Shown here piece after piece: positions 1-64,000 of a DNA stretch of 64,000 nt. The position numbers and the translations under genes were made by a program. The notes beneath the pieces were generated by a model that ran no database searches, had not been told where the DNA came from, and was given only the letters and a program-made list of their open reading frames with translations. Every line of letters begins with the position of its first letter. Position 1 is the stretch's first letter. Origin of the DNA: Acidimicrobiia bacterium (lineage in GTDB: Bacteria > Actinomycetota > Acidimicrobiia > Spongiisociales > UBA5794); assembly GCA_026985095.1 (NCBI GenBank), contig JALSQW010000012.1:177810-241809 (forward strand), written 5' to 3'.

Positions 1-297
1 CGGTTCTACCTGACCTACCTCGACCTGCTGACCCGCGCGGCCCGGGTGGACAGCTTCGGGCAGGTGAACGACACCTTCCGGACCATCGTCAACTCGCTCT
101 ACCGCGACGTGGTCGCCCAGGGTGTCGAGGAGGGCGTCTTCGACGTCGGTGACCTCGACGAGGCCGCCGAGGCGGTGCGGGCCATCATCGACGGCACCTT
201 CCTCCTGTGGCTCCAGGAGACGCACTGGCGCCGGGAACACGCCGCCTACCGGGACCGCTGCCGGCGTGCCCTGCTGCGCTACCTGGGCTGCCGCTGA
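1..297 (+). CDS. TetR-family regulator, C-terminal part (cut by window edge)
   Basis: The reading frame is open from the first base, so only about 98 residues of the C-terminal part are present. What is visible is an all-helical ligand-binding type region (…RTIVNSLYRDVV…, then …EAVRAIIDGTFLLWLQE…) like the C-terminal domains of TetR/BetI-type regulators. The DNA-binding helix-turn-helix would lie upstream of the window. The internal GTG at 46 is not a credible start because coding similarity runs through it. The gene ends convergently against the Ca-repeat gene at 312, and its last codons lie inside direct repeat R1. It could regulate the nearby benzoate genes, but nothing here proves that. 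Confidence 0.6.
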   Translation, partial: RFYLTYLDLLTRAARVDSFGQVNDTFRTIVNSLYRDVVAQGVEEGVFDVGDLDEAAEAVRAIIDGTFLLWLQETHWRREHAAYRDRCRRALLRYLGCR

Positions 298-329
298 GCG
301 AGGCCGCCTCCTCAGTCCAGCTCGGTCAC
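282..329. repeat. Direct repeat R1, copy 1
   Basis: This 48-bp segment is repeated at 1647-1694 with three mismatches. It contains the last codons and stop of the TetR gene (LGCR-stop) and the 3' end of the convergent gene at 312 (…ELD-stop on the minus strand). Weaker similarity extends about 10 bases further upstream. Confidence 0.85.
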
Positions 330-1346
330 GTCGCGGATCTTGTCGACGACGTAGTAGATGGTGGCGTTGGAGCAGCTCCCCTTCTTGCCTCTCACCGATC
401 CGCGGCCCGTGGAGGTGATCTTGACGGAGCTCCACTTGCCCGTGTTCTCGGCCAGGAAGGCGAAGCTGTGGCCTTCCCGATTGGTCAGGTCGAAGGACGA
501 CTCGAACGACAGTGACGAGGGGTCCCGCATCAGATCGAGGGCGACGTCGACGGGGATGTCACCCGACGCACGCAGCACGGCCGAGGTCTGCCCGGGGGCC
601 AGCACGACGGACCGATCCAGGGCCAGGGTCAGGGTCTGGACGGTCGTGAACGCCGTCGGATCGTCGGGGCGGCGACGCAGGACCGTGACCGACAGATCGG
701 TCAACTCGAAGCTGACGTCGCCGACGTTGCGGATCTGCAGTCCGATCGCCAAGGTCCCGCCGTTGAGCTGGACGCCTTCGCTGCGCGACAGCTCGAGCGC
801 TCGGTCGTAGTGCTGCTGGGAGGCCTGGGTGGACGACTCGGTGAAACTGCGCTGCTGCTCGTTCGAGTAGCCGTTGGTGGCCGCGTACTGGTACGAGCCC
901 TTGACCGAGAATGCCTTCGGGAACGCGGCTTCCGCCTCGACACCGACCGTGTCGGTGGACTCGTCCCAGACCTTGAGCGTCTGGGGGTCCGTCGAGCTGG
1001 TGGTGCGTTCGGTCGACTGCACGAGGCCGGTCTCGATCGTCTCGATCCGGGTCGAGTCCTCGGTACGGACCGCATCGAGGGTGATGGCGGTTTGGCCCGC
1101 CAGGGTCAGTTCCATCTGCGGAACGTTGGCGATGAGGGGATCGAACGGATCACGCCGTTCGATGACCTCGACGTAGTCGTCGATGGCATCGCCGTCGGTA
1201 TCGGCCAGGGTGGGGGACGTGCCGAGCTCGGTCGCTTCGCTGCCGTCGAACAGGCGGGGGTTCCCGCGAGAGTCGCCGTCGGTATCGACCGCCAACGGCG
1301 AACTCCCCCCAGGTCTCGAGCTCGGCGCGGTCGTCGAGGCCGTCAC
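312..1346 (-). CDS. Secreted-type protein with Asp-rich Ca-binding repeats, main frame of a frameshifted gene
   Basis: The frame begins meaningfully at about 1296 with VDTDGDSRG and continues with LADTDGDAIDDYVEV, both thrombospondin type 3-like calcium-binding repeats. About 260 residues of unrecognised, Ser/Thr-rich, beta-type sequence follow and end near a Cys (GKKGSCSNATIYY). The first residues of the open frame (to about 1297) are out-of-frame noise: the true upstream repeats lie in another minus-strand frame at about 1290-1488. Such proteins are usually extracellular, but no intact signal peptide can be read here. Either a real frameshift or a sequencing error in the C-run at 1305-1310 or nearby GG pairs would explain the break. 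Function unknown. Confidence 0.55.
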   Translation of the reverse strand: MTASTTAPSSRPGGSSPLAVDTDGDSRGNPRLFDGSEATELGTSPTLADTDGDAIDDYVEVIERRDPFDPLIANVPQMELTLAGQTAITLDAVRTEDSTRIETIETGLVQSTERTTSSTDPQTLKVWDESTDTVGVEAEAAFPKAFSVKGSYQYAATNGYSNEQQRSFTESSTQASQQHYDRALELSRSEGVQLNGGTLAIGLQIRNVGDVSFELTDLSVTVLRRRPDDPTAFTTVQTLTLALDRSVVLAPGQTSAVLRASGDIPVDVALDLMRDPSSLSFESSFDLTNREGHSFAFLAENTGKWSSVKITSTGRGSVRGKKGSCSNATIYYVVDKIRDVTELD

Positions 1347-1488
1347 CGTCGGTGTCCGCCAAGGTCGGATCGGTACCGTCGAGGCGCTCGGCGTCGTCGC
1401 ATCGTCCGTCGCCGTCGGAGTCGGTGTTCGTGGGACTCGACGCCACCGTGCGGGCGGCCCCGACGCCGTTCCCGTCGGTGACGATCAC
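1290..1488 (-). pseudogene. Upstream fragment of the Ca-repeat gene (frame broken at about 1290-1310)
   Basis: From a GTG at 1488 the minus strand reads VTDGNGVG, NTDSDGDGRCDD, LADTDGDGLDDRAELETWG and then leaves the frame at about 1290-1310. The next repeat continues in the frame of the gene ending at 312. The frame is open upstream of 1488 for about 20 codons (…GRACWAVIV) without an ATG, and the only nearby ATG with an AAGGA-like site (1544) is in yet another frame. The gene therefore seems to carry at least one and perhaps two frame breaks. Confidence 0.5.
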
Positions 1489-1588
1489 CGCCCAGCAGGC
1501 CCGACCGTCGCGACCCGCTCCGGGGGACGGCGTGGGCCTGCATGATGTCTTTCCTTCGGTTCGATGAGGCGAACACCTTACCGGGCGA

Positions 1589-1616
1589 CCTCGTCGGCCG
1601 CATGGGACGCCGCCCG
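1589..1616. repeat. Direct repeat R2, copy 1
   Basis: These 28 bases recur exactly at 5334-5361. Together with R1 (282 and 1647) they give the order R1-R2-R1'-R2', with the Ca-repeat gene inside the first pair and the peptide/ABC genes inside the second. Confidence 0.9.
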
Positions 1617-1646
1617 CGGGGGCCCGGTGCGACGGCAGCCTCGCTC

Positions 1647-1694
1647 CCTGGGCTGTCGCTGAGCGACGCCGCCTCCTCAGTCCAGCTCGGCCAC
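1647..1694. repeat. Direct repeat R1, copy 2
   Basis: This segment matches 282-329 at 45 of 48 positions. It re-creates the LGCR-stop end of the TetR gene on the plus strand and the ELD-stop end of the Ca-repeat gene on the minus strand, although neither gene is present here. It is therefore a duplicated gene junction, not a coding sequence. Confidence 0.85.
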
Positions 1695-1770
1695 CCCAAC
1701 GCCACCCATCGACGAGCCCACCGGCAACCCGACCCGGTCGAGTCCAGACCGGCCCTCACCGGGCCTTGAC

Positions 1771-1785
1771 GTGTGTGTGTGTGTG
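1771..1785. repeat. GT dinucleotide tract
   Basis: A run of seven GT units plus a G lies 68 bases before the secreted-peptide start. It directly follows a TTGACG hexamer (1766-1771) and precedes a weak CAGACT (1787-1792). If these are -35 and -10 elements, the tract forms the promoter spacer. Confidence 0.6.
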
Positions 1786-1852
1786 ACAGACTCGACGTGA
1801 ATGGGTCGTTGGCGGCGTATCGGGCAGCCCTGATGAACGAAAGGAGACGACC

Positions 1853-2200
1853 ATGCGGTTCTTCGACCCCCGTCAGGAGGACGTGCCGGTTCGCTCGTTC
1901 CTCGCACGCTCGTTCCTCGCAGCCATCCTCGTCGTGGCGACGCTCGTGGCAGCCGTCCCCGCATCGGGGCTCAGCGCGAGTTGCACGGCGAAGGTCTACT
2001 ACTCGAGTTGGTTGGGGCTCACCACGCAAGGCGCCAAAGCGTACTGCTCGAGCATCGGAGCGGACACGAAGGTCCGAGCCCACCATCACAACTGGGGACG
2101 CGACGCGTACTCGGAGTACTTCACCGATCTCTACCGCTGGCACTACTCGGGCCACTCGTGGAGAAGCGGGTGGGCATCGGCGGACATGGCACCACGCTGA
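1853..2200 (+). CDS. Small secreted two-cysteine protein, possible antimicrobial peptide precursor
   Basis: The protein has 115 residues. A basic N-terminus (RSFLARSFLAA) and a hydrophobic stretch at about residues 16-37 form a signal peptide, with likely cleavage near residue 42 (GLSA-SC). The mature part of about 73 residues has only two cysteines (C44 and C65), suggesting one disulphide, and is rich in Trp, Tyr and His in its second half (HHHNWG, YRWHYSGHSW). An AAAGGAG site precedes the ATG. It lies 84 bases upstream of an ABC ATPase-permease pair. A small secreted protein followed by a MacB/FtsX-like pair is also the layout of lactococcin 972-type bacteriocins with their immunity/transport genes, but the sequence itself does not match that family to my eye. 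Function inferred from context only. Confidence 0.7.
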   Translation: MRFFDPRQEDVPVRSFLARSFLAAILVVATLVAAVPASGLSASCTAKVYYSSWLGLTTQGAKAYCSSIGADTKVRAHHHNWGRDAYSEYFTDLYRWHYSGHSWRSGWASADMAPR

Positions 2201-2284
2201 TCTGCCCACATCCAGAGCCCATCGGACACCGGCGGCCCTGCCTGGTTGGTAGGGTCGCCGGTGTGCGGGGCCGAGGAGATCCCG

Positions 2285-2962
2285 ATGGCGACTGATCCGG
2301 TACATCCCGTGGAGACGATCACCGTCCGCGTTGACGATCTCGCGGTCGCGTACCGATCCGGCCGCGGCCGAGTACGGGTGTTCGAGGGGGTGCGACTCGT
2401 CGCTGCTCCCGGCCAGATCACCGCGATCACCGGACCGAGTGGCTCGGGCAAGACTAGCCTGCTCCATGTGATCGCCGGCATTGTGGAGCCGGTCGAGGGA
2501 ACCGTCGAGTTCATCGCCGACGGCGCGGCCCCGACGGCCCGGCCACGTATCGGGTTCGTCTACCAAGACCATCGACTCGTGCCGTTCCTCACCGCCGAGG
2601 AGAACGTTCATCTCGCCGCCGAAGTCGCAGGTCGCACTCTGCCCGAACCGGAGTTGGTGTCGCTCTTGCAGCACCTCGGAGTCGACGGCCTGCAACGGTC
2701 GTTGCCCGACGAGCTGTCCGGTGGCGAGCAGCAGCGGGTGGCGATCGCTCGAGCCGTCGCATCGGGCGCCCCGGTGCTGCTCGTCGACGAACCCACTGCA
2801 TCGGTCGATCGGGAAGCGGCGAGATCGATCGGGGCGTTGTTCCGAGATCTCGCCCGGTCCTGGCCGGTGACGGTCCTCGTCGCCACCCACGATCCGCTGA
2901 TCATTGCCACTGCCGATGTCGTCGTCCCGATCACCGCGAGGTCCCGACGGAGTCCGCGATGA
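2285..2962 (+). CDS. ABC transporter ATP-binding protein (MacB/LolD type)
   Basis: A 225-residue ATPase that would power the permease encoded immediately downstream. Visible motifs are Walker A GPSGSGKT (50-57), the Q-loop in VYQDHRLVP (about 92-100), signature LSGGEQQ (144-150), Walker B VLLVDEP (164-170) and the switch His in ATHD (about 202). The ATG at 2285 is chosen because a GAGGAG site lies 7 bases upstream; the longer frame from a TTG at 2246 has no such site. The stop overlaps the permease start by 4 bp, so the two are translationally coupled. The family exports lipoproteins or peptides, or confers peptide resistance. A role with the peptide at 1853 is inference. Confidence 0.9.
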   Translation: MATDPVHPVETITVRVDDLAVAYRSGRGRVRVFEGVRLVAAPGQITAITGPSGSGKTSLLHVIAGIVEPVEGTVEFIADGAAPTARPRIGFVYQDHRLVPFLTAEENVHLAAEVAGRTLPEPELVSLLQHLGVDGLQRSLPDELSGGEQQRVAIARAVASGAPVLLVDEPTASVDREAARSIGALFRDLARSWPVTVLVATHDPLIIATADVVVPITARSRRSPR

Positions 2963-5280
2963 GGAGAGCAGTTCGGTCCGGATGGCTCGCCATCCGGTCG
3001 ATCAGGCACCGGCCGGGTCTCTATGGGAGATCCATCGTGGCCACGGCCATCGTCGTGGCGGCCGCGATGGCCCCAGCGACGTTCGCCCGCAGCGTGAGGG
3101 GAGCGCTCGTTGACGACCTCCTGGTCCAGGCAGGTGGACGGGAGCTGATCGCCCAATATACCGCCTCGGGTTCAACACAGGCCCTGCGATCCGATCCGGA
3201 GGTCGACGCCGTGTGGTTCGAGCCGGTCACGGTCACGAGTTCCGGCGCACGTATCGACGCCGCCATCGTGCTCTACGAGAAGCCTCCTCATGCCATGCCG
3301 GGGCTGGTGCGAGGCGACAAGCCCCAACAGCCGGGCCAAGCGGCGATCACCTCCGAGATGGCGGCAGCCCTGTCCATCGGCGTCGACAGCCTCCTCGAGA
3401 CCCGAGTCGGGAGACTGCAGGTGTCGGGAATCTACGTCTCTCCGGCGCGCCCACAAGTCACCGAAGCCGTCGCCGTCGTCGATACGGCGGCCCTTCCGGA
3501 CCGCCCACCCGACGCGTACTTCATCGGCCGAGCAGCCTTCGAGCGGTTCTCCGGGGAACTGAGCATCCAGTCCCTTGCCGGCCATCTCGAAGAGAACCCG
3601 TACATCAGTCGCGCCCGTCAGATCGCTGCGGCGGCGGCAGGAGCAGGACCGGCGATCATGCTCCTGATGGTGGCGGCACTGCTCGCCGTGCTCGTGGCGT
3701 GGGGCCGCGCCCTCGGGCGCGAGATCTCCGGGCTGCGAGCAGCGGGGATGTCCGGTCGCCAGGTCGACCGGGTCTTCCGTATCGCCGCCGGGGTGTTCCT
3801 CATCTCCGGCGCAGTGCTCGGCGTTGCGACGCTCGTCGCACTCTTCTCCACAGCCGGTCGGGCACTTGCATCGATGGTGGCCCAGGAGTGGCTCCACGTG
3901 CGTCATGCCTGGTGGTCGGGCTTGGGGTTCGCCGCCATGGCCGTGGCCGCGATCGTCGTCGCCGACACCACCCGGGCCTGGCAACCACACAGGACTCGGA
4001 ACCCCCTCCGAGCGCCCGGGAATGGCTTCGCTACCGTCGTCGTTCCGCTGGTGGTCGGCGCAGGATGCCTCGCCTGGGTAGGCACCAGGTCGGGTCCTCG
4101 AACCGTCGGCATCGCCATCATAGCGATGCTCGGAACGATCCTCGTTCTTGTCGCCCTCCTACCGGCCATCGCCCTGGCATCGAGTCGACTCGTCCGAGGA
4201 GGGACGAGAGCAGTCATTCGCGCGCTCGATGCCGGCCGCGCGCCGATCGTGCTCGTCGCGACGATCCTCCTCGGCATGGGGTCCTTCGCGGCTGCACTGG
4301 TTCATGTCGAACGGACTACCCTCGCGATACGGGACTCCAACGCCATCCCGGCACGCGCGCTCGTGCTCGAAACCGTCCGACCGGCAGATGCGGCGAAGCT
4401 ACGGTCCGGATACCGGCGGGTGACCGGACGGGAAGCGATCGAGTTCCGACGGCCGGACGAGACGGCGGCGATGATCCGGCTCGTCCCAGGGAGTGCCGAG
4501 CAGTGCGTGGCGTCCGCGTCCACGATCGACGCAGCTCTGGATCGATGCGGGGACTCCGACGGGCTCTACATGGCGAGCGTCGCGGCCGAATCCATCGGTC
4601 TGGACTTCGACGACACGACCTGGAAGATCTCCCCCAGGCTGGACGACGGCAGCGGGTCCGTGGCGGTCGTGTCCATCGACCCGACGACGGGTGCCATCAT
4701 GTCGGTGGACTCGGTCTCGCCGGTGGCCGCATCGTCCTGGTTCGGAGAGTACTCCGCCGGCGCCCTGGCGCCCCCCGGTGTCCTCGAAAGCGATCCGGCC
4801 ACGGCCATGTCCTACGTCGTCCTCCCGGGGTTCGCCGACCTTCCACCCGACCAGCAGGCCCAGGTTCAGGAGCTCATCTTCCGCCATGCCGGGTACTCGC
4901 TCGTCTTCTTCAAAGAGGCCGAGGACTACGGCATGCTCTCTCTCGAGTACGGCATCGTGGCCGTCGTCGGAGCGCTCTACGTCTCGGCGTTCATGTTCTG
5001 GGGGACCGCCGGACCGCGTTCGCTTCCCGAGTTGTCCGCGTTGCTGGCCATCACCCGCCCAACCCGCATGTGGCAGAACAGAGTCGCCGCAACCTGGCTC
5101 ATTCCGGCCGTCGTGGTGCCGATAGCAGCCGGCCTCGTCGGACTCGCCGCGGCTCGGGTCCTGACCGGGATCCGTATCGAGGGGGCCGCCCCGTTGATGG
5201 GGGCGTTCGTTGCGACCGGGTGCGCATCGGGAATCGTCGCCGGCTACCACTCGCTACGGACACTGGGACGACCGCGATGA
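2959..5280 (+). CDS. FtsX-like ABC transporter permease
   Basis: A 773-residue membrane protein with a first membrane segment near residues 20-40, a long extracellular part of about 180 residues, and then groups of segments (for example AIMLLMVAALLAVLVAW and FATVVVPLVVGAGCLAW). A second large extracellular part at about 450-660 precedes three C-terminal segments. I count about ten membrane segments, the duplicated FtsX/MacB layout. Being longer than a typical MacB half, it resembles permeases paired with secreted bacteriocins. The ATG overlaps the ATPase stop. R2 copy 2 lies just past its end. Confidence 0.85.
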   Translation: MRRAVRSGWLAIRSIRHRPGLYGRSIVATAIVVAAAMAPATFARSVRGALVDDLLVQAGGRELIAQYTASGSTQALRSDPEVDAVWFEPVTVTSSGARIDAAIVLYEKPPHAMPGLVRGDKPQQPGQAAITSEMAAALSIGVDSLLETRVGRLQVSGIYVSPARPQVTEAVAVVDTAALPDRPPDAYFIGRAAFERFSGELSIQSLAGHLEENPYISRARQIAAAAAGAGPAIMLLMVAALLAVLVAWGRALGREISGLRAAGMSGRQVDRVFRIAAGVFLISGAVLGVATLVALFSTAGRALASMVAQEWLHVRHAWWSGLGFAAMAVAAIVVADTTRAWQPHRTRNPLRAPGNGFATVVVPLVVGAGCLAWVGTRSGPRTVGIAIIAMLGTILVLVALLPAIALASSRLVRGGTRAVIRALDAGRAPIVLVATILLGMGSFAAALVHVERTTLAIRDSNAIPARALVLETVRPADAAKLRSGYRRVTGREAIEFRRPDETAAMIRLVPGSAEQCVASASTIDAALDRCGDSDGLYMASVAAESIGLDFDDTTWKISPRLDDGSGSVAVVSIDPTTGAIMSVDSVSPVAASSWFGEYSAGALAPPGVLESDPATAMSYVVLPGFADLPPDQQAQVQELIFRHAGYSLVFFKEAEDYGMLSLEYGIVAVVGALYVSAFMFWGTAGPRSLPELSALLAITRPTRMWQNRVAATWLIPAVVVPIAAGLVGLAAARVLTGIRIEGAAPLMGAFVATGCASGIVAGYHSLRTLGRPR

Positions 5281-5333
5281 CGAACTCCGATCGTCAAGGT
5301 CGCCGAACGACGCGCGCCCGATCGAGCGTCGCG

Positions 5334-5361
5334 CCTCGTCGGCCGCATGGGACGCCGCCCG
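5334..5361. repeat. Direct repeat R2, copy 2
   Basis: An exact 28-bp copy of 1589-1616, lying in the 103-bp gap between the convergent ABC permease and benzoate-CoA ligase genes. It closes the second R1-cargo-R2 unit. Confidence 0.9.
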
Positions 5362-5383
5362 GTCGGTTCCCCACGGCCGGGCT

Positions 5384-6955
5384 TCAGGCCCGCAACTTGA
5401 ACCGCTGGATCTTGCCGGTGGCGGTCTTGGGGAGCTCGGCAACGAACTCGATCCACCGCGGGTACTTGTACGGGGCCAGGCCCTGTTTGCACAGCGCCCG
5501 CAGCTCCGCCTCGAGATCGTCACCGGCCGCCGAGGGGTCGGTCAGCACCACGAACGCCGCGGGTTTGACGAGGTCGGCGTCGTCGCGCCGGCCGATCACC
5601 GCGGCTTCGAGCACCAGCCGGTGCTCCATCAACTTGGCCTCGATCTCGAACGGCGACGTCCAGATCCCTCCGACCTTCAGCATGTCGTCGCTCCGACCCT
5701 GGTAGGAGAAGTAGCCGTCGGCGTCCCGCACGTACGTGTCACCCGTGTCGAGCCAGTCGTCGCCGAGCATCGTGGCGGCGGTCTTGTCGGGGTTGTTCCA
5801 GTAGGCCCGGGCCGCGGACAAGCCGTGGACGAGCAGGCGCCCGCCCTCGCCTGGCGGCAGCTCGCTGCCGTCCTCGTCGACGACCCGCGCCGTGTAGCCG
5901 GGCACCGGCTTGCCGCTGGACCCGGGTTTGATGTCGTCGGGACGGTTGGAGATGAAGATGTGCAGCAACTCGGTCGAGCCGATCCCGTCGAGGATGTCGA
6001 GGCCGGTGCGGTCCTTCCATCTCGTGAGGATGTCGGGAGGCAACGCTTCGCCCGCCGATACGCACATCCGTACCGACGAGGTGTCCGGCGCCAGGTCGTC
6101 GAATGCGGCGAGCTGGGCTGCGTAGAGGGTCGGCACCCCGAAGTAGAGGGTCGGGGAGAAACGACCGATCACCTCGAAGGTCGTCTCCGGTGTCGGCCGA
6201 CCGTCGAACAGGACGGCCCTGCCGCCGACCCACAGGGGGAAGGTCATGCCGTTGCCGAGCCCGTAGGCGAAGAACAACTTCGCGGCCGAGAAGAACACGT
6301 CGTCCTCCCGTGCCCCGAGGGTCTCGACGCCGTAGCGCTGCGACGTGACCACCATGTCGCGGTGGCGATGGATGGCGCCTTTGGGGTTGCCCGTCGATCC
6401 CGACGAGTACAGCCAGAAGCAGTCCTCCTGCGCCGACGTCGGCGCCGGTTCGAGCTCCGTGGAGGCCTCGGCGAGGAGGGCGGCCAGCGTCAGGCCATCG
6501 CCCTCGGTACGGATCCGGTGCGCAGGCCCGCCGTCGACCGCGTCGAGCGCAGGGACGAGCTCGGCGTCGTACTCGGGCGACCAGACGACGGCGGCCGCCT
6601 CGGAATCCGCGACGATGAACTCGTAGTCCTTGGCTCGCAGCAGCGTATTGAGCGGAACGGGAACGAGCCCCGCCTTGATCGCCCCCCAGAACACGTAGTA
6701 GAACGCCGGGTCGTCCTTGACGACCATCAGCACCCGATCCCCGCGGGACAATCCGAGACCGACCAGGGCGTTGCCGGCCCGGTTGACGTGATCGCCGAGC
6801 TCACCGTAGGTGACGTCGACGCCGTGGTTCGTCGAGATGGCGACTCGCCCGGCCCGGCCCTCTGCGAGGTGGCGATCGATGAACGGGACCGCCACGTTGA
6901 AGGTGGGAGCGAAGATCAACTCCTCGGGGGTCACGGTCACGGTGTGGTCGTTCAC
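5384..6955 (-). CDS. Benzoate-CoA ligase family AMP-forming enzyme
   Basis: This enzyme would activate benzoate (or a related aromatic acid) with ATP and CoA to the CoA thioester, the entry step of the box pathway encoded downstream. Motifs are the AMP-binding loop YSSGSTGNPKG (about 183-193), the GSTE segment, the YRTGD-like DWLDTGDTY and the C-terminal lysine motif KTATGKIQRF. The 523-residue length is normal for the family. The second GTG (6955) has AAGGAG 7 bases upstream; the first GTG (6961) would sit almost on it. The gene is divergent from the transporter operon (92 bp to the binding-protein start). Substrate preference is inferred from boxB/boxC nearby. Confidence 0.88.
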   Translation of the reverse strand: MNDHTVTVTPEELIFAPTFNVAVPFIDRHLAEGRAGRVAISTNHGVDVTYGELGDHVNRAGNALVGLGLSRGDRVLMVVKDDPAFYYVFWGAIKAGLVPVPLNTLLRAKDYEFIVADSEAAAVVWSPEYDAELVPALDAVDGGPAHRIRTEGDGLTLAALLAEASTELEPAPTSAQEDCFWLYSSGSTGNPKGAIHRHRDMVVTSQRYGVETLGAREDDVFFSAAKLFFAYGLGNGMTFPLWVGGRAVLFDGRPTPETTFEVIGRFSPTLYFGVPTLYAAQLAAFDDLAPDTSSVRMCVSAGEALPPDILTRWKDRTGLDILDGIGSTELLHIFISNRPDDIKPGSSGKPVPGYTARVVDEDGSELPPGEGGRLLVHGLSAARAYWNNPDKTAATMLGDDWLDTGDTYVRDADGYFSYQGRSDDMLKVGGIWTSPFEIEAKLMEHRLVLEAAVIGRRDDADLVKPAAFVVLTDPSAAGDDLEAELRALCKQGLAPYKYPRWIEFVAELPKTATGKIQRFKLRA

Positions 6956-7053
6956 GTTCACGCTCCTTCCGTCGGTCCGGCAGGCTCCGATCCGCCACGC
7001 TATCGTAGCTGTCCAGGCGGTCAGTCGCCCGAACGCGACGGAGGGAGGTCCAC

Positions 7054-8331
7054 ATGGATCCGAGAACGACCACGAGCAAGCGGGAAGAAGGTCGGCGTAC
7101 CCCGCCCCGGGGTGTGAGCCGGCGCACGTTCATCAAGTCGGCGGGGATCCTCGCCGGAACGGTCGCCGCAGGACCGTTGCTGTCGGCCTGCGGGGCCATC
7201 GGCAGCAGCGGCGGCACGAGCGGCCCGCTCAAGATCGGGCTCCTGTTGCCCTACTCGGACATCTACGCCGTACTCGGCGAGTCCATCACCGACGCGATGA
7301 AGATGTACTTCGAGGGGATCGGCAACGAGGCGGGCGGTCGGACGATCGAGATCATCGCCGAGGACACCCAACTCAAGCCGGACGTCGGCCTGGAGAAGGC
7401 CCGCAAGCTCGTCGAGCAGGACGAGGTCGACCTCGTCGCCGGAGTGGTCAGCTCCGGGGTGGCCGTCGGCCTGCGGGACTACTTCCACGAGAACAAGAAG
7501 CTGCTGATCATCGCCAACGCGGGCGCCAACGTGCTGACCAGGGCCAAGAAGAGCCCCTACATCTTCCGCACGTCGTTCAGCAACTGGCAACCGAACTGGC
7601 CGCTGGGCGGATGGGCCTACGAGAACGTCGCCCAGAAGGTGTTCGTCTCCGCTCCCGACTACGGGGCCGGACACGACATGGTCAGCGGCTTCCTGAACTC
7701 GTTCCAGGCCATGGGCGGCGAGATCGTCGCCGAGCCGCAGTTCACGCCGTTCCCGCAGATGGGCGACCCGGCGCCGTTCATCACCGAGATCCAGCAGGCC
7801 AAGCCCGACATGGTCTACTGCTTCTACTCGGGCGGCGCCGCGGTGACGTTCGTGAAGGCCTACGGCGAGTTCGGCCTCACCGGCGACATCCCCTTGGTGT
7901 GCGCCGGGTTCACGGTCGAAGAGGACGTGCTGCCGTCGGAGGGCGACGCCGCCCTCGGCGCCAAGAGCGGCTTGCACTGGGCGCTGCAGCTCGACAACCC
8001 GACGAACGAGGCGTTCACCGCGGCCTACAAGGACAAGACCGGCAAGGACGCCAACGTCTTCGCGATGCAGGGATACGACACGGCCCGGGTGATCGCCGAG
8101 AGCCTGAACGCGGTGGAGGGCAACACCTCCGACGTCGACCAGCTCATCGACGCCATCGAAGCCGTCGAGTTCCCGAGCCCACGGGGGACGTTCAAGTTCG
8201 ATCCGGCCACCCACAACGTGATCAACAACGTCTACATCAGGGACGTGCAGGACGTCGGCGGTGAGCTCCACAACGTCGTCATCGACGACCTCGGGGAGTT
8301 CGCCGACCCGGGCGACGACTCGAAGGGCTGA
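7054..8331 (+). CDS. Tat-exported lipoprotein, Liv-type ABC transporter substrate-binding protein
   Basis: A 425-residue extracytoplasmic binding protein. The N-terminus combines a twin-arginine motif (RRTFIK, residues 23-28) with a lipobox ending at C46 (LLSAC), so it is probably exported folded and lipid-anchored. The body starts with KIGLLLPYSD and follows the type I periplasmic-binding fold of the branched-chain amino acid/aromatic acid family. A GGGAGG site precedes the ATG. It heads an operon of two permeases and two ATPases, and its position between benzoate-CoA ligase and boxC suggests uptake of benzoate or another aromatic acid (inference). Confidence 0.88.
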   Translation: MDPRTTTSKREEGRRTPPRGVSRRTFIKSAGILAGTVAAGPLLSACGAIGSSGGTSGPLKIGLLLPYSDIYAVLGESITDAMKMYFEGIGNEAGGRTIEIIAEDTQLKPDVGLEKARKLVEQDEVDLVAGVVSSGVAVGLRDYFHENKKLLIIANAGANVLTRAKKSPYIFRTSFSNWQPNWPLGGWAYENVAQKVFVSAPDYGAGHDMVSGFLNSFQAMGGEIVAEPQFTPFPQMGDPAPFITEIQQAKPDMVYCFYSGGAAVTFVKAYGEFGLTGDIPLVCAGFTVEEDVLPSEGDAALGAKSGLHWALQLDNPTNEAFTAAYKDKTGKDANVFAMQGYDTARVIAESLNAVEGNTSDVDQLIDAIEAVEFPSPRGTFKFDPATHNVINNVYIRDVQDVGGELHNVVIDDLGEFADPGDDSKG

Positions 8332-8350
8332 TCGAGGCAACACACGATCC

Positions 8351-8380
8351 GAGGGTGGGGCCGGTCACGGCCCCACCCTC
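8351..8380 (+). terminator. Strong hairpin between binding-protein and permease genes
   Basis: A perfect 12-bp stem (GAGGGTGGGGCC and its complement) closes a six-base loop. It lies 19 bases after the binding-protein stop and 23 bases before the permease start. No T-run follows. It may partly terminate or protect the upstream message so that more binding protein than permease is made. Confidence 0.75.
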
Positions 8381-8403
8381 CCGTCCCTTCGAGGGTGAAC
8401 GAC

Positions 8404-9273
8404 GTGGACCAGCTGCTCCCCCAACTCGTGAACGGGCTCGTGCTCGGGCTGTTGCTGTTCCTCATCGCTGCGGGGTTCTCCCTGATCTTCGGGTTGATGG
8501 ATGTGATCAACCTCGCGCACGGGTCGTTCCTGCTCTTCGGCGGATACGTCGGCTTGTCGGTCATCCGTGCGACCGGCAACTTCTGGCTTGCGGCCGCCGT
8601 CGTCCCTCTCGTCACCGGCGCCGTCGGCCTGCTGATCGAGGTCACGGTCCTCCGACGCACCTACACCCGTGGCCACCTGATCCAGGTCCTGCTCACCCTC
8701 GGTCTGGCGCTGATCGCCGCCGACCTGATGCGCTGGAACTGGGGCGCCTACGTCGAGTCGGTTGACGCTCCCGCGGCGCTGGCCGGGCTCGTCGATTTCG
8801 GGGGCGTCTTCCAGGTCCCCCTGTACCGGTTGGCGATCATCGGGTTCGGCCTCGTCATGGCCGGCGCGCTGTGGGTGGTCCTCGAACGCACCCGTCTGGG
8901 TGCCGTCGTGCGAGCCGGGGTCCTCGATCGCGAGATGGTCGCCGCCCTCGGCATCGACATCGACAAGGTGGTCGCCGGGGTCTTCGCGTTGGGGACGGCG
9001 CTGGCGGGCCTCTCCGGCCTCCTCGCCGCCCCGGTGACCAGCCTCTACCCGGGTCTCGACTTCGACTTCCTCATCCTGGCCCTCGTGGTGGTCGTCGTCG
9101 GCGGGATGGGGAGCCTCAAGGGTGCCTTCTGGGGGGCGCTGCTGGTGGGCATGGCCGACGTGCTCGGCAAGGCGTACTTCCCCGAGTTCTCGCTGTTCGC
9201 CATCTTCCTGATCATGGCCATCGTCCTCCTCGTCCGACCCCAGGGGTTGTTCGGGACGAGGGAAGCGACATGA
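8404..9273 (+). CDS. livH: Liv-type ABC transporter permease (LivH-like)
   Basis: A membrane permease of about 289 residues that opens with LLPQLVNGLVLGLLLF and the typical LivH segment GFSLIFGLMDVINLAHG. About eight hydrophobic segments are visible, including the conserved VVVVGGMGSLKGAFWGALLVG near the C-terminus. The GTG at 8404 has GAGGGTG about 6 bases upstream; the earlier GTG at 8395 is too close to that site. The stop overlaps the next start by 4 bp. It pairs with the LivM-like protein to form the channel for the substrate delivered by the lipoprotein at 7054. Confidence 0.88.
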   Translation: MDQLLPQLVNGLVLGLLLFLIAAGFSLIFGLMDVINLAHGSFLLFGGYVGLSVIRATGNFWLAAAVVPLVTGAVGLLIEVTVLRRTYTRGHLIQVLLTLGLALIAADLMRWNWGAYVESVDAPAALAGLVDFGGVFQVPLYRLAIIGFGLVMAGALWVVLERTRLGAVVRAGVLDREMVAALGIDIDKVVAGVFALGTALAGLSGLLAAPVTSLYPGLDFDFLILALVVVVVGGMGSLKGAFWGALLVGMADVLGKAYFPEFSLFAIFLIMAIVLLVRPQGLFGTREAT

Positions 9274-10244
9274 CGACGAACGTGGCCCGGACGGCACGGC
9301 GCAACCGGTGGGCCATCCCCGGGCTCGTCCTGGCGCTCGTCGCCGTCCCGTTCCTCCTCGGGACGTTCGAGGTCTCGCTGGCGACCACCGCCCTGATCTT
9401 CGCCGTGTTCGCCATGAGCCTCGACCTGCTCGTCGGGTACACGGGACTGGTATCGCTCGGTCACGCCGCCTTCTTCGGCTTCGGCGGCTACGTGGCCGCC
9501 TACACGGCGATCCATCTCACCGGGAACCTGGTCGTGGTGCTCCCGGTCGTCGCCGGCGCCACGGCCGTTCTCGCCGTCGTTCTCGGGTTCCTGGCGCTTC
9601 GCACCTCGGGCATCTACTTCCTCATGCTCACGCTCGCCTTCGGGCAGATGCTCTTCGGGCTGGCCGTCAAGTGGACGCCGGTCACGGGAGGGTCGGACGG
9701 CCTCGCCGGCGTGCCCGCCCCGTTCGTCGGGATCGGCCCGCTGTCGTACGTCTTCGCGGGGCGGGTCCGGTTCTACTACCTGGTCGTGGTGGCGGTGCTG
9801 GCGTTGGGATGGTTCCTCGTTCGCGTCGTGCGGAGCCCCTTCGGCCACGCGCTCGTGGGCATCAAGGACAACGAGGAACGCCTCGCCTCCCTCGGCTACG
9901 ACACGTGGCGCTACAAGATGGCCGCGTACGTCATCGCCGGCGTCGTGGCCGGTCTCGTCGGCGCGCTGTTCGTCTTCTTCAACCGCCACGCCGCCCCGGA
10001 GAACCTGTTCTGGGTGGTGTCTGGGGAGGTCCTGCTGATGGTGATCATCGGGGGCGCGGGCACGATGTACGGGCCCGCCCTCGGCGCGGTCGGGGTGCGG
10101 TTGTTCGAGTCGTACGTCTCGAGCTACACCGACCGCTGGCAGACGCTCCTCGGACTCCTGTTCGTGGCGTTCGTGCTGTTCGCTCCCGGGGGTATCGTCG
10201 GCGTCGTCCGTCGCTGGAGGAACCGTGGACGCGCTCCGGGTTGA
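9270..10244 (+). CDS. livM: Liv-type ABC transporter permease (LivM-like)
   Basis: A 324-residue inner-membrane permease. Hallmarks are MSLDLLVGYTGLVSLGHAAFFGFGGY and LRTSGIYFLMLTLAFGQM, then VGIKDNEERLASLGYD and the C-terminal IIGGAGTMYGPALGA. The ATG overlaps the preceding stop (ATGA), and the 3' end overlaps the next gene by 20 bp, so all subunits are co-translated. The long upstream extension of the frame is antisense-like overlap with livH and is discarded. Confidence 0.88.
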   Translation: MTTNVARTARRNRWAIPGLVLALVAVPFLLGTFEVSLATTALIFAVFAMSLDLLVGYTGLVSLGHAAFFGFGGYVAAYTAIHLTGNLVVVLPVVAGATAVLAVVLGFLALRTSGIYFLMLTLAFGQMLFGLAVKWTPVTGGSDGLAGVPAPFVGIGPLSYVFAGRVRFYYLVVVAVLALGWFLVRVVRSPFGHALVGIKDNEERLASLGYDTWRYKMAAYVIAGVVAGLVGALFVFFNRHAAPENLFWVVSGEVLLMVIIGGAGTMYGPALGAVGVRLFESYVSSYTDRWQTLLGLLFVAFVLFAPGGIVGVVRRWRNRGRAPG

Positions 10245-10968
10245 GGCATTGACCCGCCGGTTCGGCGGGGTGGTCGCGGTCCACCGAGTGAGCCTCGACG
10301 TCGCCGAGGGGGAACGTCGCGCCATCATCGGCCCCAACGGGGCCGGCAAGACCACCCTCTTCAATCTGGTCGCAGGCAAGCTCACCCCGTCGGAGGGGGC
10401 GATCCGGTACCGAGGCACCGACATCACCGGGCTCGCTCCCTACCAGCGTGCGCGACTCGGCATCGGACGGACCTTCCAGAGGACGAACCTGTTCCCGTCG
10501 CTGACCGTCGCCGAGAACATCCGTCTGGCGGTGCTCGCCCACACCGACCGAGCCCGGCGCATCCTCGTCCCGGTGGAGCGGTTCGCCGACGTCGAGGATC
10601 GGGTCGACGAGCTCCTCGACGGTTTCGACCTGGGGGGCCGGTCCACCACCGAAGTGCACGAGCTCTCCTACGGCGAACAGCGCCAACTCGAGATCGCCCT
10701 GGCCCTGGCCGGGCGACCGTCGCTGCTCCTGCTCGACGAGCCGACGGCGGGCATGTCCCCGGCCGAGACCTCCTCGATCACCGAGATCATCTCCAGCCTG
10801 CCCCGTGAGGTGACGTTGCTGGTGATCGAACACGACATGGACGTCGTCTTCACGCTGGCGGACCGCATCTCGGTGCTCCATCACGGTGAGGTCATCGCGG
10901 AGGGCACGCCCACAGAGGTGCGCGACGACCCCAACGTCGTCCAGGTCTACTTCGGGGGTGGCGGCTGA
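10225..10968 (+). CDS. livG: Liv-type ABC transporter ATPase (LivG-like)
   Basis: A 247-residue ATPase with Walker A GPNGAGKTT (about 33-41), signature LSYGEQRQ, Walker B LLLLDEPTAGMSP and switch His in VIEHDMD. The extended pre-signature region and C-terminal HHGEVIAEG are typical of LivG rather than LivF. It starts with GTG inside the end of livM and ends one base into livF. It energises the aromatic-acid-type importer of this operon. Confidence 0.9.
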   Translation: MDALRVEALTRRFGGVVAVHRVSLDVAEGERRAIIGPNGAGKTTLFNLVAGKLTPSEGAIRYRGTDITGLAPYQRARLGIGRTFQRTNLFPSLTVAENIRLAVLAHTDRARRILVPVERFADVEDRVDELLDGFDLGGRSTTEVHELSYGEQRQLEIALALAGRPSLLLLDEPTAGMSPAETSSITEIISSLPREVTLLVIEHDMDVVFTLADRISVLHHGEVIAEGTPTEVRDDPNVVQVYFGGGG

Positions 10969-11666
10969 TGCTCCGCCTCCACGGCGTCCACGCCTACTAC
11001 GGCGACAGCCACATCCTCCAGGGGGTCGACCTCGTCGTCGGTGAAGGTGAGGTCGTGGCGCTCCTCGGCCGCAACGGCATGGGCAAGACCACGACGATCT
11101 CCGCCATCGTGGGGTTGGTCCCGCCCCGCCGAGGTTCGGTGCGGTTCGGATCCGAGGAGCTCGTCGGCCGCTCACCGTACGAGATCGCTCGCCTCGGGAT
11201 CGGGCTCGTCCCGCAGGGTCGGCGCCTGTTCCCCGAGCTCACGGTACGAGAGAACCTGACCTTGGCGATGCGCTCGTCCGGTGACGGCGACGGGTGGGTG
11301 CTGGACCGCATCCATGAGATGTTCCCGATCCTCGAGATGCGCAGCCAGGTTCCCGCCGGGCGCCTGAGCGGCGGCGAGCAGCAGATGGCGGCCATCGCCA
11401 GGGCGCTCCTGACGAACCCGCGGCTGGTCCTCCTCGACGAGCCGTCCGAGGGCCTCGCCCCGATCATCGTGGAGCAGATCGGCGAGATCGTGTCCTCCCT
11501 GCGCGACCGGGGCCTGTCGGTCCTCCTCGTCGAACAGCACCTCCCGATGGCGCTGGCGGTCGCCGACCGCTGCGCGATCATGTCGAAGGGAGTGATCGTC
11601 TACGAGGGCACCGCCGCCGAGCTGGCCGCCGACGACGACGCCCGGGCCCGACATCTCGGCGTCTGA
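10968..11666 (+). CDS. livF: Liv-type ABC transporter ATPase (LivF-like)
   Basis: A 232-residue ATPase opening LRLHGVHAYYGDSHILQGVDL, as LivF proteins do. Walker A is LGRNGMGKTT, signature LSGGEQQM, Walker B LVLLDEPSEGLAP and the switch His is in VEQHLP. The TGATG junction couples it to livG. It is the last transporter gene, and 74 bases separate it from boxC, which appears to have its own promoter. Confidence 0.9.
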   Translation: MLRLHGVHAYYGDSHILQGVDLVVGEGEVVALLGRNGMGKTTTISAIVGLVPPRRGSVRFGSEELVGRSPYEIARLGIGLVPQGRRLFPELTVRENLTLAMRSSGDGDGWVLDRIHEMFPILEMRSQVPAGRLSGGEQQMAAIARALLTNPRLVLLDEPSEGLAPIIVEQIGEIVSSLRDRGLSVLLVEQHLPMALAVADRCAIMSKGVIVYEGTAAELAADDDARARHLGV

Positions 11667-11694
11667 TCGGGCCGCCGGGCCGCAAGGCCGAGAC

Positions 11695-11734
11695 TGACCA
11701 CTCGGTCAACTTGCGGTGCGGTTCGTGGTACGAT
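11695..11734 (+). promoter_or_regulatory. boxC promoter with TetR-like operator
   Basis: An inverted repeat TGACC-ACTC-GGTCA (11695-11708) resembles TetR-family operators. A TACGAT -10 element (11729-11734) ends exactly six bases before the boxC ATG, so the transcript would start at or next to the start codon. No ribosome-binding site precedes the ATG, consistent with leaderless translation. Confidence 0.55.
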
Positions 11735-11740
11735 CGCACC

Positions 11741-13390
11741 ATGAACGTGGACTTCCGCACCCATCCCGACCGCTACCGCCACTGGCGACTCACCATCGAC
11801 GGCGAGATCGCCCGCCTCGGTATGGACGTCGACGAAGCCGGCGGTCTCGGCCCGTGGGAGTTGAAGATGAACTCGTACGACCTGGGCGTCGACATCGAGC
11901 TCTACGACGCGGTCCAACGGCTCCGGTTCGAGCATCCCGAGGTCAAAGCCGTCGTCATCGAGTCGCTGAAGGAGCGGATCTTCTGCGCCGGAGCGAACAT
12001 CCGGATGCTCGGATGCTCCACCCATCCCGAGAAGGTCAACTTCTGTAAGTTCACCAACGAGACCCGCAACGGCATCGAGGATGCCTCCCGCAACTCGGGC
12101 CAACGCTACCTCGCGGCGCTCAACGGCAGCGCCGCCGGCGGAGGCTACGAGCTGGCACTCGCGACCGACCACATCGTGCTCGTCGACGACGGCACCGCGA
12201 CGGTCGCCCTCCCGGAGGTCCCGCTGCTGGGCGTGCTCCCGGGAACCGGCGGGTTGACCCGCCTCGTCGACAAGCGCTTCGTCCGCCGGGACCTCGCCGA
12301 CGTGTTCTCCACCGTCGAAGAGGGGGTCAAGGGGGAACGGGCCGTCGCATGGCGACTGGTCGACGAGGTCGCCCCCACCTCCCGGTTCGCCGAGACCGTC
12401 GCCGCCCGGCTGCACGACCTGGCGGCGACCAGCGACCGCCCCTCGGAGGGTCCCGGCATCGAGCTGACCCCCCTCGAGCGGGAAACGAGCGACACCACGA
12501 TCACGTACCCCCATCTCCGGGTGACACTCGATCGCGGCCTCCGCACCGCCACGATCGTCGTGGAAGGACCGACGCAGGGACCTCCCACCGGACCCGCCGC
12601 GGCGGTCGAGCTCGGCGCCCGATTCTGGCCCCTGGCCATGACCCGTGCCCTCGACGACGCCATCTTGCACCTGCGCACCAACGAGCGGGACATCGGCACC
12701 TGGCTCCTGAAGACCGAAGGGGATCCCGAGATCGTCGCCGCCCACGACGCGTTCCTCCTCGATCACCTCGACCATTGGGCGATCCGCGAGATCGTCCTGT
12801 ACCTGAAGCGGACCCTCCGTCGGATCGACGAAACCTCACGATCGATCTTCACCCTGGTCGAGCCGGGGAGCTGCTTCGTCGGCGCCCTCGCCGAGCTGCT
12901 CTTCGCCGCCGATCGCAGCTACATGCTCGACGGCACCTTCGACGGCATCGACGAACCCGAGGCGAAGCTCCGCCTCACCGGCGCCAACTTCGGCCCCTTG
13001 ACGATGGACAACCACCTCACCCGCCTCGCCACCCGTTTCTGGGGACGCGACGACGCCCTGAGCCACGCAGCGAGTCTGGTCGGCAAGGAGCTCGACGCCG
13101 TGGAGGCCCACGACGCCGAGCTGGTGACCTTCGCCTACGACGACATCGACTGGGACGACGAACTGCGCATCGCCCTCGAAGAGCGGGCATCGTTCTCGCC
13201 CGACGCGCTCACCGGGATGGAGCAGAACCTCCGCTTCCCCGGACCCGAGACGATGGAGACCAAGATCTTCGGTCGCCTGACGGCCTGGCAGAACTGGATC
13301 TTCACCCGGCCCAACGCGTCGGGCCCCGACGGGGCATTGCAACGCTACGGGACCGGGCTGCGACCCGACTTCAACCGGAACCGCACCTGA
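11741..13390 (+). CDS. boxC: BoxC, benzoyl-CoA-dihydrodiol lyase (2,3-epoxybenzoyl-CoA dihydrolase)
   Basis: BoxC opens the ring of 2,3-epoxybenzoyl-CoA hydrolytically, giving a dehydroadipyl-CoA semialdehyde and formate. The 549-residue protein is the double-length crotonase-fold type. The N-terminal part contains LKERIFCAGANIRMLG and the oxyanion region LNGSAAGGGYELALATD. The second half is specific to BoxC (for example EPGSCFVGALAELLFAADR). The ATG at 11741 is supported by the -10 element six bases upstream; the longer frame start at 11711 overlaps the promoter. The gene lies 10 bases before boxB. Confidence 0.92.
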   Translation: MNVDFRTHPDRYRHWRLTIDGEIARLGMDVDEAGGLGPWELKMNSYDLGVDIELYDAVQRLRFEHPEVKAVVIESLKERIFCAGANIRMLGCSTHPEKVNFCKFTNETRNGIEDASRNSGQRYLAALNGSAAGGGYELALATDHIVLVDDGTATVALPEVPLLGVLPGTGGLTRLVDKRFVRRDLADVFSTVEEGVKGERAVAWRLVDEVAPTSRFAETVAARLHDLAATSDRPSEGPGIELTPLERETSDTTITYPHLRVTLDRGLRTATIVVEGPTQGPPTGPAAAVELGARFWPLAMTRALDDAILHLRTNERDIGTWLLKTEGDPEIVAAHDAFLLDHLDHWAIREIVLYLKRTLRRIDETSRSIFTLVEPGSCFVGALAELLFAADRSYMLDGTFDGIDEPEAKLRLTGANFGPLTMDNHLTRLATRFWGRDDALSHAASLVGKELDAVEAHDAELVTFAYDDIDWDDELRIALEERASFSPDALTGMEQNLRFPGPETMETKIFGRLTAWQNWIFTRPNASGPDGALQRYGTGLRPDFNRNRT

Positions 13391-13400
13391 GGAGAGGACG

Positions 13401-14876
13401 ATGACCACCATCGCGGACAAGGTCGACTATTCGACGCTCATCCCCAACAACGTCGGCCTGGCCGACGATCAGAAGCTGCTCCGAGCCCTGGAGAAGTGGT
13501 ACCCGAAGTACCTGGACTGGTGGATGGACATGGGTCCGACCGGCTTCATCCACGAGACGCCCTTCCAGGAAGCCGACGTGTGGCTCCGGACCGCCGTCAG
13601 CGTCGAACGCGACGGATGGGCCAAGTTCGACTACGTGCGGATGCCCGACTATCGCTGGGGGATCCTGCTGGCCCCCACCGAGGAGGGCCGGACCGTTCCC
13701 TTCGGAGAGCATCGGGGTGAACCGGCGTGGCAGGAGGTCCCCGGCGCCTACCGAGCGATGCTGCGGCGCCTCATCGTCATCCAGGGAGACACCGAGCCGG
13801 CGTCCGTCGAGCAACAGCGCCACCTCGGCAAGACCGCTCCATCGCTGTACGACATGCGCAACCTGTTCCAGGTCAACGTCGAGGAAGGCCGGCACCTGTG
13901 GGCCATGGTCTACCTCCTCCAGCGCTACTTCGGGCGCGACGGCAGGGAGGAAGCCGAGGAGCTCCTTCGCCGCCGCTCGGGCGACCCCGACCGGCCCCGC
14001 ATGCTCGGTGCCTTCAACGAGGAGACCCCCGACTGGTTGTCCTTCTTCATGTTCACGTACTTCACCGATCGTGACGGCAAGATGCAGCTCGAAGCCCTCG
14101 CCCAGTCCGGGTTCGATCCCCTCTCACGCACCTGCCGGTTCATGCTCGCCGAGGAAGCCCACCACATGTTCGTCGGCGCCACCGGCGTCGGCCGCATCGT
14201 CAAGGCGACCGCCCAGGCCATGCGCGACGCCGGGATCGACGATCCCTACGACGTCGAGCGGATCCGATCCCTGGGGGTGATCGACCTCCCGCTGATCCAA
14301 CGCAAGCTCAACCTGCACTTCTCGCTCACCCTCGACCTGTTCGGGTCGGAGGAGTCGACGAACGCCGCCAACGCGTTCCACGCCGGGCTGAAAGGACGGT
14401 TCCACGAGACCGCCATCGACGACGACCACCAGCTCCTCGGTTCCACCTACCCGGTCACCAAGCTCGTCGACGGCGCCTTCCGTCAGGTGGACGTTCCCGC
14501 CCTGAACGCCTTGAACGCCCGGCTGCGGGACGACTACGTGGAGGACTGCATGGGCGGGGTCCGGCGATGGAACCGTTACATCGCCGACGCCGGCGTCGAC
14601 TTCGAGCTGACCCTCCCCCATGTGGCCTTCCACCGCCAGATCGGTGAGTTCGCCGGCCTCCACGTGACCCCCGACGGACGGGTCGTCGACTCCTCGACGT
14701 GGGAGAAGCGCCGCGCGACCTACCTGCCGACCGACGCCGATCGCCTCTTCATCGAGGCCCTGATGCAACAGGTGACGACCCCCGGCGAGTTCGCCTCGTG
14801 GATCGCCCGGCCGCAGAAGGGGATCGGACAGCAGTCGGTCGACTTCGAGTACGTGCGGATCCCGGCGACGGGCTGA
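13401..14876 (+). CDS. boxB: BoxB, benzoyl-CoA 2,3-epoxidase oxygenase component
   Basis: BoxB is the di-iron monooxygenase that epoxidises benzoyl-CoA using O2 and electrons from the reductase BoxA. The 491-residue protein shows the paired carboxylate/His motifs EEGRH (161-165) and EEAHH (251-255), with an additional Glu near 132, consistent with a class I di-iron centre. An AGGAG site precedes the ATG. boxA is not present in the window, so the reductase must come from elsewhere. Together with boxC and the ligase it makes an aerobic CoA-dependent benzoate route highly likely. Confidence 0.92.
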   Translation: MTTIADKVDYSTLIPNNVGLADDQKLLRALEKWYPKYLDWWMDMGPTGFIHETPFQEADVWLRTAVSVERDGWAKFDYVRMPDYRWGILLAPTEEGRTVPFGEHRGEPAWQEVPGAYRAMLRRLIVIQGDTEPASVEQQRHLGKTAPSLYDMRNLFQVNVEEGRHLWAMVYLLQRYFGRDGREEAEELLRRRSGDPDRPRMLGAFNEETPDWLSFFMFTYFTDRDGKMQLEALAQSGFDPLSRTCRFMLAEEAHHMFVGATGVGRIVKATAQAMRDAGIDDPYDVERIRSLGVIDLPLIQRKLNLHFSLTLDLFGSEESTNAANAFHAGLKGRFHETAIDDDHQLLGSTYPVTKLVDGAFRQVDVPALNALNARLRDDYVEDCMGGVRRWNRYIADAGVDFELTLPHVAFHRQIGEFAGLHVTPDGRVVDSSTWEKRRATYLPTDADRLFIEALMQQVTTPGEFASWIARPQKGIGQQSVDFEYVRIPATG

Positions 14877-14888
14877 ACCGCACCCCCC

Positions 14889-16196
14889 TCAACCCGCACG
14901 GAGGACCTCTCGGCGGTCCTGGTTCGAACGGCGCACGACCCCGGCGAGCTCCCACGCCAGCCACCACAGGTCGATGGCGAGGGCGGCCCCGGCGATCCGC
15001 ATCCACACCCCCCCTGCGGCCGCCGCCACGAGCAAGGCGACGACGGCGACGACATGCGCCGCGAACTGTCGTCGGGGGCCGACCCCCGGCAGGAGTTGAC
15101 GCATGTTGCGGATCCGCACCGCGGACGGGCGGTCGGCGTGGCTCACCAGGTTCTGGAGGTGCAGCCACGACAGGAACGGGACGATCTTGTAGAGCATCCC
15201 TTCCACGACCGACACCCCGAACCCGAAGACGGAGAGGGCGCCGAGCGTCAGCGCCGGCCCGGTTCGGGCGAGGTCGACGACGCCGAGGGCTCCGGCACCG
15301 ACCACGCCCGTCGCGGCGAGTACCGACACCATGCCCGATCGCCAATCGTCGGTCGTGACGTCGCGGAGCTTGCGGCGACGGTGCGCCTGCAGCCAGAGGG
15401 TGGTCGCGGCATGGACCGCCATCGCCCCGATGGCGAGGCCGGCGCCGACGGCGGCGACCGCCGACCACCGCTCCAGTCTGCCCACCGTCCACCCGACGAG
15501 CCCGAGGAAGCCGACACCCGGCAGCAGCCGCTGGATCCCCCGGGGGTAGTGCGGCGTGACCTGGAACATGGGAACCACCTGGAACGACACCCCCATGACC
15601 AGCAGACCCAGCCAGCCGATGAGCGCCCAGGCGAGATGCACGTCGGTGAGGTCCCTCCGGAGGGTCATCCAACCGGCATGGCCGGCCAGGAACGTCACAC
15701 CGAGGCCGGCCACGACCACGAGGGAGACCACGGCCAGGCCCATGGCCCTCCCCGTCGGATTGCGGCGAGCTCGCCATGCCGCCGCCATGGCGGCCGCGGC
15801 GAACACGGCCAGGCCGGCTCCCACGAACACCCCGCCGATGCCGACGACCACGCCCCACCGGGACGCCAGACCGAGCGCCATCGCAAGGCTCCCGACGGCG
15901 ACGCCGAGCTGACTCGCCGGGCCCACCCACGACGCCCCGGGGACCGGGACGCCCGTGACGACGGGCAGGACCTGAACGACCGCGCCGGCCATGACGAGTG
16001 TCAGGAAGCCCAGGGTGACCAGATGGAGCGCCCCGATCAGCTCACCGGCGTACCGACTGGTCGCCGCCCGGTCGCCCACGATGCCGAGCATCAACCCACC
16101 GAGGCCACCGAGGACCGGCGCCACGAGGAACGCCCGCAGCGGCACCCACCGCGGCGGCATCCGGTCGAACCGGAGGTCACCACCACCGGGGATCAT
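14889..16196 (-). CDS. Polytopic membrane protein, NnrS/haem-copper oxidase I-like
   Basis: A 435-residue protein with about 12 hydrophobic segments. Several histidines lie in or beside membrane helices (GALHLVTLGFLTLVMAG, DVHLAWALIGWLG, FLSWLHLQNLVSH), the pattern of NnrS and cbb3 subunit I-like haem proteins. The ATG overlaps the DUF2249 stop by 4 bp, so it is the last gene of a hemerythrin-DUF2249-membrane protein operon. Such sets commonly occur with nitric oxide or denitrification functions, which suggests NO/O2 handling here, but no NO reductase or nitrite reductase is in view. Confidence 0.6.
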   Translation of the reverse strand: MIPGGGDLRFDRMPPRWVPLRAFLVAPVLGGLGGLMLGIVGDRAATSRYAGELIGALHLVTLGFLTLVMAGAVVQVLPVVTGVPVPGASWVGPASQLGVAVGSLAMALGLASRWGVVVGIGGVFVGAGLAVFAAAAMAAAWRARRNPTGRAMGLAVVSLVVVAGLGVTFLAGHAGWMTLRRDLTDVHLAWALIGWLGLLVMGVSFQVVPMFQVTPHYPRGIQRLLPGVGFLGLVGWTVGRLERWSAVAAVGAGLAIGAMAVHAATTLWLQAHRRRKLRDVTTDDWRSGMVSVLAATGVVGAGALGVVDLARTGPALTLGALSVFGFGVSVVEGMLYKIVPFLSWLHLQNLVSHADRPSAVRIRNMRQLLPGVGPRRQFAAHVVAVVALLVAAAAGGVWMRIAGAALAIDLWWLAWELAGVVRRSNQDRREVLRAG

Positions 16197-16447
16197 GCGC
16201 CGTCGACAGCGGCTTCGGCCGCGGCATCGCCGATCCGCCAGACGAGGATCTCGAAGGGCGTTCGCCGCCCCGGGATCGTCCGGTGGTTGAAGCCGCGTTC
16301 GGCGAGGATCTCGTACAGCGGGAAGGGCTCACGCCGGTGCAGGATCCGCAGATGATCGCCGGGGGCGAGCTCGGCGACCGCGGCGAGGCTGCGTTCCATC
16401 GGCTCGCAGGGCTCGAGGTCGCTGACGTCGAGGACCCGCTCGGCCAT
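16193..16447 (-). CDS. DUF2249 (TusA-like) small protein
   Basis: An 84-residue protein starting MAERVLDVSDLEPCEPMERSLAAVAELAPGD, the TusA-like fold seen in DUF2249 proteins. It contains a HLRILHRREPFPLYEIL segment and a C-terminal FEILVWRI strand. GGGAGGT lies just before the ATG at 16447, which overlaps the hemerythrin stop by one base; the GTG three bases earlier is less likely. DUF2249 proteins often accompany hemerythrin-domain proteins and NO-related operons. Precise role unknown. Confidence 0.75.
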   Translation of the reverse strand: MAERVLDVSDLEPCEPMERSLAAVAELAPGDHLRILHRREPFPLYEILAERGFNHRTIPGRRTPFEILVWRIGDAAAEAAVDGA

Positions 16448-16881
16448 CACACCTCCCGCATGCGGTGGAGCACCCCGGCGACGTCGGAGCCGAAGGTGGC
16501 GTCGCTCATCGGGTAGAGGACCTGCTCCTCCTTCATGTCGTGCTGCTGGGTGAGGATCATGAACGTGTCGGCATCGCCGAGGAACCGGTCGACGTCGTGC
16601 TCACCGAGGGCTTCTCGCATCGACTCGAGGAGCATCCGCATCTGATCGTGTTCCTGACGCATGACGACCGTCGGACCGTCGATCATGCCGGTGCGCTCCT
16701 CGAAGGCCGGGAACAGCACCTGCTCCTCGCGCCGGAGGTGACGGAGGGTCAACTCCGCGAACGCCTCGAAGCGTTCCTCTGCGAGGGTCCAGTCTCCGGC
16801 GCCCACCGCCGCCTCGGCATCGGCGAACAGTTCGTCGCAGGCTCGATGCTCGGCGGTCATGAACCCGGCGATGTCGTCCAT
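16447..16881 (-). CDS. Hemerythrin HHE-domain protein
   Basis: A 144-residue helical protein with the expected His/Glu iron ligands: H near the start (MTAEHRACDELF), HLRREEQVLFPAFEE, MRQEHDQM and QQHDMKEEQVLYPM. It would bind a di-iron centre and sense or handle O2, NO or oxidative stress. The ATG at 16881 has GAGGAG 10 bases upstream; the ATG at 16908 has no site. It is the first gene of the operon with DUF2249 and the NnrS-like membrane protein. Confidence 0.85.
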   Translation of the reverse strand: MDDIAGFMTAEHRACDELFADAEAAVGAGDWTLAEERFEAFAELTLRHLRREEQVLFPAFEERTGMIDGPTVVMRQEHDQMRMLLESMREALGEHDVDRFLGDADTFMILTQQHDMKEEQVLYPMSDATFGSDVAGVLHRMREV

Positions 16882-16942
16882 GGTGTGCACGCTCCTCGTC
16901 TGGACCATGATGCCACACCGACGGGAGGCGGATCCGTCGCAC

Positions 16943-16948
16943 TACGCT
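16943..16948 (+). promoter_or_regulatory. -10 element of a leaderless gene
   Basis: TACGCT ends six bases before the ATG at 16955. There is no purine-rich ribosome site. The same spacing recurs at several other genes of the window. Confidence 0.5.
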
Positions 16949-16954
16949 CGCCGT

Positions 16955-17632
16955 ATGGCCTCCGAGACGAACGATCGACGCTACCTCCGACCGACCGCGC
17001 ACATCGATGCGGACCATCCGGCGGTGGTGGCGTTCGCCCGTCGGACGACCGCTGGAGTCGACGAGGCGCGGGACAAGGCGGTGGCGCTCTTCTTCGCCGT
17101 TCGCGATGGCATCCGCTACACGCCGTACGGCGTCGACCTGTCACCCGAGGCGATGCGCGCCTCGGCGACGCTCGCCGCCGGGAAGGGCTTCTGTATCCCC
17201 AAGTCGTTGCTGTTGACGGCCGCGGCAAGGGCCGTCGGCGTTCCGGCCCGCCTCGGGTTCGCGGACGTCCGCAACCACCTCGCCTCCCCCCGCCTCCTGG
17301 AACTGATGGGCGGCACCGACGTGTTCGCCTGGCATTCCTTCACCGAGTTCGACCTCGGTGGACGCTGGGTGAAGGCCACCCCGGCGTTCGACCGCGGTCT
17401 GTGTGAGCGGTTCGGTGTCGTCCCTCTCGATTTCGACGGGACCACCGATGCGCTCTTCCACCCCTTCGACGCCGCCGGCCGGCGTCACATGGAGTACATC
17501 CGCCAACGGGGGTCGTTCGCCGATCTCCCCCTGGCCGAGATCCGTGCCACCTTCGAGGCGCTGTATCCCGCCTGGGTCGAGGGGGCCCCGGCGGGCGACC
17601 TCCACGCCGAGGCCTCCCCCGGATCGCCGTGA
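16955..17632 (+). CDS. Transglutaminase-like family protein
   Basis: A 225-residue cysteine-protease-fold protein. The catalytic triad is readable: Cys in GKGFCIPKS, His in FAWHSFTEF and Asp in KATPAFD. The preceding DGIRYTPYGVDL segment is typical of the family. Bacterial members are amidases or peptidases of unknown substrate. The ATG at 16955 is chosen because the -10 element is six bases upstream; the longer frame begins inside the divergent hemerythrin gene. It ends 6 bases from the convergent histidine kinase gene. Confidence 0.8.
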   Translation: MASETNDRRYLRPTAHIDADHPAVVAFARRTTAGVDEARDKAVALFFAVRDGIRYTPYGVDLSPEAMRASATLAAGKGFCIPKSLLLTAAARAVGVPARLGFADVRNHLASPRLLELMGGTDVFAWHSFTEFDLGGRWVKATPAFDRGLCERFGVVPLDFDGTTDALFHPFDAAGRRHMEYIRQRGSFADLPLAEIRATFEALYPAWVEGAPAGDLHAEASPGSP

Positions 17633-17638
17633 GGACGA

Positions 17639-18991
17639 TCACGGCTGGAACGTCACCCGCACGACGAGACCGCCGTCGGCCGCGTTCTCTGCCGTGAGCG
17701 AACCCCCCGACCGCTCCACGAGGTGGGCGACGATCGACAGCCCGAGTCCCGTTCCCGGCTCGTCCGATGCGCCACGCCAGAACCGATCGAAGAGGCGTCG
17801 CCGGTCCTCGTCGGTGACGCCGGGGCCGGTATCCCGGACCTCGAGGATGCACCCCCCGTGGTCGCCGTGAGCGATCGACACCACGACCTCGCCACCTGGA
17901 GGCGTGTACCGGACGGCGTTGTCGATGAGGTTGTCCAGGATCTGTTCGAGACCGCCGGGGACGACCGAAGCCCTGCATCGTTCGGCGTCGACGCGAGCGT
18001 CCAACTCGATGGCCTTCTCGGCCGCGACCCCCTCCCACAGGCGCATCCTCCGGGTGACGGCGCCGGCCAGATCGACGCTCTCGACCGTCGCCTGCCCGGA
18101 GCGGGACAGTTCCAGGAGCTGATCGACCATGCGCGACATCCGCTCGACCTCACGGACGACCTCGGCGAGGTCGGACGCCGTCGCCGCGTCGGTGGACGCC
18201 TCCAGGTTCTCGACCCGTAGCCGCAGGGCGGTCAGCGGCGTCCGGAGCTGATGGGAGGCGTCCGCGACGAACGCCCGCTGCGACTCGACGAGGGTCTCGA
18301 GCCTCGACGCCATGTCGTTGAAGGACTCGGCGAGCTGTGCCAGCTCGGGCGGCGCGTCGGCGACGCCGGCCCGCGCCGACAGGTCCCCTGCCGCGATCCG
18401 TGTCGCCGCCCGCCGGAGATCCTCGACCGGATGGGTCACCGATCGCGCCACCGCCACGGCGACGACCGCGGTGGCGGCGACCGCCACCAGGACCACGAGA
18501 CCGAGGCTCGCCCACAGGCGACGCACGCGAGCTTCCACCTCCCGGTTCAATACCGTCAACCGGATAGCGCCGAACACCTCGGAACCCGACGCAACGGGAA
18601 CGGCGACGACGAACAGGTCGGCGCCGAGGGTCTCGGAGAACCTCGTTCCCGAGTAACGAGAGCCGGCGAGCGCGGTGACGATCTCGGGACGGTTCGTGAA
18701 CGACGCCGGATCCCCGTCGGCCGTGTCGATGCTCGACATGCCTGACCGATCGACGACGACGACCCTCGCCCCCGTGCGAGCCGCGTAGTCGTAGGCAGGA
18801 CGCGGCTCCAGCGCCCCACCGTGCTGGAGGGCGTCCTCGTAGATGGTCCCGAGGACGACCGCGTCGCGCTCGAGGGCGACGGCGAACCGTTCGCGTTGAC
18901 GTTGGGCGAACACCAACCCGAAGGGGACGGCCAGTGACCCGGCCAGGACCAGGACGATCGCCACGTACCCGAGCAGGAGCCGCCGGGTCAC
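17639..18991 (-). CDS. Sensor histidine kinase
   Basis: A 450-residue membrane kinase starting with GTG at 18991, whose GTGA overlaps the response-regulator stop. TM1 lies at about residues 4-26 (LLLGYVAIVLVLAGSL), an extracytoplasmic part of about 130 residues follows, then TM2 (LGLVVLVAVAATAVVAVAVA) and a HAMP linker. The phosphoacceptor is in FVADASHQLRTPLT. The ATPase domain shows the N-box DNLIDNAVRYT, G1 RDTGPGV and G2 GTGLGLSIV. It would phosphorylate the OmpR-type regulator encoded immediately upstream. The stimulus is unknown; divergent ApbE/flavin-reductase-like genes suggest a redox or metal signal. Confidence 0.9.
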   Translation of the reverse strand: MTRRLLLGYVAIVLVLAGSLAVPFGLVFAQRQRERFAVALERDAVVLGTIYEDALQHGGALEPRPAYDYAARTGARVVVVDRSGMSSIDTADGDPASFTNRPEIVTALAGSRYSGTRFSETLGADLFVVAVPVASGSEVFGAIRLTVLNREVEARVRRLWASLGLVVLVAVAATAVVAVAVARSVTHPVEDLRRAATRIAAGDLSARAGVADAPPELAQLAESFNDMASRLETLVESQRAFVADASHQLRTPLTALRLRVENLEASTDAATASDLAEVVREVERMSRMVDQLLELSRSGQATVESVDLAGAVTRRMRLWEGVAAEKAIELDARVDAERCRASVVPGGLEQILDNLIDNAVRYTPPGGEVVVSIAHGDHGGCILEVRDTGPGVTDEDRRRLFDRFWRGASDEPGTGLGLSIVAHLVERSGGSLTAENAADGGLVVRVTFQP

Positions 18992-19653
18992 GGTGCGGGT
19001 TCGGCGAGTCGATAGCCCACGCCGCGGACGGTCTCGATCACCGTGGGGTCGCCGAGCTTGCGTCGCAGCGAAGCGACGTGGACGTCGAGCGTCTTGGTCG
19101 ATCCCCACCAGTGCTCGTCCCACACCGAGCGGAGGATCTCGTCACGCGACAGAACCGCTCCCGGATCCGAGGCGAGGAACGCCAGCAGCTCGTACTCCTT
19201 CGGCGTCAACGTCACCGTGTCACCGCCGAAGGTCACCGTCCGAGTGCGGTGGTCGATCTGGAGGCGCCCCACCGTCACCTGCTGGTCCTCGATCGCCGCC
19301 GTGGACGATGCGCGCCGCATCACGGCGCGGATCCGAGCGGTCAACTCCCGGAACCCGAAGGGCTTCACCAGGTAGTCGTCGGCGCCGTGATCGAGGAGCG
19401 TGACCCGATCGATCTCGTCGGACCGGGCCGTGATGACGATGATCGGAACCGCCGACACCTCCCGCAGCCGGGTCGCCACGACCTCGCCGTCGATGTCGGG
19501 AAGACCCAGGTCCAGGAGCACGAGATCGTGGGGATCGGCAGCGATCGCCTCGCTCCCCGAACGAGCCCACGTCACCGCGTATCCCTGCCGCTCGAGGCCG
19601 TCGACGAGCGGCTCGCCGATCCCCAGGTCGTCTTCGACGAGCAAGATGCGCAT
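18988..19653 (-). CDS. OmpR/PhoB-type response regulator
   Basis: A 221-residue regulator. The receiver domain opens MRILLVEDD, the phosphorylatable Asp is D48 in LVLLDLGLPD and the conserved Lys is in LVKPFGFREL. The C-terminal winged helix reads LTPKEYELLAFL, then DVHVASLRRKLGD and ETVRGVGYRL. The ATG at 19653 begins the receiver fold, so the 26-residue upstream extension is rejected. It is 131 bp from, and divergent to, the gene set at 19785-22179, a plausible target. Confidence 0.92.
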   Translation of the reverse strand: MRILLVEDDLGIGEPLVDGLERQGYAVTWARSGSEAIAADPHDLVLLDLGLPDIDGEVVATRLREVSAVPIIVITARSDEIDRVTLLDHGADDYLVKPFGFRELTARIRAVMRRASSTAAIEDQQVTVGRLQIDHRTRTVTFGGDTVTLTPKEYELLAFLASDPGAVLSRDEILRSVWDEHWWGSTKTLDVHVASLRRKLGDPTVIETVRGVGYRLAEPAP

Positions 19654-19784
19654 GCGTGAATGGTGGCATGGAACGCGATCTTCTCCCGGGATCTTTACCC
19701 GATGCTTACCTTCGCTTTCCCTTCCGCTCACCCGCGCTTCGATACCGTTGCGGTGAGCCAGGAGACGTTCCCTCAGGAGGAACC

Positions 19785-20339
19785 ATGAAACATCGCACCG
19801 CAGTCGTGACCGGCCTGTCGGTCACCGCCGTGATCCTCGCCGCCGGAGCCGCCATCGCCGCCAACCTCGGGATCCTCAACAGCGCCACCGACACCGGTGA
19901 CGTCGGGACCTTGACGGTGGCTTCGAGCGTCACCTCGACGATCGAAGCGCCCCCGTCACAGGTGGTGACCATCGACGACACCGAGGCCACCACGACGCCC
20001 CCCGGGGCGTCGAGCGCCACCGAGACGGTCGCCTACGCCGTCGGGGACGCCGGGGTACTCACCCTCGAGAGCGATGGGACGAACCTGCGGATCGTCGACG
20101 CGAGGATCGAGTCCGGTTGGAAGGCCGCCGCCCTTCGCCAGGGCCCGGTGGTGGAGGTCGGGTTCGTCGGCGCCGACGGCACCGTGCTCCGGTTCATCGC
20201 CACCTACGACGACACCGGCCAGATCCAGACCGCGGTCGACGACCTGACCCCCGTGCAACGAGGTGACGACGACGGGCGGCGTGGCGACGACGACGATGAC
20301 GAGCGTGGCGAGCGGGAGGGCCGCGACGATGACGACTGA
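19785..20339 (+). CDS. Secreted or membrane-anchored protein with acidic tail, unknown
   Basis: A 184-residue protein with an uncleaved or cleaved signal segment (VVTGLSVTAVILAAGAAIAA), a Thr/Ser-rich stretch (about 40-75), a small globular part (VGDAGVLTLESDG…GQIQTAVDDLTP) and an extremely acidic C-terminus of Asp/Arg/Glu. A CAGGAGGA site precedes the ATG. It is the first gene of a set with ApbE and a ferric-reductase-like protein and lies opposite a two-component system. An acidic extracellular tail could bind cations, but this is speculation. I do not recognise the family. Confidence 0.6.
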   Translation: MKHRTAVVTGLSVTAVILAAGAAIAANLGILNSATDTGDVGTLTVASSVTSTIEAPPSQVVTIDDTEATTTPPGASSATETVAYAVGDAGVLTLESDGTNLRIVDARIESGWKAAALRQGPVVEVGFVGADGTVLRFIATYDDTGQIQTAVDDLTPVQRGDDDGRRGDDDDDERGEREGRDDDD

Positions 20340-20691
20340 CGCCGCCGCCGCACGGCGACGCGCCCGAACGCGACCCGTTCCCCGCCGGCGACGACACGCC
20401 GCTGCCGGATCACGGATCGTGGTGCTCGCCCTCAGCGTCGCCTCCGCCGCCACGATGGTCAGCGCCATGGCCGCTGCGGATGCCAGGACGGCCGCGGCCA
20501 CTGCCGGGTCGGAGGTCCCGCCTCCGGCCCCCGCCCCGGCAGTGGCGACGGCGCCACGGCCGAACATCCTGCTTCCGGTGCCGTCATCGCAGGGCACGAC
20601 CGTCACCACCGTCGCCCCGGCGACGCCCCAACCGATCGTCGTCCAGCCGCAGAAGCGGGTCGTCGTGGTGCGCTCCAATGGCAGCCGTTGA
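20329..20691 (+). CDS. Small membrane-anchored Pro/Ala-rich protein, unknown
   Basis: A 120-residue protein with a very basic start (ARRRARTRPVPRRRRH), a hydrophobic segment (IVVLALSVASAATMVSAMAAA) and a Pro/Val/Thr-rich outer part ending QKRVVVVRSNGSR. The ATG overlaps the previous gene's end by 11 bases, and GGGAGGG lies about 10 bases upstream. Its 3' end overlaps apbE. It has no recognised domain. The position between gene 19785 and apbE suggests it belongs to the same membrane complex. Confidence 0.5.
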   Translation: MTTDAAAARRRARTRPVPRRRRHAAAGSRIVVLALSVASAATMVSAMAAADARTAAATAGSEVPPPAPAPAVATAPRPNILLPVPSSQGTTVTTVAPATPQPIVVQPQKRVVVVRSNGSR

Positions 20692-21595
20692 TCATCCACC
20701 GTCCATCCGGTTCCGCGCCATGGGCAGCGACGTGAACGTGACCGTCGACGGACCGCCCGAGCTGCTCGATGTCGCCCGGGACCGCATCGACGTCCTCGAA
20801 CGACGTTGGAGTCGCTTCCTGCCCGACAGTGAGATCTCGACGCTGAACGGCTCGGGCGACTGGATCGACGTGTCACCGGACACGCAGGTGCTCGTCGACA
20901 GGTCGGTCGCTGCGTGGGAGCTGACCGGTGGGCGATTCGATCCAACGATCCTCCCATCGCTCGTGGCAGCCGGCTATCGGGAGAGCCGGTCCGAGCGACC
21001 CGGACGCACGACGCTCCCCGTCGGGGCAACACCCGGCCGAGCGCCGGGACTTGGAGCGATCGAGCTCGACGGCGCCGGCGGCCGGATCCGTTTCCCCGCC
21101 GACGTGATGTTCGATCCGGGCGGGATCGGGAAGGGCCTCGCCGCCGACCTCGTGGCCGAAGAGTTGGTCGCCGCCGGGGCCGGTGCAGCCGTCGTCTCGG
21201 TCGGCGGTGACGTGCGGGTCGCGGGGCGAGCACCCGGTGACTGGTCGATCGCGGTGGAGGATCCCTTCGACCCGAACCGGACGATCGCCGAGCTGACCAT
21301 GAGCCGAGGCGCGGTGTGCACATCGTCGATCCTCGCCAAGACCTGGGTGACCGCGGACGGTCCTCGACATCATCTCGTCGATCCCCGGACCGGGACGCCC
21401 GCCGCCACCTCGACGGTGTCGGCGACGGTGGTCACCGCCGACGCATGGGTCGCCGAGGCCTTGTGCACGCTCGCGATCCTCACCGAACCGGTCGATGCGC
21501 TCGGGCACCTGGAGTCGATGGGCGTGGCGGCCATCGTGGTGGACCGCGACGGGCTGGTGTGGCGGACACCCGGGTTGGAGAGGTACGCGGCATGA
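20678..21595 (+). CDS. apbE: ApbE-family FAD:protein FMN transferase
   Basis: ApbE transfers FMN from FAD to a Thr/Ser in partner flavoproteins. The 305-residue protein has the early RFRAMGSDVNVTV, the FDP motif in GGRFDPTILP, GGIGKGLAADLVAEEL, the SVGGDVRVAG strand and the C-terminal HHLVDPRTG with TVVTADAWVAEAL. No lipobox or signal is seen, so it may act in the cytoplasm. It overlaps the upstream gene by 14 bp and the downstream ferric-reductase-like gene by 4 bp. No obvious FMN-acceptor domain is in the window. Confidence 0.88.
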   Translation: MAAVDHPPSIRFRAMGSDVNVTVDGPPELLDVARDRIDVLERRWSRFLPDSEISTLNGSGDWIDVSPDTQVLVDRSVAAWELTGGRFDPTILPSLVAAGYRESRSERPGRTTLPVGATPGRAPGLGAIELDGAGGRIRFPADVMFDPGGIGKGLAADLVAEELVAAGAGAAVVSVGGDVRVAGRAPGDWSIAVEDPFDPNRTIAELTMSRGAVCTSSILAKTWVTADGPRHHLVDPRTGTPAATSTVSATVVTADAWVAEALCTLAILTEPVDALGHLESMGVAAIVVDRDGLVWRTPGLERYAA

Positions 21596-22179
21596 TCGGC
21601 GCGACCCTCTGGTGGTACATGGCGCGCTCCACGGGCCTGATCGCCGCCGTGCTCCTCGCCTTGTCGCTGGTGTGGGGCATCTTGTTGTCCACCCAGCTCC
21701 TCAAGCCCGTGAAGCGCCCGGCGTGGGTCCTCGATCTGCACCGCTGGCTGGGAGGCCTCACCGTGGCCTTCGTGGCACTGCATCTCGTCGGTCTGGTCGC
21801 CGACTCCTACGTCGACTTCACCCTCGAGTCGATCCTCGTGCCCTTCGCCTCTCAGTGGCGTCCGGCCGCCGTCACCTGGGGGGTGGCCGGTCTCTACCTG
21901 CTGGCCGTCGTCCAGATCACGTCGTGGTCGCCGGTCCGTGCTCGCCTCGGACGCCGAACGTGGCACGCCCTCCACCTGTTGAGCTTCCCGCTCCTGTGGG
22001 TCGTCGCGATGCACTCGGGAGCGGCGGGCACCGATGTCGGCAATCCGCTGTACACGGCGGCCATGTTCGTCCTGATCGGCATCACCATGTGGGTGGTGGT
22101 GTTCCGGATCCTGGCGGGAACGGGACGCAGGAAACCGGCCTCGGTGTCCCCGGCGGAACGCCCCCGCACCCGCGTCTGA
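21592..22179 (+). CDS. Ferric-reductase-like transmembrane protein
   Basis: A 195-residue membrane protein with about six hydrophobic segments. Conserved histidines occur in membrane helices (LDLHRWLGGLTVAFVALHLVG and TWHALHLLSFPLLWVVAMHS), the bis-haem arrangement of ferric reductase/MsrQ-like domains. It has no FAD/NAD domain of its own and must receive electrons from a partner. Translation is coupled to apbE (ATGA), so electron transfer through an FMN-modified partner is a reasonable inference. Confidence 0.8.
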   Translation: MIGATLWWYMARSTGLIAAVLLALSLVWGILLSTQLLKPVKRPAWVLDLHRWLGGLTVAFVALHLVGLVADSYVDFTLESILVPFASQWRPAAVTWGVAGLYLLAVVQITSWSPVRARLGRRTWHALHLLSFPLLWVVAMHSGAAGTDVGNPLYTAAMFVLIGITMWVVVFRILAGTGRRKPASVSPAERPRTRV

Positions 22180-22180
22180 C

Positions 22181-22198
22181 CCGACCGGCGAGGGTCGG
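22181..22198. terminator. Small hairpin between convergent genes
   Basis: A 6-bp stem CCGACC/GGTCGG with a six-base loop fills the 20-bp gap between the ferric-reductase-like gene and the Cys/Met lyase gene. It could end both transcripts. No T-run is present. Confidence 0.45.
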
Positions 22199-22199
22199 C

Positions 22200-23483
22200 T
22201 CAGACCTCGGCGAGCGCCTTTTCGAGATCGGCGACGAGATCGTCGATGTGCTCGACGCCGATCGCCAACCGGACGAGACCGGCCGTGACGCCGTCGGCCT
22301 CCCTGACCGCGGGGTCGACGCCGGCGTGGGTCATCGTGGCTGGATGCTCGGCGAGCGACTCGGTCCCGCCGAGGCTCACCGCGAGGTGGATGAGCCGCAG
22401 GTGGTCCAAGAACCGGAACGCCTCGTCCTCGCCGCCGTCGAGCTCGACCGCGATGACCGACCCTGGCCCGAGGCACTGGCGTCGGTACAGGTCGTACTGG
22501 GCGTCGCCGGGGCCGAGCAACCCGAGGTAGTGGACGTTCTCGACCTTCGGATGCTCGGCGAGCATCTCGGCGACCCGCCTGGCGTTGTCGGCGGCCCGAT
22601 GCATCCTGAGGTCGAGGGTCTCGAGGCTGCGCATGAGCAGCCAGGCCGTCCACGGGTCGAGCATGGTGCCCAGGAACGTCCGCATCCCGGCGATCGGTTC
22701 GATGGCCTCGGCGGTCCCCACGACGGCACCGGCGATGAGATCGCTGTGACCCCCCAGGTACTTGGTGGCCGAGTACACCGACAGGTCGGCGCCATGATCG
22801 AGGGGGCGCTGGAAGACCGGACCGAGGAACGTGTTGTCGACCACGACGACGGGACGCCGCGTGCCGTCGTCGAGGCGATCCGACACGCGCCGGGCGAGCG
22901 CGATATCGAACAGGCGGTTCGTCGGGTTGGCGGGCGTCTCGACGTAGATCATCCCGGTCCGGCGATCCTCGGCGAGCCCGACGACCTGTTCCTCGGTGGC
23001 GGTGGGGGGGATCTCGATCGGTTCGATCCCGAACTCGGGCAGGAGTCGGCGGATCACGTGGTCCGTCCCGCCGTAGACCGGCGACGTGTGGAGGACCGTG
23101 TCGCCGGGTCGGAGGTGGGCCAGGAACGTCGTGGCGATGGCGGCCATCCCGGAAGCGAAGGTGAGGGCCCGGTCGGCCCGTTCCCACACACAGAGGCGGT
23201 CCTCGACGATCTCGATCCCGGGGTTGTTGAGGCGACTGTAGATCAGCCCGGGGCGCTCCCCCGGTTCCGGTTCGGCTCCATGGGCGAGCTCGAAGAAGCG
23301 CTTGCCCTCGGTCGCGGAGGAGAAGACGAACGTCGAGGTCTGGAAGATCGGTGGCTTGAGGGCCCCCTCGGACCATTCGGGTCGGTAGCCGTAGCCCATC
23401 ATGAGGCTGGCCGGATGCGGACCATTCAGTTCCGCGATCCGTTCGATACCGGTGATACGATCCCGCGATGTATTGCGTTCCAT
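22200..23483 (-). CDS. Cys/Met-metabolism PLP enzyme (methionine gamma-lyase/cystathionine gamma-synthase-like)
   Basis: A 427-residue fold-type I PLP enzyme. The PLP lysine is in SVYSATKYLGGHSD. YSRLNNPGIEIVEDRL and FASGMAAIATTFLAHLRPGD are the usual family blocks, and SLGGTESLAEHPATMTH lies near the C-terminus. It would cleave or form C-S bonds in sulfur amino acids. The start at 23483 is favoured because TTGACT-N17-CATGCT lies upstream with the -10 six bases before the ATG; the ATG at 23501 lies inside that promoter. A divergent Lrp-type gene shares the promoter region, a common arrangement for amino-acid-responsive lyases. Confidence 0.88.
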   Translation of the reverse strand: MERNTSRDRITGIERIAELNGPHPASLMMGYGYRPEWSEGALKPPIFQTSTFVFSSATEGKRFFELAHGAEPEPGERPGLIYSRLNNPGIEIVEDRLCVWERADRALTFASGMAAIATTFLAHLRPGDTVLHTSPVYGGTDHVIRRLLPEFGIEPIEIPPTATEEQVVGLAEDRRTGMIYVETPANPTNRLFDIALARRVSDRLDDGTRRPVVVVDNTFLGPVFQRPLDHGADLSVYSATKYLGGHSDLIAGAVVGTAEAIEPIAGMRTFLGTMLDPWTAWLLMRSLETLDLRMHRAADNARRVAEMLAEHPKVENVHYLGLLGPGDAQYDLYRRQCLGPGSVIAVELDGGEDEAFRFLDHLRLIHLAVSLGGTESLAEHPATMTHAGVDPAVREADGVTAGLVRLAIGVEHIDDLVADLEKALAEV

Positions 23484-23489
23484 GCCTTC

Positions 23490-23518
23490 AGCATGGGCCA
23501 TCTCTCAGCTAGAGTCAA
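23490..23518. promoter_or_regulatory. Overlapping divergent promoters
   Basis: On the minus strand TTGACT (23518-23513), a 17-base spacer and CATGCT (23495-23490) precede the lyase ATG by six bases. On the plus strand TAGAGT (23510-23515) precedes the Lrp-gene ATG by six bases. The plus -10 overlaps the minus -35, so the two promoters should compete and be jointly controlled by the Lrp protein. Confidence 0.65.
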
Positions 23519-23521
23519 CAT

Positions 23522-24049
23522 ATGCCTCGAAGATTTCGGATCCAGTCTCCCCCATGGCGGCTCGACCGAACGGACCATCGGATCCTGGCCCTCCTGCAGC
23601 GAGATGCGCGGCGGTCCAACAAGGAGATCGCGGCAGCCGTCGGCATCGCGGACTCGACCTTCTCGGCACGCCTGCGGCGGCTGGAGGACACCGGGGTCAT
23701 CCGCGGCTATCGGGCCGAGGTCGAGCCCGCCGCCCTCGGGATCGGCCTCGAAGCGATCATCGCCGTCAAGCTCCACAAACACACCCGAGGAGCGATCGAG
23801 TCGTTCTGGGCCAGGACGGCGGAGCTTCCCGAGGCGATCCACGTCTTCCACGTCACCGGACCCAACGACTTCCTCGTCCATGTCGCGGTGGCGAACATCC
23901 ACCACCTCCAGGCGATCACCTCCGACGTGCTGACCACCTGGCCGGAGATCGCTCACCTCGAGACGTCCGTCGTCTACGACCAACGCGACCAGGGCGGCCT
24001 CCCCGACCTCATCGAGCCCGCCGACGACGGACCATCGCCAGGCTCCTAG
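23522..24049 (+). CDS. Lrp/AsnC-family regulator
   Basis: A 175-residue regulator. The N-terminal helix-turn-helix reads LDRTDHRILALLQRDARRSNKEIAAAVGIADSTFSARLRRLEDTGVIRGYRAEV (about 14-67). The C-terminal RAM ligand-binding domain contains VFHVTGPNDFLVHVAV. It is leaderless: the ATG follows the -10 by six bases. Divergence from the sulfur amino acid lyase suggests local control by Met, Cys or a related amino acid. Confidence 0.9.
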   Translation: MPRRFRIQSPPWRLDRTDHRILALLQRDARRSNKEIAAAVGIADSTFSARLRRLEDTGVIRGYRAEVEPAALGIGLEAIIAVKLHKHTRGAIESFWARTAELPEAIHVFHVTGPNDFLVHVAVANIHHLQAITSDVLTTWPEIAHLETSVVYDQRDQGGLPDLIEPADDGPSPGS

Positions 24050-24076
24050 GCTCCACCGGTACGCCGGAGGACCGCC

Positions 24077-24871
24077 ATCCGCTTCGAGACCCCACGCCGC
24101 AGACGGCACCGCAAGGCCCTCGACCGCCCCTTCCCCACCGAATGGCGCGACCTCCTCCACGAGGCGATGGCACATTGGCGCTGGCTCGACGACGACGAGC
24201 GCGAGACCATGGAGGACCGGATCCGGCTGTTCCTCGCCGACCACGGGTTCGAGTGGGCCGCCGGACTCGAACCGTCCGTCGAGATCGAGGTGGTGGTCGC
24301 CGCGGTCGCCTCCCTGCTGACCCTCGAGCTCGACCCTCGGTACTACCGGGAGGTGACCTCGATCATCGTCTACCCGACCGACGTCGTCGTGCGCGGGCGC
24401 CGCTCGTCACTCGAAGCACCGGGTCTCGAGACCGAGGGATGCATGCCGATCAGCGGCCAGGCGATGCTCCACGGACCGGTGCTGATCTCGTGGGCGACGG
24501 CCAGAACGGCCGTGGCACATCCCGAACGTGGACGCAACACCATCGCCCACGAGTTCGCCCACAAGATCGACATGGCTTCCGGCTCTGCCAACGGCGTCCC
24601 ACCCATGCCTCCGGAGCTGCTCGGCGCATGGGAGGAGGTGTGCTCGCAGGCCTTCGACGAGTTGCGCTCGGGCGAGTCTGCGCGCGCGATCATCGACCCT
24701 TACGGCGCCACGAACCGGGCCGAGTTCTTCGCCGTGGTCACCGAGGCGTTCTTCTCCAGACCGCTCGAGATGCGGGACGCCATGGGGGACCTCTACGACG
24801 TCTACGGGCGCTTCTACCGGCAAGATCCCGCCGAACGCGAACGCCGCTGGCGCCGTCGGCATCGGACCTGA
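24077..24871 (+). CDS. mtfA: MtfA-like zinc peptidase, probably starting at an ATC codon
   Basis: A cytosolic metallopeptidase of the MtfA (M90) family. The zinc site is IAHEFAHKIDM, with a downstream Glu in NRAEFFAVVTEAFF. The conserved N-terminal block (PFPTEWRDLLHEAM, then LDDDERETMEDRIRLFL) begins before the first ATG at 24167, and no ATG, GTG or TTG exists between the in-frame TAG at 24047 and that ATG. A GGAGG site at 24066-24070 lies six bases before ATC at 24077, giving 264 residues (IRFETPRRRRHRKALDRPFP…). I therefore infer an ATC start; the short form from 24167 (234 residues) would lose the family's N-terminus. Confidence 0.7.
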   Translation: MRFETPRRRRHRKALDRPFPTEWRDLLHEAMAHWRWLDDDERETMEDRIRLFLADHGFEWAAGLEPSVEIEVVVAAVASLLTLELDPRYYREVTSIIVYPTDVVVRGRRSSLEAPGLETEGCMPISGQAMLHGPVLISWATARTAVAHPERGRNTIAHEFAHKIDMASGSANGVPPMPPELLGAWEEVCSQAFDELRSGESARAIIDPYGATNRAEFFAVVTEAFFSRPLEMRDAMGDLYDVYGRFYRQDPAERERRWRRRHRT

Positions 24872-24941
24872 CCGGCCGGGGCACCTCGACTCGAGATCGA
24901 CGGATCGCCGACGTTCCGTCCACCGAAGCGGCCTCGGTCGC

Positions 24942-24947
24942 TACCGT
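24942..24947 (+). promoter_or_regulatory. -10 element of a leaderless gene
   Basis: TACCGT ends six bases before the ATG at 24954, with no ribosome-binding site between them. Confidence 0.5.
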
Positions 24948-24953
24948 CCCAGG

Positions 24954-25709
24954 ATGATCCGGTCGATCGTCGCCTTCGCTCTCGTCCTGACGGCCTGCTC
25001 GGGGACGGCCGACGCCCCGAGGATCTCGACGTCGGAGACGCGGGACGTGATCGTGAACGATCTGACACCGGGCCGGCTGGACATCAGAACGATGCGGCTG
25101 CCGGACGGCACCGACCTGACGTACGGTCTCGTGTTGCCCGAGGGGTTCGACCCAGCCGACGAGTACCCGGTGCTGCTGGCGTTCCCTCCCGGCGACCAAG
25201 GCCCCGAGCTGATGGAGCTCCTCGCCGAAGGCACCTACCTGCCCGAGGCTCTCGCCCGCGGGTGGGTGGTCCTCACCCCGGCGGCCCCCGACGGGGTGCT
25301 CTTCTTCCAGGGCTCCGAGCGGACCATCGCGGGGTTCCTCGATGCCCTTACGTGGCTCCGTCCCGAAGGTGGAAGGATCCACATCGCCGGGGTCTCCAAT
25401 GGCGGCATCAGCGCCTTCCGGGTGGCCGGGGAGATGCCCGACCGGGTGGCGTCGGTGGCCGTGTTCCCCGGTTTCCCGTCGACGGCCGAGGACCGCGCTG
25501 CACTCGAGGAGCTCGCCGCGGTGCCGGTGGCGATGTGGGTCGGCGCCGACGACGTCGGATGGTTCGAACCCATGGACGAGGCACGCCGCATCCTGGAGCG
25601 GGCCGGCGGGACCGTCCGCTTCGATGTGCGCCAGGGTGAAGGACACATCCTGCGATCGATGTCCGACGGCACCGACCTGTTCGACTTCCTCGACTCCGCC
25701 CGCCGGTGA
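24954..25709 (+). CDS. Lipoprotein alpha/beta-hydrolase (esterase-like)
   Basis: A 251-residue protein whose short signal peptide ends in a lipobox (LVLTAC, Cys at about 15), so it is probably an outer-face lipoprotein. The hydrolase core is seen in YPVLLAFPPGDQG, the nucleophile elbow GVSNGG (about 148-153), the DD-containing turn VGADDVGW and the late His in GEGHILRSM. The family includes feruloyl/polyhydroxybutyrate-type esterases (LpqC-like), but the substrate cannot be read. The start is supported by a -10 element six bases upstream. Confidence 0.75.
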   Translation: MIRSIVAFALVLTACSGTADAPRISTSETRDVIVNDLTPGRLDIRTMRLPDGTDLTYGLVLPEGFDPADEYPVLLAFPPGDQGPELMELLAEGTYLPEALARGWVVLTPAAPDGVLFFQGSERTIAGFLDALTWLRPEGGRIHIAGVSNGGISAFRVAGEMPDRVASVAVFPGFPSTAEDRAALEELAAVPVAMWVGADDVGWFEPMDEARRILERAGGTVRFDVRQGEGHILRSMSDGTDLFDFLDSARR

Positions 25710-25736
25710 GCCTTTCCGGCTCCCCGCCAACGGCGG
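25708..25736. terminator. Two small hairpins between convergent genes
   Basis: GAGCC-TTTCC-GGCTC followed by CCGCC-AAC-GGCGG lies between the esterase stop and the nitronate monooxygenase-like stop at 25755. Together they may terminate both transcripts. Confidence 0.4.
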
Positions 25737-25754
25737 TGACGAACGAGACGCGGG

Positions 25755-26702
25755 TCAGACCTTCGGGAAGCGCTGGACCACCTCGGCGGCCGAACAGACC
25801 CTGTCGATGGCAGCAGCCCCCTCGCCGGCCCACACGACCCGGAGCGAGACGTCGTCGCACTCGACGGCACGCTGGTACCGGAGGCGGTGGGCGTCGAGGT
25901 CCCCGCGGAGCCCATCGAGGCGGTCGGCCCACCGATCCGTGAAGGCGCTGCGAAGCGATCGTCCCGTGTAGCCCGGCGGCCATTCCGGTCCTCGGAGGAG
26001 GTCGTAGATCACGCTCCGCACGGTCTCTCCTTCGCCGGCATCCACGATCCGCTCCTTGGCCGCGAGCGAATCGGCGGCTTCGTCGGTGGCGTACAGCACC
26101 GTTCCGAGGGCGACGCCGGCCGCGCCGGCAGCCACCGCCAGGTCGTAGTCCGGTCGGTCGACGATGCCGCCGGCGGCGACCACGGGCAGGTCACCCACGG
26201 CGCGGGTGATGGCGGCGACGGCTTCGACGGCGGGGAGAACCGGCCGTCCATGTCCGCCGGCCTCGGTCCCCTGGGCGACCAGCACGTCGGCACCTGCGGC
26301 CGCCGCGGCCCGGGCCTCGGGGACCGTGCCGACCTGGCAGACGACTCGCACGCCGGCGTCGTGGGCGACGGGCACGTACGGCGTCGGATCCCCGAAGGCC
26401 AACCACATCGCCGCCGGCCCGTACTGCAGCGCCGTCTCGACGGCGACACGATCGACCGCCCACGTGATCAATCCGATCCCGACCCGGCGTCCCTCGGTCT
26501 CGGCCATCTCGGCGGCGAGCCATCTCGGATCCCCGTAGCCGGCACCGACGATACCCAGGCCGCCGGCGTCGGCGACGGCAGCGGCAAGACGCCCACCGGC
26601 GATCTTGGCCATGGGGGCCGACAGGACCGGCCGCTGGATGCCGAGGAGATCGCAGAGCTGCTCCGGGGTGGAACCGACGCTGCCGCCCGACCGTACCGTC
26701 AT
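25755..26702 (-). CDS. Nitronate monooxygenase (2-nitropropane dioxygenase)-like flavoprotein
   Basis: A 315-residue TIM-barrel FMN protein. Family blocks visible are LGIQRPVLSAPMAKIAGG, GGLGIVGAGYGDPRWLAAE, the VLVAQGTEAGGHG loop with its His and LPVVAAGGIVDRPDYDLAVAAGAAGVALGT. It probably oxidises a small nitroalkane or related carbanion, though many members have unknown substrates. The ATG at 26702 overlaps the stop of the upstream aminotransferase-like gene by 4 bp, so the two are co-expressed. Confidence 0.82.
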   Translation of the reverse strand: MTVRSGGSVGSTPEQLCDLLGIQRPVLSAPMAKIAGGRLAAAVADAGGLGIVGAGYGDPRWLAAEMAETEGRRVGIGLITWAVDRVAVETALQYGPAAMWLAFGDPTPYVPVAHDAGVRVVCQVGTVPEARAAAAAGADVLVAQGTEAGGHGRPVLPAVEAVAAITRAVGDLPVVAAGGIVDRPDYDLAVAAGAAGVALGTVLYATDEAADSLAAKERIVDAGEGETVRSVIYDLLRGPEWPPGYTGRSLRSAFTDRWADRLDGLRGDLDAHRLRYQRAVECDDVSLRVVWAGEGAAAIDRVCSAAEVVQRFPKV

Positions 26703-27970
26703 GTTCGACGTCGGCGATCGAGGCGCTCGACCGCCGCGGTGAGCCGGTCGAGGGCCTCGGCGACGACCGGGCGAGCGACGGCGATGCTCATCCGCGCGAA
26801 GCCCGCGCCCTGACGCCCGAACCAGTGACCGGGGCTGAGCGCCAACCGGGCCTCGTCGGCGAGCCACCGCGTCAGCTCCGGCACGTCCAACCCGAGGGAG
26901 CGCAGGTCGAGCCACGCCAGGTAGGTCCCTTCGATGGGCATGAGTCCGATCGGGTCCGGCAGCTCTTGGTCCAGGAGCTGCAGGTTGCCGGAGACGAGCT
27001 CCAACATCCCCTCGAGCCATGGGCCGCCGGCGCGGTAGGCAGCCTCGAAGGCGGCCAGGCCGAAGACGTTGTTGCGGGCGAGGTGGAGGCGGGACGACAT
27101 CGCACGGAACCCGTCGCGGATCGCTTCGTCTCCGGTCACCAGGAGCGTGTCGCACACCCCGGCCAGCCCGAAGGTCTTGAGCGGGCCGTGGGTGGCGGCC
27201 CACCGGACACCCGAGCCGGGCGCCACCTCACCGAAGGGCACGAACCGGTACGGTGCGAGCGCGAGGTCGCCGTGGATCTCGTCGGACACCACGACGACGT
27301 CGTGCTCCGCGCAGATGCGAGCCACCGCTTCGAGCTCGGCCGCTCGCCATACCCGACCCACGGGGTTGTGCGGATTGCAGAGGATCAGCATCCGGGTGGC
27401 GGGATCGGCGGCCTTGGCGGTGAGATCGTCCAGATCCATCGTGTAGCCACCGTCGCCGAGCAGCAACGGGTTCGTCACCACGGTCCGGCCGGAGGCGCGG
27501 ACGATCGGCTTGAAGTCGGTGAAGACGGGCGGCTGCACGATGACCCCGTCGCCGGGCTCGGTCACCAGGTCGATCAGGACCGCGATCGACGTTCCCACGC
27601 TGGGACTGACCTCGGTGGCGAGGTCCGAACCGTCCCAACGGTGACGGGCGCCCGCCCAACGCCAGAACGCTTCGATGACACTCGGGGGACGGATCTCGTA
27701 GCCGTACCACCCGGACCGGGCACGGCGTTCCAGCGCGTCGACGATCGGAGCGGCGAGCGGGACGTACGGTTCGGCGATCCACAGCGGCAGGAGCCCGTCG
27801 GCGTGACCGAAGAGCCGTTCGAGGGTCGTCGGATCGGTGGCCTGCACCGATCCCGGGCTCGGATCGCCGAAGAACCCCGTCACGGGATCGTCGTCGCAGT
27901 CGGGACGCCCATCACCGAGAACGACCTGATCCCCGGCCGCCGTCTGGACGGCATCGATCTCGTGGCGCAC
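26699..27970 (-). CDS. MalY/PatB-like PLP-dependent C-S lyase or aminotransferase
   Basis: A 423-residue fold-type I PLP enzyme. The core shows LPLWIAEPYVPLAAPIVDAL, GWYGYEIRPPSVIEAFWRW, LILCNPHNPVGRVW, VVVSDEIHGDLAL and the PLP lysine in THGPLKTFGLAG. These are hallmarks of PatB/MalY cystathionine beta-lyase-type proteins, although the lysine context is GPLKT rather than SPSKT. The N-terminal 40 residues are longer than usual. It is the promoter-proximal gene of a pair with the flavoprotein at 25755. Substrate uncertain. Confidence 0.78.
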   Translation of the reverse strand: MRHEIDAVQTAAGDQVVLGDGRPDCDDDPVTGFFGDPSPGSVQATDPTTLERLFGHADGLLPLWIAEPYVPLAAPIVDALERRARSGWYGYEIRPPSVIEAFWRWAGARHRWDGSDLATEVSPSVGTSIAVLIDLVTEPGDGVIVQPPVFTDFKPIVRASGRTVVTNPLLLGDGGYTMDLDDLTAKAADPATRMLILCNPHNPVGRVWRAAELEAVARICAEHDVVVVSDEIHGDLALAPYRFVPFGEVAPGSGVRWAATHGPLKTFGLAGVCDTLLVTGDEAIRDGFRAMSSRLHLARNNVFGLAAFEAAYRAGGPWLEGMLELVSGNLQLLDQELPDPIGLMPIEGTYLAWLDLRSLGLDVPELTRWLADEARLALSPGHWFGRQGAGFARMSIAVARPVVAEALDRLTAAVERLDRRRRT

Positions 27971-28032
27971 CCTCCATCACGGCCTCCCCGGTCCTGGACG
28001 TGTGCCGTTCGCCGGCACCAAGCTACCACCCC

Positions 28033-28509
28033 TCACGCGACGAGATCGGCGAGCACGGCTCCGGTGACCGCCAACAGGTCGTCGGGTTCGAGCTCGACCT
28101 GCAAGCCTCGACGCCCGGCCGATACGTAGACGGTGTCGTGGTCGGCCACCGTCAGATCGACGTAGGTCGGGATCTGGCGACGCGGGCCGATCGGACTGAT
28201 CCCACCCACCACGTACCCGGTCAGACGCTGGGCGTCGGCAGGGTCGGCCAGAGCGGCGTGCTTGCCGGCGGCCGCTCTGGCCAGCTTCTTCGGCGACAGT
28301 CGACCGGAGACGGGAACGACGGCGATCACCGGGGCGCCGTCGACCAACGCGACGAGGGTCTTGAACAGCCGTGCCGGCTCGATGCCCACCGCCGCGGCGA
28401 CCGCTTCGCCGTACGAGCCCGCGGCGGCTTGGACCTGGTACGGGTGCACGGTGAACTCGACGCCACGGTCGACGAGCGTCTCGACGGCAGGTGTGCTGCC
28501 CTTGCCCAT
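28033..28509 (-). CDS. ybaK: YbaK/EbsC-type Cys-tRNA(Pro) deacylase
   Basis: A 158-residue editing-domain protein that hydrolyses mischarged Cys-tRNA(Pro). Family blocks are TPAVETLVDRGVEFTVHPY, LFKTLVALVDG, VVPVSGRLSPKKLARAA and GYVVGGISPIG followed by a PTYVDLTV strand. The ATG at 28509 is favoured over the GTG at 28518 because a TATCGT -10 element (28522-28517) lies seven bases upstream. Confidence 0.87.
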   Translation of the reverse strand: MGKGSTPAVETLVDRGVEFTVHPYQVQAAAGSYGEAVAAAVGIEPARLFKTLVALVDGAPVIAVVPVSGRLSPKKLARAAAGKHAALADPADAQRLTGYVVGGISPIGPRRQIPTYVDLTVADHDTVYVSAGRRGLQVELEPDDLLAVTGAVLADLVA

Positions 28510-28516
28510 GGGCGAC

Positions 28517-28522
28517 ACGATA
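28517..28522 (-). promoter_or_regulatory. -10 element of the ybaK gene
   Basis: TATCGT on the minus strand lies seven bases before the ATG at 28509, with no ribosome site, as expected for a leaderless message. Confidence 0.45.
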
Positions 28523-28593
28523 GGGGCCTCGAGGTCCTGGGTCCCTCAGGACGATCGCCGAGCGGGCCTGCGACCGCGGGGCCACGTCGCCGG

Positions 28594-28968
28594 TCAGCGG
28601 ATCCCGGTGTCGTAGGCGATATCGATGCGACCGTCGACCGGAACGGTGATCGACACGTCGCCAGGGGTCCCGAGGAGACCCTCGACGGGTTGGGGCACGA
28701 TCGTGAAGGTCCCTGCGGGAAGCTCGACACGGAAGCGTCCGTCGGGGTCGGTGCGGAGCGAGGCGACCTCTCCGCCGGCGGCATCGACGACGACGAGCAC
28801 GGCATCCGGAACGGGCCGGTCGGCGCAGGCCGGATCGGGCGGGTCGGACTCGATGGGACAGGTCGGGCCCGCGTGAACGAACCCCTCGACGGGGAACCGG
28901 TCGACGGCCCGGCCGCCACAGGCGGCGATGACGATGCCGACGACGACGACAGCGGCCAGGAACCTCAT
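28594..28968 (-). CDS. Small lipoprotein with carboxypeptidase-regulatory-like domain
   Basis: A 124-residue protein. The signal peptide MRFLAAVVVVGIVIAAC ends in a lipobox Cys (17). The body (DAVLVVVDAAGGEVASLRTDPDGRFRVELPAGTFTI) matches the seven-strand transthyretin-like repeat often called a carboxypeptidase regulatory-like domain. The cysteine pair at about 37/48 may form a disulphide. It is probably anchored on the outer face; function unknown. Confidence 0.7.
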   Translation of the reverse strand: MRFLAAVVVVGIVIAACGGRAVDRFPVEGFVHAGPTCPIESDPPDPACADRPVPDAVLVVVDAAGGEVASLRTDPDGRFRVELPAGTFTIVPQPVEGLLGTPGDVSITVPVDGRIDIAYDTGIR

Positions 28969-29024
28969 GGTGGGTTCGACGCTCCGACGGGGAGCGCCGG
29001 TTCCCGCACCGTCCGCCGTCTCCG

Positions 29025-30353
29025 TCAGCTCCGGGCGAGCAGGACGCCGGTATCGATGGCTTCGAGGTTGACCTCGGCGAAGGATCCGGCGGCGGCGGCC
29101 TCCCGAAGCGCATCGATCGGGTACGGCCCGGTGAGGGCGATGGCCGCCGACAGGTAGACGAGCCCCATCGATGTCTTCGGGATGCGCTTGGGTGCCGCCT
29201 TCGGGTCGAGGACCCGGACCTGGGCCTTCGTGTCGAGGTCGGCGAAGTCGGGGACGGTGAGGACGAGACCGTCGGCGCCCATCGCCGCGAGGTACGGTCC
29301 GGCCTTGGCGTGACCGTCGGCGGAGATGACCGCCATGACGTCGGGAGCGCTGACGGCGGCCATCGGCATCTCGTCTGGGGCGAGCCACAGCTCGGTGACC
29401 GAGTGCCCGGCCTTGACGGTGACCGGATAGTCGTCCCGTTGCGCCGCCCACAGACCGGAGCGGATGCCGCCGAGGGCGACGATCTTGGCGGCCGAGCGGA
29501 TCTTCCCGCCGGCGGATCCAGCGACGACGAGGGCCATCGGCTCGTCGAGCGACGCCTCGTGGGTGGCGTCGACCGGCCGCGGTCGGGGGGTCGGCTTCCC
29601 GGCGATGTCGGCGTGGATCCGGCGGTAGGCGGTGGCGTACTCGGGGGTCTGCCGGTCGTAGAGCAGTCCCGGTTCGAGTCCCCACGACCGCATGGAGTCC
29701 TCCATACCGGCCCGGGTGAACTTGTTGGACCGCACGTAGTAGGCGGTACACAGGTCCCAGATGTCGAGAAGGGCGAACCCGGGGCGGCGGATGCCTTCGG
29801 CGATCCGATCGGCGAGATCGTGGTCGAAGGAGGATCCCCGGTAGACGTAGGCGGCGCCGTTGACACCGACGGTGGCGCAGATGTCGAGAGGATGCTCGAG
29901 ATTGCCGAGCGGGGTCGTGGCGGTGACGCCCCCTTCAGGCGTGGTGGTGGAGTGCTGCCCGCCGGTCATGCCGAAGTTGAGGTTGTTCATGACGATGACG
30001 GTGACGCCGATGTTGCGCCGCGCCGCGGACAGCAGGTGGGTACCGCCGATGCCCGTGCCGCCGTCGCCCATGATGACGACGACCTCGAGTTCCGGGTTGG
30101 CGAGCTTGATCCCGGTGGCGTAGGTGACGGACCGCCCGTGGAGCCCGTGGAACGCCGAGGTGACGAAGTACTGGTCGGACAGACCCGAACAGCCGATGTC
30201 CGAGACGATGACGACCTTGGCCGGGTCGAGGTCGAGCTTGATCATCGCCTCGTTGAGGCGGTCGAGGACCGGGCCGTGCCCGCAGCCGGGACAGAACGGG
30301 TAGGGGTCGTCGGTGCGGAACGTGGCGACGGGGGTGATCGTGATCGTGCTCAT
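29025..30353 (-). CDS. korB: 2-oxoacid:ferredoxin oxidoreductase, fused beta and gamma subunits
   Basis: A 442-residue protein. The first 270 residues or so are the thiamine-diphosphate beta subunit (PYPFCPGCGHGPVLDRL, SDIGCSGLSDQYF, GDGGTGIGGTHLLSAARR, NNLNFGMTGGQ). The rest (LDEPMALVVAGSAGGKIRSAAKIVALGG…GPYPIDALREA) is a gamma-type domain that is usually a separate polypeptide or part of the alpha chain. With the alpha subunit upstream it would convert a 2-oxoacid and CoA to acyl-CoA and CO2, reducing ferredoxin. The ATGA overlap couples it to the alpha gene. 2-Oxoglutarate is the likeliest substrate but is not proven. Confidence 0.82.
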   Translation of the reverse strand: MSTITITPVATFRTDDPYPFCPGCGHGPVLDRLNEAMIKLDLDPAKVVIVSDIGCSGLSDQYFVTSAFHGLHGRSVTYATGIKLANPELEVVVIMGDGGTGIGGTHLLSAARRNIGVTVIVMNNLNFGMTGGQHSTTTPEGGVTATTPLGNLEHPLDICATVGVNGAAYVYRGSSFDHDLADRIAEGIRRPGFALLDIWDLCTAYYVRSNKFTRAGMEDSMRSWGLEPGLLYDRQTPEYATAYRRIHADIAGKPTPRPRPVDATHEASLDEPMALVVAGSAGGKIRSAAKIVALGGIRSGLWAAQRDDYPVTVKAGHSVTELWLAPDEMPMAAVSAPDVMAVISADGHAKAGPYLAAMGADGLVLTVPDFADLDTKAQVRVLDPKAAPKRIPKTSMGLVYLSAAIALTGPYPIDALREAAAAGSFAEVNLEAIDTGVLLARS

Positions 30354-31474
30354 CGTGCCGCCTCGACGATCTCGTCGACGGTGATGAGCTTCCCGTCGAT
30401 CCGGTTGACGCCGATGACGTCGCGGCGCCCGGCGATGCGTTCGATCTCGCGCCGATAGAGGCCGACGTTGAGTTCGGGGACGACGATCCTGGCGGCGCCG
30501 GCGAAGGCCTCGGTCAGGGAGGTCACCGGGATCGGCCACAGGCTCTTGACGACGACGCCGGTCACCGGGGTCCCGTCGGCGCGAAGGCGACCGACGGCCG
30601 CGCGGGCCGCGCCGGCGGTGACGCCGTAGGACACGATGACCGTGTCGGCGGGTTCGTCGGCGTCGAGGTCGACCATCTCGATCTCGTCCCGGTGGTCCTC
30701 GATCTTGGCGACGAGGTGCTCGTTGAGGGCGCCGACCTTGGCCGGGAGCTTCGTGATGTAGCCGCCTTCGTCGTGCGTCGAGCCCGTGAAGCGGAAGGCG
30801 TCCCCCACGCCGTAGGCGCGCATCGGTTCGACGGTGTCGGCCGGTGCCCACGAGTAGGGCAGGCCCGTGTCCTTGATGGTGCGGGCGACGGGTTCGACGT
30901 CCGGGTAGGCGTCGACGTCGACCGCCGACAGGGTCATGGCGAGCTCCTTGTCGGTGAGCAGGACGACCGGGCACCGGAAGCGTTCCGACAGTTCGAAGGC
31001 CTCGACGGTCAGCTCGTAGGACTCGGGCGTGCTCGATGGAGCGAGGACGATCATCGGGTAGCCGCCTGCGGTTCCCCAGCGCACGAACTGGACGTCCCCT
31101 TGGGCGACGGTCGTGGCACCCCCGGTGGCCGGCCCGAGGCGTTGGACGTCGACGATGACCAACGGCACCTCGCCCATGACGGCCAGGCCGATGTGCTCCG
31201 AGTAGAGGCTGATGCCGGGTCCGGAGGTGGCGGTGAGGGCCTTGGCTCCTCCCATGACCGCCCCGATGCACATGCCGATCGAGGCGATCTCGTCCTCGCC
31301 CTGCATGGCGACGCCCCCGACCTTGGGAAGCTCGCGCATCATGGCCATCAGGATGCCGGAGGCCGGGGTGATCGGATAGCCGGCGAAGAACGTGCAGCCG
31401 GCGTCGATGGCCCCGCGCACGATGGCGGTGGCGCCGTCGACGTACTCGCGACGCGGAGCGGTGCTGGTCGTCAT
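30350..31474 (-). CDS. korA: 2-oxoacid:ferredoxin oxidoreductase alpha subunit
   Basis: A 374-residue protein with the alpha-subunit hallmark FFAGYPITPASGILMAMM, then DEIASIGMCIGAVMGGAKALTATSGPGISLYSEHIG and the central RLGPATGGATTVAQGDV. The C-terminal half has KVGALNEHL and the VVVKSLWPIPVTSL block. It lacks the gamma domain, which is fused to the beta chain instead. The ATG at 31474 is supported by a TAGCCT -10 element (31487-31482) seven bases upstream. The downstream beta-gamma gene overlaps by 4 bp. Confidence 0.85.
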   Translation of the reverse strand: MTTSTAPRREYVDGATAIVRGAIDAGCTFFAGYPITPASGILMAMMRELPKVGGVAMQGEDEIASIGMCIGAVMGGAKALTATSGPGISLYSEHIGLAVMGEVPLVIVDVQRLGPATGGATTVAQGDVQFVRWGTAGGYPMIVLAPSSTPESYELTVEAFELSERFRCPVVLLTDKELAMTLSAVDVDAYPDVEPVARTIKDTGLPYSWAPADTVEPMRAYGVGDAFRFTGSTHDEGGYITKLPAKVGALNEHLVAKIEDHRDEIEMVDLDADEPADTVIVSYGVTAGAARAAVGRLRADGTPVTGVVVKSLWPIPVTSLTEAFAGAARIVVPELNVGLYRREIERIAGRRDVIGVNRIDGKLITVDEIVEAAR

Positions 31475-31481
31475 GGGGGCA

Positions 31482-31487
31482 AGGCTA
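31482..31487 (-). promoter_or_regulatory. -10 element of korA
   Basis: TAGCCT on the minus strand lies seven bases before the korA ATG; there is no ribosome site. Confidence 0.45.
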
Positions 31488-31529
31488 GGTGGCTTCGGGC
31501 TCGAGGGACACCATCGAGGGTCACACCGG

Positions 31530-32141
31530 TCAACAGCCGAGGGCGTCGCGGCTGACCCGAACGTGAAGCGCGGCGTGTCCTGCGTAGGCGCGGGCATCCT
31601 CGAGGGAGCTCGAGGCGAGCGTGAACGTCGCCCACCCGACGATGCGCATCGGATGGCTCGGCAGCGTCGGCATCGTGTTGTCGTCCGGCCGCCAGGCGTC
31701 GACTGCGCCGATCATCGCCTGCCATCGCGAGCGGGGATCTCCCCAGGATCCGCCGAGAACATCGCGAGCGACGCACCGGTTGCCGGTCATCGCCGATGCC
31801 AACCCCGGTGGCGAGCCGTCGAGGCCGGGGAGGAGACCGACGTCGACCGCGCCACCGATCTCTCCGTCACCGTCACGGTCGCCGTAGCCGGGGCCCTCTG
31901 GTCCGACCACCAGGTTCGCGGCCACCTCGGCGAAGGCGTGGGCTTGGTCGATCGTGGCGGCGTCGCGCCACGACGTGACCGCGCGGTCGATGGCATCGAG
32001 CCGCTCGGCGACCGCCACCGAAGGATCGCCGCGGCCCCCCGACGCCACCGTTCCAGCACCGGTTCCCGGCCCGGGCGTCCCGGTGCACGCCGCCGCCACC
32101 AAGGCGGTGGTCGCGATCGCGGAGGCGATCCTCGTCCTCAT
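31530..32141 (-). CDS. Lipoprotein of unknown function
   Basis: A 203-residue protein with a signal peptide ending in the lipobox LVAAAC (Cys about 19). A Gly/Thr-rich linker follows. Two weakly similar halves contain WRDAATIDQAHAFAEVAANLVVGPEGPGYGDRDGDG and MRIVGWATFTLASSSLEDARAYAGHAALHVRVSRDAL, which look helical. A DRDGDG motif could bind Ca2+. The ATG at 32141 follows a TAGGGT -10 element (32154-32149) by seven bases. I do not recognise the family. Confidence 0.65.
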   Translation of the reverse strand: MRTRIASAIATTALVAAACTGTPGPGTGAGTVASGGRGDPSVAVAERLDAIDRAVTSWRDAATIDQAHAFAEVAANLVVGPEGPGYGDRDGDGEIGGAVDVGLLPGLDGSPPGLASAMTGNRCVARDVLGGSWGDPRSRWQAMIGAVDAWRPDDNTMPTLPSHPMRIVGWATFTLASSSLEDARAYAGHAALHVRVSRDALGC

Positions 32142-32148
32142 CGCCTCC

Positions 32149-32154
32149 ACCCTA
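32149..32154 (-). promoter_or_regulatory. -10 element of the unknown lipoprotein gene
   Basis: TAGGGT on the minus strand lies seven bases before the ATG at 32141. Confidence 0.4.
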
Positions 32155-32286
32155 CGGGTCTCCCCCGGGGTCGGGAACGAACGGCGATTCAGGACGCCGC
32201 CGACTGCCGCAGCGATGGCCGTCCTTCTCGATGGGGAGATCCGACCGTCCTCGGACATGGAAGGATCTCTGCCCGAGTGGGAACAC

Positions 32287-32319
32287 TTGGCACTAATATT
32301 TGTTTAACCCGATATAATA
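32287..32319 (+). promoter_or_regulatory. arsR-merA promoter and operator
   Basis: A consensus TATAAT (32313-32318) lies 20 bases after TTGGCA (32287-32292), a spacer longer than usual. Between and over them is an imperfect palindrome with 8-base arms, TAATATTT (32294-32301) and ATATAATA (32312-32319), separated by 10 bases. Six of eight arm positions pair. The stretch is strikingly AT-rich for this genome and is the likely binding site of the ArsR-type regulator. Confidence 0.65.
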
Positions 32320-32350
32320 GCGGACAGCGGATGTCGGAGAGGAGCATCAC

Positions 32351-32722
32351 ATGGGACGACCCGCCATCGTCGAGATCGAACCGAGGCCGCTGCCGGACGA
32401 CGAGCTCATCGCCCGGATCTTCCGAGGGCTCGGCGATGCCACGAGGATCCGGATCCTCCGACTGCTCCTCGAGGGTCCCTCGACACAGAAGGACATCGTC
32501 GAGCACGTGGGACTGTCCCAAGGTCGCGTCTCCGAGCACCTGTCGTGCCTCGTGTGGTGCGGCTTCCTCACCAGCGAGCGACGAGGCCGCAGCGTCGAGT
32601 ACCGGATCGCCAACGCCCGCGTGGCGGCGCTCCTCGACCTGGGTGTCGGGTTCCTGGGATCCACCACCGGCGACATCGGCTCCTGCCGGATCGTCTCCAG
32701 CGACTCGACGACGACGGAATGA
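32351..32722 (+). CDS. ArsR-family metal-responsive repressor (MerR-equivalent of the mer operon)
   Basis: A 123-residue winged-helix repressor. The helix-turn-helix is seen in IFRGLGDATRIRILRLLLEGPSTQKDIVEHVGLSQGRVSEHLSCLVWCGFLTSERRGRSVEYRI. Possible metal ligands are Cys in HLSCLVWCGF and the C-terminal GSCRIV, a set reminiscent of mercury- or cadmium-sensing ArsR proteins. It is 50 bases upstream of merA and apparently co-transcribed. Actinobacterial mer operons often use an ArsR-type regulator instead of MerR, which fits. GGAG lies about 8 bases before the ATG. Confidence 0.88.
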   Translation: MGRPAIVEIEPRPLPDDELIARIFRGLGDATRIRILRLLLEGPSTQKDIVEHVGLSQGRVSEHLSCLVWCGFLTSERRGRSVEYRIANARVAALLDLGVGFLGSTTGDIGSCRIVSSDSTTTE

Positions 32723-32772
32723 TCTTCTTTTCCAGATGAGACAACGCATCACGACCACGATCGGAGCGAGCG

Positions 32773-34422
32773 ATGACCACCACGATCACCATCGACGTCA
32801 CGGGCATGACCTGCGACGGCTGTGAACGTCACGTCGGAGAAGCCCTGACCGCCGCCGGCCTCGAGGACCTCCGAGTCGACTGGCGACGCGGTCTCGCCGT
32901 GGGCGTGGACAGGGGAGGGTTCGACGTCGCCAAAGCCGAATCGGCGCTGGAAGGCAGCAACTACGAGATCGTCTCGGTGTCGACGGAGCGGGCCGACACC
33001 GGAACGTCGGAGCCCGCAGATGTCGCCGTCGACTACGACCTGGTCATCCTCGGTTCGGGTTCCGCCGCCTTCGCCGCCGCGATCGAGGCCAAGGAGCTCG
33101 GGGCGACGGTGGCGATCGTCGAACGAGGAACCATCGGAGGCACCTGCGTGAACATCGGATGTGTCCCCTCGAAGGCCCTCCTCGCTCCCGCCGACCTGTA
33201 CCACCGCGCCGGGCACTCCCCGTTCGTCGGGGTGGAGACGTCTGCCGGCCGAGTCAACCTCACCGCGTTGGTCGGCGCCAAGGACCAACTCGTCGCGACC
33301 CTACGGAAGGAGAAGTACGCCGACCTGCTCGACGTCTACGGCATCGACCTCATCCAGGGAACCGCCCGGTTCACCGGACCCACGACCGTCGAGGTCGACG
33401 GACGACCGGTCGTCGCCCGGCGCTACCTCATCGCCACCGGAGCCTCGACATGGGTTCCGCCCATCGACGGACTCGACGACACCCCCTACCTGACCTCGAC
33501 CACCGCTCTCGAACTGACCGAGCTCCCCGACGAGCTGATCGTCGTCGGCGCCAACGCCATCGGGCTGGAGCTGGGACAGCTCTTCGCCCATCTGGGATCG
33601 ACGGTGACGTGGGTCGAAGCCCTCGACCGCATCGCTCCCTTCGAGGAGCCCGAGCTCTCCGGGCTCTTCAAAGGGCATCTCGAAGCCCAAGGCTCCACGG
33701 TCTTCGAAGGGGCCACCGCGAAGCGGGCAGGGAGAGACCGCGACCGGGTGTGGCTGGAGATCGACCACCGAGGCACGACGGTGCGCATCGAAGCCGACCG
33801 ACTGCTGATGGCCACGGGACGGAGGGCGAACACCCCCGAGCTGGGCCTGGAGGCAGCCGGAGTCGAGGTCGATCGCCGCGGCCACGTCGTGGTGGACGAC
33901 ACCCTGGCGACATCCAACCCCGCCGTGTGGGCCGCCGGCGACGTGGCCACGCTCCCCCAGTTCGTCTACGTCGCCGCGGCTTCGGGCAACATCGCCGCCG
34001 AGAATGCACTCCGCGGCACCGGCCGGAGCCTCGACCTGCGCACCATGCCGAGGGTCACCTTCACGACCCCGTCGTTCGCATCGGTCGGGCTCACCGAAGC
34101 CGCCGCCCGCCGGAAGGGTCGCCCGGTGACGGCATCGATCCTCCCGCTCGAGGTCGTTCCCCGCGCCCTGGTCAACCGCGACACCACGGGGGCCGTCAAG
34201 CTGGTCGCGGACGAAACGACCGGCGAGCTGCTCGGTGCACATGTCCTCGCCGACGGCGCGGGCGACGTCATCCAGGCTGCCGTCGTGGCGATGACCTACC
34301 ACGCCACCATCGACGAGATCGCGTCGATGTTCCACCCCTACCTGACCATGGCCGAGGCCCTGAAGCTGGCGGCCCAGGCCTTCGACAAGGACGTGAAGAA
34401 CCTGTCGTGTTGCGCGGCATGA
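32773..34422 (+). CDS. merA: Mercuric reductase MerA with N-terminal metal-binding domain
   Basis: MerA reduces Hg(II) to volatile Hg(0) with NADPH. The 549-residue flavoprotein has an N-terminal HMA domain with GMTCDGC (11-17), an FAD-binding GSGSAAFAAAIEA, the redox disulphide GTCVNIGCVPSK (about 122-133), an NAD site VVGANAIGLELG and the second FAD motif VWAAGDVA. The vicinal cysteine pair is at the extreme C-terminus (LSCCAA, C546-C547). All residues expected for activity are present. No merT, merP or merB is visible nearby. Confidence 0.95.
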   Translation: MTTTITIDVTGMTCDGCERHVGEALTAAGLEDLRVDWRRGLAVGVDRGGFDVAKAESALEGSNYEIVSVSTERADTGTSEPADVAVDYDLVILGSGSAAFAAAIEAKELGATVAIVERGTIGGTCVNIGCVPSKALLAPADLYHRAGHSPFVGVETSAGRVNLTALVGAKDQLVATLRKEKYADLLDVYGIDLIQGTARFTGPTTVEVDGRPVVARRYLIATGASTWVPPIDGLDDTPYLTSTTALELTELPDELIVVGANAIGLELGQLFAHLGSTVTWVEALDRIAPFEEPELSGLFKGHLEAQGSTVFEGATAKRAGRDRDRVWLEIDHRGTTVRIEADRLLMATGRRANTPELGLEAAGVEVDRRGHVVVDDTLATSNPAVWAAGDVATLPQFVYVAAASGNIAAENALRGTGRSLDLRTMPRVTFTTPSFASVGLTEAAARRKGRPVTASILPLEVVPRALVNRDTTGAVKLVADETTGELLGAHVLADGAGDVIQAAVVAMTYHATIDEIASMFHPYLTMAEALKLAAQAFDKDVKNLSCCAA

Positions 34423-34475
34423 GTCCCTGAGCTGCGGTCCTCGGCGCGGAGGCCGCGAGCCGCGATGATGGGCCC

Positions 34476-34913
34476 ATGCAGATGCTCATCGTGGTGCTGA
34501 TCGGGATCTTGGGCGGATTGGCGGGCGCGTTCCAGTCACAGTTCCTCGGGATCATGGAACAGCGTGCGGGAACGTTGGCGTCGACCTTCGTCACCTACGG
34601 GGGTGGCGGCCTGGTGGTCGGCGTCTTGATGCTGGCCGCCGGTGGTGGTCGACTCGCCGACCTGCGCACCGTGCCGTGGTGGGCGTTCACCGCCGGGGCG
34701 ATGGGGCTGGTCGTGGTGGCGTCGTTGGGCATCACCGTCGACCGTCTGGGCCTGGGAGCGGGACTCACCCTCTTCACCGGCTCCACCCTGGTGCTGGCGG
34801 CCCTCATCGACCAGTTCGGGTGGTTCGGCGACGGTCATCCCCTCGATCTCCGCCGTCTCGGCGGTGTAGCCCTGGTGATCTTCGGCACCTGGCTGGTCGT
34901 CGGGGGACGCTGA
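34476..34913 (+). CDS. Small DMT-type membrane protein (DUF606/YdcZ-like)
   Basis: A 145-residue protein with five hydrophobic segments, opening MLIVVLIGILGGLAGAFQSQFLG and ending LGGVALVIFGTWLVVGGR, the pattern of the DUF606/YdcZ branch of the drug/metabolite transporters. Such half-size proteins may dimerise. A GATGAT sequence ends six bases before the ATG, matching the leaderless spacing used elsewhere, and no ribosome site is seen. Substrate unknown; there is no obvious link to mercury. Confidence 0.75.
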   Translation: MQMLIVVLIGILGGLAGAFQSQFLGIMEQRAGTLASTFVTYGGGGLVVGVLMLAAGGGRLADLRTVPWWAFTAGAMGLVVVASLGITVDRLGLGAGLTLFTGSTLVLAALIDQFGWFGDGHPLDLRRLGGVALVIFGTWLVVGGR

Positions 34914-34999
34914 CCGGCGGGCGTCACGTGCCGACGGCCCAGACCCTCGACGAGGACCGGAGGGACCCGCGGTGCGGTGCGGCACGAGCCATGGTCGGC

Positions 35000-35005
35000 T
35001 ACGGT
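35000..35005 (+). promoter_or_regulatory. -10 element of the siderophore-interacting protein gene
   Basis: TACGGT ends six bases before the ATG at 35012; no ribosome site is present. Confidence 0.5.
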
Positions 35006-35011
35006 CACAGG

Positions 35012-35761
35012 ATGTCCATCTCTCGCCGTGAGCCACCCTCGTTCCGTCCCGTGACCGTTCGGGCCACCGATCCACTCTCGCCGAGGATGATGCGGGTCAC
35101 GCTCGGCGGCCCGGCCCTCGACGGGTTCCCGACCCCGGAACCGGCGGCCAGCGTGCGGCTGCTCCTTCCCGGGCCCGATGGCCTGGTCGTTCCGACGTGG
35201 AACGGGAACGAGTTCCTCCTCCCCGACGGCACCCGGCCCGCGATCCGCACCTTCACGCCACGCCGGTTCGACCCCGATGCCCCGTCCCTCGAGTTGGACA
35301 TCGTCCTGCACGGGTCCGGCGCGGCGTCGACCTGGGCGGAGCATGCGACGCCCGGAGACGAGGTCGCCGTGTCGGGGCCCGGACGGGGCTACCGGATCCC
35401 ATCCGATGCCGGTTCGTTCCTCCTGCTCGGTGACGAGACCGCCATCCCCGCCATCTGCCAACTCCTCGATCATCTCCCCGACCTGCCGATCACCGTCCAC
35501 GTCGAGATCGCGGTCCCGGAAGCCAGGCTCGACCTCCACCGCGAGGTCGACGAGCACTGGCACGTCCTCACGGAGGGTGCGCCACCCGGCGACAGCCTCG
35601 TCGCCGCGGCGATGGAGGCACCCGTGGACGGTGACACCCGCATCTGGGCGGCCGGGGAGGCGGCGGCCATGCAGCGCATCCGGAAGCACCTGTTCGCCGA
35701 CCGCGGGCTGCCCCGCTCGGCGGCGACGATCCGCGGCTACTGGAAACGGGCGGTCCACTGA
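35012..35761 (+). CDS. Siderophore-interacting protein (FAD/NADPH ferric-siderophore reductase)
   Basis: A 249-residue cytosolic flavoprotein. The FAD-binding barrel includes RVTLGGPALDGF and RTFTPRRFDPDAPSLELDIVLHGSGAASTWAEHATPGDEVAVSGP. The NAD(P)H domain includes FLLLGDETAIPAICQLL and IWAAGEAAAMQRIRKHL, and the protein ends IRGYWKRAVH as SIP family members do. It would release iron from imported ferric siderophores. The ATG at 35012 is set by the -10 element six bases upstream. No siderophore uptake genes are adjacent. Confidence 0.9.
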   Translation: MSISRREPPSFRPVTVRATDPLSPRMMRVTLGGPALDGFPTPEPAASVRLLLPGPDGLVVPTWNGNEFLLPDGTRPAIRTFTPRRFDPDAPSLELDIVLHGSGAASTWAEHATPGDEVAVSGPGRGYRIPSDAGSFLLLGDETAIPAICQLLDHLPDLPITVHVEIAVPEARLDLHREVDEHWHVLTEGAPPGDSLVAAAMEAPVDGDTRIWAAGEAAAMQRIRKHLFADRGLPRSAATIRGYWKRAVH

Positions 35762-35910
35762 ACACCCTCGACCGGGACGCGCGCGCTCGGTGATGCACCG
35801 TCCGCGGTGGCGTCCCGGTGTGCCGGCCGTGGCCGAGCCGGTGAAGGTCGGGGCGGCGAAGACGCGCACGCCGAAACCGGATGGGGGAACCGTGGCACAG
35901 GGGGCCCGAT

Positions 35911-36723
35911 TCACTCAGGCGATCGATTCCCCCGAGCGGTCGACACCTTGCCGCCCTTGGTCAGCAGCCAGAGGCCGAGCCATCCCTCGGCCACGACGGC
36001 AGGCGCGATGACGAGCGCCGAGATGAACGACTGCAGACCCGGCAGGTCGACGAACGCCGCCCGCGCCACGGTGTCGGCCATGTAGGCGAGTCCGGCGAAC
36101 ACGAGGATCCAGCCGAGGGCCCGCGGCACCCGGCCCGAACGGAGCGCCAGTCGACCGAGGAGCACCACGTGCACGCCGAAGGCGAGGAGCCCCACGCGCC
36201 ACGTCGCGTCGAAGGTGTCGAGGGCGACCAGGACCTGAGCGTCGAGCTGTTCGGGGGTGAACACGGCGAGGAACGCGCCATCGTCGAGAAGCTGCAGGGC
36301 CTGGAAGAAGGACACCGTCGCGACGCCGAGGAACACCGTGTAGACGATCCGGAACCAGGCCGTCAGCAGCGACAGGTCTCGGTGCACTGGCCGGAACAGG
36401 ACGTAGAGCGCCCATGCGACCGGTACGTCGATGAGGAACACGGCGAGGAACGCCACGAGGCCGAGCCGGAAGAGACCTTCGGCGTCGCGGATGTTCGCTG
36501 CGGTCCGCGCCGCGTCTCCGGCGACCACCATGGCCTCCCGGACGGCGAAGTTGGCGAAGATGGCGAAGGCGAACAGGGCGACATAGCCGGTCCCGGCGAC
36601 GAGCGCGGCTCGACGCGGGGAGAGGGCCGCGGCATCCTGGGTTCGGTCGATGGTGGTGGTCGTGGTCGTTCCTTGCCGTCGATGGGTCGGTGTGGTCGGT
36701 CCTGCAGCCGGGTCGGTCCTCAT
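35911..36723 (-). CDS. DUF4386-type membrane protein
   Basis: A 270-residue protein with six or seven hydrophobic segments (GTGYVALFAFAIFANFAV, LVAFLAVFLIDVPVAWALYVLF, WFRIVYTVFLGVATVSFFQALQLL and others) after a Thr-rich N-terminus. The overall pattern is that of DUF4386 integral membrane proteins of unknown function. The ATG overlaps the stop of the quinone-reductase-like gene (ATGA), so it is the second gene of the TetR-controlled operon. Confidence 0.75.
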   Translation of the reverse strand: MRTDPAAGPTTPTHRRQGTTTTTTIDRTQDAAALSPRRAALVAGTGYVALFAFAIFANFAVREAMVVAGDAARTAANIRDAEGLFRLGLVAFLAVFLIDVPVAWALYVLFRPVHRDLSLLTAWFRIVYTVFLGVATVSFFQALQLLDDGAFLAVFTPEQLDAQVLVALDTFDATWRVGLLAFGVHVVLLGRLALRSGRVPRALGWILVFAGLAYMADTVARAAFVDLPGLQSFISALVIAPAVVAEGWLGLWLLTKGGKVSTARGNRSPE

Positions 36724-37775
36724 CGCGGCTCAGCCTCGCCGCGAACGACCACGACGGCCTTTCCTCGGATCCCGCCGGCGGCAATCCGATGCAGGGCCTG
36801 AGGAACGCCGGCGAGATCGAATCGGGCGCCCACGGCGGGAACCACCGTTCCCGCCTCCAGGTACCCGGCCAGCCTGGCGATGTGCACGTGGTGTTCCTCG
36901 GCGATGAACATCGTCATCCGCTGGGGGACGAACAGCGAGGTGAACAGGGCGCGGATCTGACGGCCCATCCCTCCGGTGAGGCGGCCCCCACCCTCGCCGC
37001 CGACGATCACCAGCGTTCCCGCTCCCTCGAGCGCACGCCGCAGGCGACGGACGGGGTTCCGGCCGCCGATGTCGATGATGAGGTCGTAGCGATGGCTGCC
37101 ATCGAGATAGGGGTCCGTCGCGTAGTCCACGACTCGGTCGGCACCGAGGGAGCGCACGAGGTCGGCCTTTTCGGCACTGGCGACGCCCGTGACGATGGCG
37201 CCCAGGGCTTTGGCGATCTGCACGGCGTAGGTCCCGACGCCTCCGGAGGCGCCGATGACGAGCACCCGCATCCCGGGTTGGAGACGGCCGACGTCGGTGA
37301 GGGCCTGGAGGGCGGTGATGCCCGAGACCGTGGCGACCGCGGCCTGCTCGAAGGTCGACGCCTCGGGTTTGGGGGCGAGCTTGTCCTCTGACGCCACGGC
37401 GTACTCGGCGTAGGCGCCGCGGGCGATCCCGAAGACCTCGTCCCCGACCGAGAACCGCTCCACGCCCTCGCCGACGGCCACCACGGTGCCTGCCACGTCC
37501 ATGCCGGGGATCGGCTGGGCAGGTCGGCGGAGGCCGAACCCGAGGAGGCGGATGAGATACGGCTGGCCGGTCATGAGGTGCCAGACGCCGCGGTCGACGC
37601 CGGCGGCGTGCACCTGGACGAGGACCTCTCCGGAGCCGGGATCGGGTCGATCGACGACGGCGAGTCGGAGAACGTCGGCGGTGCCGTACCGATCCTGGGT
37701 GATGGCGCGCATCGTGGGCGAGGCGACGTCATCGTGCGGTGTCGGTCGCTGGCCGGTGATGGGATGACTGGTCAT
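36720..37775 (-). CDS. NADPH:quinone reductase-like medium-chain dehydrogenase (zinc-free type)
   Basis: A 351-residue oxidoreductase. The catalytic domain opens MRAITQDRYGTADVLRLAVVDRPDPGSGEVLVQVHAAGVDRG and contains PGMDVAGTVVAVGEGVERFSVGDEVFG. The NAD(P) fold is VLVIGASGGVGTYAVQIAKALGAIVTGV. The structural-zinc cysteines are absent. The ATG at 37775 has GAGAGGA upstream. Divergent TetR operators lie directly before it. It could reduce a quinone or enone that is also the TetR effector. Confidence 0.87.
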   Translation of the reverse strand: MTSHPITGQRPTPHDDVASPTMRAITQDRYGTADVLRLAVVDRPDPGSGEVLVQVHAAGVDRGVWHLMTGQPYLIRLLGFGLRRPAQPIPGMDVAGTVVAVGEGVERFSVGDEVFGIARGAYAEYAVASEDKLAPKPEASTFEQAAVATVSGITALQALTDVGRLQPGMRVLVIGASGGVGTYAVQIAKALGAIVTGVASAEKADLVRSLGADRVVDYATDPYLDGSHRYDLIIDIGGRNPVRRLRRALEGAGTLVIVGGEGGGRLTGGMGRQIRALFTSLFVPQRMTMFIAEEHHVHIARLAGYLEAGTVVPAVGARFDLAGVPQALHRIAAGGIRGKAVVVVRGEAEPR

Positions 37776-37798
37776 GGGCGTCCTCTCTCGGATGGATT

Positions 37799-37841
37799 CG
37801 TACTTTGTACGTGCGATAGGTACGGTATCGTACAATGTACG
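37799..37841. promoter_or_regulatory. Two palindromic operators for the divergent TetR regulator
   Basis: CGTAC-TTT-GTACG (37799-37811) and CGTAC-AAT-GTACG (37829-37841) are perfect 5-bp-arm palindromes whose centres are exactly 30 bp apart, about three DNA turns. A partial third GTAC/CGTAC pair lies between them. They occupy the short region between the quinone-reductase gene and the TetR gene and could control both. Confidence 0.75.
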
Positions 37842-37863
37842 ACACGTCAACAGGAGCGGAACG

Positions 37864-38508
37864 ATGACCCGGAAGCTCAGTAAGGGGCGGATCGTCGAGG
37901 CGGCCCTCGCCCTCGCCGACGAGACCGGCATGGAGCGCCTCACGATCCGGCGGCTGGCCGACGCCCTGGGCGTCGGCCCGATGAGCGTGTACCACTACTT
38001 CCCCAACAAGGAAGCGATCATCGATGCCATGGTCGACGCCGTGTTCGCTCAGATCGCCCTACCGCCCGAAGACGAGCATTGGAAGCCGGCGTTGCGCATC
38101 CGCTGCCTCTCGGTGCGGGACGTCCTCGGCCGCCATCGGTGGGCGCCGCCGTACATGGAGTCCCGCACCTCACCCGGCCCGGCCACCCTGCGCCACCACG
38201 ACGCGGTCCTCGGATGCCTCCGCCGCGGTGGTCTCCCCAACGAGCTCGTCGCCCACGCGTATGCCATCGTCGACAGCTATCTCTACGGCTTCGCCCTCGA
38301 GGAGGCGGCACTCCCCGCCGGCGGCGGTGAAGGAATCCGAGAGGTGGCCGTCGAGATCGCCGCCGCCTTCGACCCCGAGGCCTACCCGCACCTCCTCGCC
38401 TTCACGATGGAGCACGTGATGCAGCCCGGCTACCGCTTCGCCGACTCCTTCGAGTTCGGCCTCGACCTCATCCTCGACGGCCTCGAACGCGCCGCGGCGG
38501 AGAGCTGA
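37864..38508 (+). CDS. TetR-family repressor (TetR_C class)
   Basis: A 214-residue regulator. The helix-turn-helix is in IVEAALALADETGMERLTIRRLADALGVGPMSVYHYFPNKEAIIDAMVDAVF. The C-terminal part (VDSYLYGFALEEAALP…FTMEHVMQPGYRFADSFEFGLDLILDGLE) resembles the tetracycline-repressor class. GGAG lies 8 bases before the ATG. It is divergent from the quinone-reductase/DUF4386 operon across paired palindromes, so it probably represses that operon and itself. Confidence 0.9.
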   Translation: MTRKLSKGRIVEAALALADETGMERLTIRRLADALGVGPMSVYHYFPNKEAIIDAMVDAVFAQIALPPEDEHWKPALRIRCLSVRDVLGRHRWAPPYMESRTSPGPATLRHHDAVLGCLRRGGLPNELVAHAYAIVDSYLYGFALEEAALPAGGGEGIREVAVEIAAAFDPEAYPHLLAFTMEHVMQPGYRFADSFEFGLDLILDGLERAAAES

Positions 38509-38635
38509 CGGACGGAGCGCCCTCCCGCGCGCCCGCGAGACCGAGGTGCCGGCACGCGTCGATCGATCATCGGTCGCAGGCCATGCCGGGCCCAGATGTC
38601 GCCGCTGAGTCCCTGCCCTTGGCCGACCGGTCTGC

Positions 38636-39607
38636 TCAATCCCCGCCCCCAGGCGTCGGCGGGAGAACGCGACCATCCCGTTCGAGGAGGGCGTTGACGA
38701 GACCGGCGCCCTGCGCAGCGCCGTCCACGGTCACCACGAGGTCCGGGCGCATCCCACGGACGAGGCGGATCCCGGGACCACGACGAACGACGACGGCGCG
38801 AGCGCCCCGCAGCATCGACCCAGGGACGACCCGGTACCCCCACCCGCCCATGGCGAGGGGCTCGACGTCCATCACCTCGGCTCGCATGATCTCGTCGAGG
38901 GGGATCCGGCGCCGAGGCCAGCCCCACCATCCGAGACCGATCTCCACGCCATGCTCGCTCACCCCCACGCGCACGGCGGCGAAGAAGACGACGAGACCCG
39001 CTACGACCAGGACGAGCGCCGCGACGACACCCCCGACGACGACCGCGACGCCGACGAGCAGCACCGCGAGCACGGCGAGGCCTCGCGACTCCGCCATCCC
39101 GAACCAGACGGCGTCCTCACCGGCTCCCAACTCCATCCTCGGCGCCGGCCCCGCAGCCGCGGGGCCGGAGGGGACCGCCCCCGATCCGGTGAGGACCCAC
39201 CCGAGACCTCCGAAAGCGACGGCCACGAGCGCGGCCCCGAGGGCCACGGGCGCACCGACCGCCCGGGCCTCGGGCCACTCGGCGACGTCCAGGTTCGCCC
39301 ACACCGCGACCACCTGGAGGACGGCGAGGAGCGACATGAGGAAGAACGCCACCGCCGACGACGCCGATGACGGAGTCCCTCGCCGTTCGACGAGAAGGAG
39401 CGCCACCCACACCACGAGCACGACCCCGCCCGCGAGCGCCGTCAGGAGGATCGGCGAGGAGGCTCCGTCGGGGGTGCCCGACGCGGACCAGTGGCGGGCC
39501 ATCGGGTCGGGCAACCGGCCGAGGAACCACAGGGGGACACCGACGGTGACCGCCAGCGATCCGGCGGGGATGACGACGAGCCGGAGGACGGAGCGGACAC
39601 GGGTCAT
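38636..39607 (-). CDS. DUF1648-type membrane protein
   Basis: A 323-residue protein. The N-terminal block VIPAGSLAVTVGVPLWFLGRLPDPMARHWSASGTPDG is the DUF1648 signature. Membrane segments follow at about 50-70, 80-100, 110-135 and 165-205, and then a cytoplasmic PH-like domain (VGVSEHGVEIGLGWWGWPRRRIPLDEIMRAEV…VRGMRPDLVVTVDGAAQGAGLVNALLER). The ATG overlaps the stop of the GntR gene by 4 bp. DUF1648 proteins next to YtrA-type regulators are thought to act in cell-envelope stress. Confidence 0.78.
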   Translation of the reverse strand: MTRVRSVLRLVVIPAGSLAVTVGVPLWFLGRLPDPMARHWSASGTPDGASSPILLTALAGGVVLVVWVALLLVERRGTPSSASSAVAFFLMSLLAVLQVVAVWANLDVAEWPEARAVGAPVALGAALVAVAFGGLGWVLTGSGAVPSGPAAAGPAPRMELGAGEDAVWFGMAESRGLAVLAVLLVGVAVVVGGVVAALVLVVAGLVVFFAAVRVGVSEHGVEIGLGWWGWPRRRIPLDEIMRAEVMDVEPLAMGGWGYRVVPGSMLRGARAVVVRRGPGIRLVRGMRPDLVVTVDGAAQGAGLVNALLERDGRVLPPTPGGGD

Positions 39608-39954
39608 GACATCTCCTCGTCGATCAGCGCCGCGAGCTCCTCGATGCCGATCCCCTGCCGCCGGGCCTCGGCGCACAGTTCTCGCGCCAAGGACCGCAAC
39701 CTGGCTTGCGATCGGCCCCCGGCGAGGACGACCGAGCCGCGTCCCCGCCGCATCTCGATGATCCCCTCGTCCCTGAGTTGGGCATAGCCGCGGAGCACGG
39801 TGTGCACGTTCACCCCGAGGGCGCGGGCGAGTTCCCGTGCCGGCGGGAGCCGATCGCCCACCTCGAGGTCACCCTCGGCGATGGACCGCCGCACCGACGC
39901 CGCGATCTGGTCGTAGATCGGGTCGGCGTCGGATCGGTCGAAACGCAACAACAT
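39604..39954 (-). CDS. GntR/YtrA-family regulator
   Basis: A 116-residue regulator with MLLRFDRSDADPIYDQIAASVRRSIAEGDLEVGDRLPPARELARALGVNVHTVLRGYAQLRDEGIIEMRRGRGSVV, the complete winged helix, followed by the short YtrA-type dimerisation tail. The ATG at 39954 begins the conserved FDRSDADPIYDQI block; the nine residues before it come from the operator region. It heads an operon with the DUF1648 protein and presumably represses it. Confidence 0.88.
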   Translation of the reverse strand: MLLRFDRSDADPIYDQIAASVRRSIAEGDLEVGDRLPPARELARALGVNVHTVLRGYAQLRDEGIIEMRRGRGSVVLAGGRSQARLRSLARELCAEARRQGIGIEELAALIDEEMS

Positions 39955-39977
39955 TGTTCCATTGATACTAGAACAAT
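39953..39977. promoter_or_regulatory. YtrA-type operator/promoter
   Basis: Inverted repeat ATTGTTC (39953-39959) and GAACAAT (39971-39977), 7-bp arms with an 11-base spacer. The spacer holds a TAGTAT -10 candidate on the minus strand. One arm overlaps the GntR start codon, so the transcript would be nearly leaderless and the protein could block its own promoter. Confidence 0.65.
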
Positions 39978-40106
39978 ACATGATATCAGGCTCATCGTAC
40001 GGTGCTCGCCCGCGACCGCCGTCGTCACGTCGGCTCGCACCATCGCCGTCGCGGTAGCCTGGAACGACCAGGCGCCAGGTGACCGCACGACGAAGGAGCG
40101 GGTTCC

Positions 40107-40640
40107 GTGGAGATCGGCGATGTCCTCCTCGACGCCTACGGCCGCATCCGGGAGGCGGTCCACCGGGTGTGCGCAGGCCTCTCCCCCGAGGACCTCGCCG
40201 CCCGTCCCGCCCCCCACGTCAACTCGATCGGATGGCTCGTCTGGCATCTGACACGGGTCCAGGACGACCACGTCTCCGAGATCGCCCGACGCCCCCAGGC
40301 CTGGATCGAAGAGGGCTGGATCGACCGGTTCGCGCTCCCCTTCCCACCCGAGGACGTCGGGTTCGGTCACCCGCCCGAGCAGGTCGCCCGCGTTCGACCA
40401 TCGTCATCCGACCTCCTCGTCGGCTACCACGACGCGGTCCACGCTCGAACCGTCACCTACCTCGACGGGATCGACGCCACCGAGCTCGACCGGATCATCG
40501 ACCGACGCTGGGATCCACCGGTCACCGTCGGGGTGCGGCTGGTCAGCGTCCTCGACGACGATCTCGAACACGCCGGACAGGCCGCCTACGTCCGAGGCCT
40601 GCTGCACCCCGGCTGGGATCCGCTCCAGACCCCGGGATGA
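40107..40640 (+). CDS. DinB-superfamily protein (DUF664/mycothiol-transferase-like)
   Basis: A 177-residue four-helix protein. HVNSIGWLVWHLTRVQDDHVSEIA carries the metal-binding His expected in DinB-like folds, with further His residues in VGYHDAVHART and DDLEHAGQAAYVRGLL (pattern H…H…HxxQ). Actinobacterial members are often mycothiol- or bacillithiol-dependent transferases. The start is GTG at 40107 with GAAGGAG about 10 bases upstream. No linked partner is evident. Confidence 0.78.
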   Translation: MEIGDVLLDAYGRIREAVHRVCAGLSPEDLAARPAPHVNSIGWLVWHLTRVQDDHVSEIARRPQAWIEEGWIDRFALPFPPEDVGFGHPPEQVARVRPSSSDLLVGYHDAVHARTVTYLDGIDATELDRIIDRRWDPPVTVGVRLVSVLDDDLEHAGQAAYVRGLLHPGWDPLQTPG

Positions 40641-40797
40641 AGGAGGCGCGCACCCGCCGATCGGGCCGCATCCGGGCAACCCACGACGGCGCCGACTACC
40701 GTCGATGCCGATCACACCACCCGGCACAGACCTGCCCGAACGAGGCGACATCGAAGCCGGGGAGAGACACCGCAGGCCCAGCGACGGAGGTCGACGG

Positions 40798-42405
40798 ATG
40801 CGCAAGTGGGGAGCCTTGGCGGTTCTCGCCGCGGCACAGTTCCTCATGGTCCTCGACCAGGCCGTGATGAACGTGTCCATCAGCCAACTCGTCGAGGACT
40901 TCGACACCGACGTGACCAAGATCCAGGGCGCCATCACGTTCTATGCCCTCGTCATGGCGGCCCTGATGATCACTGGAGGGAAGCTCGGCGACCGTTGGGG
41001 CCGGCGGCGTGCCTTCGCAGTCGGCCACATCATCTACGGTCTCGGCTCCGCCCTCACCGCCGTCGCCTGGTCGGTGCCGGTGCTCATCGCAGGATGGTCG
41101 GTCCTCGAAGGCATCGGCGCCGCGCTCGTCCTTCCCGCCCTCGTGGCGCTCGTCGCCGGCAGTTACCACGGGAGGGACCGGGCACTCGCCTACGGCGTCA
41201 TCGGTGGGGTCGCCGGCGCGGGGATCGCCGTTGGTCCGATCCTCGGAGGGTGGGTGACCACGAACGCCACCTGGCGATACGTGTTCGTCGGGGAGGTCGT
41301 CCTCGCCGTCGCGATCGTGGCGTCGATCGGCATGATCACCGAGGCGGCCAGGGAGGGACCCAGGCCTGACATCGACTGGGTGGGATCGGCGCTGTCGGCC
41401 GCCGGCCTCGGTGTCGGGGTGTGGGGGATCCTCCAGGCCAGCCAATGGGGGTGGCTCGAGCCACGCAACTCGCCCATCGAGCCGCTCGGATTCGCCTTGA
41501 CCCCGTTCGTGATCGGCGGCGGCGTCCTGCTGCTCTTCGTCTTCCGGTGGTGGCAGGAGCGCCGGGAACGGCTCGGACGGGAGCCGCTCGTCCGGTTCTC
41601 GCTCTTCGACAATCACCGTCTCACCGGCGGTCTGCTCATGTTCCTGGCCCAGAACATCATCCTGATGGGGGTCTTCTTCGCACTTCCCCTCTACCTCCAG
41701 ATCGTGCTCGGCCTCGATGCCCTCGACACCGGCGTGCGGATGCTGCCCATCTCGGTGGCCATGTTCATCACGTCGTCGCTGGGCGCCCGTCTGACGACCA
41801 TGTGGTCCCCACGCAGGATCATCCGGATCGGCCTGACGGTGCTCGTCGTGGCCACCCTGGTCCTGCTCGGTACGCTCGAGCCGGTCCTGCGGGGCCTCGA
41901 GTTCACCGTGGCGATGGCCCTTCTCGGTATCGGGATGGGGCTTCTGGCCGCGGTGTTGGGCAACCTCGTCCAGTCCTCGGTGAGCAGCGAGGAACGCTCT
42001 CAGGCCGGAGGTCTGCAGTACACCGCCGCCCAGCTCGGATCGGCGATCGGTACGGCCTTCATCGGGGCGGTGGTGATCGGCGGCCTGGTCACCGGCTTCC
42101 AGGACACCGTCGCCGGCGACCCTCGCATCTCCGACGAGGTGCGGGGCGCCATCTCCATCAGCCTCACGGGCGACGTGTCGTTCCTCGCCGCCGACCAAGT
42201 GAGGGCGGCCGCAGAAATGGCCTCGCTTCCCGCCGAGGAGACCGAAGCCATCGTGTCGGCCTACGAGTCGGCACAGCTCCGTGCCCTCAAGGCCGGCGTC
42301 CTGGCGGCGGTCCTGGTCGCGCTGGCGGCGTTGGTCGCCACCGGCCGCCTCCCCGCCAGGACCCTCATGGAGATGGAGACCGAGGAATCCGCCCGCGCCC
42401 CTTGA
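40798..42405 (+). CDS. MFS multidrug exporter (EmrB/QacA, 14-TM type)
   Basis: A 535-residue transporter. MRKWGALAVLAAAQFLMVLDQAVMNVSISQL begins TM1, with the DHA2-type motif LDQAVMNVS. Motif A is GGKLGDRWGRRRAF and motif C-like GVAGAGIAVGPILGGWV. About 14 hydrophobic segments are seen. The ATG at 40798 has CGGAGGT 8 bases upstream; an earlier ATG at 40705 would add 31 hydrophilic residues. It ends 22 bases from a convergent gene. Substrate unknown. Confidence 0.88.
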   Translation: MRKWGALAVLAAAQFLMVLDQAVMNVSISQLVEDFDTDVTKIQGAITFYALVMAALMITGGKLGDRWGRRRAFAVGHIIYGLGSALTAVAWSVPVLIAGWSVLEGIGAALVLPALVALVAGSYHGRDRALAYGVIGGVAGAGIAVGPILGGWVTTNATWRYVFVGEVVLAVAIVASIGMITEAAREGPRPDIDWVGSALSAAGLGVGVWGILQASQWGWLEPRNSPIEPLGFALTPFVIGGGVLLLFVFRWWQERRERLGREPLVRFSLFDNHRLTGGLLMFLAQNIILMGVFFALPLYLQIVLGLDALDTGVRMLPISVAMFITSSLGARLTTMWSPRRIIRIGLTVLVVATLVLLGTLEPVLRGLEFTVAMALLGIGMGLLAAVLGNLVQSSVSSEERSQAGGLQYTAAQLGSAIGTAFIGAVVIGGLVTGFQDTVAGDPRISDEVRGAISISLTGDVSFLAADQVRAAAEMASLPAEETEAIVSAYESAQLRALKAGVLAAVLVALAALVATGRLPARTLMEMETEESARAP

Positions 42406-42427
42406 CCCTGCGAGCGACCGTTCCGCC

Positions 42428-45400
42428 TCAGTCGTCTCTCGGCTCGAGGACGTAGACGTGCCAGGCGCGCAGGAGCGCCGCGTCGTCGGCGTCGACCACG
42501 GTGCCGTCGACCACGTCCCGCACGCTCGTGGGTCCGTCGAGCCGCTGGTCGAGATCCTCGAAGGCGAACACGACGACGCCGGCGGTGGCGGGATCGGTCC
42601 AGGCGACTCCCACCCACCGATCGTCGACCACCAGCACGGACCGTCGCCGCATGCGGTCCCGCACGACGTCGTAGGCCTCGTTGATCCGGACGAACCGGTC
42701 CCGATCGACCTCCGTGAGCGCCTCGACCTCGTCCATGTTGGCCACGTTGACGAGACCGCCGGAGGCGAGGGCACGGACGTAGACGTCCACGTCGAGGGCC
42801 ACGCCGGCGCCCATCCGATACAGGAGGTACTCGTGGCCGCGGATCCGCTCCAGCTCCGCCCGCTGGACGGCGTCGGGCTCGGGCGGGCCCGAGTAGGTCT
42901 CGTAGTCTCCGTATGCATCGGGCCGTCCCAGAGGGCCCAGGCCCTCGATGACGATCTGGGTCAGGCCCATCTTCCCGAAGGCTCGCTGCAGGGCGACCGT
43001 CTCGGCGAGCTGTGGACGGGGACGCTCGTCGGCGTGGTCGGTCGGCACGGCGATGTCGACCCACGAGTCCATCCACACCCCGTCGAAGGGGATCCGTCGC
43101 CGGAGCGCACCGAGCCGATCGACGACGTACCGTCGATAGGGCGGGCCTTTGTCGACCACGACGAGGTCGCCCCACCCACCGTCGTCCGGTGTGCCGTCGG
43201 CCTTCCAGACGATCCAGTCGGGATGGTCCTCGAACAGCGGCGAGACGATGGAGTAGGCGGAGGGGTACCACAAGGTGACCGCGATCCCCCGAGCGTGGGC
43301 GGCCTCGACGAGGCGGCCGAGGCCCTCCTCTCCGCCGCGGAGGTCCGAGACGACGAGCTGGCGTGGCGCGTGGAACGAGCTGGCCATGTCGGGATCGTCC
43401 GCATCGGACATCCAGGGTGCCTGGATGATGACGTTCCGGAGGCCGGCCGCGGCGATCCGGTCGAGTTCGGTGTCGGCGAACCGGTCGAACCACCCACCGC
43501 CGGTGGTGGACCGATCGCTGGCGGCGACCCGTTGGAGGGCAGCGAGCTGCTCTTCCTCGGTGGGTTGGTTCCACACGACGGTCGGCAGCGGCATGCTGTC
43601 GGGAACCCCGGTAGCCGCCAGGTAGCCCTGCCGGAGGTCCTCGTGGATCTCGGCCCACAGGTCGACCGCCTGCCATGGGTCGGCGACGCCCCGAGGAGCG
43701 CCGAACCATTCGAGGGCGGCGGTCGAACCCTCGGCGTCCACTGGGATCTCGAACCACTGGACGTCGCGGCCGTCGGCGACCGTACTCGAGACGGTGGCCC
43801 AGGTCGGTTCGTCGAAGGCGGCGACGACGGTCCGGCCGGGTGAGGTGCGGAACAGGAACGACTGGCTCTCCCCGAACCACGCCACCGCGGGTCGGCGGGT
43901 CGGCGCGTCGATCACGCTGCCGACCTCGTGCAGGACGCGGAAGTACTGGTGCAGCTCCCGGTCGGCGAGGTCTCCCAGGAGCGGGAACTCGGCGACGACC
44001 GCGGTGACGTCGGGAGCATCGTCCACCGCCCAGCGCATGGCGAGCCCGGCGAACTGCTCGCCGGCGAGGGTGCGTGTGGTCGGGGTCACGATCCACTGGA
44101 GGGTGCCGCCCCCGGCGATCTCCCAGGTGAGCGTGACGGTCGACCCGTCGAGGGTGGCGTCGGTGAAGACGAGCTCGGAGATCGTCGACACGGTCATCGA
44201 TCCTCGGGGTTCCCACCGCCGACCGGCCGCGAAGAAGGCGTCCCGATAGGTGATCCAGTCGAATCCGTCACCGGGCGGCCGCTCCCCGGCGGTGCGGAGG
44301 AGCTTCGGGAGACCGAGGGCGCCGCCGGGTGGGGCGACCAGAACAGGCACCCCGTCGACGGCGAGCTCGGCGATGCCGGTCGGCTCGCCGTCGGCGAAGG
44401 CGACGCGCATCACGACGCCGGAGGGGAAGGCGATCTCGAGGCCCGTCGGATCCCTGCGGATGGTCGCCTCGTCGGGGACGACCACCGGTTCTCGGGTGAC
44501 GGTGAGGTCGGGGGCATCCCACATGAGCATCGCCCTGGGGGCCGACCCTGCGGCATCGAACCGGAGGGATCGCTCACCGGCATCGAAGCGGGTGAGCGGG
44601 ACGAGATCGGCGGCATCCACCTCGACGGTGAGGTGCATCTCCTCGAACGCGATGGGGGCACCGTCGGGCCCGGTGACGGCGATACACAGCGTCTCGACAC
44701 CTGCGAGCTCCGCCGGAAGGGAGACCTCGGGGAGGGCTCGTCCGTCGCCGTCGGCCCGCCACACCGTGACCGGATCACCGTCGACCGCCGACAGGGAGAT
44801 CTCGGTTCCGGCGGGTACGTCGAGGACGGTGGGCACCGACCCTTCGGGATCGCGCAGCGACACCGCGGTGACGGGACGCCCGATCCGGAGGCATCCCCGA
44901 AGGGAGCCGAGAGCGTAGAAGGAGACCCGGCCCTCGTCGTCGCGTAAGAACAGCATCTCGTCGCCGGTCGCCCACGAGACCACCTTGGCCGGGTCGGGAT
45001 CGTCCGCGAGGCGATCGATCTCCAACGAGCCTTCCTCGGCGTCCAGGATCTCCCAGTCGGGGACGCGGCCCCGATAGCGGGGGTCGAACAGGTCCCACAG
45101 GGTGAGGACACCCACCCCGTCGGGACGGACGACGAAGGCGGCCTCGGGCGGGAGCTCGTCCACGAGGAGGCGACCGTCGAGGGTGGGAGCCGCGAGCCGG
45201 TCGACGGCGAGGATCCCCAGCGACGTGTCCGTGGCCTGGGTGGCGACCAGGGACACGTCGGCCGGTGCCGTATCCAGGTCGATCGAGCGGGGCCCGGCGG
45301 CCGGCACCGCGTCGTCCCACGCCGGCCGCCAGGCGGCCGCGTCGACGGTGACGGCGGGTCGATCCGGTTCGGGGAGGTCGCTGCCGGTGCTGGGGCCGCA

Positions 45401-45451
45401 GCTCGCCGCCACCACGGCGAGGAGGACCACGAGGGCCGTTGAGACGTTCAT
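42428..45451 (-). CDS. Large lipoprotein with glycosidase-like (GH31/GH36-type) domain
   Basis: A 1007-residue exported lipoprotein: signal peptide with lipobox VVAASC (Cys about 17). The N-terminal half is a long beta-rich region. The C-terminal part from about residue 620 is a TIM-barrel glycosidase-like domain (VIIQAPWMSDADD, ARGIAVTLWYPSAYSIVSPLFEDHPDWIVWKADGTPDDGG, FDGVWMDSWVDIAVPTDHAD) followed by a small beta domain (YVRALASGG…VVVFAFEDL). The Asp in GVWMDSW is a candidate nucleophile. The fold suggests an alpha-galactosidase/alpha-glucosidase-type enzyme at the cell surface. The substrate is unknown, and the very long N-terminal half is unusual. Confidence 0.65.
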   Translation of the reverse strand: MNVSTALVVLLAVVAASCGPSTGSDLPEPDRPAVTVDAAAWRPAWDDAVPAAGPRSIDLDTAPADVSLVATQATDTSLGILAVDRLAAPTLDGRLLVDELPPEAAFVVRPDGVGVLTLWDLFDPRYRGRVPDWEILDAEEGSLEIDRLADDPDPAKVVSWATGDEMLFLRDDEGRVSFYALGSLRGCLRIGRPVTAVSLRDPEGSVPTVLDVPAGTEISLSAVDGDPVTVWRADGDGRALPEVSLPAELAGVETLCIAVTGPDGAPIAFEEMHLTVEVDAADLVPLTRFDAGERSLRFDAAGSAPRAMLMWDAPDLTVTREPVVVPDEATIRRDPTGLEIAFPSGVVMRVAFADGEPTGIAELAVDGVPVLVAPPGGALGLPKLLRTAGERPPGDGFDWITYRDAFFAAGRRWEPRGSMTVSTISELVFTDATLDGSTVTLTWEIAGGGTLQWIVTPTTRTLAGEQFAGLAMRWAVDDAPDVTAVVAEFPLLGDLADRELHQYFRVLHEVGSVIDAPTRRPAVAWFGESQSFLFRTSPGRTVVAAFDEPTWATVSSTVADGRDVQWFEIPVDAEGSTAALEWFGAPRGVADPWQAVDLWAEIHEDLRQGYLAATGVPDSMPLPTVVWNQPTEEEQLAALQRVAASDRSTTGGGWFDRFADTELDRIAAAGLRNVIIQAPWMSDADDPDMASSFHAPRQLVVSDLRGGEEGLGRLVEAAHARGIAVTLWYPSAYSIVSPLFEDHPDWIVWKADGTPDDGGWGDLVVVDKGPPYRRYVVDRLGALRRRIPFDGVWMDSWVDIAVPTDHADERPRPQLAETVALQRAFGKMGLTQIVIEGLGPLGRPDAYGDYETYSGPPEPDAVQRAELERIRGHEYLLYRMGAGVALDVDVYVRALASGGLVNVANMDEVEALTEVDRDRFVRINEAYDVVRDRMRRRSVLVVDDRWVGVAWTDPATAGVVVFAFEDLDQRLDGPTSVRDVVDGTVVDADDAALLRAWHVYVLEPRDD

Positions 45452-45524
45452 GCCCTCACCATCGGCAGCGACCGTGACCGCTCGATGAGCCGGCGATGAG
45501 ACCCCGATGAGACCCACTTCGGCG

Positions 45525-45730
45525 AACCCAGGGTTCAGGACACCCCGAAAGGGGGTCGACCAACCCAGGGTTCAGGACACCCCGAAAGGGGGTCGACCAA
45601 CCCAGGGTTCAGGACACCCCGAAAAGGGGGTCGACCAACCCAGGGTTCAGGACACCCCGAAAAGGGGTTCGCCAACCCAGGGTTCAGGACACCCCGAAAG
45701 GGGGTTCGCCAACCCAGGGTTCAGGACACC
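45525..45730. repeat. Six-copy tandem repeat with two hairpins per unit
   Basis: The 20-base core AACCCAGGGTTCAGGACACC occurs at 45525, 45562, 45599, 45637, 45674 and 45711, a period of 37 or 38 bp. The linkers are near-identical (CCGAAAGGGGGTCGACC and variants). Within each unit GAACCCAGGGTTC or AACCCAGGGTT is a palindrome, and CCCC-GAAA-GGGG forms a stem with a GNRA tetraloop. It lies between two minus-strand genes, 73 bp before the glycosidase lipoprotein start and 27 bp after the stop of the gene at 45758. Confidence 0.92.
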
Positions 45731-45757
45731 GGCGCGATCGGCAGGAGTGACGGCAAC

Positions 45758-46702
45758 CTATCCGGGTTCGTCCGGGGACGCGCCCTCTCTGTCGAGCGGC
45801 TCGCTCCATCCCTCCGGCAGCATGGGGTCCGCGGGCCCATCCAGCGGCGACGCGGGCTGGTAGTCGATGTCGATCCCACCCGTGCCCGAGGCCGTTCGCA
45901 GGCCGCCGCCGGCTACGCCTCGGGCCCGAACCACGAAGAACATTGCCGCCAACACGATGACGCCTCCCAGCAGAACCCACACGCCGAGGGGCAACCCGCC
46001 GCCGGTCTCCGCGACAGCGGAGGGCGCCTCCTCGGAGGCGCCGGCCGTCGTCACCTCGGTGGCCCCCGACCCGGTCGTGGTCGTCGCGGTCGTCGTCGCG
46101 GTGGTCGACGTGGTCGTCGCGGCGGCGACGGTGGGCTCCGCCGACGCTGAACCGTACGTCTCGCCTCCGGTGTCGACCTCGACGCTCACCGCGTCCGGCA
46201 CCGGCGGCGGCGGGCCATCGTGGACGACGACCGGGAGTCCGGTGACGAACCCCTCCCCGGTCGCCGACCATCCGGCCTCCCCCGCCGCGACCGCGGTTGG
46301 GTCGAACAGCTCCGGCGGGTAGACGGCGGTGACCGACGTCACTCCTCCGTCGGGGCTCAACCCGAGGACGACCCGGATCGACTCGGGAACCGGCGGCCCG
46401 TCGATGGTCCAGAACACGTCGAGGGGACCCGTCGGGGGCTCGGTGACGGTCCATACGACGGGAGCGACATCACGGAAGCTCACCCCGGCGCCGGCGAAAC
46501 CGAAGGATCCGGTCACATGGACGAAGGCCGAGTCTCCGGTGGTGACCGCCTCGGGGAACACCGAGACGACGAAAATGCCGTCGTCGTTGACGTAGATGTC
46601 GACCCGCTTCGGGGGCGCCTGAGCGAAGACCGGGGCTCCCGCCACCAACAGGGCCAGGACGATGGCGGCGATCACCGCCACGAACCGTGCGCTGAATCTC
46701 AT
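45758..46702 (-). CDS. Exported membrane-anchored protein with Thr-rich linker, unknown
   Basis: A 314-residue protein. A signal peptide (FVAVIAAIVLALLVAGAPVFAQA) is followed by about 170 residues of beta-type sequence, a Thr/Ala-rich linker (TTTSTTATTTATTTT) at about 190-215, a membrane segment (GVWVLLGGVIVLAAMFFVVRA, about 240-260) and a short cytoplasmic tail. The layout is like the larger protein at 56773. AGGAGG lies four bases before the ATG at 46702. No domain recognised. Confidence 0.65.
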   Translation of the reverse strand: MRFSARFVAVIAAIVLALLVAGAPVFAQAPPKRVDIYVNDDGIFVVSVFPEAVTTGDSAFVHVTGSFGFAGAGVSFRDVAPVVWTVTEPPTGPLDVFWTIDGPPVPESIRVVLGLSPDGGVTSVTAVYPPELFDPTAVAAGEAGWSATGEGFVTGLPVVVHDGPPPPVPDAVSVEVDTGGETYGSASAEPTVAAATTTSTTATTTATTTTGSGATEVTTAGASEEAPSAVAETGGGLPLGVWVLLGGVIVLAAMFFVVRARGVAGGGLRTASGTGGIDIDYQPASPLDGPADPMLPEGWSEPLDREGASPDEPG

Positions 46703-46853
46703 ACCTCCTCCTCGATCCAACGAACGACTCCCACAATGTACCGAAAACGGATCCGCCGTTCAGCTCGTCCCGGTCGGGATGAGACCGCCGAGCGGATCCC
46801 AGGCGGGAGTAGCATCGTGGCCTCGGGTGAGGAAGCCACGGGAGGACGACGGC

Positions 46854-48122
46854 ATGCACGTCACCTTGGTCGCCGCCGGGTCCCGAGGTGACGTGCAACC
46901 CCTCGTCGCCCTCGGTCGGGGCCTCTTGTCGGCCGGCTCGGCCGCTCGGGTCGTCGCTCTCGAGCCGTTCCGGTCACTGGTGGAGAACGCGGGCCTGGAG
47001 TTCGCTCCCCTGGGCGGCGACCCCCGCCGGTTCATCGACGAGGCCGGCATCGGATCGATGCGCTCGGGACGCAACATCGTCAACTTCCTCCGCCGGCACC
47101 GCCGTGTCGCACAGGCGGTCTACGGACGGCTCCTCCCCAAGGTGTGGGAGGCGACGGAGGACACCGACGCCGTCGGTTTCGGCACGTTGACGATCATGGC
47201 CTACCCGCTGGCGGACGCCCGCGGTCTTCCTCGATTCGCGGTCCCGCTCCAGCCGATCACCCGCTCGCGTGCCTATCCGAGCCTCACCGTTCCCCAGGCG
47301 TGGGGCCGGTTCGGCTCTACGTTCAATCTGGCCACCCACCGGGTCGACGAGCTGCTCCATTGGGTCGCCGTTCGGGGCGCCGTCACCGCCGGGATCCGGA
47401 AGATGATCGGATCGGACCCGTTCCCCCGCCTCGGTCCCTACGGCACCATCTACGCCGACGAGCGCTTCCCGTTCTTGTACGGCATCAGCCCGACGGTGTT
47501 CCGACGACCGAGCGACTGGCCGCCGTGGCATGTGCTCACCGGGTTCTGGTTCCTCGACGACCCCGGCGAGCTCCCGCCTCCGGTCGAGGCGTTCCTGGCC
47601 GCCGGACCGCCTCCGGTGTACGTCGGGTTCGGCAGTCTGCCGACCAGAGACCCCACCGCGACCGCCCGGGCGCTCATCGACGGCGTCCGACGTGTCGGCC
47701 GACGGGTGATCTTGCTGCGGGGCTGGGGCGGCCTCGACGAAGTCGCTTCCGACGTGCTCGTCGTCGACGAGGTGCCCCATCAGCGCCTGTTCCCCCGGAT
47801 CGCCGCGATCGTCCACCATGGAGGCGCGGGGACGACGGCCGCTGCCCTCCGAGCCGGGCGGCCCCAGGTGGTGGTCCCCCACTTCGCCGACCAACCCTTC
47901 TGGGCCGAGCAGACGCGCCGCCTCGGCGTCGCCCCGGCACCCATCCGGCCCCGCCATCTCGACGCTGCACGGCTGGCCGACGCGCTTCGTGAGGCCCTCT
48001 CACCACAGGTCCGACAGCGCGCCGCCGAGATCGCCGAACGCATCGGAGCCGAGGACGGAACCGCGCGGGCAGCCGCCGCCATCGGACGGTTGCTGGACCA
48101 TCGCGACGCCGACGAAGCCTGA
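46854..48122 (+). CDS. Glycosyltransferase family 1 (UDP-glycosyltransferase/MGT-like)
   Basis: A 422-residue GT-B enzyme starting MHVTLVAAGSRGDVQPLVALGRGLLSAG, as sterol/macrolide/flavonoid glucosyltransferases do. The donor-binding C-terminal half has VYVGFGSLP, DEVPHQRLFPRIAAIVHHGGAGTTAAALRAGRPQVVVPHFADQPFWA, the signature of the family. GGAGGA precedes the ATG. It would glycosylate a lipid, sterol-like or secondary metabolite. Orphan in context. Confidence 0.87.
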   Translation: MHVTLVAAGSRGDVQPLVALGRGLLSAGSAARVVALEPFRSLVENAGLEFAPLGGDPRRFIDEAGIGSMRSGRNIVNFLRRHRRVAQAVYGRLLPKVWEATEDTDAVGFGTLTIMAYPLADARGLPRFAVPLQPITRSRAYPSLTVPQAWGRFGSTFNLATHRVDELLHWVAVRGAVTAGIRKMIGSDPFPRLGPYGTIYADERFPFLYGISPTVFRRPSDWPPWHVLTGFWFLDDPGELPPPVEAFLAAGPPPVYVGFGSLPTRDPTATARALIDGVRRVGRRVILLRGWGGLDEVASDVLVVDEVPHQRLFPRIAAIVHHGGAGTTAAALRAGRPQVVVPHFADQPFWAEQTRRLGVAPAPIRPRHLDAARLADALREALSPQVRQRAAEIAERIGAEDGTARAAAAIGRLLDHRDADEA

Positions 48123-48130
48123 GCCGGAAC

Positions 48131-48459
48131 GAGATCGGCGGGGGAATCGTCCCGAGGTCCGGCTGGAACACGCGGTCATCCACGAGGCGATCGCCGGCGC
48201 CCGCGTCGAGGCCGGAAGGCGCCGCGACAAGCTGTTCGGGCTCACCTGGCGGGCCATCGCCCGCGACCGGTGCACCGTCGCCGCCCTCCGGTCCTGGCGG
48301 AAACGGCAGCTCGAGCAGGGCGCGTGTGAGAGGCGTCTCGCCGATACCCGCCTCGCCAACCAGCACGGCGACAACGCCCCGGCCCGCCGAGACCAGAGAC
48401 ACGAAATCGGCGAGGAGACCCAGCTCGTGGTCTCGTCCGACCAGGCCCGATGCCGTCAT
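48131..48459 (-). pseudogene. Decayed N-terminus of an ATPase-LuxR-type regulator
   Basis: From 48459 the minus strand reads MTASGLVGRDHELGLLADF, then VAVLVGEAGIGETPLTRALLELPF: the start of an AAA/LAL-type ATPase. The Walker A lysine is Glu (GEAGIGET instead of GEAGIGKT), and after about 60 residues the similarity dissolves into low-complexity sequence. No continuation is visible before the glycosyltransferase gene. This accounts for most of the 422-bp gap at 48123-48544. Confidence 0.6.
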
Positions 48460-48544
48460 ACGCTGAGCCGAATGGACGCGAAGAGCTGCCGAGAGGCGCG
48501 AGTCCAGTCTCGGTGGGCTCAGACGGAACAACGACGGGCCTCGA

Positions 48545-49234
48545 TCAGTGGGCGTCGGCACCGTCGCCATGGAGCATGCGTTCGTAGCGCCGGCCCATCG
48601 CCTCGCTGATCGGGGTGCCTTCGTCGATTCGTCGGGCGATCGCCTCTTCATGCGCCGCGATGGCGCCTGCTGCGTCGAGGACATCGGCGATCGCGCGCTG
48701 CGGGACGATGACGATGCCCGTCGAGTCGGCGATGACGAAGTCACCAGGCATGACCCGGGCCCCGGCGAACTCGATGGGAGTCTGACATCCCACTTCGACG
48801 GCTCGTCCGCGAGCGGTACGTGGTGTGCTGCCGCGCCCGAAGACTGGATAGCCGATCGCGGCTGCCTCGTCGATATCGCGGGCCGCACCATCGATGATCG
48901 TGCCGGCACACCCTCGCCGTTTGGCTCCGCGGGACAGGTTGCCGCCCCATCCAGCGCAGTCGCTCCGCCCTTGGTGGTCGATCACGATGACGTGGTCGTT
49001 CGTCGCGGCATCCACCGCCGCGGTGGCCAGATGTCGCGCACTGCGACCGGACGAGTCATCGGCGGGACCGAGCTGGACGGTGATCGCAGCGCCCGCCACC
49101 GGGACTGCAGCGGTGAGCGGAGCGATGCCGGTGACGACGTGATGCTCGGTGCCTGAGCGCTCGCATGCGTCCGAGATGGTCGACGCGTCGAACCGTCGGA
49201 GTCGGCTCACCAGCTCCGAGAGCTCCACGGTCAC
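48545..49234 (-). CDS. RraA-family protein (aldolase-like), paralogue 1
   Basis: A 229-residue protein of the RraA/4-hydroxy-4-methyl-2-oxoglutarate aldolase family. The active-site region AGTIIDGAARDIDEAAAIGYPVFGRG keeps the Arg-Asp pair, and GDFVIADSTGIVIVP is the conserved C-terminal strand. It would act as a lyase on an oxo- or hydroxy-acid. It is the third of three consecutive RraA-like genes; its start overlaps the stop of the second by 4 bp. About 10 C-terminal residues extend beyond the usual fold. Confidence 0.82.
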   Translation of the reverse strand: MTVELSELVSRLRRFDASTISDACERSGTEHHVVTGIAPLTAAVPVAGAAITVQLGPADDSSGRSARHLATAAVDAATNDHVIVIDHQGRSDCAGWGGNLSRGAKRRGCAGTIIDGAARDIDEAAAIGYPVFGRGSTPRTARGRAVEVGCQTPIEFAGARVMPGDFVIADSTGIVIVPQRAIADVLDAAGAIAAHEEAIARRIDEGTPISEAMGRRYERMLHGDGADAH

Positions 49235-49881
49235 GTCGATCCCCGCGATCGGTCGAGGCCGAGCATGGCGAGATCGGCCTCACCGGATCGCAGCCGTTGC
49301 AGCATCCTCGCTTCGCCTTCGTGGCGTCGGAGGCCGGCATCGATGGCTTCGCCAGCCACAGAACGAGGGATGGCGACGACGCCGTCCGCGTCGCCGACGA
49401 TCAGGTCTCCAGGCCGGATCACGACGCCGCCGATCTCGATCTCGACATCGATCCCCGCGCCTTCCGGCGCCGGGCGCTTCGACGTGCCGCGGATGCAGGC
49501 TCCGAGCGAGAACACCGGGAATCCGATGTCGGGAAGCGCGGCATGGTCGCGCGATCCGCCCTGGAGGACGACGCCCCCGAGTCCGGCGGCTCGCGCGGCC
49601 GTGCTCATGATCTCGCCCCAGTATCCCCACTCCGGATCCGCGTCGCCTGTGGCGACGACGAGCACCGACCCTGCCGCAGCTGCGCCGATCGCCCGAAGGA
49701 CCGCGAGGTTGTCACCGGAAGGCGAGCGCACGGGGGTCGCAGGCCCGGCGATACGCCACGACGGATCGATGGGCCCGATCTTCGACGGAAGTGCGCCGAT
49801 CTTGCCGGCTGCTTCGTGCAGGGTGGCGGCACCGAGCCGCCGTGCACGGTCGAGCGCGGCACCGTCGATGGAACCGGTCAC
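49231..49881 (-). CDS. RraA-family protein, paralogue 2 (divergent)
   Basis: A 216-residue protein. LGAATLHEAAGKIGALPS begins the fold, and LGGVVLQGGSRDHAALPDIGFPVFSLG keeps the Arg-Asp pair in an altered context. GDLIVGDADGVVAIP is the conserved strand. The segment DADPEWGYWGEIMSTAARAAG corresponds to the WGDLLTTAA-type helix of relatives. It is the most divergent of the three paralogues and lies between them with 4-bp overlaps on both sides, so all three are translationally coupled. Confidence 0.8.
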   Translation of the reverse strand: MTGSIDGAALDRARRLGAATLHEAAGKIGALPSKIGPIDPSWRIAGPATPVRSPSGDNLAVLRAIGAAAAGSVLVVATGDADPEWGYWGEIMSTAARAAGLGGVVLQGGSRDHAALPDIGFPVFSLGACIRGTSKRPAPEGAGIDVEIEIGGVVIRPGDLIVGDADGVVAIPRSVAGEAIDAGLRRHEGEARMLQRLRSGEADLAMLGLDRSRGST

Positions 49882-50540
49882 GGGACCGGCCTCGATTGCA
49901 ACCGGTGATAGCCGACCTCAGCCCGAACCTCCCTCAGCGACTCGCCGTTCGCTGTGCGGGAGCGGATGAGATCCTCGACCCGTGCGATCTCTTCGGCGAT
50001 CTCGATCACCTCTGACAGATGCGATGCCGGCACGACGATCACACCGTCGGCGTCACCACGAAGCCAGTCATCCGGCTCCACACGAACACCGGCGAGCTGC
50101 ACGGCCTCGTTGTAACCCTCCGCCGATGCTCGGTCCTTGCCTGTTCGCATGGTGGACCCCCGTGCGAAGATCGGGTACTCGAGCTCGGCCGCCCGTGCGG
50201 TGTCGCGACAGACGCCGTCGATCACGGTGCCGGCGACGCCGGTCCTGGACGCCACCGAGGTCAAGATGTCGCCCCAGACGGTCTGGTCCGCTCGCCCCTG
50301 GTTGTCGATGACCACAACGTGACCCGGCGGGACATCATCGATGTAGTCGCCGACCGATCCTCCCCGTGTACCCACCGGCAGCATGCGAACGGTGAACGCG
50401 CGGCCGACGAGCTCCGCCGGACCCGCCGTGGGCGCGATGCCGATCGCTTGTCCGTCGATGCCCAGCCGATCGAGTGCGTCGGAAAGGGCTGCGGTGTCCA
50501 GCGCTGCGAGGCGGGAACCGATCTCCGTGCCGTCTTCCAT
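49878..50540 (-). CDS. RraA-family protein, paralogue 3
   Basis: A 220-residue protein. It opens RLAALDTAALSDALDRLGIDGQAIGI, then VVVIDNQGRADQTVWGDILTSVASRTGVAGTVIDGVCRDTARAAELEYPIFARG with the Arg-Asp pair, and DDWLRGDADGVIVVP. The ATG at 50540 has AAAGGACG upstream; the longer frame runs into the Lrp gene. It is the first RraA gene after the Lrp-type regulator (17-bp gap), so the regulator and three RraA genes appear to form one operon. Confidence 0.82.
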   Translation of the reverse strand: MEDGTEIGSRLAALDTAALSDALDRLGIDGQAIGIAPTAGPAELVGRAFTVRMLPVGTRGGSVGDYIDDVPPGHVVVIDNQGRADQTVWGDILTSVASRTGVAGTVIDGVCRDTARAAELEYPIFARGSTMRTGKDRASAEGYNEAVQLAGVRVEPDDWLRGDADGVIVVPASHLSEVIEIAEEIARVEDLIRSRTANGESLREVRAEVGYHRLQSRPVP

Positions 50541-50557
50541 TGGCGGTCGTCCTTTCG

Positions 50558-51037
50558 TCACGTGGAGGCGGGTCCGCCGGCCTGTGGGATCTGGATGGTC
50601 GACCCCGGTCGCGATTCGAGAACGAGCTGGGTGCGCACGCCGGCCACCGAGTCGACCGCACCGATCAGGTCGAGCCGCTCGCGAAGGTCGTCGACGTCGG
50701 CACACACGATCTTCAACAGGAAGCAGTCGTCTCCGGTGAGACGGTGCAGTTCGGTAGCGACGCCCAGTTCGCTGAGCGCGTCGATCGTCGTACCCGGTGC
50801 GGTGGGTTTGGACTCGTCGACGAACACGAACGCCACGATCGACAGTCCGACGGCGTCGAGATCGATGGAGGCACTCGACCGTCGGAGGACGCCGCGCTCG
50901 GTCAACGCCTTCACCCGAGCCGACACGGCCGATGGTGCCAACCCCAGCTTCCGTCCGATCTCGGCGCGTGACGATGTGGCATCGTCGACCAGCAGTTGAA
51001 GAATCCGTCGGTCCGTTGAGTCGATCATCGTCGCCAT
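50558..51037 (-). CDS. Lrp/AsnC-family regulator
   Basis: A 159-residue regulator. The helix-turn-helix is in IDSTDRRILQLLVDDATSSRAEIGRKLGLAPSAVSARVKALTERGVLRRSSA. The RAM domain includes VATELHRLTGDDCFLLKIVC. GGAGGT precedes the ATG. It heads the operon with three RraA-like genes and is divergent from the hydrolase at 51100 (62-bp gap), so it probably controls both directions in response to an amino acid. Confidence 0.88.
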   Translation of the reverse strand: MATMIDSTDRRILQLLVDDATSSRAEIGRKLGLAPSAVSARVKALTERGVLRRSSASIDLDAVGLSIVAFVFVDESKPTAPGTTIDALSELGVATELHRLTGDDCFLLKIVCADVDDLRERLDLIGAVDSVAGVRTQLVLESRPGSTIQIPQAGGPAST

Positions 51038-51087
51038 CCTAACCTCCGCTACGCTGGTTCGGCGCTCGACTGCCAGTCATTGCGATG

Positions 51088-51093
51088 TATCAT
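51088..51093 (+). promoter_or_regulatory. -10 element of the alpha/beta-hydrolase gene
   Basis: TATCAT ends six bases before the ATG at 51100. This favours 51100 over the upstream ATG at 51085, which would lie in the promoter. Confidence 0.55.
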
Positions 51094-51099
51094 CGCCAC

Positions 51100-51951
51100 A
51101 TGCATACCTCTGATGCCGTTTCGACGTACCCGCGGCGAACTCGCAAGAGCGAGGTGTGGAGGTCGTTCGAGATCGAAACGAGCATGGCCGCCCTCAGCGG
51201 TGCACGCCATGAGTCCTCGGGCCCCACGGTCCTCTTCCTCCACGGTCTGGGTTCGAGCAGCGACGACATCGCCGACGCTGCCGAGCACCCTGACCTGCGC
51301 ACCTACCGGATCGAGGCGATCGACCTGCCAGGCCACCGGTCGTCACAATGGCGAACGAAGAACGAACCGGATTCCGTCCTCGCGTGCGTTGAACTGCTTT
51401 CGGAGTACGTCGCCGACCACATCGACGGCGAACTGGCGATCGTTGGCCACAGCCTCGGCGGGGCCATCGGAGTGCTCCTCGCGGATCGACTCGGAGATCG
51501 CTGTCGAGGCCTCATCGACATCGAAGGCAACCTGATCGACGCCGACTGCGCAGCACTGAGCCGGCCAACGGCAACGCGACTCGACTGGGAACGTGACGAG
51601 CTCTTCCAGATGATCGATGAGCATCTCGCCGGGAACCCAGCCGGCGGTACACAGGCGTATCTCGATCGGTACCGTGGGAACGTCACGGATCACCGCGAAT
51701 GGGTCGCCTACACCCGGGCGCTCGTCGACCACTCCGCCGATGGCTCGCTCCTGCAGCAGTTCATGGCCCTCCGCTGCCGGCGCACCTACATCTACGGGGC
51801 CGACGATCCACCCGAAGTCGTCGAACGACTCGTTCCACACGGAGTCCCGGTGACACCGATCCCGGAAAGCGGGCATTGGCCGATGTACGCCAACCCCGAC
51901 GATCTTCACGACGCCATCGCCAGCGACCTGCGGGACGCGTTCGCCGCCTGA
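51100..51951 (+). CDS. Alpha/beta-hydrolase
   Basis: A 283-residue cytosolic hydrolase. The oxyanion region is TVLFLHGLGSSSDD, the nucleophile elbow VGHSLGGAIG, the acid probably in YGADDPPE and the catalytic His in PESGHWPMYANPDDL. The family covers esterases, dehalogenases and C-C hydrolases; the substrate is not evident. It is divergent from the Lrp/RraA operon and starts leaderless, which hints at joint control. Confidence 0.83.
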   Translation: MHTSDAVSTYPRRTRKSEVWRSFEIETSMAALSGARHESSGPTVLFLHGLGSSSDDIADAAEHPDLRTYRIEAIDLPGHRSSQWRTKNEPDSVLACVELLSEYVADHIDGELAIVGHSLGGAIGVLLADRLGDRCRGLIDIEGNLIDADCAALSRPTATRLDWERDELFQMIDEHLAGNPAGGTQAYLDRYRGNVTDHREWVAYTRALVDHSADGSLLQQFMALRCRRTYIYGADDPPEVVERLVPHGVPVTPIPESGHWPMYANPDDLHDAIASDLRDAFAA

Positions 51952-52008
51952 GTCGGGACGTTCCATGCCGACCGATCTCCCGCTCCTCCCGAGAGTTCCG
52001 TCCGCGGG

Positions 52009-52254
52009 ATGATGCACGAAGGACCGGGGGTCCCTCCCAAAGGGCGATCACCGCGTCAGCCTCACGATCACGAGGCGAGAGCGACCGTGCGGAAGAACGT
52101 GGTGATCACGGACAGGATGGACATGTTGGCGTGGCTGCGCGTGCAGCTCGAGGACGCCGACGCGGAACTGCTGTGGGAGATGGTGCAGGCGTTCGCCGAG
52201 ACGCTGATGTCGGCCGGCGCGTCGTGCGGTACCCCGGGTGACGTTCTCCTGTGA
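52009..52254 (+). pseudogene. IS256-family transposase remnant (N-terminal fragment)
   Basis: The frame contains MLAWLRVQLEDADAELLWEMVQAFAETLMSAGA, very like the start of IS256-type transposases (…LLREMVQ.F…ALMSAEAD…). It is cut off after about 45 such residues by other sequence and a stop; the catalytic DDE region is absent and no terminal inverted repeats are recognised. It lies in the 346-bp gap 51952-52297 and marks past insertion in this accessory region. Confidence 0.65.
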
Positions 52255-52297
52255 CACGGCCTCGATGTCGTGAGGGCCTGTTCGGGCGCTGACGGCT

Positions 52298-53062
52298 TCA
52301 ACCGCCGGCGTGCCATCCCCCGTCCATGATGAGTGTGGCTCCGGTGATGTAGCCGGCATCGTCGGAGGCGAGGAATTCGATCGCCGCCGCGACGTCCTCG
52401 GGTTGTCCGATCCTTCCGATCGGCCTGCCCTGGGCGGAGGACGGAATCGTGGCTTCGGGATCATCGCCAACGAGGCTCATCTCCAGGCGCATCAGCGGCG
52501 TGTCGACATCTCCCGGACACACGGCGTTGACCCGGATCCCGTCGGGGCCGTGGTCGATGGCCATCGCCCGGGCCAGGTTCACGAGTCCCCCCTTGGCGGC
52601 GGCGTAGGCAGCGACCGCCGGCCCGGCCACGATCCCCCACACCGAGGCCACGATGATGATGACGCCGCCGCCCTGCTCCTGCATGACGGGTACCGCTGCT
52701 CGGGCGAGCCAGAACCCGGCGGTGAGGTTGGTCGCGATGACCTCATCCCACTCGGCATCCGTCGTGTCGACGACGGTATGCCGCCGGGTGATCCCGGCAC
52801 CACTCACCAGCACGTCGAGCCTCCCGTAGCGGGACACCGCATCGTCGACCGCAGCTTTGGCGCTTCCCGACACACTCAGGTCGGCGGTGATGCCATGAGC
52901 AACACCACCCGCTGACGCGATACGAGCAACGAGCTCGTCGAGACCCTCACCGTTGCGGTCCACACCGATGACGGTGTCGCCACGTGACGCGAGGCGTACT
53001 GCGGTGGCACACCCGATGCCTGAAGCGGCACCGGTGACCATCGTGACCCGTTGGGTATTCAT
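52298..53062 (-). CDS. Short-chain dehydrogenase/reductase
   Basis: A 254-residue classical SDR. The cofactor motif is TGAASGIG (about 9-16), an Asp (GVDRNGEG) suggests NAD preference, the catalytic Ser is in VASVWG, and the YxxxK pair is in AAYAAAKGG. The usual NNAG is replaced by VSGAG. Thr in DVDTPLM follows the CPGDV segment. It could interconvert a hydroxy and an oxo group of the metabolite handled by this island. It overlaps the CGNR regulator stop by 4 bp. Confidence 0.87.
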   Translation of the reverse strand: MNTQRVTMVTGAASGIGCATAVRLASRGDTVIGVDRNGEGLDELVARIASAGGVAHGITADLSVSGSAKAAVDDAVSRYGRLDVLVSGAGITRRHTVVDTTDAEWDEVIATNLTAGFWLARAAVPVMQEQGGGVIIIVASVWGIVAGPAVAAYAAAKGGLVNLARAMAIDHGPDGIRVNAVCPGDVDTPLMRLEMSLVGDDPEATIPSSAQGRPIGRIGQPEDVAAAIEFLASDDAGYITGATLIMDGGWHAGG

Positions 53063-53589
53063 GGTGTCTCCTCGTGTTTCGCAGCCGAGGCTGCTCGTCG
53101 TTGCGCGGCTCGCCAGCGGGCGACACGAGCTCGGGTGTGGCACTGCGGTGAGCAGTACGAACGCGTCTTGGCATGGGAAGCGTCGACGTAGACATCGACG
53201 CAGCGATGCGCGTCACAGATGCCGAGGCGGTCCGGTCCGGCTTCGGCCACGACGTCGACCAGCCCGGCCACTGCCGCCGCGGCGACGCGATCGGTGGACT
53301 CGGGCCGCATCCAGGTCAGCACCCCGTGGTCGGCCAGCCGGTGCCGGAGCCCATGACGGTCGACGAGGGCGTTGAGGCGGTCCGCAGCATGCGCGGGATC
53401 GGCGAACACCGCGTGGAGATCGTTCGCGACGGCCACCAGATCGGAACCGTCGGCGCCCAGCGGTGCCAACGACTCGAGGGTCGGATACGGCCCGTCCGCT
53501 TCGCCGGCGACGTGGCGCGTCGGGTCCGCGTACTCGTTGACGAGGTCAACGATGGCGGCGATTGGGAGATGGTCGACCACGATCATCAC
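53059..53589 (-). CDS. CGNR zinc-finger regulator with degenerate motif
   Basis: A 176-residue protein. The N-terminal ABATE-type domain (IVDLVNEYADPTRHVAGE…LVAVANDLHAVFAD) precedes a C-terminal zinc finger with four Cys: GICDAHRCVDVYVD and RSYCSPQCHTRARVARWRA. The family's CGNR signature reads CHTR here. Such proteins are transcriptional regulators. It is divergent from the small monooxygenase operon across an inverted repeat (53596-53627) and co-transcribed with the SDR. Confidence 0.78.
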   Translation of the reverse strand: MMIVVDHLPIAAIVDLVNEYADPTRHVAGEADGPYPTLESLAPLGADGSDLVAVANDLHAVFADPAHAADRLNALVDRHGLRHRLADHGVLTWMRPESTDRVAAAAVAGLVDVVAEAGPDRLGICDAHRCVDVYVDASHAKTRSYCSPQCHTRARVARWRAAQRRAASAAKHEETP

Positions 53590-53595
53590 GCAGAC

Positions 53596-53627
53596 TGTAA
53601 CATGCTCGTATTCTTTTACCAGTTACA
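53596..53627. promoter_or_regulatory. Inverted repeat between CGNR regulator and monooxygenase operon
   Basis: TGTAAC (53596-53601) and GTTACA (53622-53627) form perfect 6-bp arms around a 20-base AT-rich centre (ATTCTTTTACC). The location between two divergent units and the unusually low GC point to a shared operator/promoter. Confidence 0.55.
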
Positions 53628-53669
53628 TCCGTGTAGGATGTTCACGTCCCTCGGAGGAAGGAGACGGCG

Positions 53670-53972
53670 ATGATCGCTCGAATCTGGAAGGGTGAGGTGC
53701 CCCTCGACCGTGCCGACGAGTACCTGACCCGCATGCGCGAGGTCGCCCTCCCCGACTATCGGTCGACCGAGGGCAACCGTGGCGCCTTCGCGCTGCGCCG
53801 CTTCCACGACGACCGGGCCGAGTTCCTGATGCTCACCTTCTGGGAGTCGCTCGACTCGATCGAGGCGTTCGCCGGCCAAGACGTCGACGCGGCGAAGTAC
53901 TACGACTTCGACGCCGAGTTCCTCCTGGAGATGGTCCCCAACGTCGACCACTTCGAGCTCTTCGACGACTGA
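53670..53972 (+). CDS. Small ABM-type (antibiotic biosynthesis monooxygenase-like) protein
   Basis: A 100-residue ferredoxin-like-fold protein opening MIARIWKGEVPLDRADEYLTRM, with the central EFLMLTFWESLDSIEAFAGQ typical of ABM-domain proteins. GGAGGAAGGAGA precedes the ATG. It is the first gene of an operon with the PLP decarboxylase-like and FAD oxidase-like genes (overlaps of 1 and 4 bp). Members may be oxygenases or act in stress; the role here is unknown. Confidence 0.75.
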   Translation: MIARIWKGEVPLDRADEYLTRMREVALPDYRSTEGNRGAFALRRFHDDRAEFLMLTFWESLDSIEAFAGQDVDAAKYYDFDAEFLLEMVPNVDHFELFDD

Positions 53973-55303
53973 TGGCCCTCACCGCAGCGCAACGTCACTG
54001 GCCCGACTCGCTCCGCCGTGAAGACGGGACGCTCGCGATCGACGGCGTGCGCCTGGATTCCCTCGCCGACCGCTTCGGCACTCCGCTCTACGTCGTCGAT
54101 GTCGCAACCGTTCGCCGGCGCGTCCTCGCCTACCGGTCGGCGCTCCGTCGCTCCTACCCCGGAGGGAGCGCCGTGCACTATGCCGCCAAGGCCTACCTCT
54201 CGACGCCCATGGCGTCGCTGCTCACCTCGCTCGGTTGCGGTTTCGACCTGTCGTCGTTCGGCGAGGCGACGATCGTTCGTGCCGGCGGATGCTCGCTCGG
54301 GTCTTCTCATCTCCACGGCAACGCCAAGTCCGACGACGAGATCCGGCGCAGCCTCGAAGCCGGAATTGGATCGATCGTCATCGACAACCGGCCGGAGGTC
54401 GGACGTGTCGCGGCGATCGCCGCCGACCTGGGCCTGGCTGCCTCGGTCCTCGTCCGGGTGACTCCGGACATCGAGGCGGAGACACACGCACACATCATGA
54501 CCGGGCAGCGCGATTCCAAGTTCGGCGTGCCGCTCGACGACCTCGACGACGTCGGCGCCGCCATCGCCCGGTCGCCCTCGCTGGACTTCACTGGTCTCCA
54601 CTTCCATCTCGGCTCGCAACTGGGTTCGCCTCAGGCCTACGCGCGGGCGATCGACGTCGTCAGCGGCGCAGCAGCATCCCTGCGCAGACACCACGGTCTG
54701 GAGACCCGGGTCCTGTCCCCGGGTGGTGGACTCGGCATCGCATACGCCGGTGGTGACGAGTTGCCCTCCATCACCGAATTCATACATGCCGTTGCCACGG
54801 CGACGGTGACCTCAGCCGCGGTACACGGCCTGGATCTCCCAAAGCTCATCGTCGAGCCGGGGCGGTCGATCGTGGGACCGGCCGTTGTCGCCCTCTATCG
54901 GGTGATGGGATCCAAGACGCTGTCCACGAACAGCCGCATCATCCACGTCGACGGTGGGATGGGAGACAATCTGCGACCCGCGCTCTACGGAGCCAAGCTC
55001 GATGCCGCCATCGTCGGGAACGGCGCGACCCGGGACACAGAGACCGTCGATATCGCCGGCCGGTTCTGCGAGAGTGGCGACATCATCTGTCGCCGGGTGC
55101 GCCTCCCGACGCCAAGCGTCGGTGATCTCGTCGCGATACCCGCCGCCGGCGCATACACCGTGTCGATGGCGAGCAACTACAACGGCGCCCTCCGCCCGGC
55201 CGTTGTCGCCGTCGACGAAGGGCGGGCGCTCGTGTGGCAGCGTCGGGAGTCCTACGCCGATCTGATCGCGCGCGACGTGACGACCATCCGGGCAGGTCGA
55301 TGA
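53972..55303 (+). CDS. PLP decarboxylase of the diaminopimelate decarboxylase type
   Basis: A 443-residue fold-type III PLP enzyme. The PLP lysine is K73 in VHYAAKAYLSTP; HFHLGSQLG, SPGGGLGIAY and the EPGRSIVGPA phosphate/glycine loop are present. The partner-subunit Cys lies in FCESGDI, and GAYTVSMASNYNG near the C-terminus is the family's active-site Tyr segment. It would decarboxylate diaminopimelate or a related amino acid. The catabolic-looking context (FAD amine oxidase next, Lrp, RraA) suggests a substrate other than the lysine-biosynthesis one. Confidence 0.85.
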   Translation: MALTAAQRHWPDSLRREDGTLAIDGVRLDSLADRFGTPLYVVDVATVRRRVLAYRSALRRSYPGGSAVHYAAKAYLSTPMASLLTSLGCGFDLSSFGEATIVRAGGCSLGSSHLHGNAKSDDEIRRSLEAGIGSIVIDNRPEVGRVAAIAADLGLAASVLVRVTPDIEAETHAHIMTGQRDSKFGVPLDDLDDVGAAIARSPSLDFTGLHFHLGSQLGSPQAYARAIDVVSGAAASLRRHHGLETRVLSPGGGLGIAYAGGDELPSITEFIHAVATATVTSAAVHGLDLPKLIVEPGRSIVGPAVVALYRVMGSKTLSTNSRIIHVDGGMGDNLRPALYGAKLDAAIVGNGATRDTETVDIAGRFCESGDIICRRVRLPTPSVGDLVAIPAAGAYTVSMASNYNGALRPAVVAVDEGRALVWQRRESYADLIARDVTTIRAGR

Positions 55304-56619
55304 CCCGGCGGTCCGTCACCGGGGAAGCCGATGTGGTTGTTGTGGGGGCGGGCATCATCGGATGCTCCGTCGCCTACCGTCTCAGCCGGTCGGGGCGATC
55401 CGTCATCGTGGTCGATGCCGGCCCGTGCGCCGGAGCCGGATCGACCAGCGCATCGTCGGCGATCGTACGCTTCCACTACACCCTGAGCGACAACGTCGCG
55501 CTGGCCTGGGACAGCTACCAGGCATGGACCGACTGGGCGAACGAGATCGGCGGCACCGACCCCGACGGGATGGTCGAGTACCGAACCACCGGCGGGATCC
55601 TCCTCGGTCCACCCGACGAGTTCGATCTGATGGTCACCAACCTGACGGCGCTCGGTATCGATCATGAGGTCCTCTCTCCCGCCCAGATCCGGACGCGGTT
55701 CCCGGCCATCGACCCGAGCCGCTTCGGCCCCCCGGCACGTCTCGACGACCCTGGCTTCTTTCGCGACGGCTGGGGCGAGCTGTACGGGCTCTTCACACCG
55801 GATGCCGGGTACATCAACGACCCCCAACTCGCCGCCCACAACTACCAGTGGGCCGCGCAACGACACGGTGCCGAGTTCCGCTATCACAGCCGCGTCGTCG
55901 ATGTCGCCACGTCGGATGGACACGTCGAGGGGGTCACTCTCGCCGACGGTAGCGACATCCATGCCCCGATCCTGGTCAACGCCGCCGGACCGGCCTCCGA
56001 TCAGTTCAACGAACTGGCCGGCGTCGCCCACCGCCACACCATACGCAGTCGCCCCCTGCGCACCGAAACCCACGTCGCCCCCGCACCGCCGGAGTTCTCA
56101 GATTCCCAGGCGACGTTCGTCTTCGACCCCGACCTTGGTTCCGCATTCCGACCCGAGATCGGTGGCCTCGTCCACGTCTCGAACATCGAACCGGCGTGCG
56201 ATGAACTCGTCTGGGTCGACGACCCGTGGCGGGAGGATCATCTCCCCACGGTCGAGGCGTTCGAGACCCAGGTACTGCGGGTGGCCCGACGGATGCCCGA
56301 GCTGCCGATCCCCCACCGGCCGTCCGGTCTCGCCGCCCTCTACGACGTCACCCCGGACTGGAATCCCATCCTCGACCGCGGTGCCATCGACGGCCTCTTC
56401 CTCGCTTGCGGCACGAGCGGGAACTCCTTCAAGACCGCCCCGACGATCGGTCACATCATCAAGAGCCTGATCGACAGGTCACCGCTCGGATCCGATGCCG
56501 CGACCCGAGAACGGCGGCCGGAAGCGACGTTCACGACCCCCCGCACCGGCAGCCGGATCGACCTCGGCCACTACAGCCGCAACCGGAAACCGGGACCGGC
56601 CACCAGCGTCATCGCCTGA
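55300..56619 (+). CDS. FAD-dependent amine/D-amino acid oxidase-family protein
   Basis: A 439-residue DAO-family flavoprotein: FAD motif VVVVGAGIIGCSVAYRLSRSG (about 12-32), ASSAIVRFHYTLSDNVALAWDSY, VNAAGPASDQFNELAG, and near the C-terminus DVTPDWNPILDRGAIDGLFLACGTSGNSFKTAP. It resembles sarcosine/dimethylglycine/D-amino acid oxidases that remove hydride from a C-N bond. The ATGA overlap couples it to the decarboxylase-like gene, so its substrate may be a product or precursor of that enzyme. Confidence 0.85.
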   Translation: MTRRSVTGEADVVVVGAGIIGCSVAYRLSRSGRSVIVVDAGPCAGAGSTSASSAIVRFHYTLSDNVALAWDSYQAWTDWANEIGGTDPDGMVEYRTTGGILLGPPDEFDLMVTNLTALGIDHEVLSPAQIRTRFPAIDPSRFGPPARLDDPGFFRDGWGELYGLFTPDAGYINDPQLAAHNYQWAAQRHGAEFRYHSRVVDVATSDGHVEGVTLADGSDIHAPILVNAAGPASDQFNELAGVAHRHTIRSRPLRTETHVAPAPPEFSDSQATFVFDPDLGSAFRPEIGGLVHVSNIEPACDELVWVDDPWREDHLPTVEAFETQVLRVARRMPELPIPHRPSGLAALYDVTPDWNPILDRGAIDGLFLACGTSGNSFKTAPTIGHIIKSLIDRSPLGSDAATRERRPEATFTTPRTGSRIDLGHYSRNRKPGPATSVIA

Positions 56620-56709
56620 CCGTGCTCTTCGGGGAGGTTGTCCGGCGTGCCGCGAGTCATGATTCTCTTGACAGGGCAACCCCATCCCAGAACCCACGAC
56701 CACCGCCAC

Positions 56710-56740
56710 GGTGGCCACCAGCCCAGAGCCGGTGGCCACC
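56710..56740. terminator. Bidirectional hairpin between convergent genes
   Basis: The palindrome GGTGGCCACC occurs twice (56710-56719 and 56731-56740). The copies can pair with each other into a 10-bp stem with an 11-base loop. It lies between the amine oxidase gene and the convergent gene at 56773. Confidence 0.6.
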
Positions 56741-56772
56741 CGATCGAGGATTCGAAACGGCGACCGGACCGC

Positions 56773-59025
56773 TCAGACCAGTTCCCAGCTCCCCCCTCCG
56801 GCAGGGCGCCACAGGTTATAGACCTCTCCATCCACCGTCAGCCTCGCCTGCCGCACCTCCACCTTCAGCTCGAAGGAGGGCTCACATTTACAGGCCCCGT
56901 GGCCGTCACAGTCCGGGCCACAGTCGCCCCGCTTCATCGTGGCGTGCACCTTCAGGTCGTGCGCCACGTCGGAGTAGATGTCGGCGGTGACCCGTTCGGT
57001 GTTGGGCCACACCGCCACCGGGACGATCGTGCCTGCGTCCATCTGCACGCCCGTCAGCAGAGAAACCCGAAGATCGTCACGGCGGACCACACTGTTCCCC
57101 GACCCGACCTTCGTCGACTCGAAGGTGTCCCGGGGTCGGGTGGCATGGTCGTGGGAGTCGGTCATCGCCAACGGACGGGACGCCTCCATCGCCCTCCGGA
57201 GTCGTTCACCCACCGGCTCGATCTCGTCGACGTCGGAGGCGGCCTCCTCCCCGACCTGGTAGTTGAGGTCCCCGGTGACCATCCCCTCCGCCCATCCGGC
57301 GGCGGTGAACTCGACGGGGCATTCGGGTCCGGGCGCTCCGTTGGTGCATTCGTAGGTGGCCTGGACGAACACCTCCGACTGGCCGCTCAGCCGGTAGGTG
57401 TTCTCGTGGTCGGGACATCCGGCCTGCAATCGCACCTGCACCGACGTCGTCTCCAGATGGGTGAGGTGGGCGGCGAGTTCGGGCCCTTCTTCCAGGGTGC
57501 GCTGCTGATACACCTGGGCGGAGGGTTCGGCGTCGGGGATCCGCCCGGCTTGCTCCCGGGGATCCCCGAGGCCCTGCATCCAGTCGAGCCGTCCCGCCGG
57601 GCCGCTGCGGGCCGACACCCAGCCCCACATCGACGACCCGACGCCCCATCCCAGGTCGGGGATGCGGAGCCGGTCGTCGGGGGACGCCTCCGCCCCCTGG
57701 GGAGAGACGGCATCCTGGCGCCCCTTGATCGCCTCGTCGTGGACGTCGACGACGGTGCTGATCGCCACCTCGTACACGCAGCACTCCTGCCCTTCGGCGG
57801 GCCGCAGCAGCTTCCGGGTACCGCCGTCGGTCACATACAGCGCCCAGTCGCAGCCGCGGCCGTCGTCGGGGTCCTCGGGCGGGGCCGACCCCGGAGGTGG
57901 AGCGGATCCCCGTTCCCGGGTGGTTCGCGACCTCCGGGCGTAGGCGACCGCCCAGATGATCACCGCCACGACAAGGGCACCCACTCCGATCGGGATCAGC
58001 GGGAACGACGACGGTGTGCCCTGTGGCTGGTCGACGGAATCTCCGTCGGGGTCACCGGCGGCGGGGCTCGACGCAGCCGCCACGGTCGTCGAGGTGGTCG
58101 ACGTCGTCGCGGTGGTCGAGGTGGTCGAGGGTGGCGGAGGAGCCACCAGGCTGAGGGTCGCCGGTTCTCCGATGATGAACAGGTCGGTGGAGTCGGCGAC
58201 CGAATCCGACGGCTGGTAGGTGCCTTCGGTGCAGAAGGTGTATCCCCTCACCGCCTCGGGGACGGCGCCACCCAGTTCGTCCTGTGGGATGAAGAAGGAG
58301 ATCTGGTCTCCACCAATACCGATCACCGTGTTCGTCGGGGCCATGTCGAAGAAGCCACCCTCCTGGAGATCCAGGGAGAAGCCGCCGTAGACGTCGCGCC
58401 CGGTGCGGAAGCCGAATGCCCGGTTGGTGTCACGGGCCGGATCGAGGGGGTACTGGTCCAACGGTTCGAACAGCGGCCCCGAACCCTCCTGCAGCCACAC
58501 CACCCATTCGCAGGTCAACGCCAGGTTGACGAACTGGGGGAACGGCCCGGCGGTCCGCATCGTGACGACGAGGGCACCGTCGTCGAAGGCGGAGGGGTCG
58601 TAGTCGTCGGGACAGATCGTTTCCAAGGGGGACTCGGGTGAGGGGCCGTCGACGACACCGCAAAAGGCGCCGAACTCGACCTGCTCCAAGAAGAACTCCG
58701 GCGGAAGGCCGCTCAGCGCCAGACGCACCTCGACGATGTCCCGCTCGGCGGCGAGGTCGAGACCAGGCTCCTCGCCGCTGGAAAACTCGGCGTCTCCCAG
58801 CAGGTCGATGCCCACCCTCGGATCCATGTTGTACTCGGCGATCAGCCTTTTGACCTCCGACTCCATCTCCGCAGCGACCTCCGACGCCCAGAACTCGGCG
58901 AACGCGTCGGGCAGGTCGAAGTCGTCGGAGCCAGAGGCGTCCTGTCCGGCGGCGACCGGCATCGACGCCACCAGCATGGCCAACCCGCCGAGGATCGCCC
59001 CCCACCACAATCTTCCAGTACGCAT
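56773..59025 (-). CDS. Large exported single-pass membrane protein with Cys-containing cytoplasmic part, unknown
   Basis: A 750-residue protein of no recognised family. Signal peptide at 1-27; extracytoplasmic domain at about 28-295 with conserved-looking Cys at 122, 138, 172 and 265; Pro/Thr/Ser linker at 296-340; membrane segment (FPLIPIGVGALVVAVIIWAV) at about 341-360; a basic stop-transfer; then about 390 residues on the other side with many Cys (CC at 415-416; DCGPDCDGHGACKC at about 701-714) and a beta-type C-terminus. GGAGGAGG lies before the ATG at 59025. A 17-bp palindrome 86 bp upstream is shared with the region upstream of the LuxR gene. It may be a sensor or envelope protein. Confidence 0.65.
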   Translation of the reverse strand: MRTGRLWWGAILGGLAMLVASMPVAAGQDASGSDDFDLPDAFAEFWASEVAAEMESEVKRLIAEYNMDPRVGIDLLGDAEFSSGEEPGLDLAAERDIVEVRLALSGLPPEFFLEQVEFGAFCGVVDGPSPESPLETICPDDYDPSAFDDGALVVTMRTAGPFPQFVNLALTCEWVVWLQEGSGPLFEPLDQYPLDPARDTNRAFGFRTGRDVYGGFSLDLQEGGFFDMAPTNTVIGIGGDQISFFIPQDELGGAVPEAVRGYTFCTEGTYQPSDSVADSTDLFIIGEPATLSLVAPPPPSTTSTTATTSTTSTTVAAASSPAAGDPDGDSVDQPQGTPSSFPLIPIGVGALVVAVIIWAVAYARRSRTTRERGSAPPPGSAPPEDPDDGRGCDWALYVTDGGTRKLLRPAEGQECCVYEVAISTVVDVHDEAIKGRQDAVSPQGAEASPDDRLRIPDLGWGVGSSMWGWVSARSGPAGRLDWMQGLGDPREQAGRIPDAEPSAQVYQQRTLEEGPELAAHLTHLETTSVQVRLQAGCPDHENTYRLSGQSEVFVQATYECTNGAPGPECPVEFTAAGWAEGMVTGDLNYQVGEEAASDVDEIEPVGERLRRAMEASRPLAMTDSHDHATRPRDTFESTKVGSGNSVVRRDDLRVSLLTGVQMDAGTIVPVAVWPNTERVTADIYSDVAHDLKVHATMKRGDCGPDCDGHGACKCEPSFELKVEVRQARLTVDGEVYNLWRPAGGGSWELV

Positions 59026-59110
59026 CCTTCGCCTCCTCCATCGACGCGACTCGGCGGACGGCGGCCGTCCGCCCCCCCAAGACCCTGACATCGAACCAAC
59101 CGGCCGGTCG

Positions 59111-59127
59111 TGAGTAGTGGTTGCTCA
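59111..59127. promoter_or_regulatory. 17-bp palindrome, site A
   Basis: TGAGTAGTGGTTGCTCA is an imperfect palindrome (TGAGNA-N5-TNCTCA type). CGGCCGGTCG lies directly before it. The same palindrome with the same GC-rich flank, in the opposite orientation, is at 62254-62270. It is 86 bp upstream of the exported 750-residue protein's start. Confidence 0.7.
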
Positions 59128-59278
59128 TTCGTCGAGGCCGCCGCCGGAGGATCCGGGTCCCGAACCCAGCGTGGCATGACGCCTGGCGGCGACGCTTGGG
59201 GAGGACGAGAATCGGTTCCCTCGCGTCGCGACGCGCATCCACTCACCACGCTCCGTCGCCGTTGACGCCTATTCCCGT

Positions 59279-59321
59279 CCCAGGGCTGGGAACGACCGTG
59301 ACGGTGGTGGCGAACCCTGGG
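59279..59321 (-). terminator. Possible hairpin after the LuxR gene
   Basis: CCCAGGG (59279-59285) and CCCTGGG (59315-59321) are complementary with a 29-base loop, 28 bp past the LuxR stop. The loop is long, so this is a weak call. Confidence 0.3.
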
Positions 59322-59348
59322 CCGGCGTGATTCAGGGGGGCGTGGGCC

Positions 59349-61895
59349 TCACTCGGGGACGTCGACGCCGAGGGCCACCGCCGCCTCCCGGCGGCTCGAC
59401 ACGCCCAACTTCACGTAGGCCCGCTGGAGGAGGTTGTCGACGGTGCGGACCGAGATCGCCAACGCCTCGGCGATCTCACGCGACGGCAACCCGCCGGCGG
59501 CGAGGGTCACCACCTCCCGTTCCCGGTCGGTGAGCGGTGTCGGACCCCGCTCAGACACCAGCCCCGGCGTGGCGACCGACTCGCAGCGGAGCCTGGCGGT
59601 GTCCGCCCTCCGGGCCGCGGCGGCAGCCCTGCGAGCCTCTCGGCGCTTCGTCCAAACCGTCCCCGCCCACGTCCAACACTCCGCCGCCCACAACGCCAAG
59701 CCCGCCTCGTCGAACCAGGTGGCCGCCCCCTCCAACATCTCCCCGTCGTCGCCGACCAGGCCTCGGGCCACCGTGGCCCGAACCCGGTCGAACTCGGTCG
59801 TACCATCGTCGAGTCTTCCCTCCACATGGTGGGCACCGCCCACCCGCACCGCGTCGAACCAGAGTCGACGGGCGGCCGCCCACGACCCCCGCGACGCCTC
59901 CAGATCACCGAGGGCGACGAACCCGGCAGCCACCGAGTCCCGGTCGGAACGACCCAACCTCCGCCAGAGGCGGGCCGCCTCGACGAGGAACCAGAACAGT
60001 CGCTCGTCCCGTTCCCCCAGCTCGTCCACTCCGGCGAGGAGGGCATCCACCTCTCGACCGGCGCCGGTCTGAACGAGGGCATAGGCGGCCCCACCCACGT
60101 ACCAGGAAGCCAGCCCCGGCTGATTCATCCCCGCCTGGATCGCCTCCCCTCGGCGGAACAGCGACACCGCCGATGCCATCGCTCCCCGGTCCAGCTCGAT
60201 CCTCGCCAACAGGAACAGCCACCACGACCGGATGAACGGGGGATGGCGGTCCACCGCCACGTCGTGACCTCCCAACGCCACCTCCGCGGCCGCCTCGGGC
60301 CGACCGGCCTCCAGCAGGGCGAGGGTCCGAGGCAGATCGGGGAAGTCCCGGAACCGGCCGGGCGCCAGACTCGGGTCGGCGGGGTGGCCGTCGAGCTCGT
60401 CGAGATACCCGAGGGCGACGTCCGGGCGTCCCCCGGTCGACGCCACCCAGGCGGAGGTCACGAGCAGCGAGACGCGGTCGGCATGGTCGGGGGGGAGTGC
60501 CGACCGGGCCTCGTCGATACGGCCCATGTTCAGCAGCAGCCATGCGCGGTTGAAGGGCATCCCGTCGGGGTCCTGTCTCAACGCGGCGAGGGCCTCGTCG
60601 CCCCTGCCCAATCCGAAGAAGAGATTCACGGCTCGCTGCACCGCTGCCCTCCGGGCGAGGGGCGGGGCCAGCCCGTCGAGCCGGAAGGACCGGTTCCGCT
60701 CCTCGGCGGCGACGTGCTCACCCGCCTCGTGGAGCATCTGACCCAGCAGCAGCGAACCCTCCACCGACCCGGCGTCGGACGCCGCCTCCGCCAGGCGCCG
60801 GGCGAGACGGAAGTCCCCGGCCTGATAGGCCAGGTGGGCGGCGTCCCCGAGCAACGTCGGCGATGCGCCGTCTCCCGCGCCGAGGCGCCAGGTCGCCAAC
60901 CGGACCACGTCCTCGGGTCGGTTCCCGACCGCCACCGCGTCGGCCAACTCCCCCATCACCCGTCGGCGTCGGGTCGACGACATCGCCCGTGACACCAACT
61001 CGCCGAAGAGGGGATGGGTGAACCGGTAGAGGTCGTCCTCGACCCTGACGACGCCGGCGCGTTCCAGATCGTCGACGGCGTCGGGATGCACCATCGGCGC
61101 CAACACCTCGGCGGGGAGCGTCTCCGCCACCGCCAACACCTCGGCGCAGCGAGTTGCCTCCGGGTCGAGACCGTCGAGCCGCACCTCCAACAGGTCCGAG
61201 AGGGACGCCGGAGCGGGAAGCGATCCGTTCAACACCCACACCCCCCGTTCCTGGATGAGCGCTTCCCGGCGGACCCCTTCGATCGCCAACTCCCGTACGA
61301 ACAGCGGCACACCCGCCGACACCCTCCAGATCCTGCGGACCGCCACGCCGTCGACATCGCCGCCGAGCCCGGCCGCCAACATCTCTGCCACCTCCCGTTC
61401 GGACAAGGGCTGCAGCTCCACCCTGACCAGACCCAGGTCGCGCCACAGCGTGGCGACGTCGATCCCCGCCCCCGTCCGTCGCGTCGCGACGACGAAAACG
61501 AGGCCTTCGACGATCGCCTGCTGTACCACGGCCGAGGACCGGCGATCCAACCGATCCGCGTTGTCGATGGCGAGGACGGTGGGGCGGGGGCGGCGGCGGA
61601 GCTCATCCAGCGCCCGATCGAAGGGGGAGTCGGCACCGACGGAGCCGATCAACCGGGAGAGCGCGGCGTAGGGGACGTCCGCGGTCGCCGCCGTACACAG
61701 CACCACCTCGGTGGGTCGCCCCTCACGGGCGACGGCGGCGACGACCTCTCGAGCCAGCCGAGACTTGCCGATCCCCGGCCCACCGGTGATCAACACTCCG
61801 GGCTCGTCGGCGGCGACCCGCGCCCCGACGAAGGCCAACTCCTCGCGGCGCCCACAAAGCGGCCAGTCGAGCAGGAGTTCCAAGGCGTCGCTCAT
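59349..61895 (-). CDS. Large ATP-binding LuxR-family regulator (LAL type)
   Basis: An 848-residue regulator. The N-terminal ATPase has Walker A TGGPGIGKS (about 37-45) and Walker B TVLAIDNAD. A long alpha-helical TPR-like middle follows (repeats of LARRLAEAASDAG type). The C-terminal helix-turn-helix reads LTDREREVVTLAAGGLPSREIAEALAISVRTVDNLLQRAYVKLGV (about 793-838). The ATG at 61895 begins the conserved WPLCGRREELAFVGARV; the longer upstream frame is low complexity. LAL proteins usually activate nearby genes in response to a ligand. Palindromes A and B flanking it are candidate targets. Confidence 0.87.
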   Translation of the reverse strand: MSDALELLLDWPLCGRREELAFVGARVAADEPGVLITGGPGIGKSRLAREVVAAVAREGRPTEVVLCTAATADVPYAALSRLIGSVGADSPFDRALDELRRRPRPTVLAIDNADRLDRRSSAVVQQAIVEGLVFVVATRRTGAGIDVATLWRDLGLVRVELQPLSEREVAEMLAAGLGGDVDGVAVRRIWRVSAGVPLFVRELAIEGVRREALIQERGVWVLNGSLPAPASLSDLLEVRLDGLDPEATRCAEVLAVAETLPAEVLAPMVHPDAVDDLERAGVVRVEDDLYRFTHPLFGELVSRAMSSTRRRRVMGELADAVAVGNRPEDVVRLATWRLGAGDGASPTLLGDAAHLAYQAGDFRLARRLAEAASDAGSVEGSLLLGQMLHEAGEHVAAEERNRSFRLDGLAPPLARRAAVQRAVNLFFGLGRGDEALAALRQDPDGMPFNRAWLLLNMGRIDEARSALPPDHADRVSLLVTSAWVASTGGRPDVALGYLDELDGHPADPSLAPGRFRDFPDLPRTLALLEAGRPEAAAEVALGGHDVAVDRHPPFIRSWWLFLLARIELDRGAMASAVSLFRRGEAIQAGMNQPGLASWYVGGAAYALVQTGAGREVDALLAGVDELGERDERLFWFLVEAARLWRRLGRSDRDSVAAGFVALGDLEASRGSWAAARRLWFDAVRVGGAHHVEGRLDDGTTEFDRVRATVARGLVGDDGEMLEGAATWFDEAGLALWAAECWTWAGTVWTKRREARRAAAAARRADTARLRCESVATPGLVSERGPTPLTDREREVVTLAAGGLPSREIAEALAISVRTVDNLLQRAYVKLGVSSRREAAVALGVDVPE

Positions 61896-62055
61896 GCCGA
61901 CATGGTGGCCGCGACCGCCCCACGGTGCAACGGGACGGTTCGACCCGGCCACCCGAGAGCACCGGACCGCAAGCCCGCCAACCGGAACGGCGACGACCGG
62001 AGCACCCGACCGGGACGCGAGCCACCTCACCGTCTCTACCCGGTTCGGACAGCGA

Positions 62056-62217
62056 TCAATCCCCCTGAGACTTCGCCTCCGCCAGGGACACGAACGCCTC
62101 CCACGCCTCGACGGGGATGCCGAGGACGGCGGCGATGAGGTGAGGAGGGAGACCGCGACGACGGAGCTCGATATACCGCGCATAGACCTCGGGAAGGGCC
62201 TCGGGTTCGTCCTCCAT
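62056..62217 (-). CDS. Small hypothetical protein
   Basis: A 53-residue frame, MEDEPEALPEVYARYIELRRRGLPPHLIAAVLGIPVEAWEAFVSLAEAKSQGD. It is helical, and RRRGLPPHLIAAVLGIPVEAW resembles a sigma-factor-type helix-turn-helix. Codon third positions are GC-rich as in real genes here. A TACCGT element ends eight bases upstream of the ATG, and palindrome site B is 37 bp upstream. It lies 161 bp before the LuxR gene in the same direction, so the two may be co-transcribed. Confidence 0.5.
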   Translation of the reverse strand: MEDEPEALPEVYARYIELRRRGLPPHLIAAVLGIPVEAWEAFVSLAEAKSQGD

Positions 62218-62253
62218 GGCACACCACGGTACCGGTCGACCTCCCTCCGGCCA

Positions 62254-62270
62254 TGAGCAGTCGCTACTCA
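62254..62270. promoter_or_regulatory. 17-bp palindrome, site B
   Basis: TGAGCAGTCGCTACTCA followed by CCGGCCGGTC. Read on the other strand it nearly repeats site A (59111-59127) and its flank. It is 37 bp upstream of the small gene at 62217, 359 bp upstream of the LuxR gene and 177 bp upstream of the gene at 62447. Confidence 0.7.
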
Positions 62271-62434
62271 CCGGCCGGTCGACGGGATCTCGATCGCCGC
62301 CGGCTACGCTCACGCAGCTCTGGTCGAGCTCCTCGGGTGGCTCCTCGGCGGCGACGACGGGACCGCCGTGACGGCACCGCTCGGTTCGACTCGTTCGATG
62401 AATGGGTTCCCACCGACGATGTGAACTCGGTCGC

Positions 62435-62440
62435 TACACT
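62435..62440 (+). promoter_or_regulatory. -10 element of the NIPSNAP-like gene
   Basis: TACACT ends six bases before the ATG at 62447, with no ribosome site. Confidence 0.5.
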
Positions 62441-62446
62441 CCTCCG

Positions 62447-62800
62447 ATGACACTTATCGAAGTCCGCGACTATCACTACAACCCGGATCGCATGGACGAC
62501 TATCGACGATGGGCAGCCGAGGCCGGGCCTTGGCTTCGTCGGCGGTGGGACATGTCGGGCTTCTGGGTGGACTGCGGCGAGGAGGGTCAGCTGTTCGGTG
62601 CCGACCCTCAGCCTTCGCCCCACGGCGCCGCCAACGTCACCTGGACGATCCGGTGGAGCGACCGGGCGGAGCGAGATGCCGCCTGGGAGGCGCTCTGGGA
62701 AGACGATGAATGGAACGCCCTGTGGGAGCGTCATCCGGGCTTCGAGGGCTACCGCCAGCTCTCCGTTCGCTTCCTCGAGGAGGTGGCGCCCGCTCCGTGA
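62447..62800 (+). CDS. NIPSNAP/ABM-like small protein
   Basis: A 117-residue ferredoxin-like-fold protein: MTLIEVRDYHYNPDRMDDYRRWAAEAGPWLRRRWDMSGFWVDCGEEGQLFGADP, then VTWTIRWSDRAERDAAWEALWEDDEWNALWERHPGFEGY. The spacing of EVRDYHYNP and RWSDRAERDAAWEAL is typical of NIPSNAP-domain proteins. The ATG at 62447 is set by the -10 element; the longer frame from 62402 overlaps the promoter. Function unknown. Confidence 0.75.
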   Translation: MTLIEVRDYHYNPDRMDDYRRWAAEAGPWLRRRWDMSGFWVDCGEEGQLFGADPQPSPHGAANVTWTIRWSDRAERDAAWEALWEDDEWNALWERHPGFEGYRQLSVRFLEEVAPAP

Positions 62801-62943
62801 CGGGGGCGACGGCGGACGGAGGTAGGAGAGCTCTTCCGGTTGGAGCAGGGATCGAGGGGCAGGTGGGGGTCCTGGGATGGGGTCAGGGGCCGCGCCATCG
62901 CCTGCAGCTGTTCATGGCCCTGCGATGGCTCTCGACGTGCCAG

Positions 62944-63243
62944 ATGGGGCGCTACCGTAACGGAGGAGGACGTTGCCGCTCCGACCTGCTCCCGACCGTC
63001 GAATCCCAGTTCACCCGCGACGGCTTGCCCGAGAGGCACGGCGTCGAGTTGCACGTCAGCTCGGATGGTCAGCAGCGGTACGCGACCCGCCGAACCGTGA
63101 CCGGTTGGTGGTTCGCAATCGGCGCGGCCGGGCCACCACCTGACGAATGGATGTACGACGGACCTTGCCCGCCGCGGGGCTTTCCCGCCGCACCGGAATG
63201 GGACCGGTTCGGGTGGGGACCGGCCTCCGTCAACTGGGACTGA
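62944..63243 (+). CDS. Hypothetical protein, start uncertain
   Basis: A frame with strongly GC-rich third positions encodes …DLLPTVESQFTRDGLPERHGVELHVSSDGQQRYATRRTVTGWWFAIGAAGPPPDEWMYDGPCPPRGFPAAPEWDRFGWGPASVNWD. The ATG at 62944 is the last ATG before this conserved-looking part. However, a TACCGT element and a GGAGGAGGA site lie inside the frame just after that ATG with no in-frame ATG or GTG following, so the real start is unclear. No family recognised; possibly the tail of a decayed gene. Confidence 0.4.
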   Translation: MGRYRNGGGRCRSDLLPTVESQFTRDGLPERHGVELHVSSDGQQRYATRRTVTGWWFAIGAAGPPPDEWMYDGPCPPRGFPAAPEWDRFGWGPASVNWD

Positions 63244-63297
63244 CAATCGGAGTGCGCGGAGGCAGTGCCTCGAGCGCACTATTCCAGTTCCCTTCCG

Positions 63298-63327
63298 TTG
63301 CCGTACTTCTAGTCTAAGCTTTATACA
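63298..63327 (+). promoter_or_regulatory. Promoter of the Fic-family gene
   Basis: TTGCCG (63298-63303), an 18-base spacer and TATACA (63322-63327). The surrounding 50 bases are AT-rich for this genome. The Fic ATG follows 32 bases later with GGGAGCCGAAGG in front. Confidence 0.5.
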
Positions 63328-63359
63328 CAACCTTCGCTTATGCTGACGGGAGCCGAAGG

Positions 63360-64000
63360 ATGGCCGAGTACCTGCAGCGACGATGGGAACCCCGATTCGA
63401 GGGGGCAACTCGCCGTGACCGGCGGGGCTGCAGCTACGAGGCCTACCTGCCCGATCCCCTCGTCGGCTGGAACCTGCTCCTCCCCGGCGACCTCGCCGCC
63501 GACATCGCCGACGCCGAAGCCGTCGTCAGGGACCTGAACCAGGCCGGGACGAACCACGTCAGCCTCGAAGGCCTGGCACGGTTCCTGCTGCGAGCAGAGT
63601 CGGTTGCTTCCTCCAAGATCGAAGGCCTCGAGGTCGGCCCACGCCGGCTGGTCGAAGCCGAGGCCGCAATCGCTCGAGGCGGGGAGGTCGCCGATCGCGT
63701 CGCCGTCGAGGTGCTCGGCAACATCGCCGCGATGGAGTCTGCCATCGACCTCGCCACCCACGAAGAGGACTTCTCACTGGCCGACCTCCTGGAGATCCAC
63801 CGTGTACTGATGGAACGCTCACCGAGACCAGACCTCGGAGGAGTCATCCGACGCGCGCAGAACTGGATCGGCGGCAGCTCCTACAACCCCTGCAGCGCGG
63901 TCTTCGTACCACCGCCGCCCGAGTACGTCGAAGATCTCCTCTGGGACCTCGTCGAATACGTGAACGGCGACGAGCACTCGCCCCTCGTTCAAGCCGCCAT
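63360..64000 (+). CDS. Fic-family protein, N-terminal part (runs off the window)
   Basis: The frame is open from the ATG at 63360 to the window end (213 residues). It matches the N-terminal region of Fic proteins: WEPRFEGATRRDRRGCSYEAYLPDPL, then LLRAESVASSKIEGLEVGPRRLVEAE, and DLLEIHRVLMERSPRPDLGGVIRRAQNWIGGSSYNPCSAVFVPPPPEYV. SSKIEG fits the (S/T)xxxE(G/N) inhibitory helix that normally keeps the AMP-transferase inactive. The catalytic HxFx(D/E) motif would lie beyond the window. Fic enzymes modify proteins with AMP and can be toxin-like. Confidence 0.85.
   Translation, partial: MAEYLQRRWEPRFEGATRRDRRGCSYEAYLPDPLVGWNLLLPGDLAADIADAEAVVRDLNQAGTNHVSLEGLARFLLRAESVASSKIEGLEVGPRRLVEAEAAIARGGEVADRVAVEVLGNIAAMESAIDLATHEEDFSLADLLEIHRVLMERSPRPDLGGVIRRAQNWIGGSSYNPCSAVFVPPPPEYVEDLLWDLVEYVNGDEHSPLVQAA

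Follow-up and report, generated by a model that had tools for sequence, protein, structure and literature searches.

The window analysed here, a stretch of 64,000 nucleotides, belongs to an Acidimicrobiia genome of 2.93 Mb in 70 contigs (hereafter G000). Between two minus-strand genes it holds a tandem array in which six copies of the core AACCCAGGGTT span positions 45525-45730, with spacings of 37, 37, 38, 37 and 37 bp; the six matches compare with 0.26 expected by chance in the window. Five units are complete, and the sixth consists of its first 20 bp only. The coordinates, the 37/38-bp period and the copy number given in the preliminary description of this DNA all hold. The locus is laid out as follows, the cores and linkers being listed without strand.

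45525..45535, core 1, AACCCAGGGTT
45536..45561, linker 1, 26 nt, with the inner stem CCCC-GAAA-GGGG
45562..45572, core 2
45573..45598, linker 2, 26 nt, same sequence as linker 1
45599..45609, core 3
45610..45636, linker 3, 27 nt, loop GAAAA
45637..45647, core 4
45648..45673, linker 4, 26 nt, loop GAAAA, end TTCGCC
45674..45684, core 5
45685..45710, linker 5, 26 nt
45711..45721, core 6
45722..45730, truncated linker CAGGACACC, which closes the array
45758..46720, minus strand, preceding gene, exported Thr-rich protein; 36 nt from its stop codon to core 6
42428..45451, minus strand, following gene, GHL10-like lipoprotein (glycosidase; its GHL10 match scores under Pfam's own cut-off); 73 nt from core 1 to its ATG

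The sister species G001 yielded neither the glycosidase of this locus nor a match to a query with the flank. A 50% homologue in G016 has no core close by. Elsewhere in the window, three successive RraA-like genes (PF03737; 48545-50540, minus strand) with overlapping ends form an unusual triple of paralogues, and a gene for an Lrp/AsnC-type regulator (50558-51037) is located upstream of it.

The core is an exact dyad around a centre of one nucleotide, and such a palindrome therefore cannot form a hairpin with itself. In a single strand, GGGTT of one core is able to pair with AACCC of the following core, enclosing the linker. Two hairpins per unit had been proposed for the array; the CCCC...GGGG stem within the linker is real, but the hairpin assigned to the core falls away. 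In the CCCC-GAAA-GGGG motif the stem stands, but GNRA loops are not conserved: of the five linkers of the window array two carry GAAAA instead, and the loops of arrays elsewhere read TCCA, TGAA, TAAA or AAAA. Both strands of the window array fold better than shuffled sequences (z -4.1 and -5.6). The linkers of G000 are 93% identical within arrays and differ between arrays. Since they are near-identical repeats and not unique spacers, a CRISPR array is ruled out, in agreement with the preliminary description. In Rfam no match exceeded the gathering score, and a single sub-threshold match is attributable to chance. A phage or plasmid origin was likewise rejected, as the array has no match there. 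Eight pattern matches in IMG/VR (L156-L163) belong to repeats that are not related: their linkers differ, and so, for the most part, does their base composition; the contigs concerned, which carry pairs of AACCCAGGGTT, range in GC from 0.33 to 0.70, and several have one repeat region in common.

The array is one of many. The genome-wide search that the preliminary description had called for recovered 159 exact cores in G000, against 0 for the reversed pattern, and 112 pairs of cores with 15-45 nt between them (reversed control, 0). They make up about 42 arrays, each of 2-6 cores with a period of 36 or 37. Several contigs of G000 and G001 end in or beside arrays (e.g. L164, L170, L191, L197, L200, L204), and arrays may therefore hold more copies than were counted. 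The core is present across many families of one Acidimicrobiia order, in numbers that are high but patchy: 154 in G001, 75 in G026, 74 in G006, 78 in G023 and 76 in G133, with 0-3 in many other genomes. The same unevenness is seen within genera, as one species of g10 carries 75 cores and the rest of that genus 0-2, and counts of 74-78 stand against 2-15 in g6. Paired cores were absent from the sampled genomes of the other orders of the class and of the other classes of the phylum. In a scan of GTDB contigs, the matches listed were mainly from Acidimicrobiia. Also among the matches listed are L072, L073, L088, L095, L097 and L125, labelled Prevotellaceae, Bacteroides, Cellulomonadaceae, Planctomycetota and Propionibacteriaceae; these core pairs may reflect chance, mis-binning or other repeats.

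The form of the element in relatives illuminates how the window array is built. In G006 most cores occur as inverted pairs 95/96 bp apart, which delimit an inverted repeat of ~107 bp with a core at each end. Each half consists of AACCCAGGGTT, 24 nt of linker and RGCCCGCGGTT as a half-changed core; beyond a short centre the mirror image follows. Arrays of G001 with steps of 36+62 show the same 98-bp outline, and the arrays of G000 correspond to one arm copied in tandem. Single arms exist as well: at L262:2063-2890 two adjacent genes each have an arm behind them, and in the second case the gene's TGA runs across the beginning of the half-core GAACCGCGGGCC. The existence of the ~107-bp form in a relative, together with the ~42 arrays of G000, bears out the earlier suggestion that a dispersed repeat has expanded here; the window array is accordingly one arm of a palindromic family of REP/MITE-like type, expanded in tandem. 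Other arrangements were also encountered. At L178:4554-4584 a lone core lies within a perfect 31-bp palindrome (GGGCTCCCCGAACCCAGGGTTCGGGGAGCCC), which may be the element in its minimal form. In loci of G040 (family f5), for example L237, cores are paired only 12 bp apart (AACCCTGGGTTAAACCCAGGGTT) with periods of 48-80 bp, a different architecture built on the same core. The element at L266:1980-2135 is flanked by an extra inverted repeat of ~27 bp beside an N run, perhaps a fold-back artefact of assembly.

Genes on the retrieved loci were called with a purpose-made codon-usage caller, whose stops are exact and whose starts are approximate (that of the glycosidase was overshot). No array of at least two cores lies inside a gene in G000, G001, G026 or G040. 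Compared with arrays placed randomly between the genes of these loci, those of G000 are strongly concentrated within 30 nt of a stop codon (23/38 versus 6.0 expected, p=2e-4), as are those of G001 (9/14; 2.6 expected), G026 (11/17; 3.0) and G006 (10/18; 3.9). Medians of the distance to the closest stop codon are 9-13 nt, and divergent intergenic regions are avoided in G000 (3 arrays versus 12.2 expected). At 36 nt the window array lies farther out than most. The gene families adjoining arrays mostly differ between genera, and no fixed tie to particular families became clear when genera were compared. This preference for 3' ends, beside unrelated neighbours, assigns the window array to the 3' end of the preceding gene and not to the promoter of the glycosidase, so that the link to this surface enzyme made in the preliminary description is not supported.

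Proximity to stop codons and the strong folding of the array RNA would fit an element of mRNA 3' ends, whose transcribed hairpins might terminate or protect transcripts or stall ribosomes near the stop codon. A precedent exists in E. coli, where REPs less than 16 nt from the stop codon reduce translation by ribosome stalling, according to PMC12306157. However, an intrinsic terminator was rejected, as no T-run follows any stem and 0 terminator-like sites were detected on both strands between 45300 and 46000. When 45 linkers were read in the sense orientation of the adjacent gene, 23 G-U pairs stood against 37 A-C mismatches (p=0.97 for a G-U excess), and selection on the sense RNA is therefore not apparent. 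The transcript barrier of multiple hairpins considered earlier finds no support in either result. Moreover, the window array is too far from the stop codon for an effect of the E. coli type, and some sister species lack the element behind the same gene. A role at mRNA 3' ends thus appears improbable, and we take structure, if it is relevant at all, to act at the DNA level.

That the linkers are palindromic themselves is evident from a comparison of one 25-nt linker per genome in 17 genomes, which have on average 7.94 complementary positions of 12 versus 4.69 for swapped halves (p=1e-4); this comparison of halves was made across genomes, and within one genome arrays face both ways. In an alignment of the stem GGGTT-linker-AACCC, comprising 17 sequences that were hand-picked as examples from the retrieved loci with two from some genomes, 85.5% of the cells are paired. 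Covariation in this alignment reaches 0.479, as opposed to 0.174 in shuffled alignments (0/500) and 0.08-0.14 in slid controls, and all 10 of the 10 variable pairs have changes on both sides. The hairpin is not kept everywhere, as the outer linker halves in G000 and G001 are no longer complementary; in G000 linkers pairing is left only at the base and in the inner CCCC/GGGG stem. Template switching could be an alternative source of the linker covariation. Taken further, the arrays would be neutral relics without function, quasi-palindromes maintained by template switching and homogenised by slippage. Switching from arm to arm would indeed yield covariation without a G-U bias, and the arrays look locally re-expanded (within-array identity 0.92-0.96). 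Yet such a process leaves unexplained the exact core over many families, the preference for stop codons and the intact cores at orthologous sites described below, and we regard a purely neutral origin as very improbable.

Comparison of close relatives separates the fate of the core from that of the linkers. Many arrays of G000 and G001 occupy the same sites, with flanks that are mostly 75-94% identical and alignable up to ~5-20 bp from many arrays. At these shared sites the core is exact and the linkers have changed. For the 22 arrays common to both species, linkers match at best with an identity of 0.61-0.79 (mean 0.71), and the closest linker from a different array within one genome has a mean identity of 0.94; 41/42 arrays of G000 and 21/21 of G001 are closer to their own genome than to the sister. 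Linkers that resemble their own genome more than the orthologous site indicate concerted evolution. Copy number, for which a comparison between strains had been recommended, differs at most of the sites shared by these two species. In a second pair, 11 sites of G006 were located in G023 through the flanking coding DNA, without use of the core. All 21 cores present there are exact, between flanks about 77-91% identical; no other congener has an exact core at these sites. Some congeners have an element with a changed core (L298), and at L268 the element is absent in three species, where insertion and loss are not separable. Empty sites thus exist among congeners, their junctions being too diverged for a target-site duplication to be read.

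These data also bear on the possibility that the repeats are binding arrays of a conserved host protein, such as a nucleoid organiser, an insulator or a regulator, with a homodimer on each core, occupancy raised by the tandem arrangement and linkers serving as spacers. The core would suit such a protein, being an exact dyad and the sole invariant part over many families; all 21 cores at orthologous sites of G006 and G023 are intact, complete cores stand at the beginnings and ends of arrays, and sites are common to species. On the other hand, core counts are very patchy within genera g10 and g6, neighbouring genes are not conserved between genera, and covarying palindromes would be unnecessary for pure spacers. 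The spacings of 12, 26, 36, 37 and 48 bp do not fit helical phasing either. On balance this function is conceivable but rather unlikely. The proposal of a protein-binding array in the preliminary description is nevertheless plausible as far as the core goes, since no other part is invariant; a binder was not found.

Among known classes, the family is close to the REP/BIME elements of enterobacteria and pseudomonads and the REPINs, which are many-copy extragenic palindromes occurring as singles, inverted pairs and ordered tandems, with many E. coli REPs located shortly behind stop codons (PMC3116915, PMC3733652). Shared traits are the dispersed extragenic palindromes in many copies, the inverted pairs of G006 and the ordered clusters of G000. 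In contrast to REP and REPIN, the elements described here have an exact 11-bp dyad core, covarying linkers and linkers that are rewritten genome-wide between sister species, and they lack a RAYT/Y1 transposase and a recurrent GTAG or CGTC tag. The Y1 HUH transposase domain PF01797 (RAYT) is absent from G000 and from 137/138 genomes of the order, with matches in control genomes; the family is therefore not a RAYT-REPIN system. The 7-mers beside the cores of G006 vary (CGCAGAG, CGCAGCG, CGCCCCG, CGTCACG and others), so that among the tags of the REP superfamily GTAG is not recurrent and CGTC occurs in a minority. Repeats of the CGTC type without a dedicated transposase are on record in PMC3733652.

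MITEs offer a second parallel, as the ~107-bp form of G006 is dispersed, has identical inverted ends and varies in presence at one site between congeners. Neither a related transposase nor a target-site duplication was demonstrated, and, as a difference from MITEs, arms multiply in tandem in G000. The BOX elements of Streptococcus pneumoniae are modular and dispersed, with an inner module of variable copy number; set beside them by description only, the present family differs in that the repeated module bears its own palindromic core.

In the open literature searched, the core was not found in such a context, and no Acidimicrobiia repeats described as tandem, intergenic and palindromic were found. 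The passages found in PMC3116915, PMC3733652 and PMC12306157 contain no description of an AACCCWGGGTT family. Palindrome counts for Acidimicrobium ferrooxidans are part of the RepRanger survey, and a term search of its main text gave no description of this family. Among the reports found, the AACCCWGGGTT family is without an earlier one, and it is a REP-type element in the broad sense.

The window array is probably best explained as one copy, expanded in tandem, of a palindromic DNA element that is dispersed in one Acidimicrobiia order and whose core would be recognised by a putative protein. Broadly defined, the element is a repetitive extragenic palindrome, with a basic unit of the invariant AACCCWGGGTT and a ~25-nt linker that is an inverted repeat in most genomes. 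Two arms in opposite orientation form the ~107-bp element (G006; 98-bp spacing in G001), and head-to-tail multiplication of one arm has given the 2-6 cores per array of G000. Local copy increase may proceed by slippage or unequal crossing-over, with conversion homogenising the loci. The element would be kept at the DNA level, its core being recognised by a conserved candidate protein either in the duplex, as a palindrome, or as the foot of a hairpin that is extruded or forms in a single strand. Some protein probably does recognise the core, since it is constant between distant relatives and all else is rewritten. Insertion at 3' ends might be favoured because it spares promoters and genes. Against the expansion of a dispersed element stands the fact that most sites are common to close species, so recent movement is not evident, and no mobilising enzyme or core-binding protein was found. 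An invariant core over families is unusual for a parasitic repeat and would better suit the site of a host protein. The exact core across families leans to such a conserved protein; the patchiness and the inverted-repeat form lean to a mobile element. As a tentative extension, AACCCWGGGTT may be the site of a putative order-conserved protein that binds or recombines DNA, and the arrays its chromosomal stations at gene ends, with an upkeep that is independent of RAYT and also rewrites the linkers genome-wide.

For draft genomes of these bacteria, the repeat marks points where assemblies tend to break. The short median distance to the stop codon makes a translational effect of the E. coli type worth testing, even though the G-U comparison gives it no support. 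AACCCWGGGTT provides an exact bait sequence for seeking the putative binding protein. This order-wide family bears on how extragenic palindromes without RAYT spread and are maintained: with an 11-bp core that is fixed, stems that covary and, in sister species, orthologous sites whose linkers have changed in concert, recognition, mobility and conversion become separable for study.
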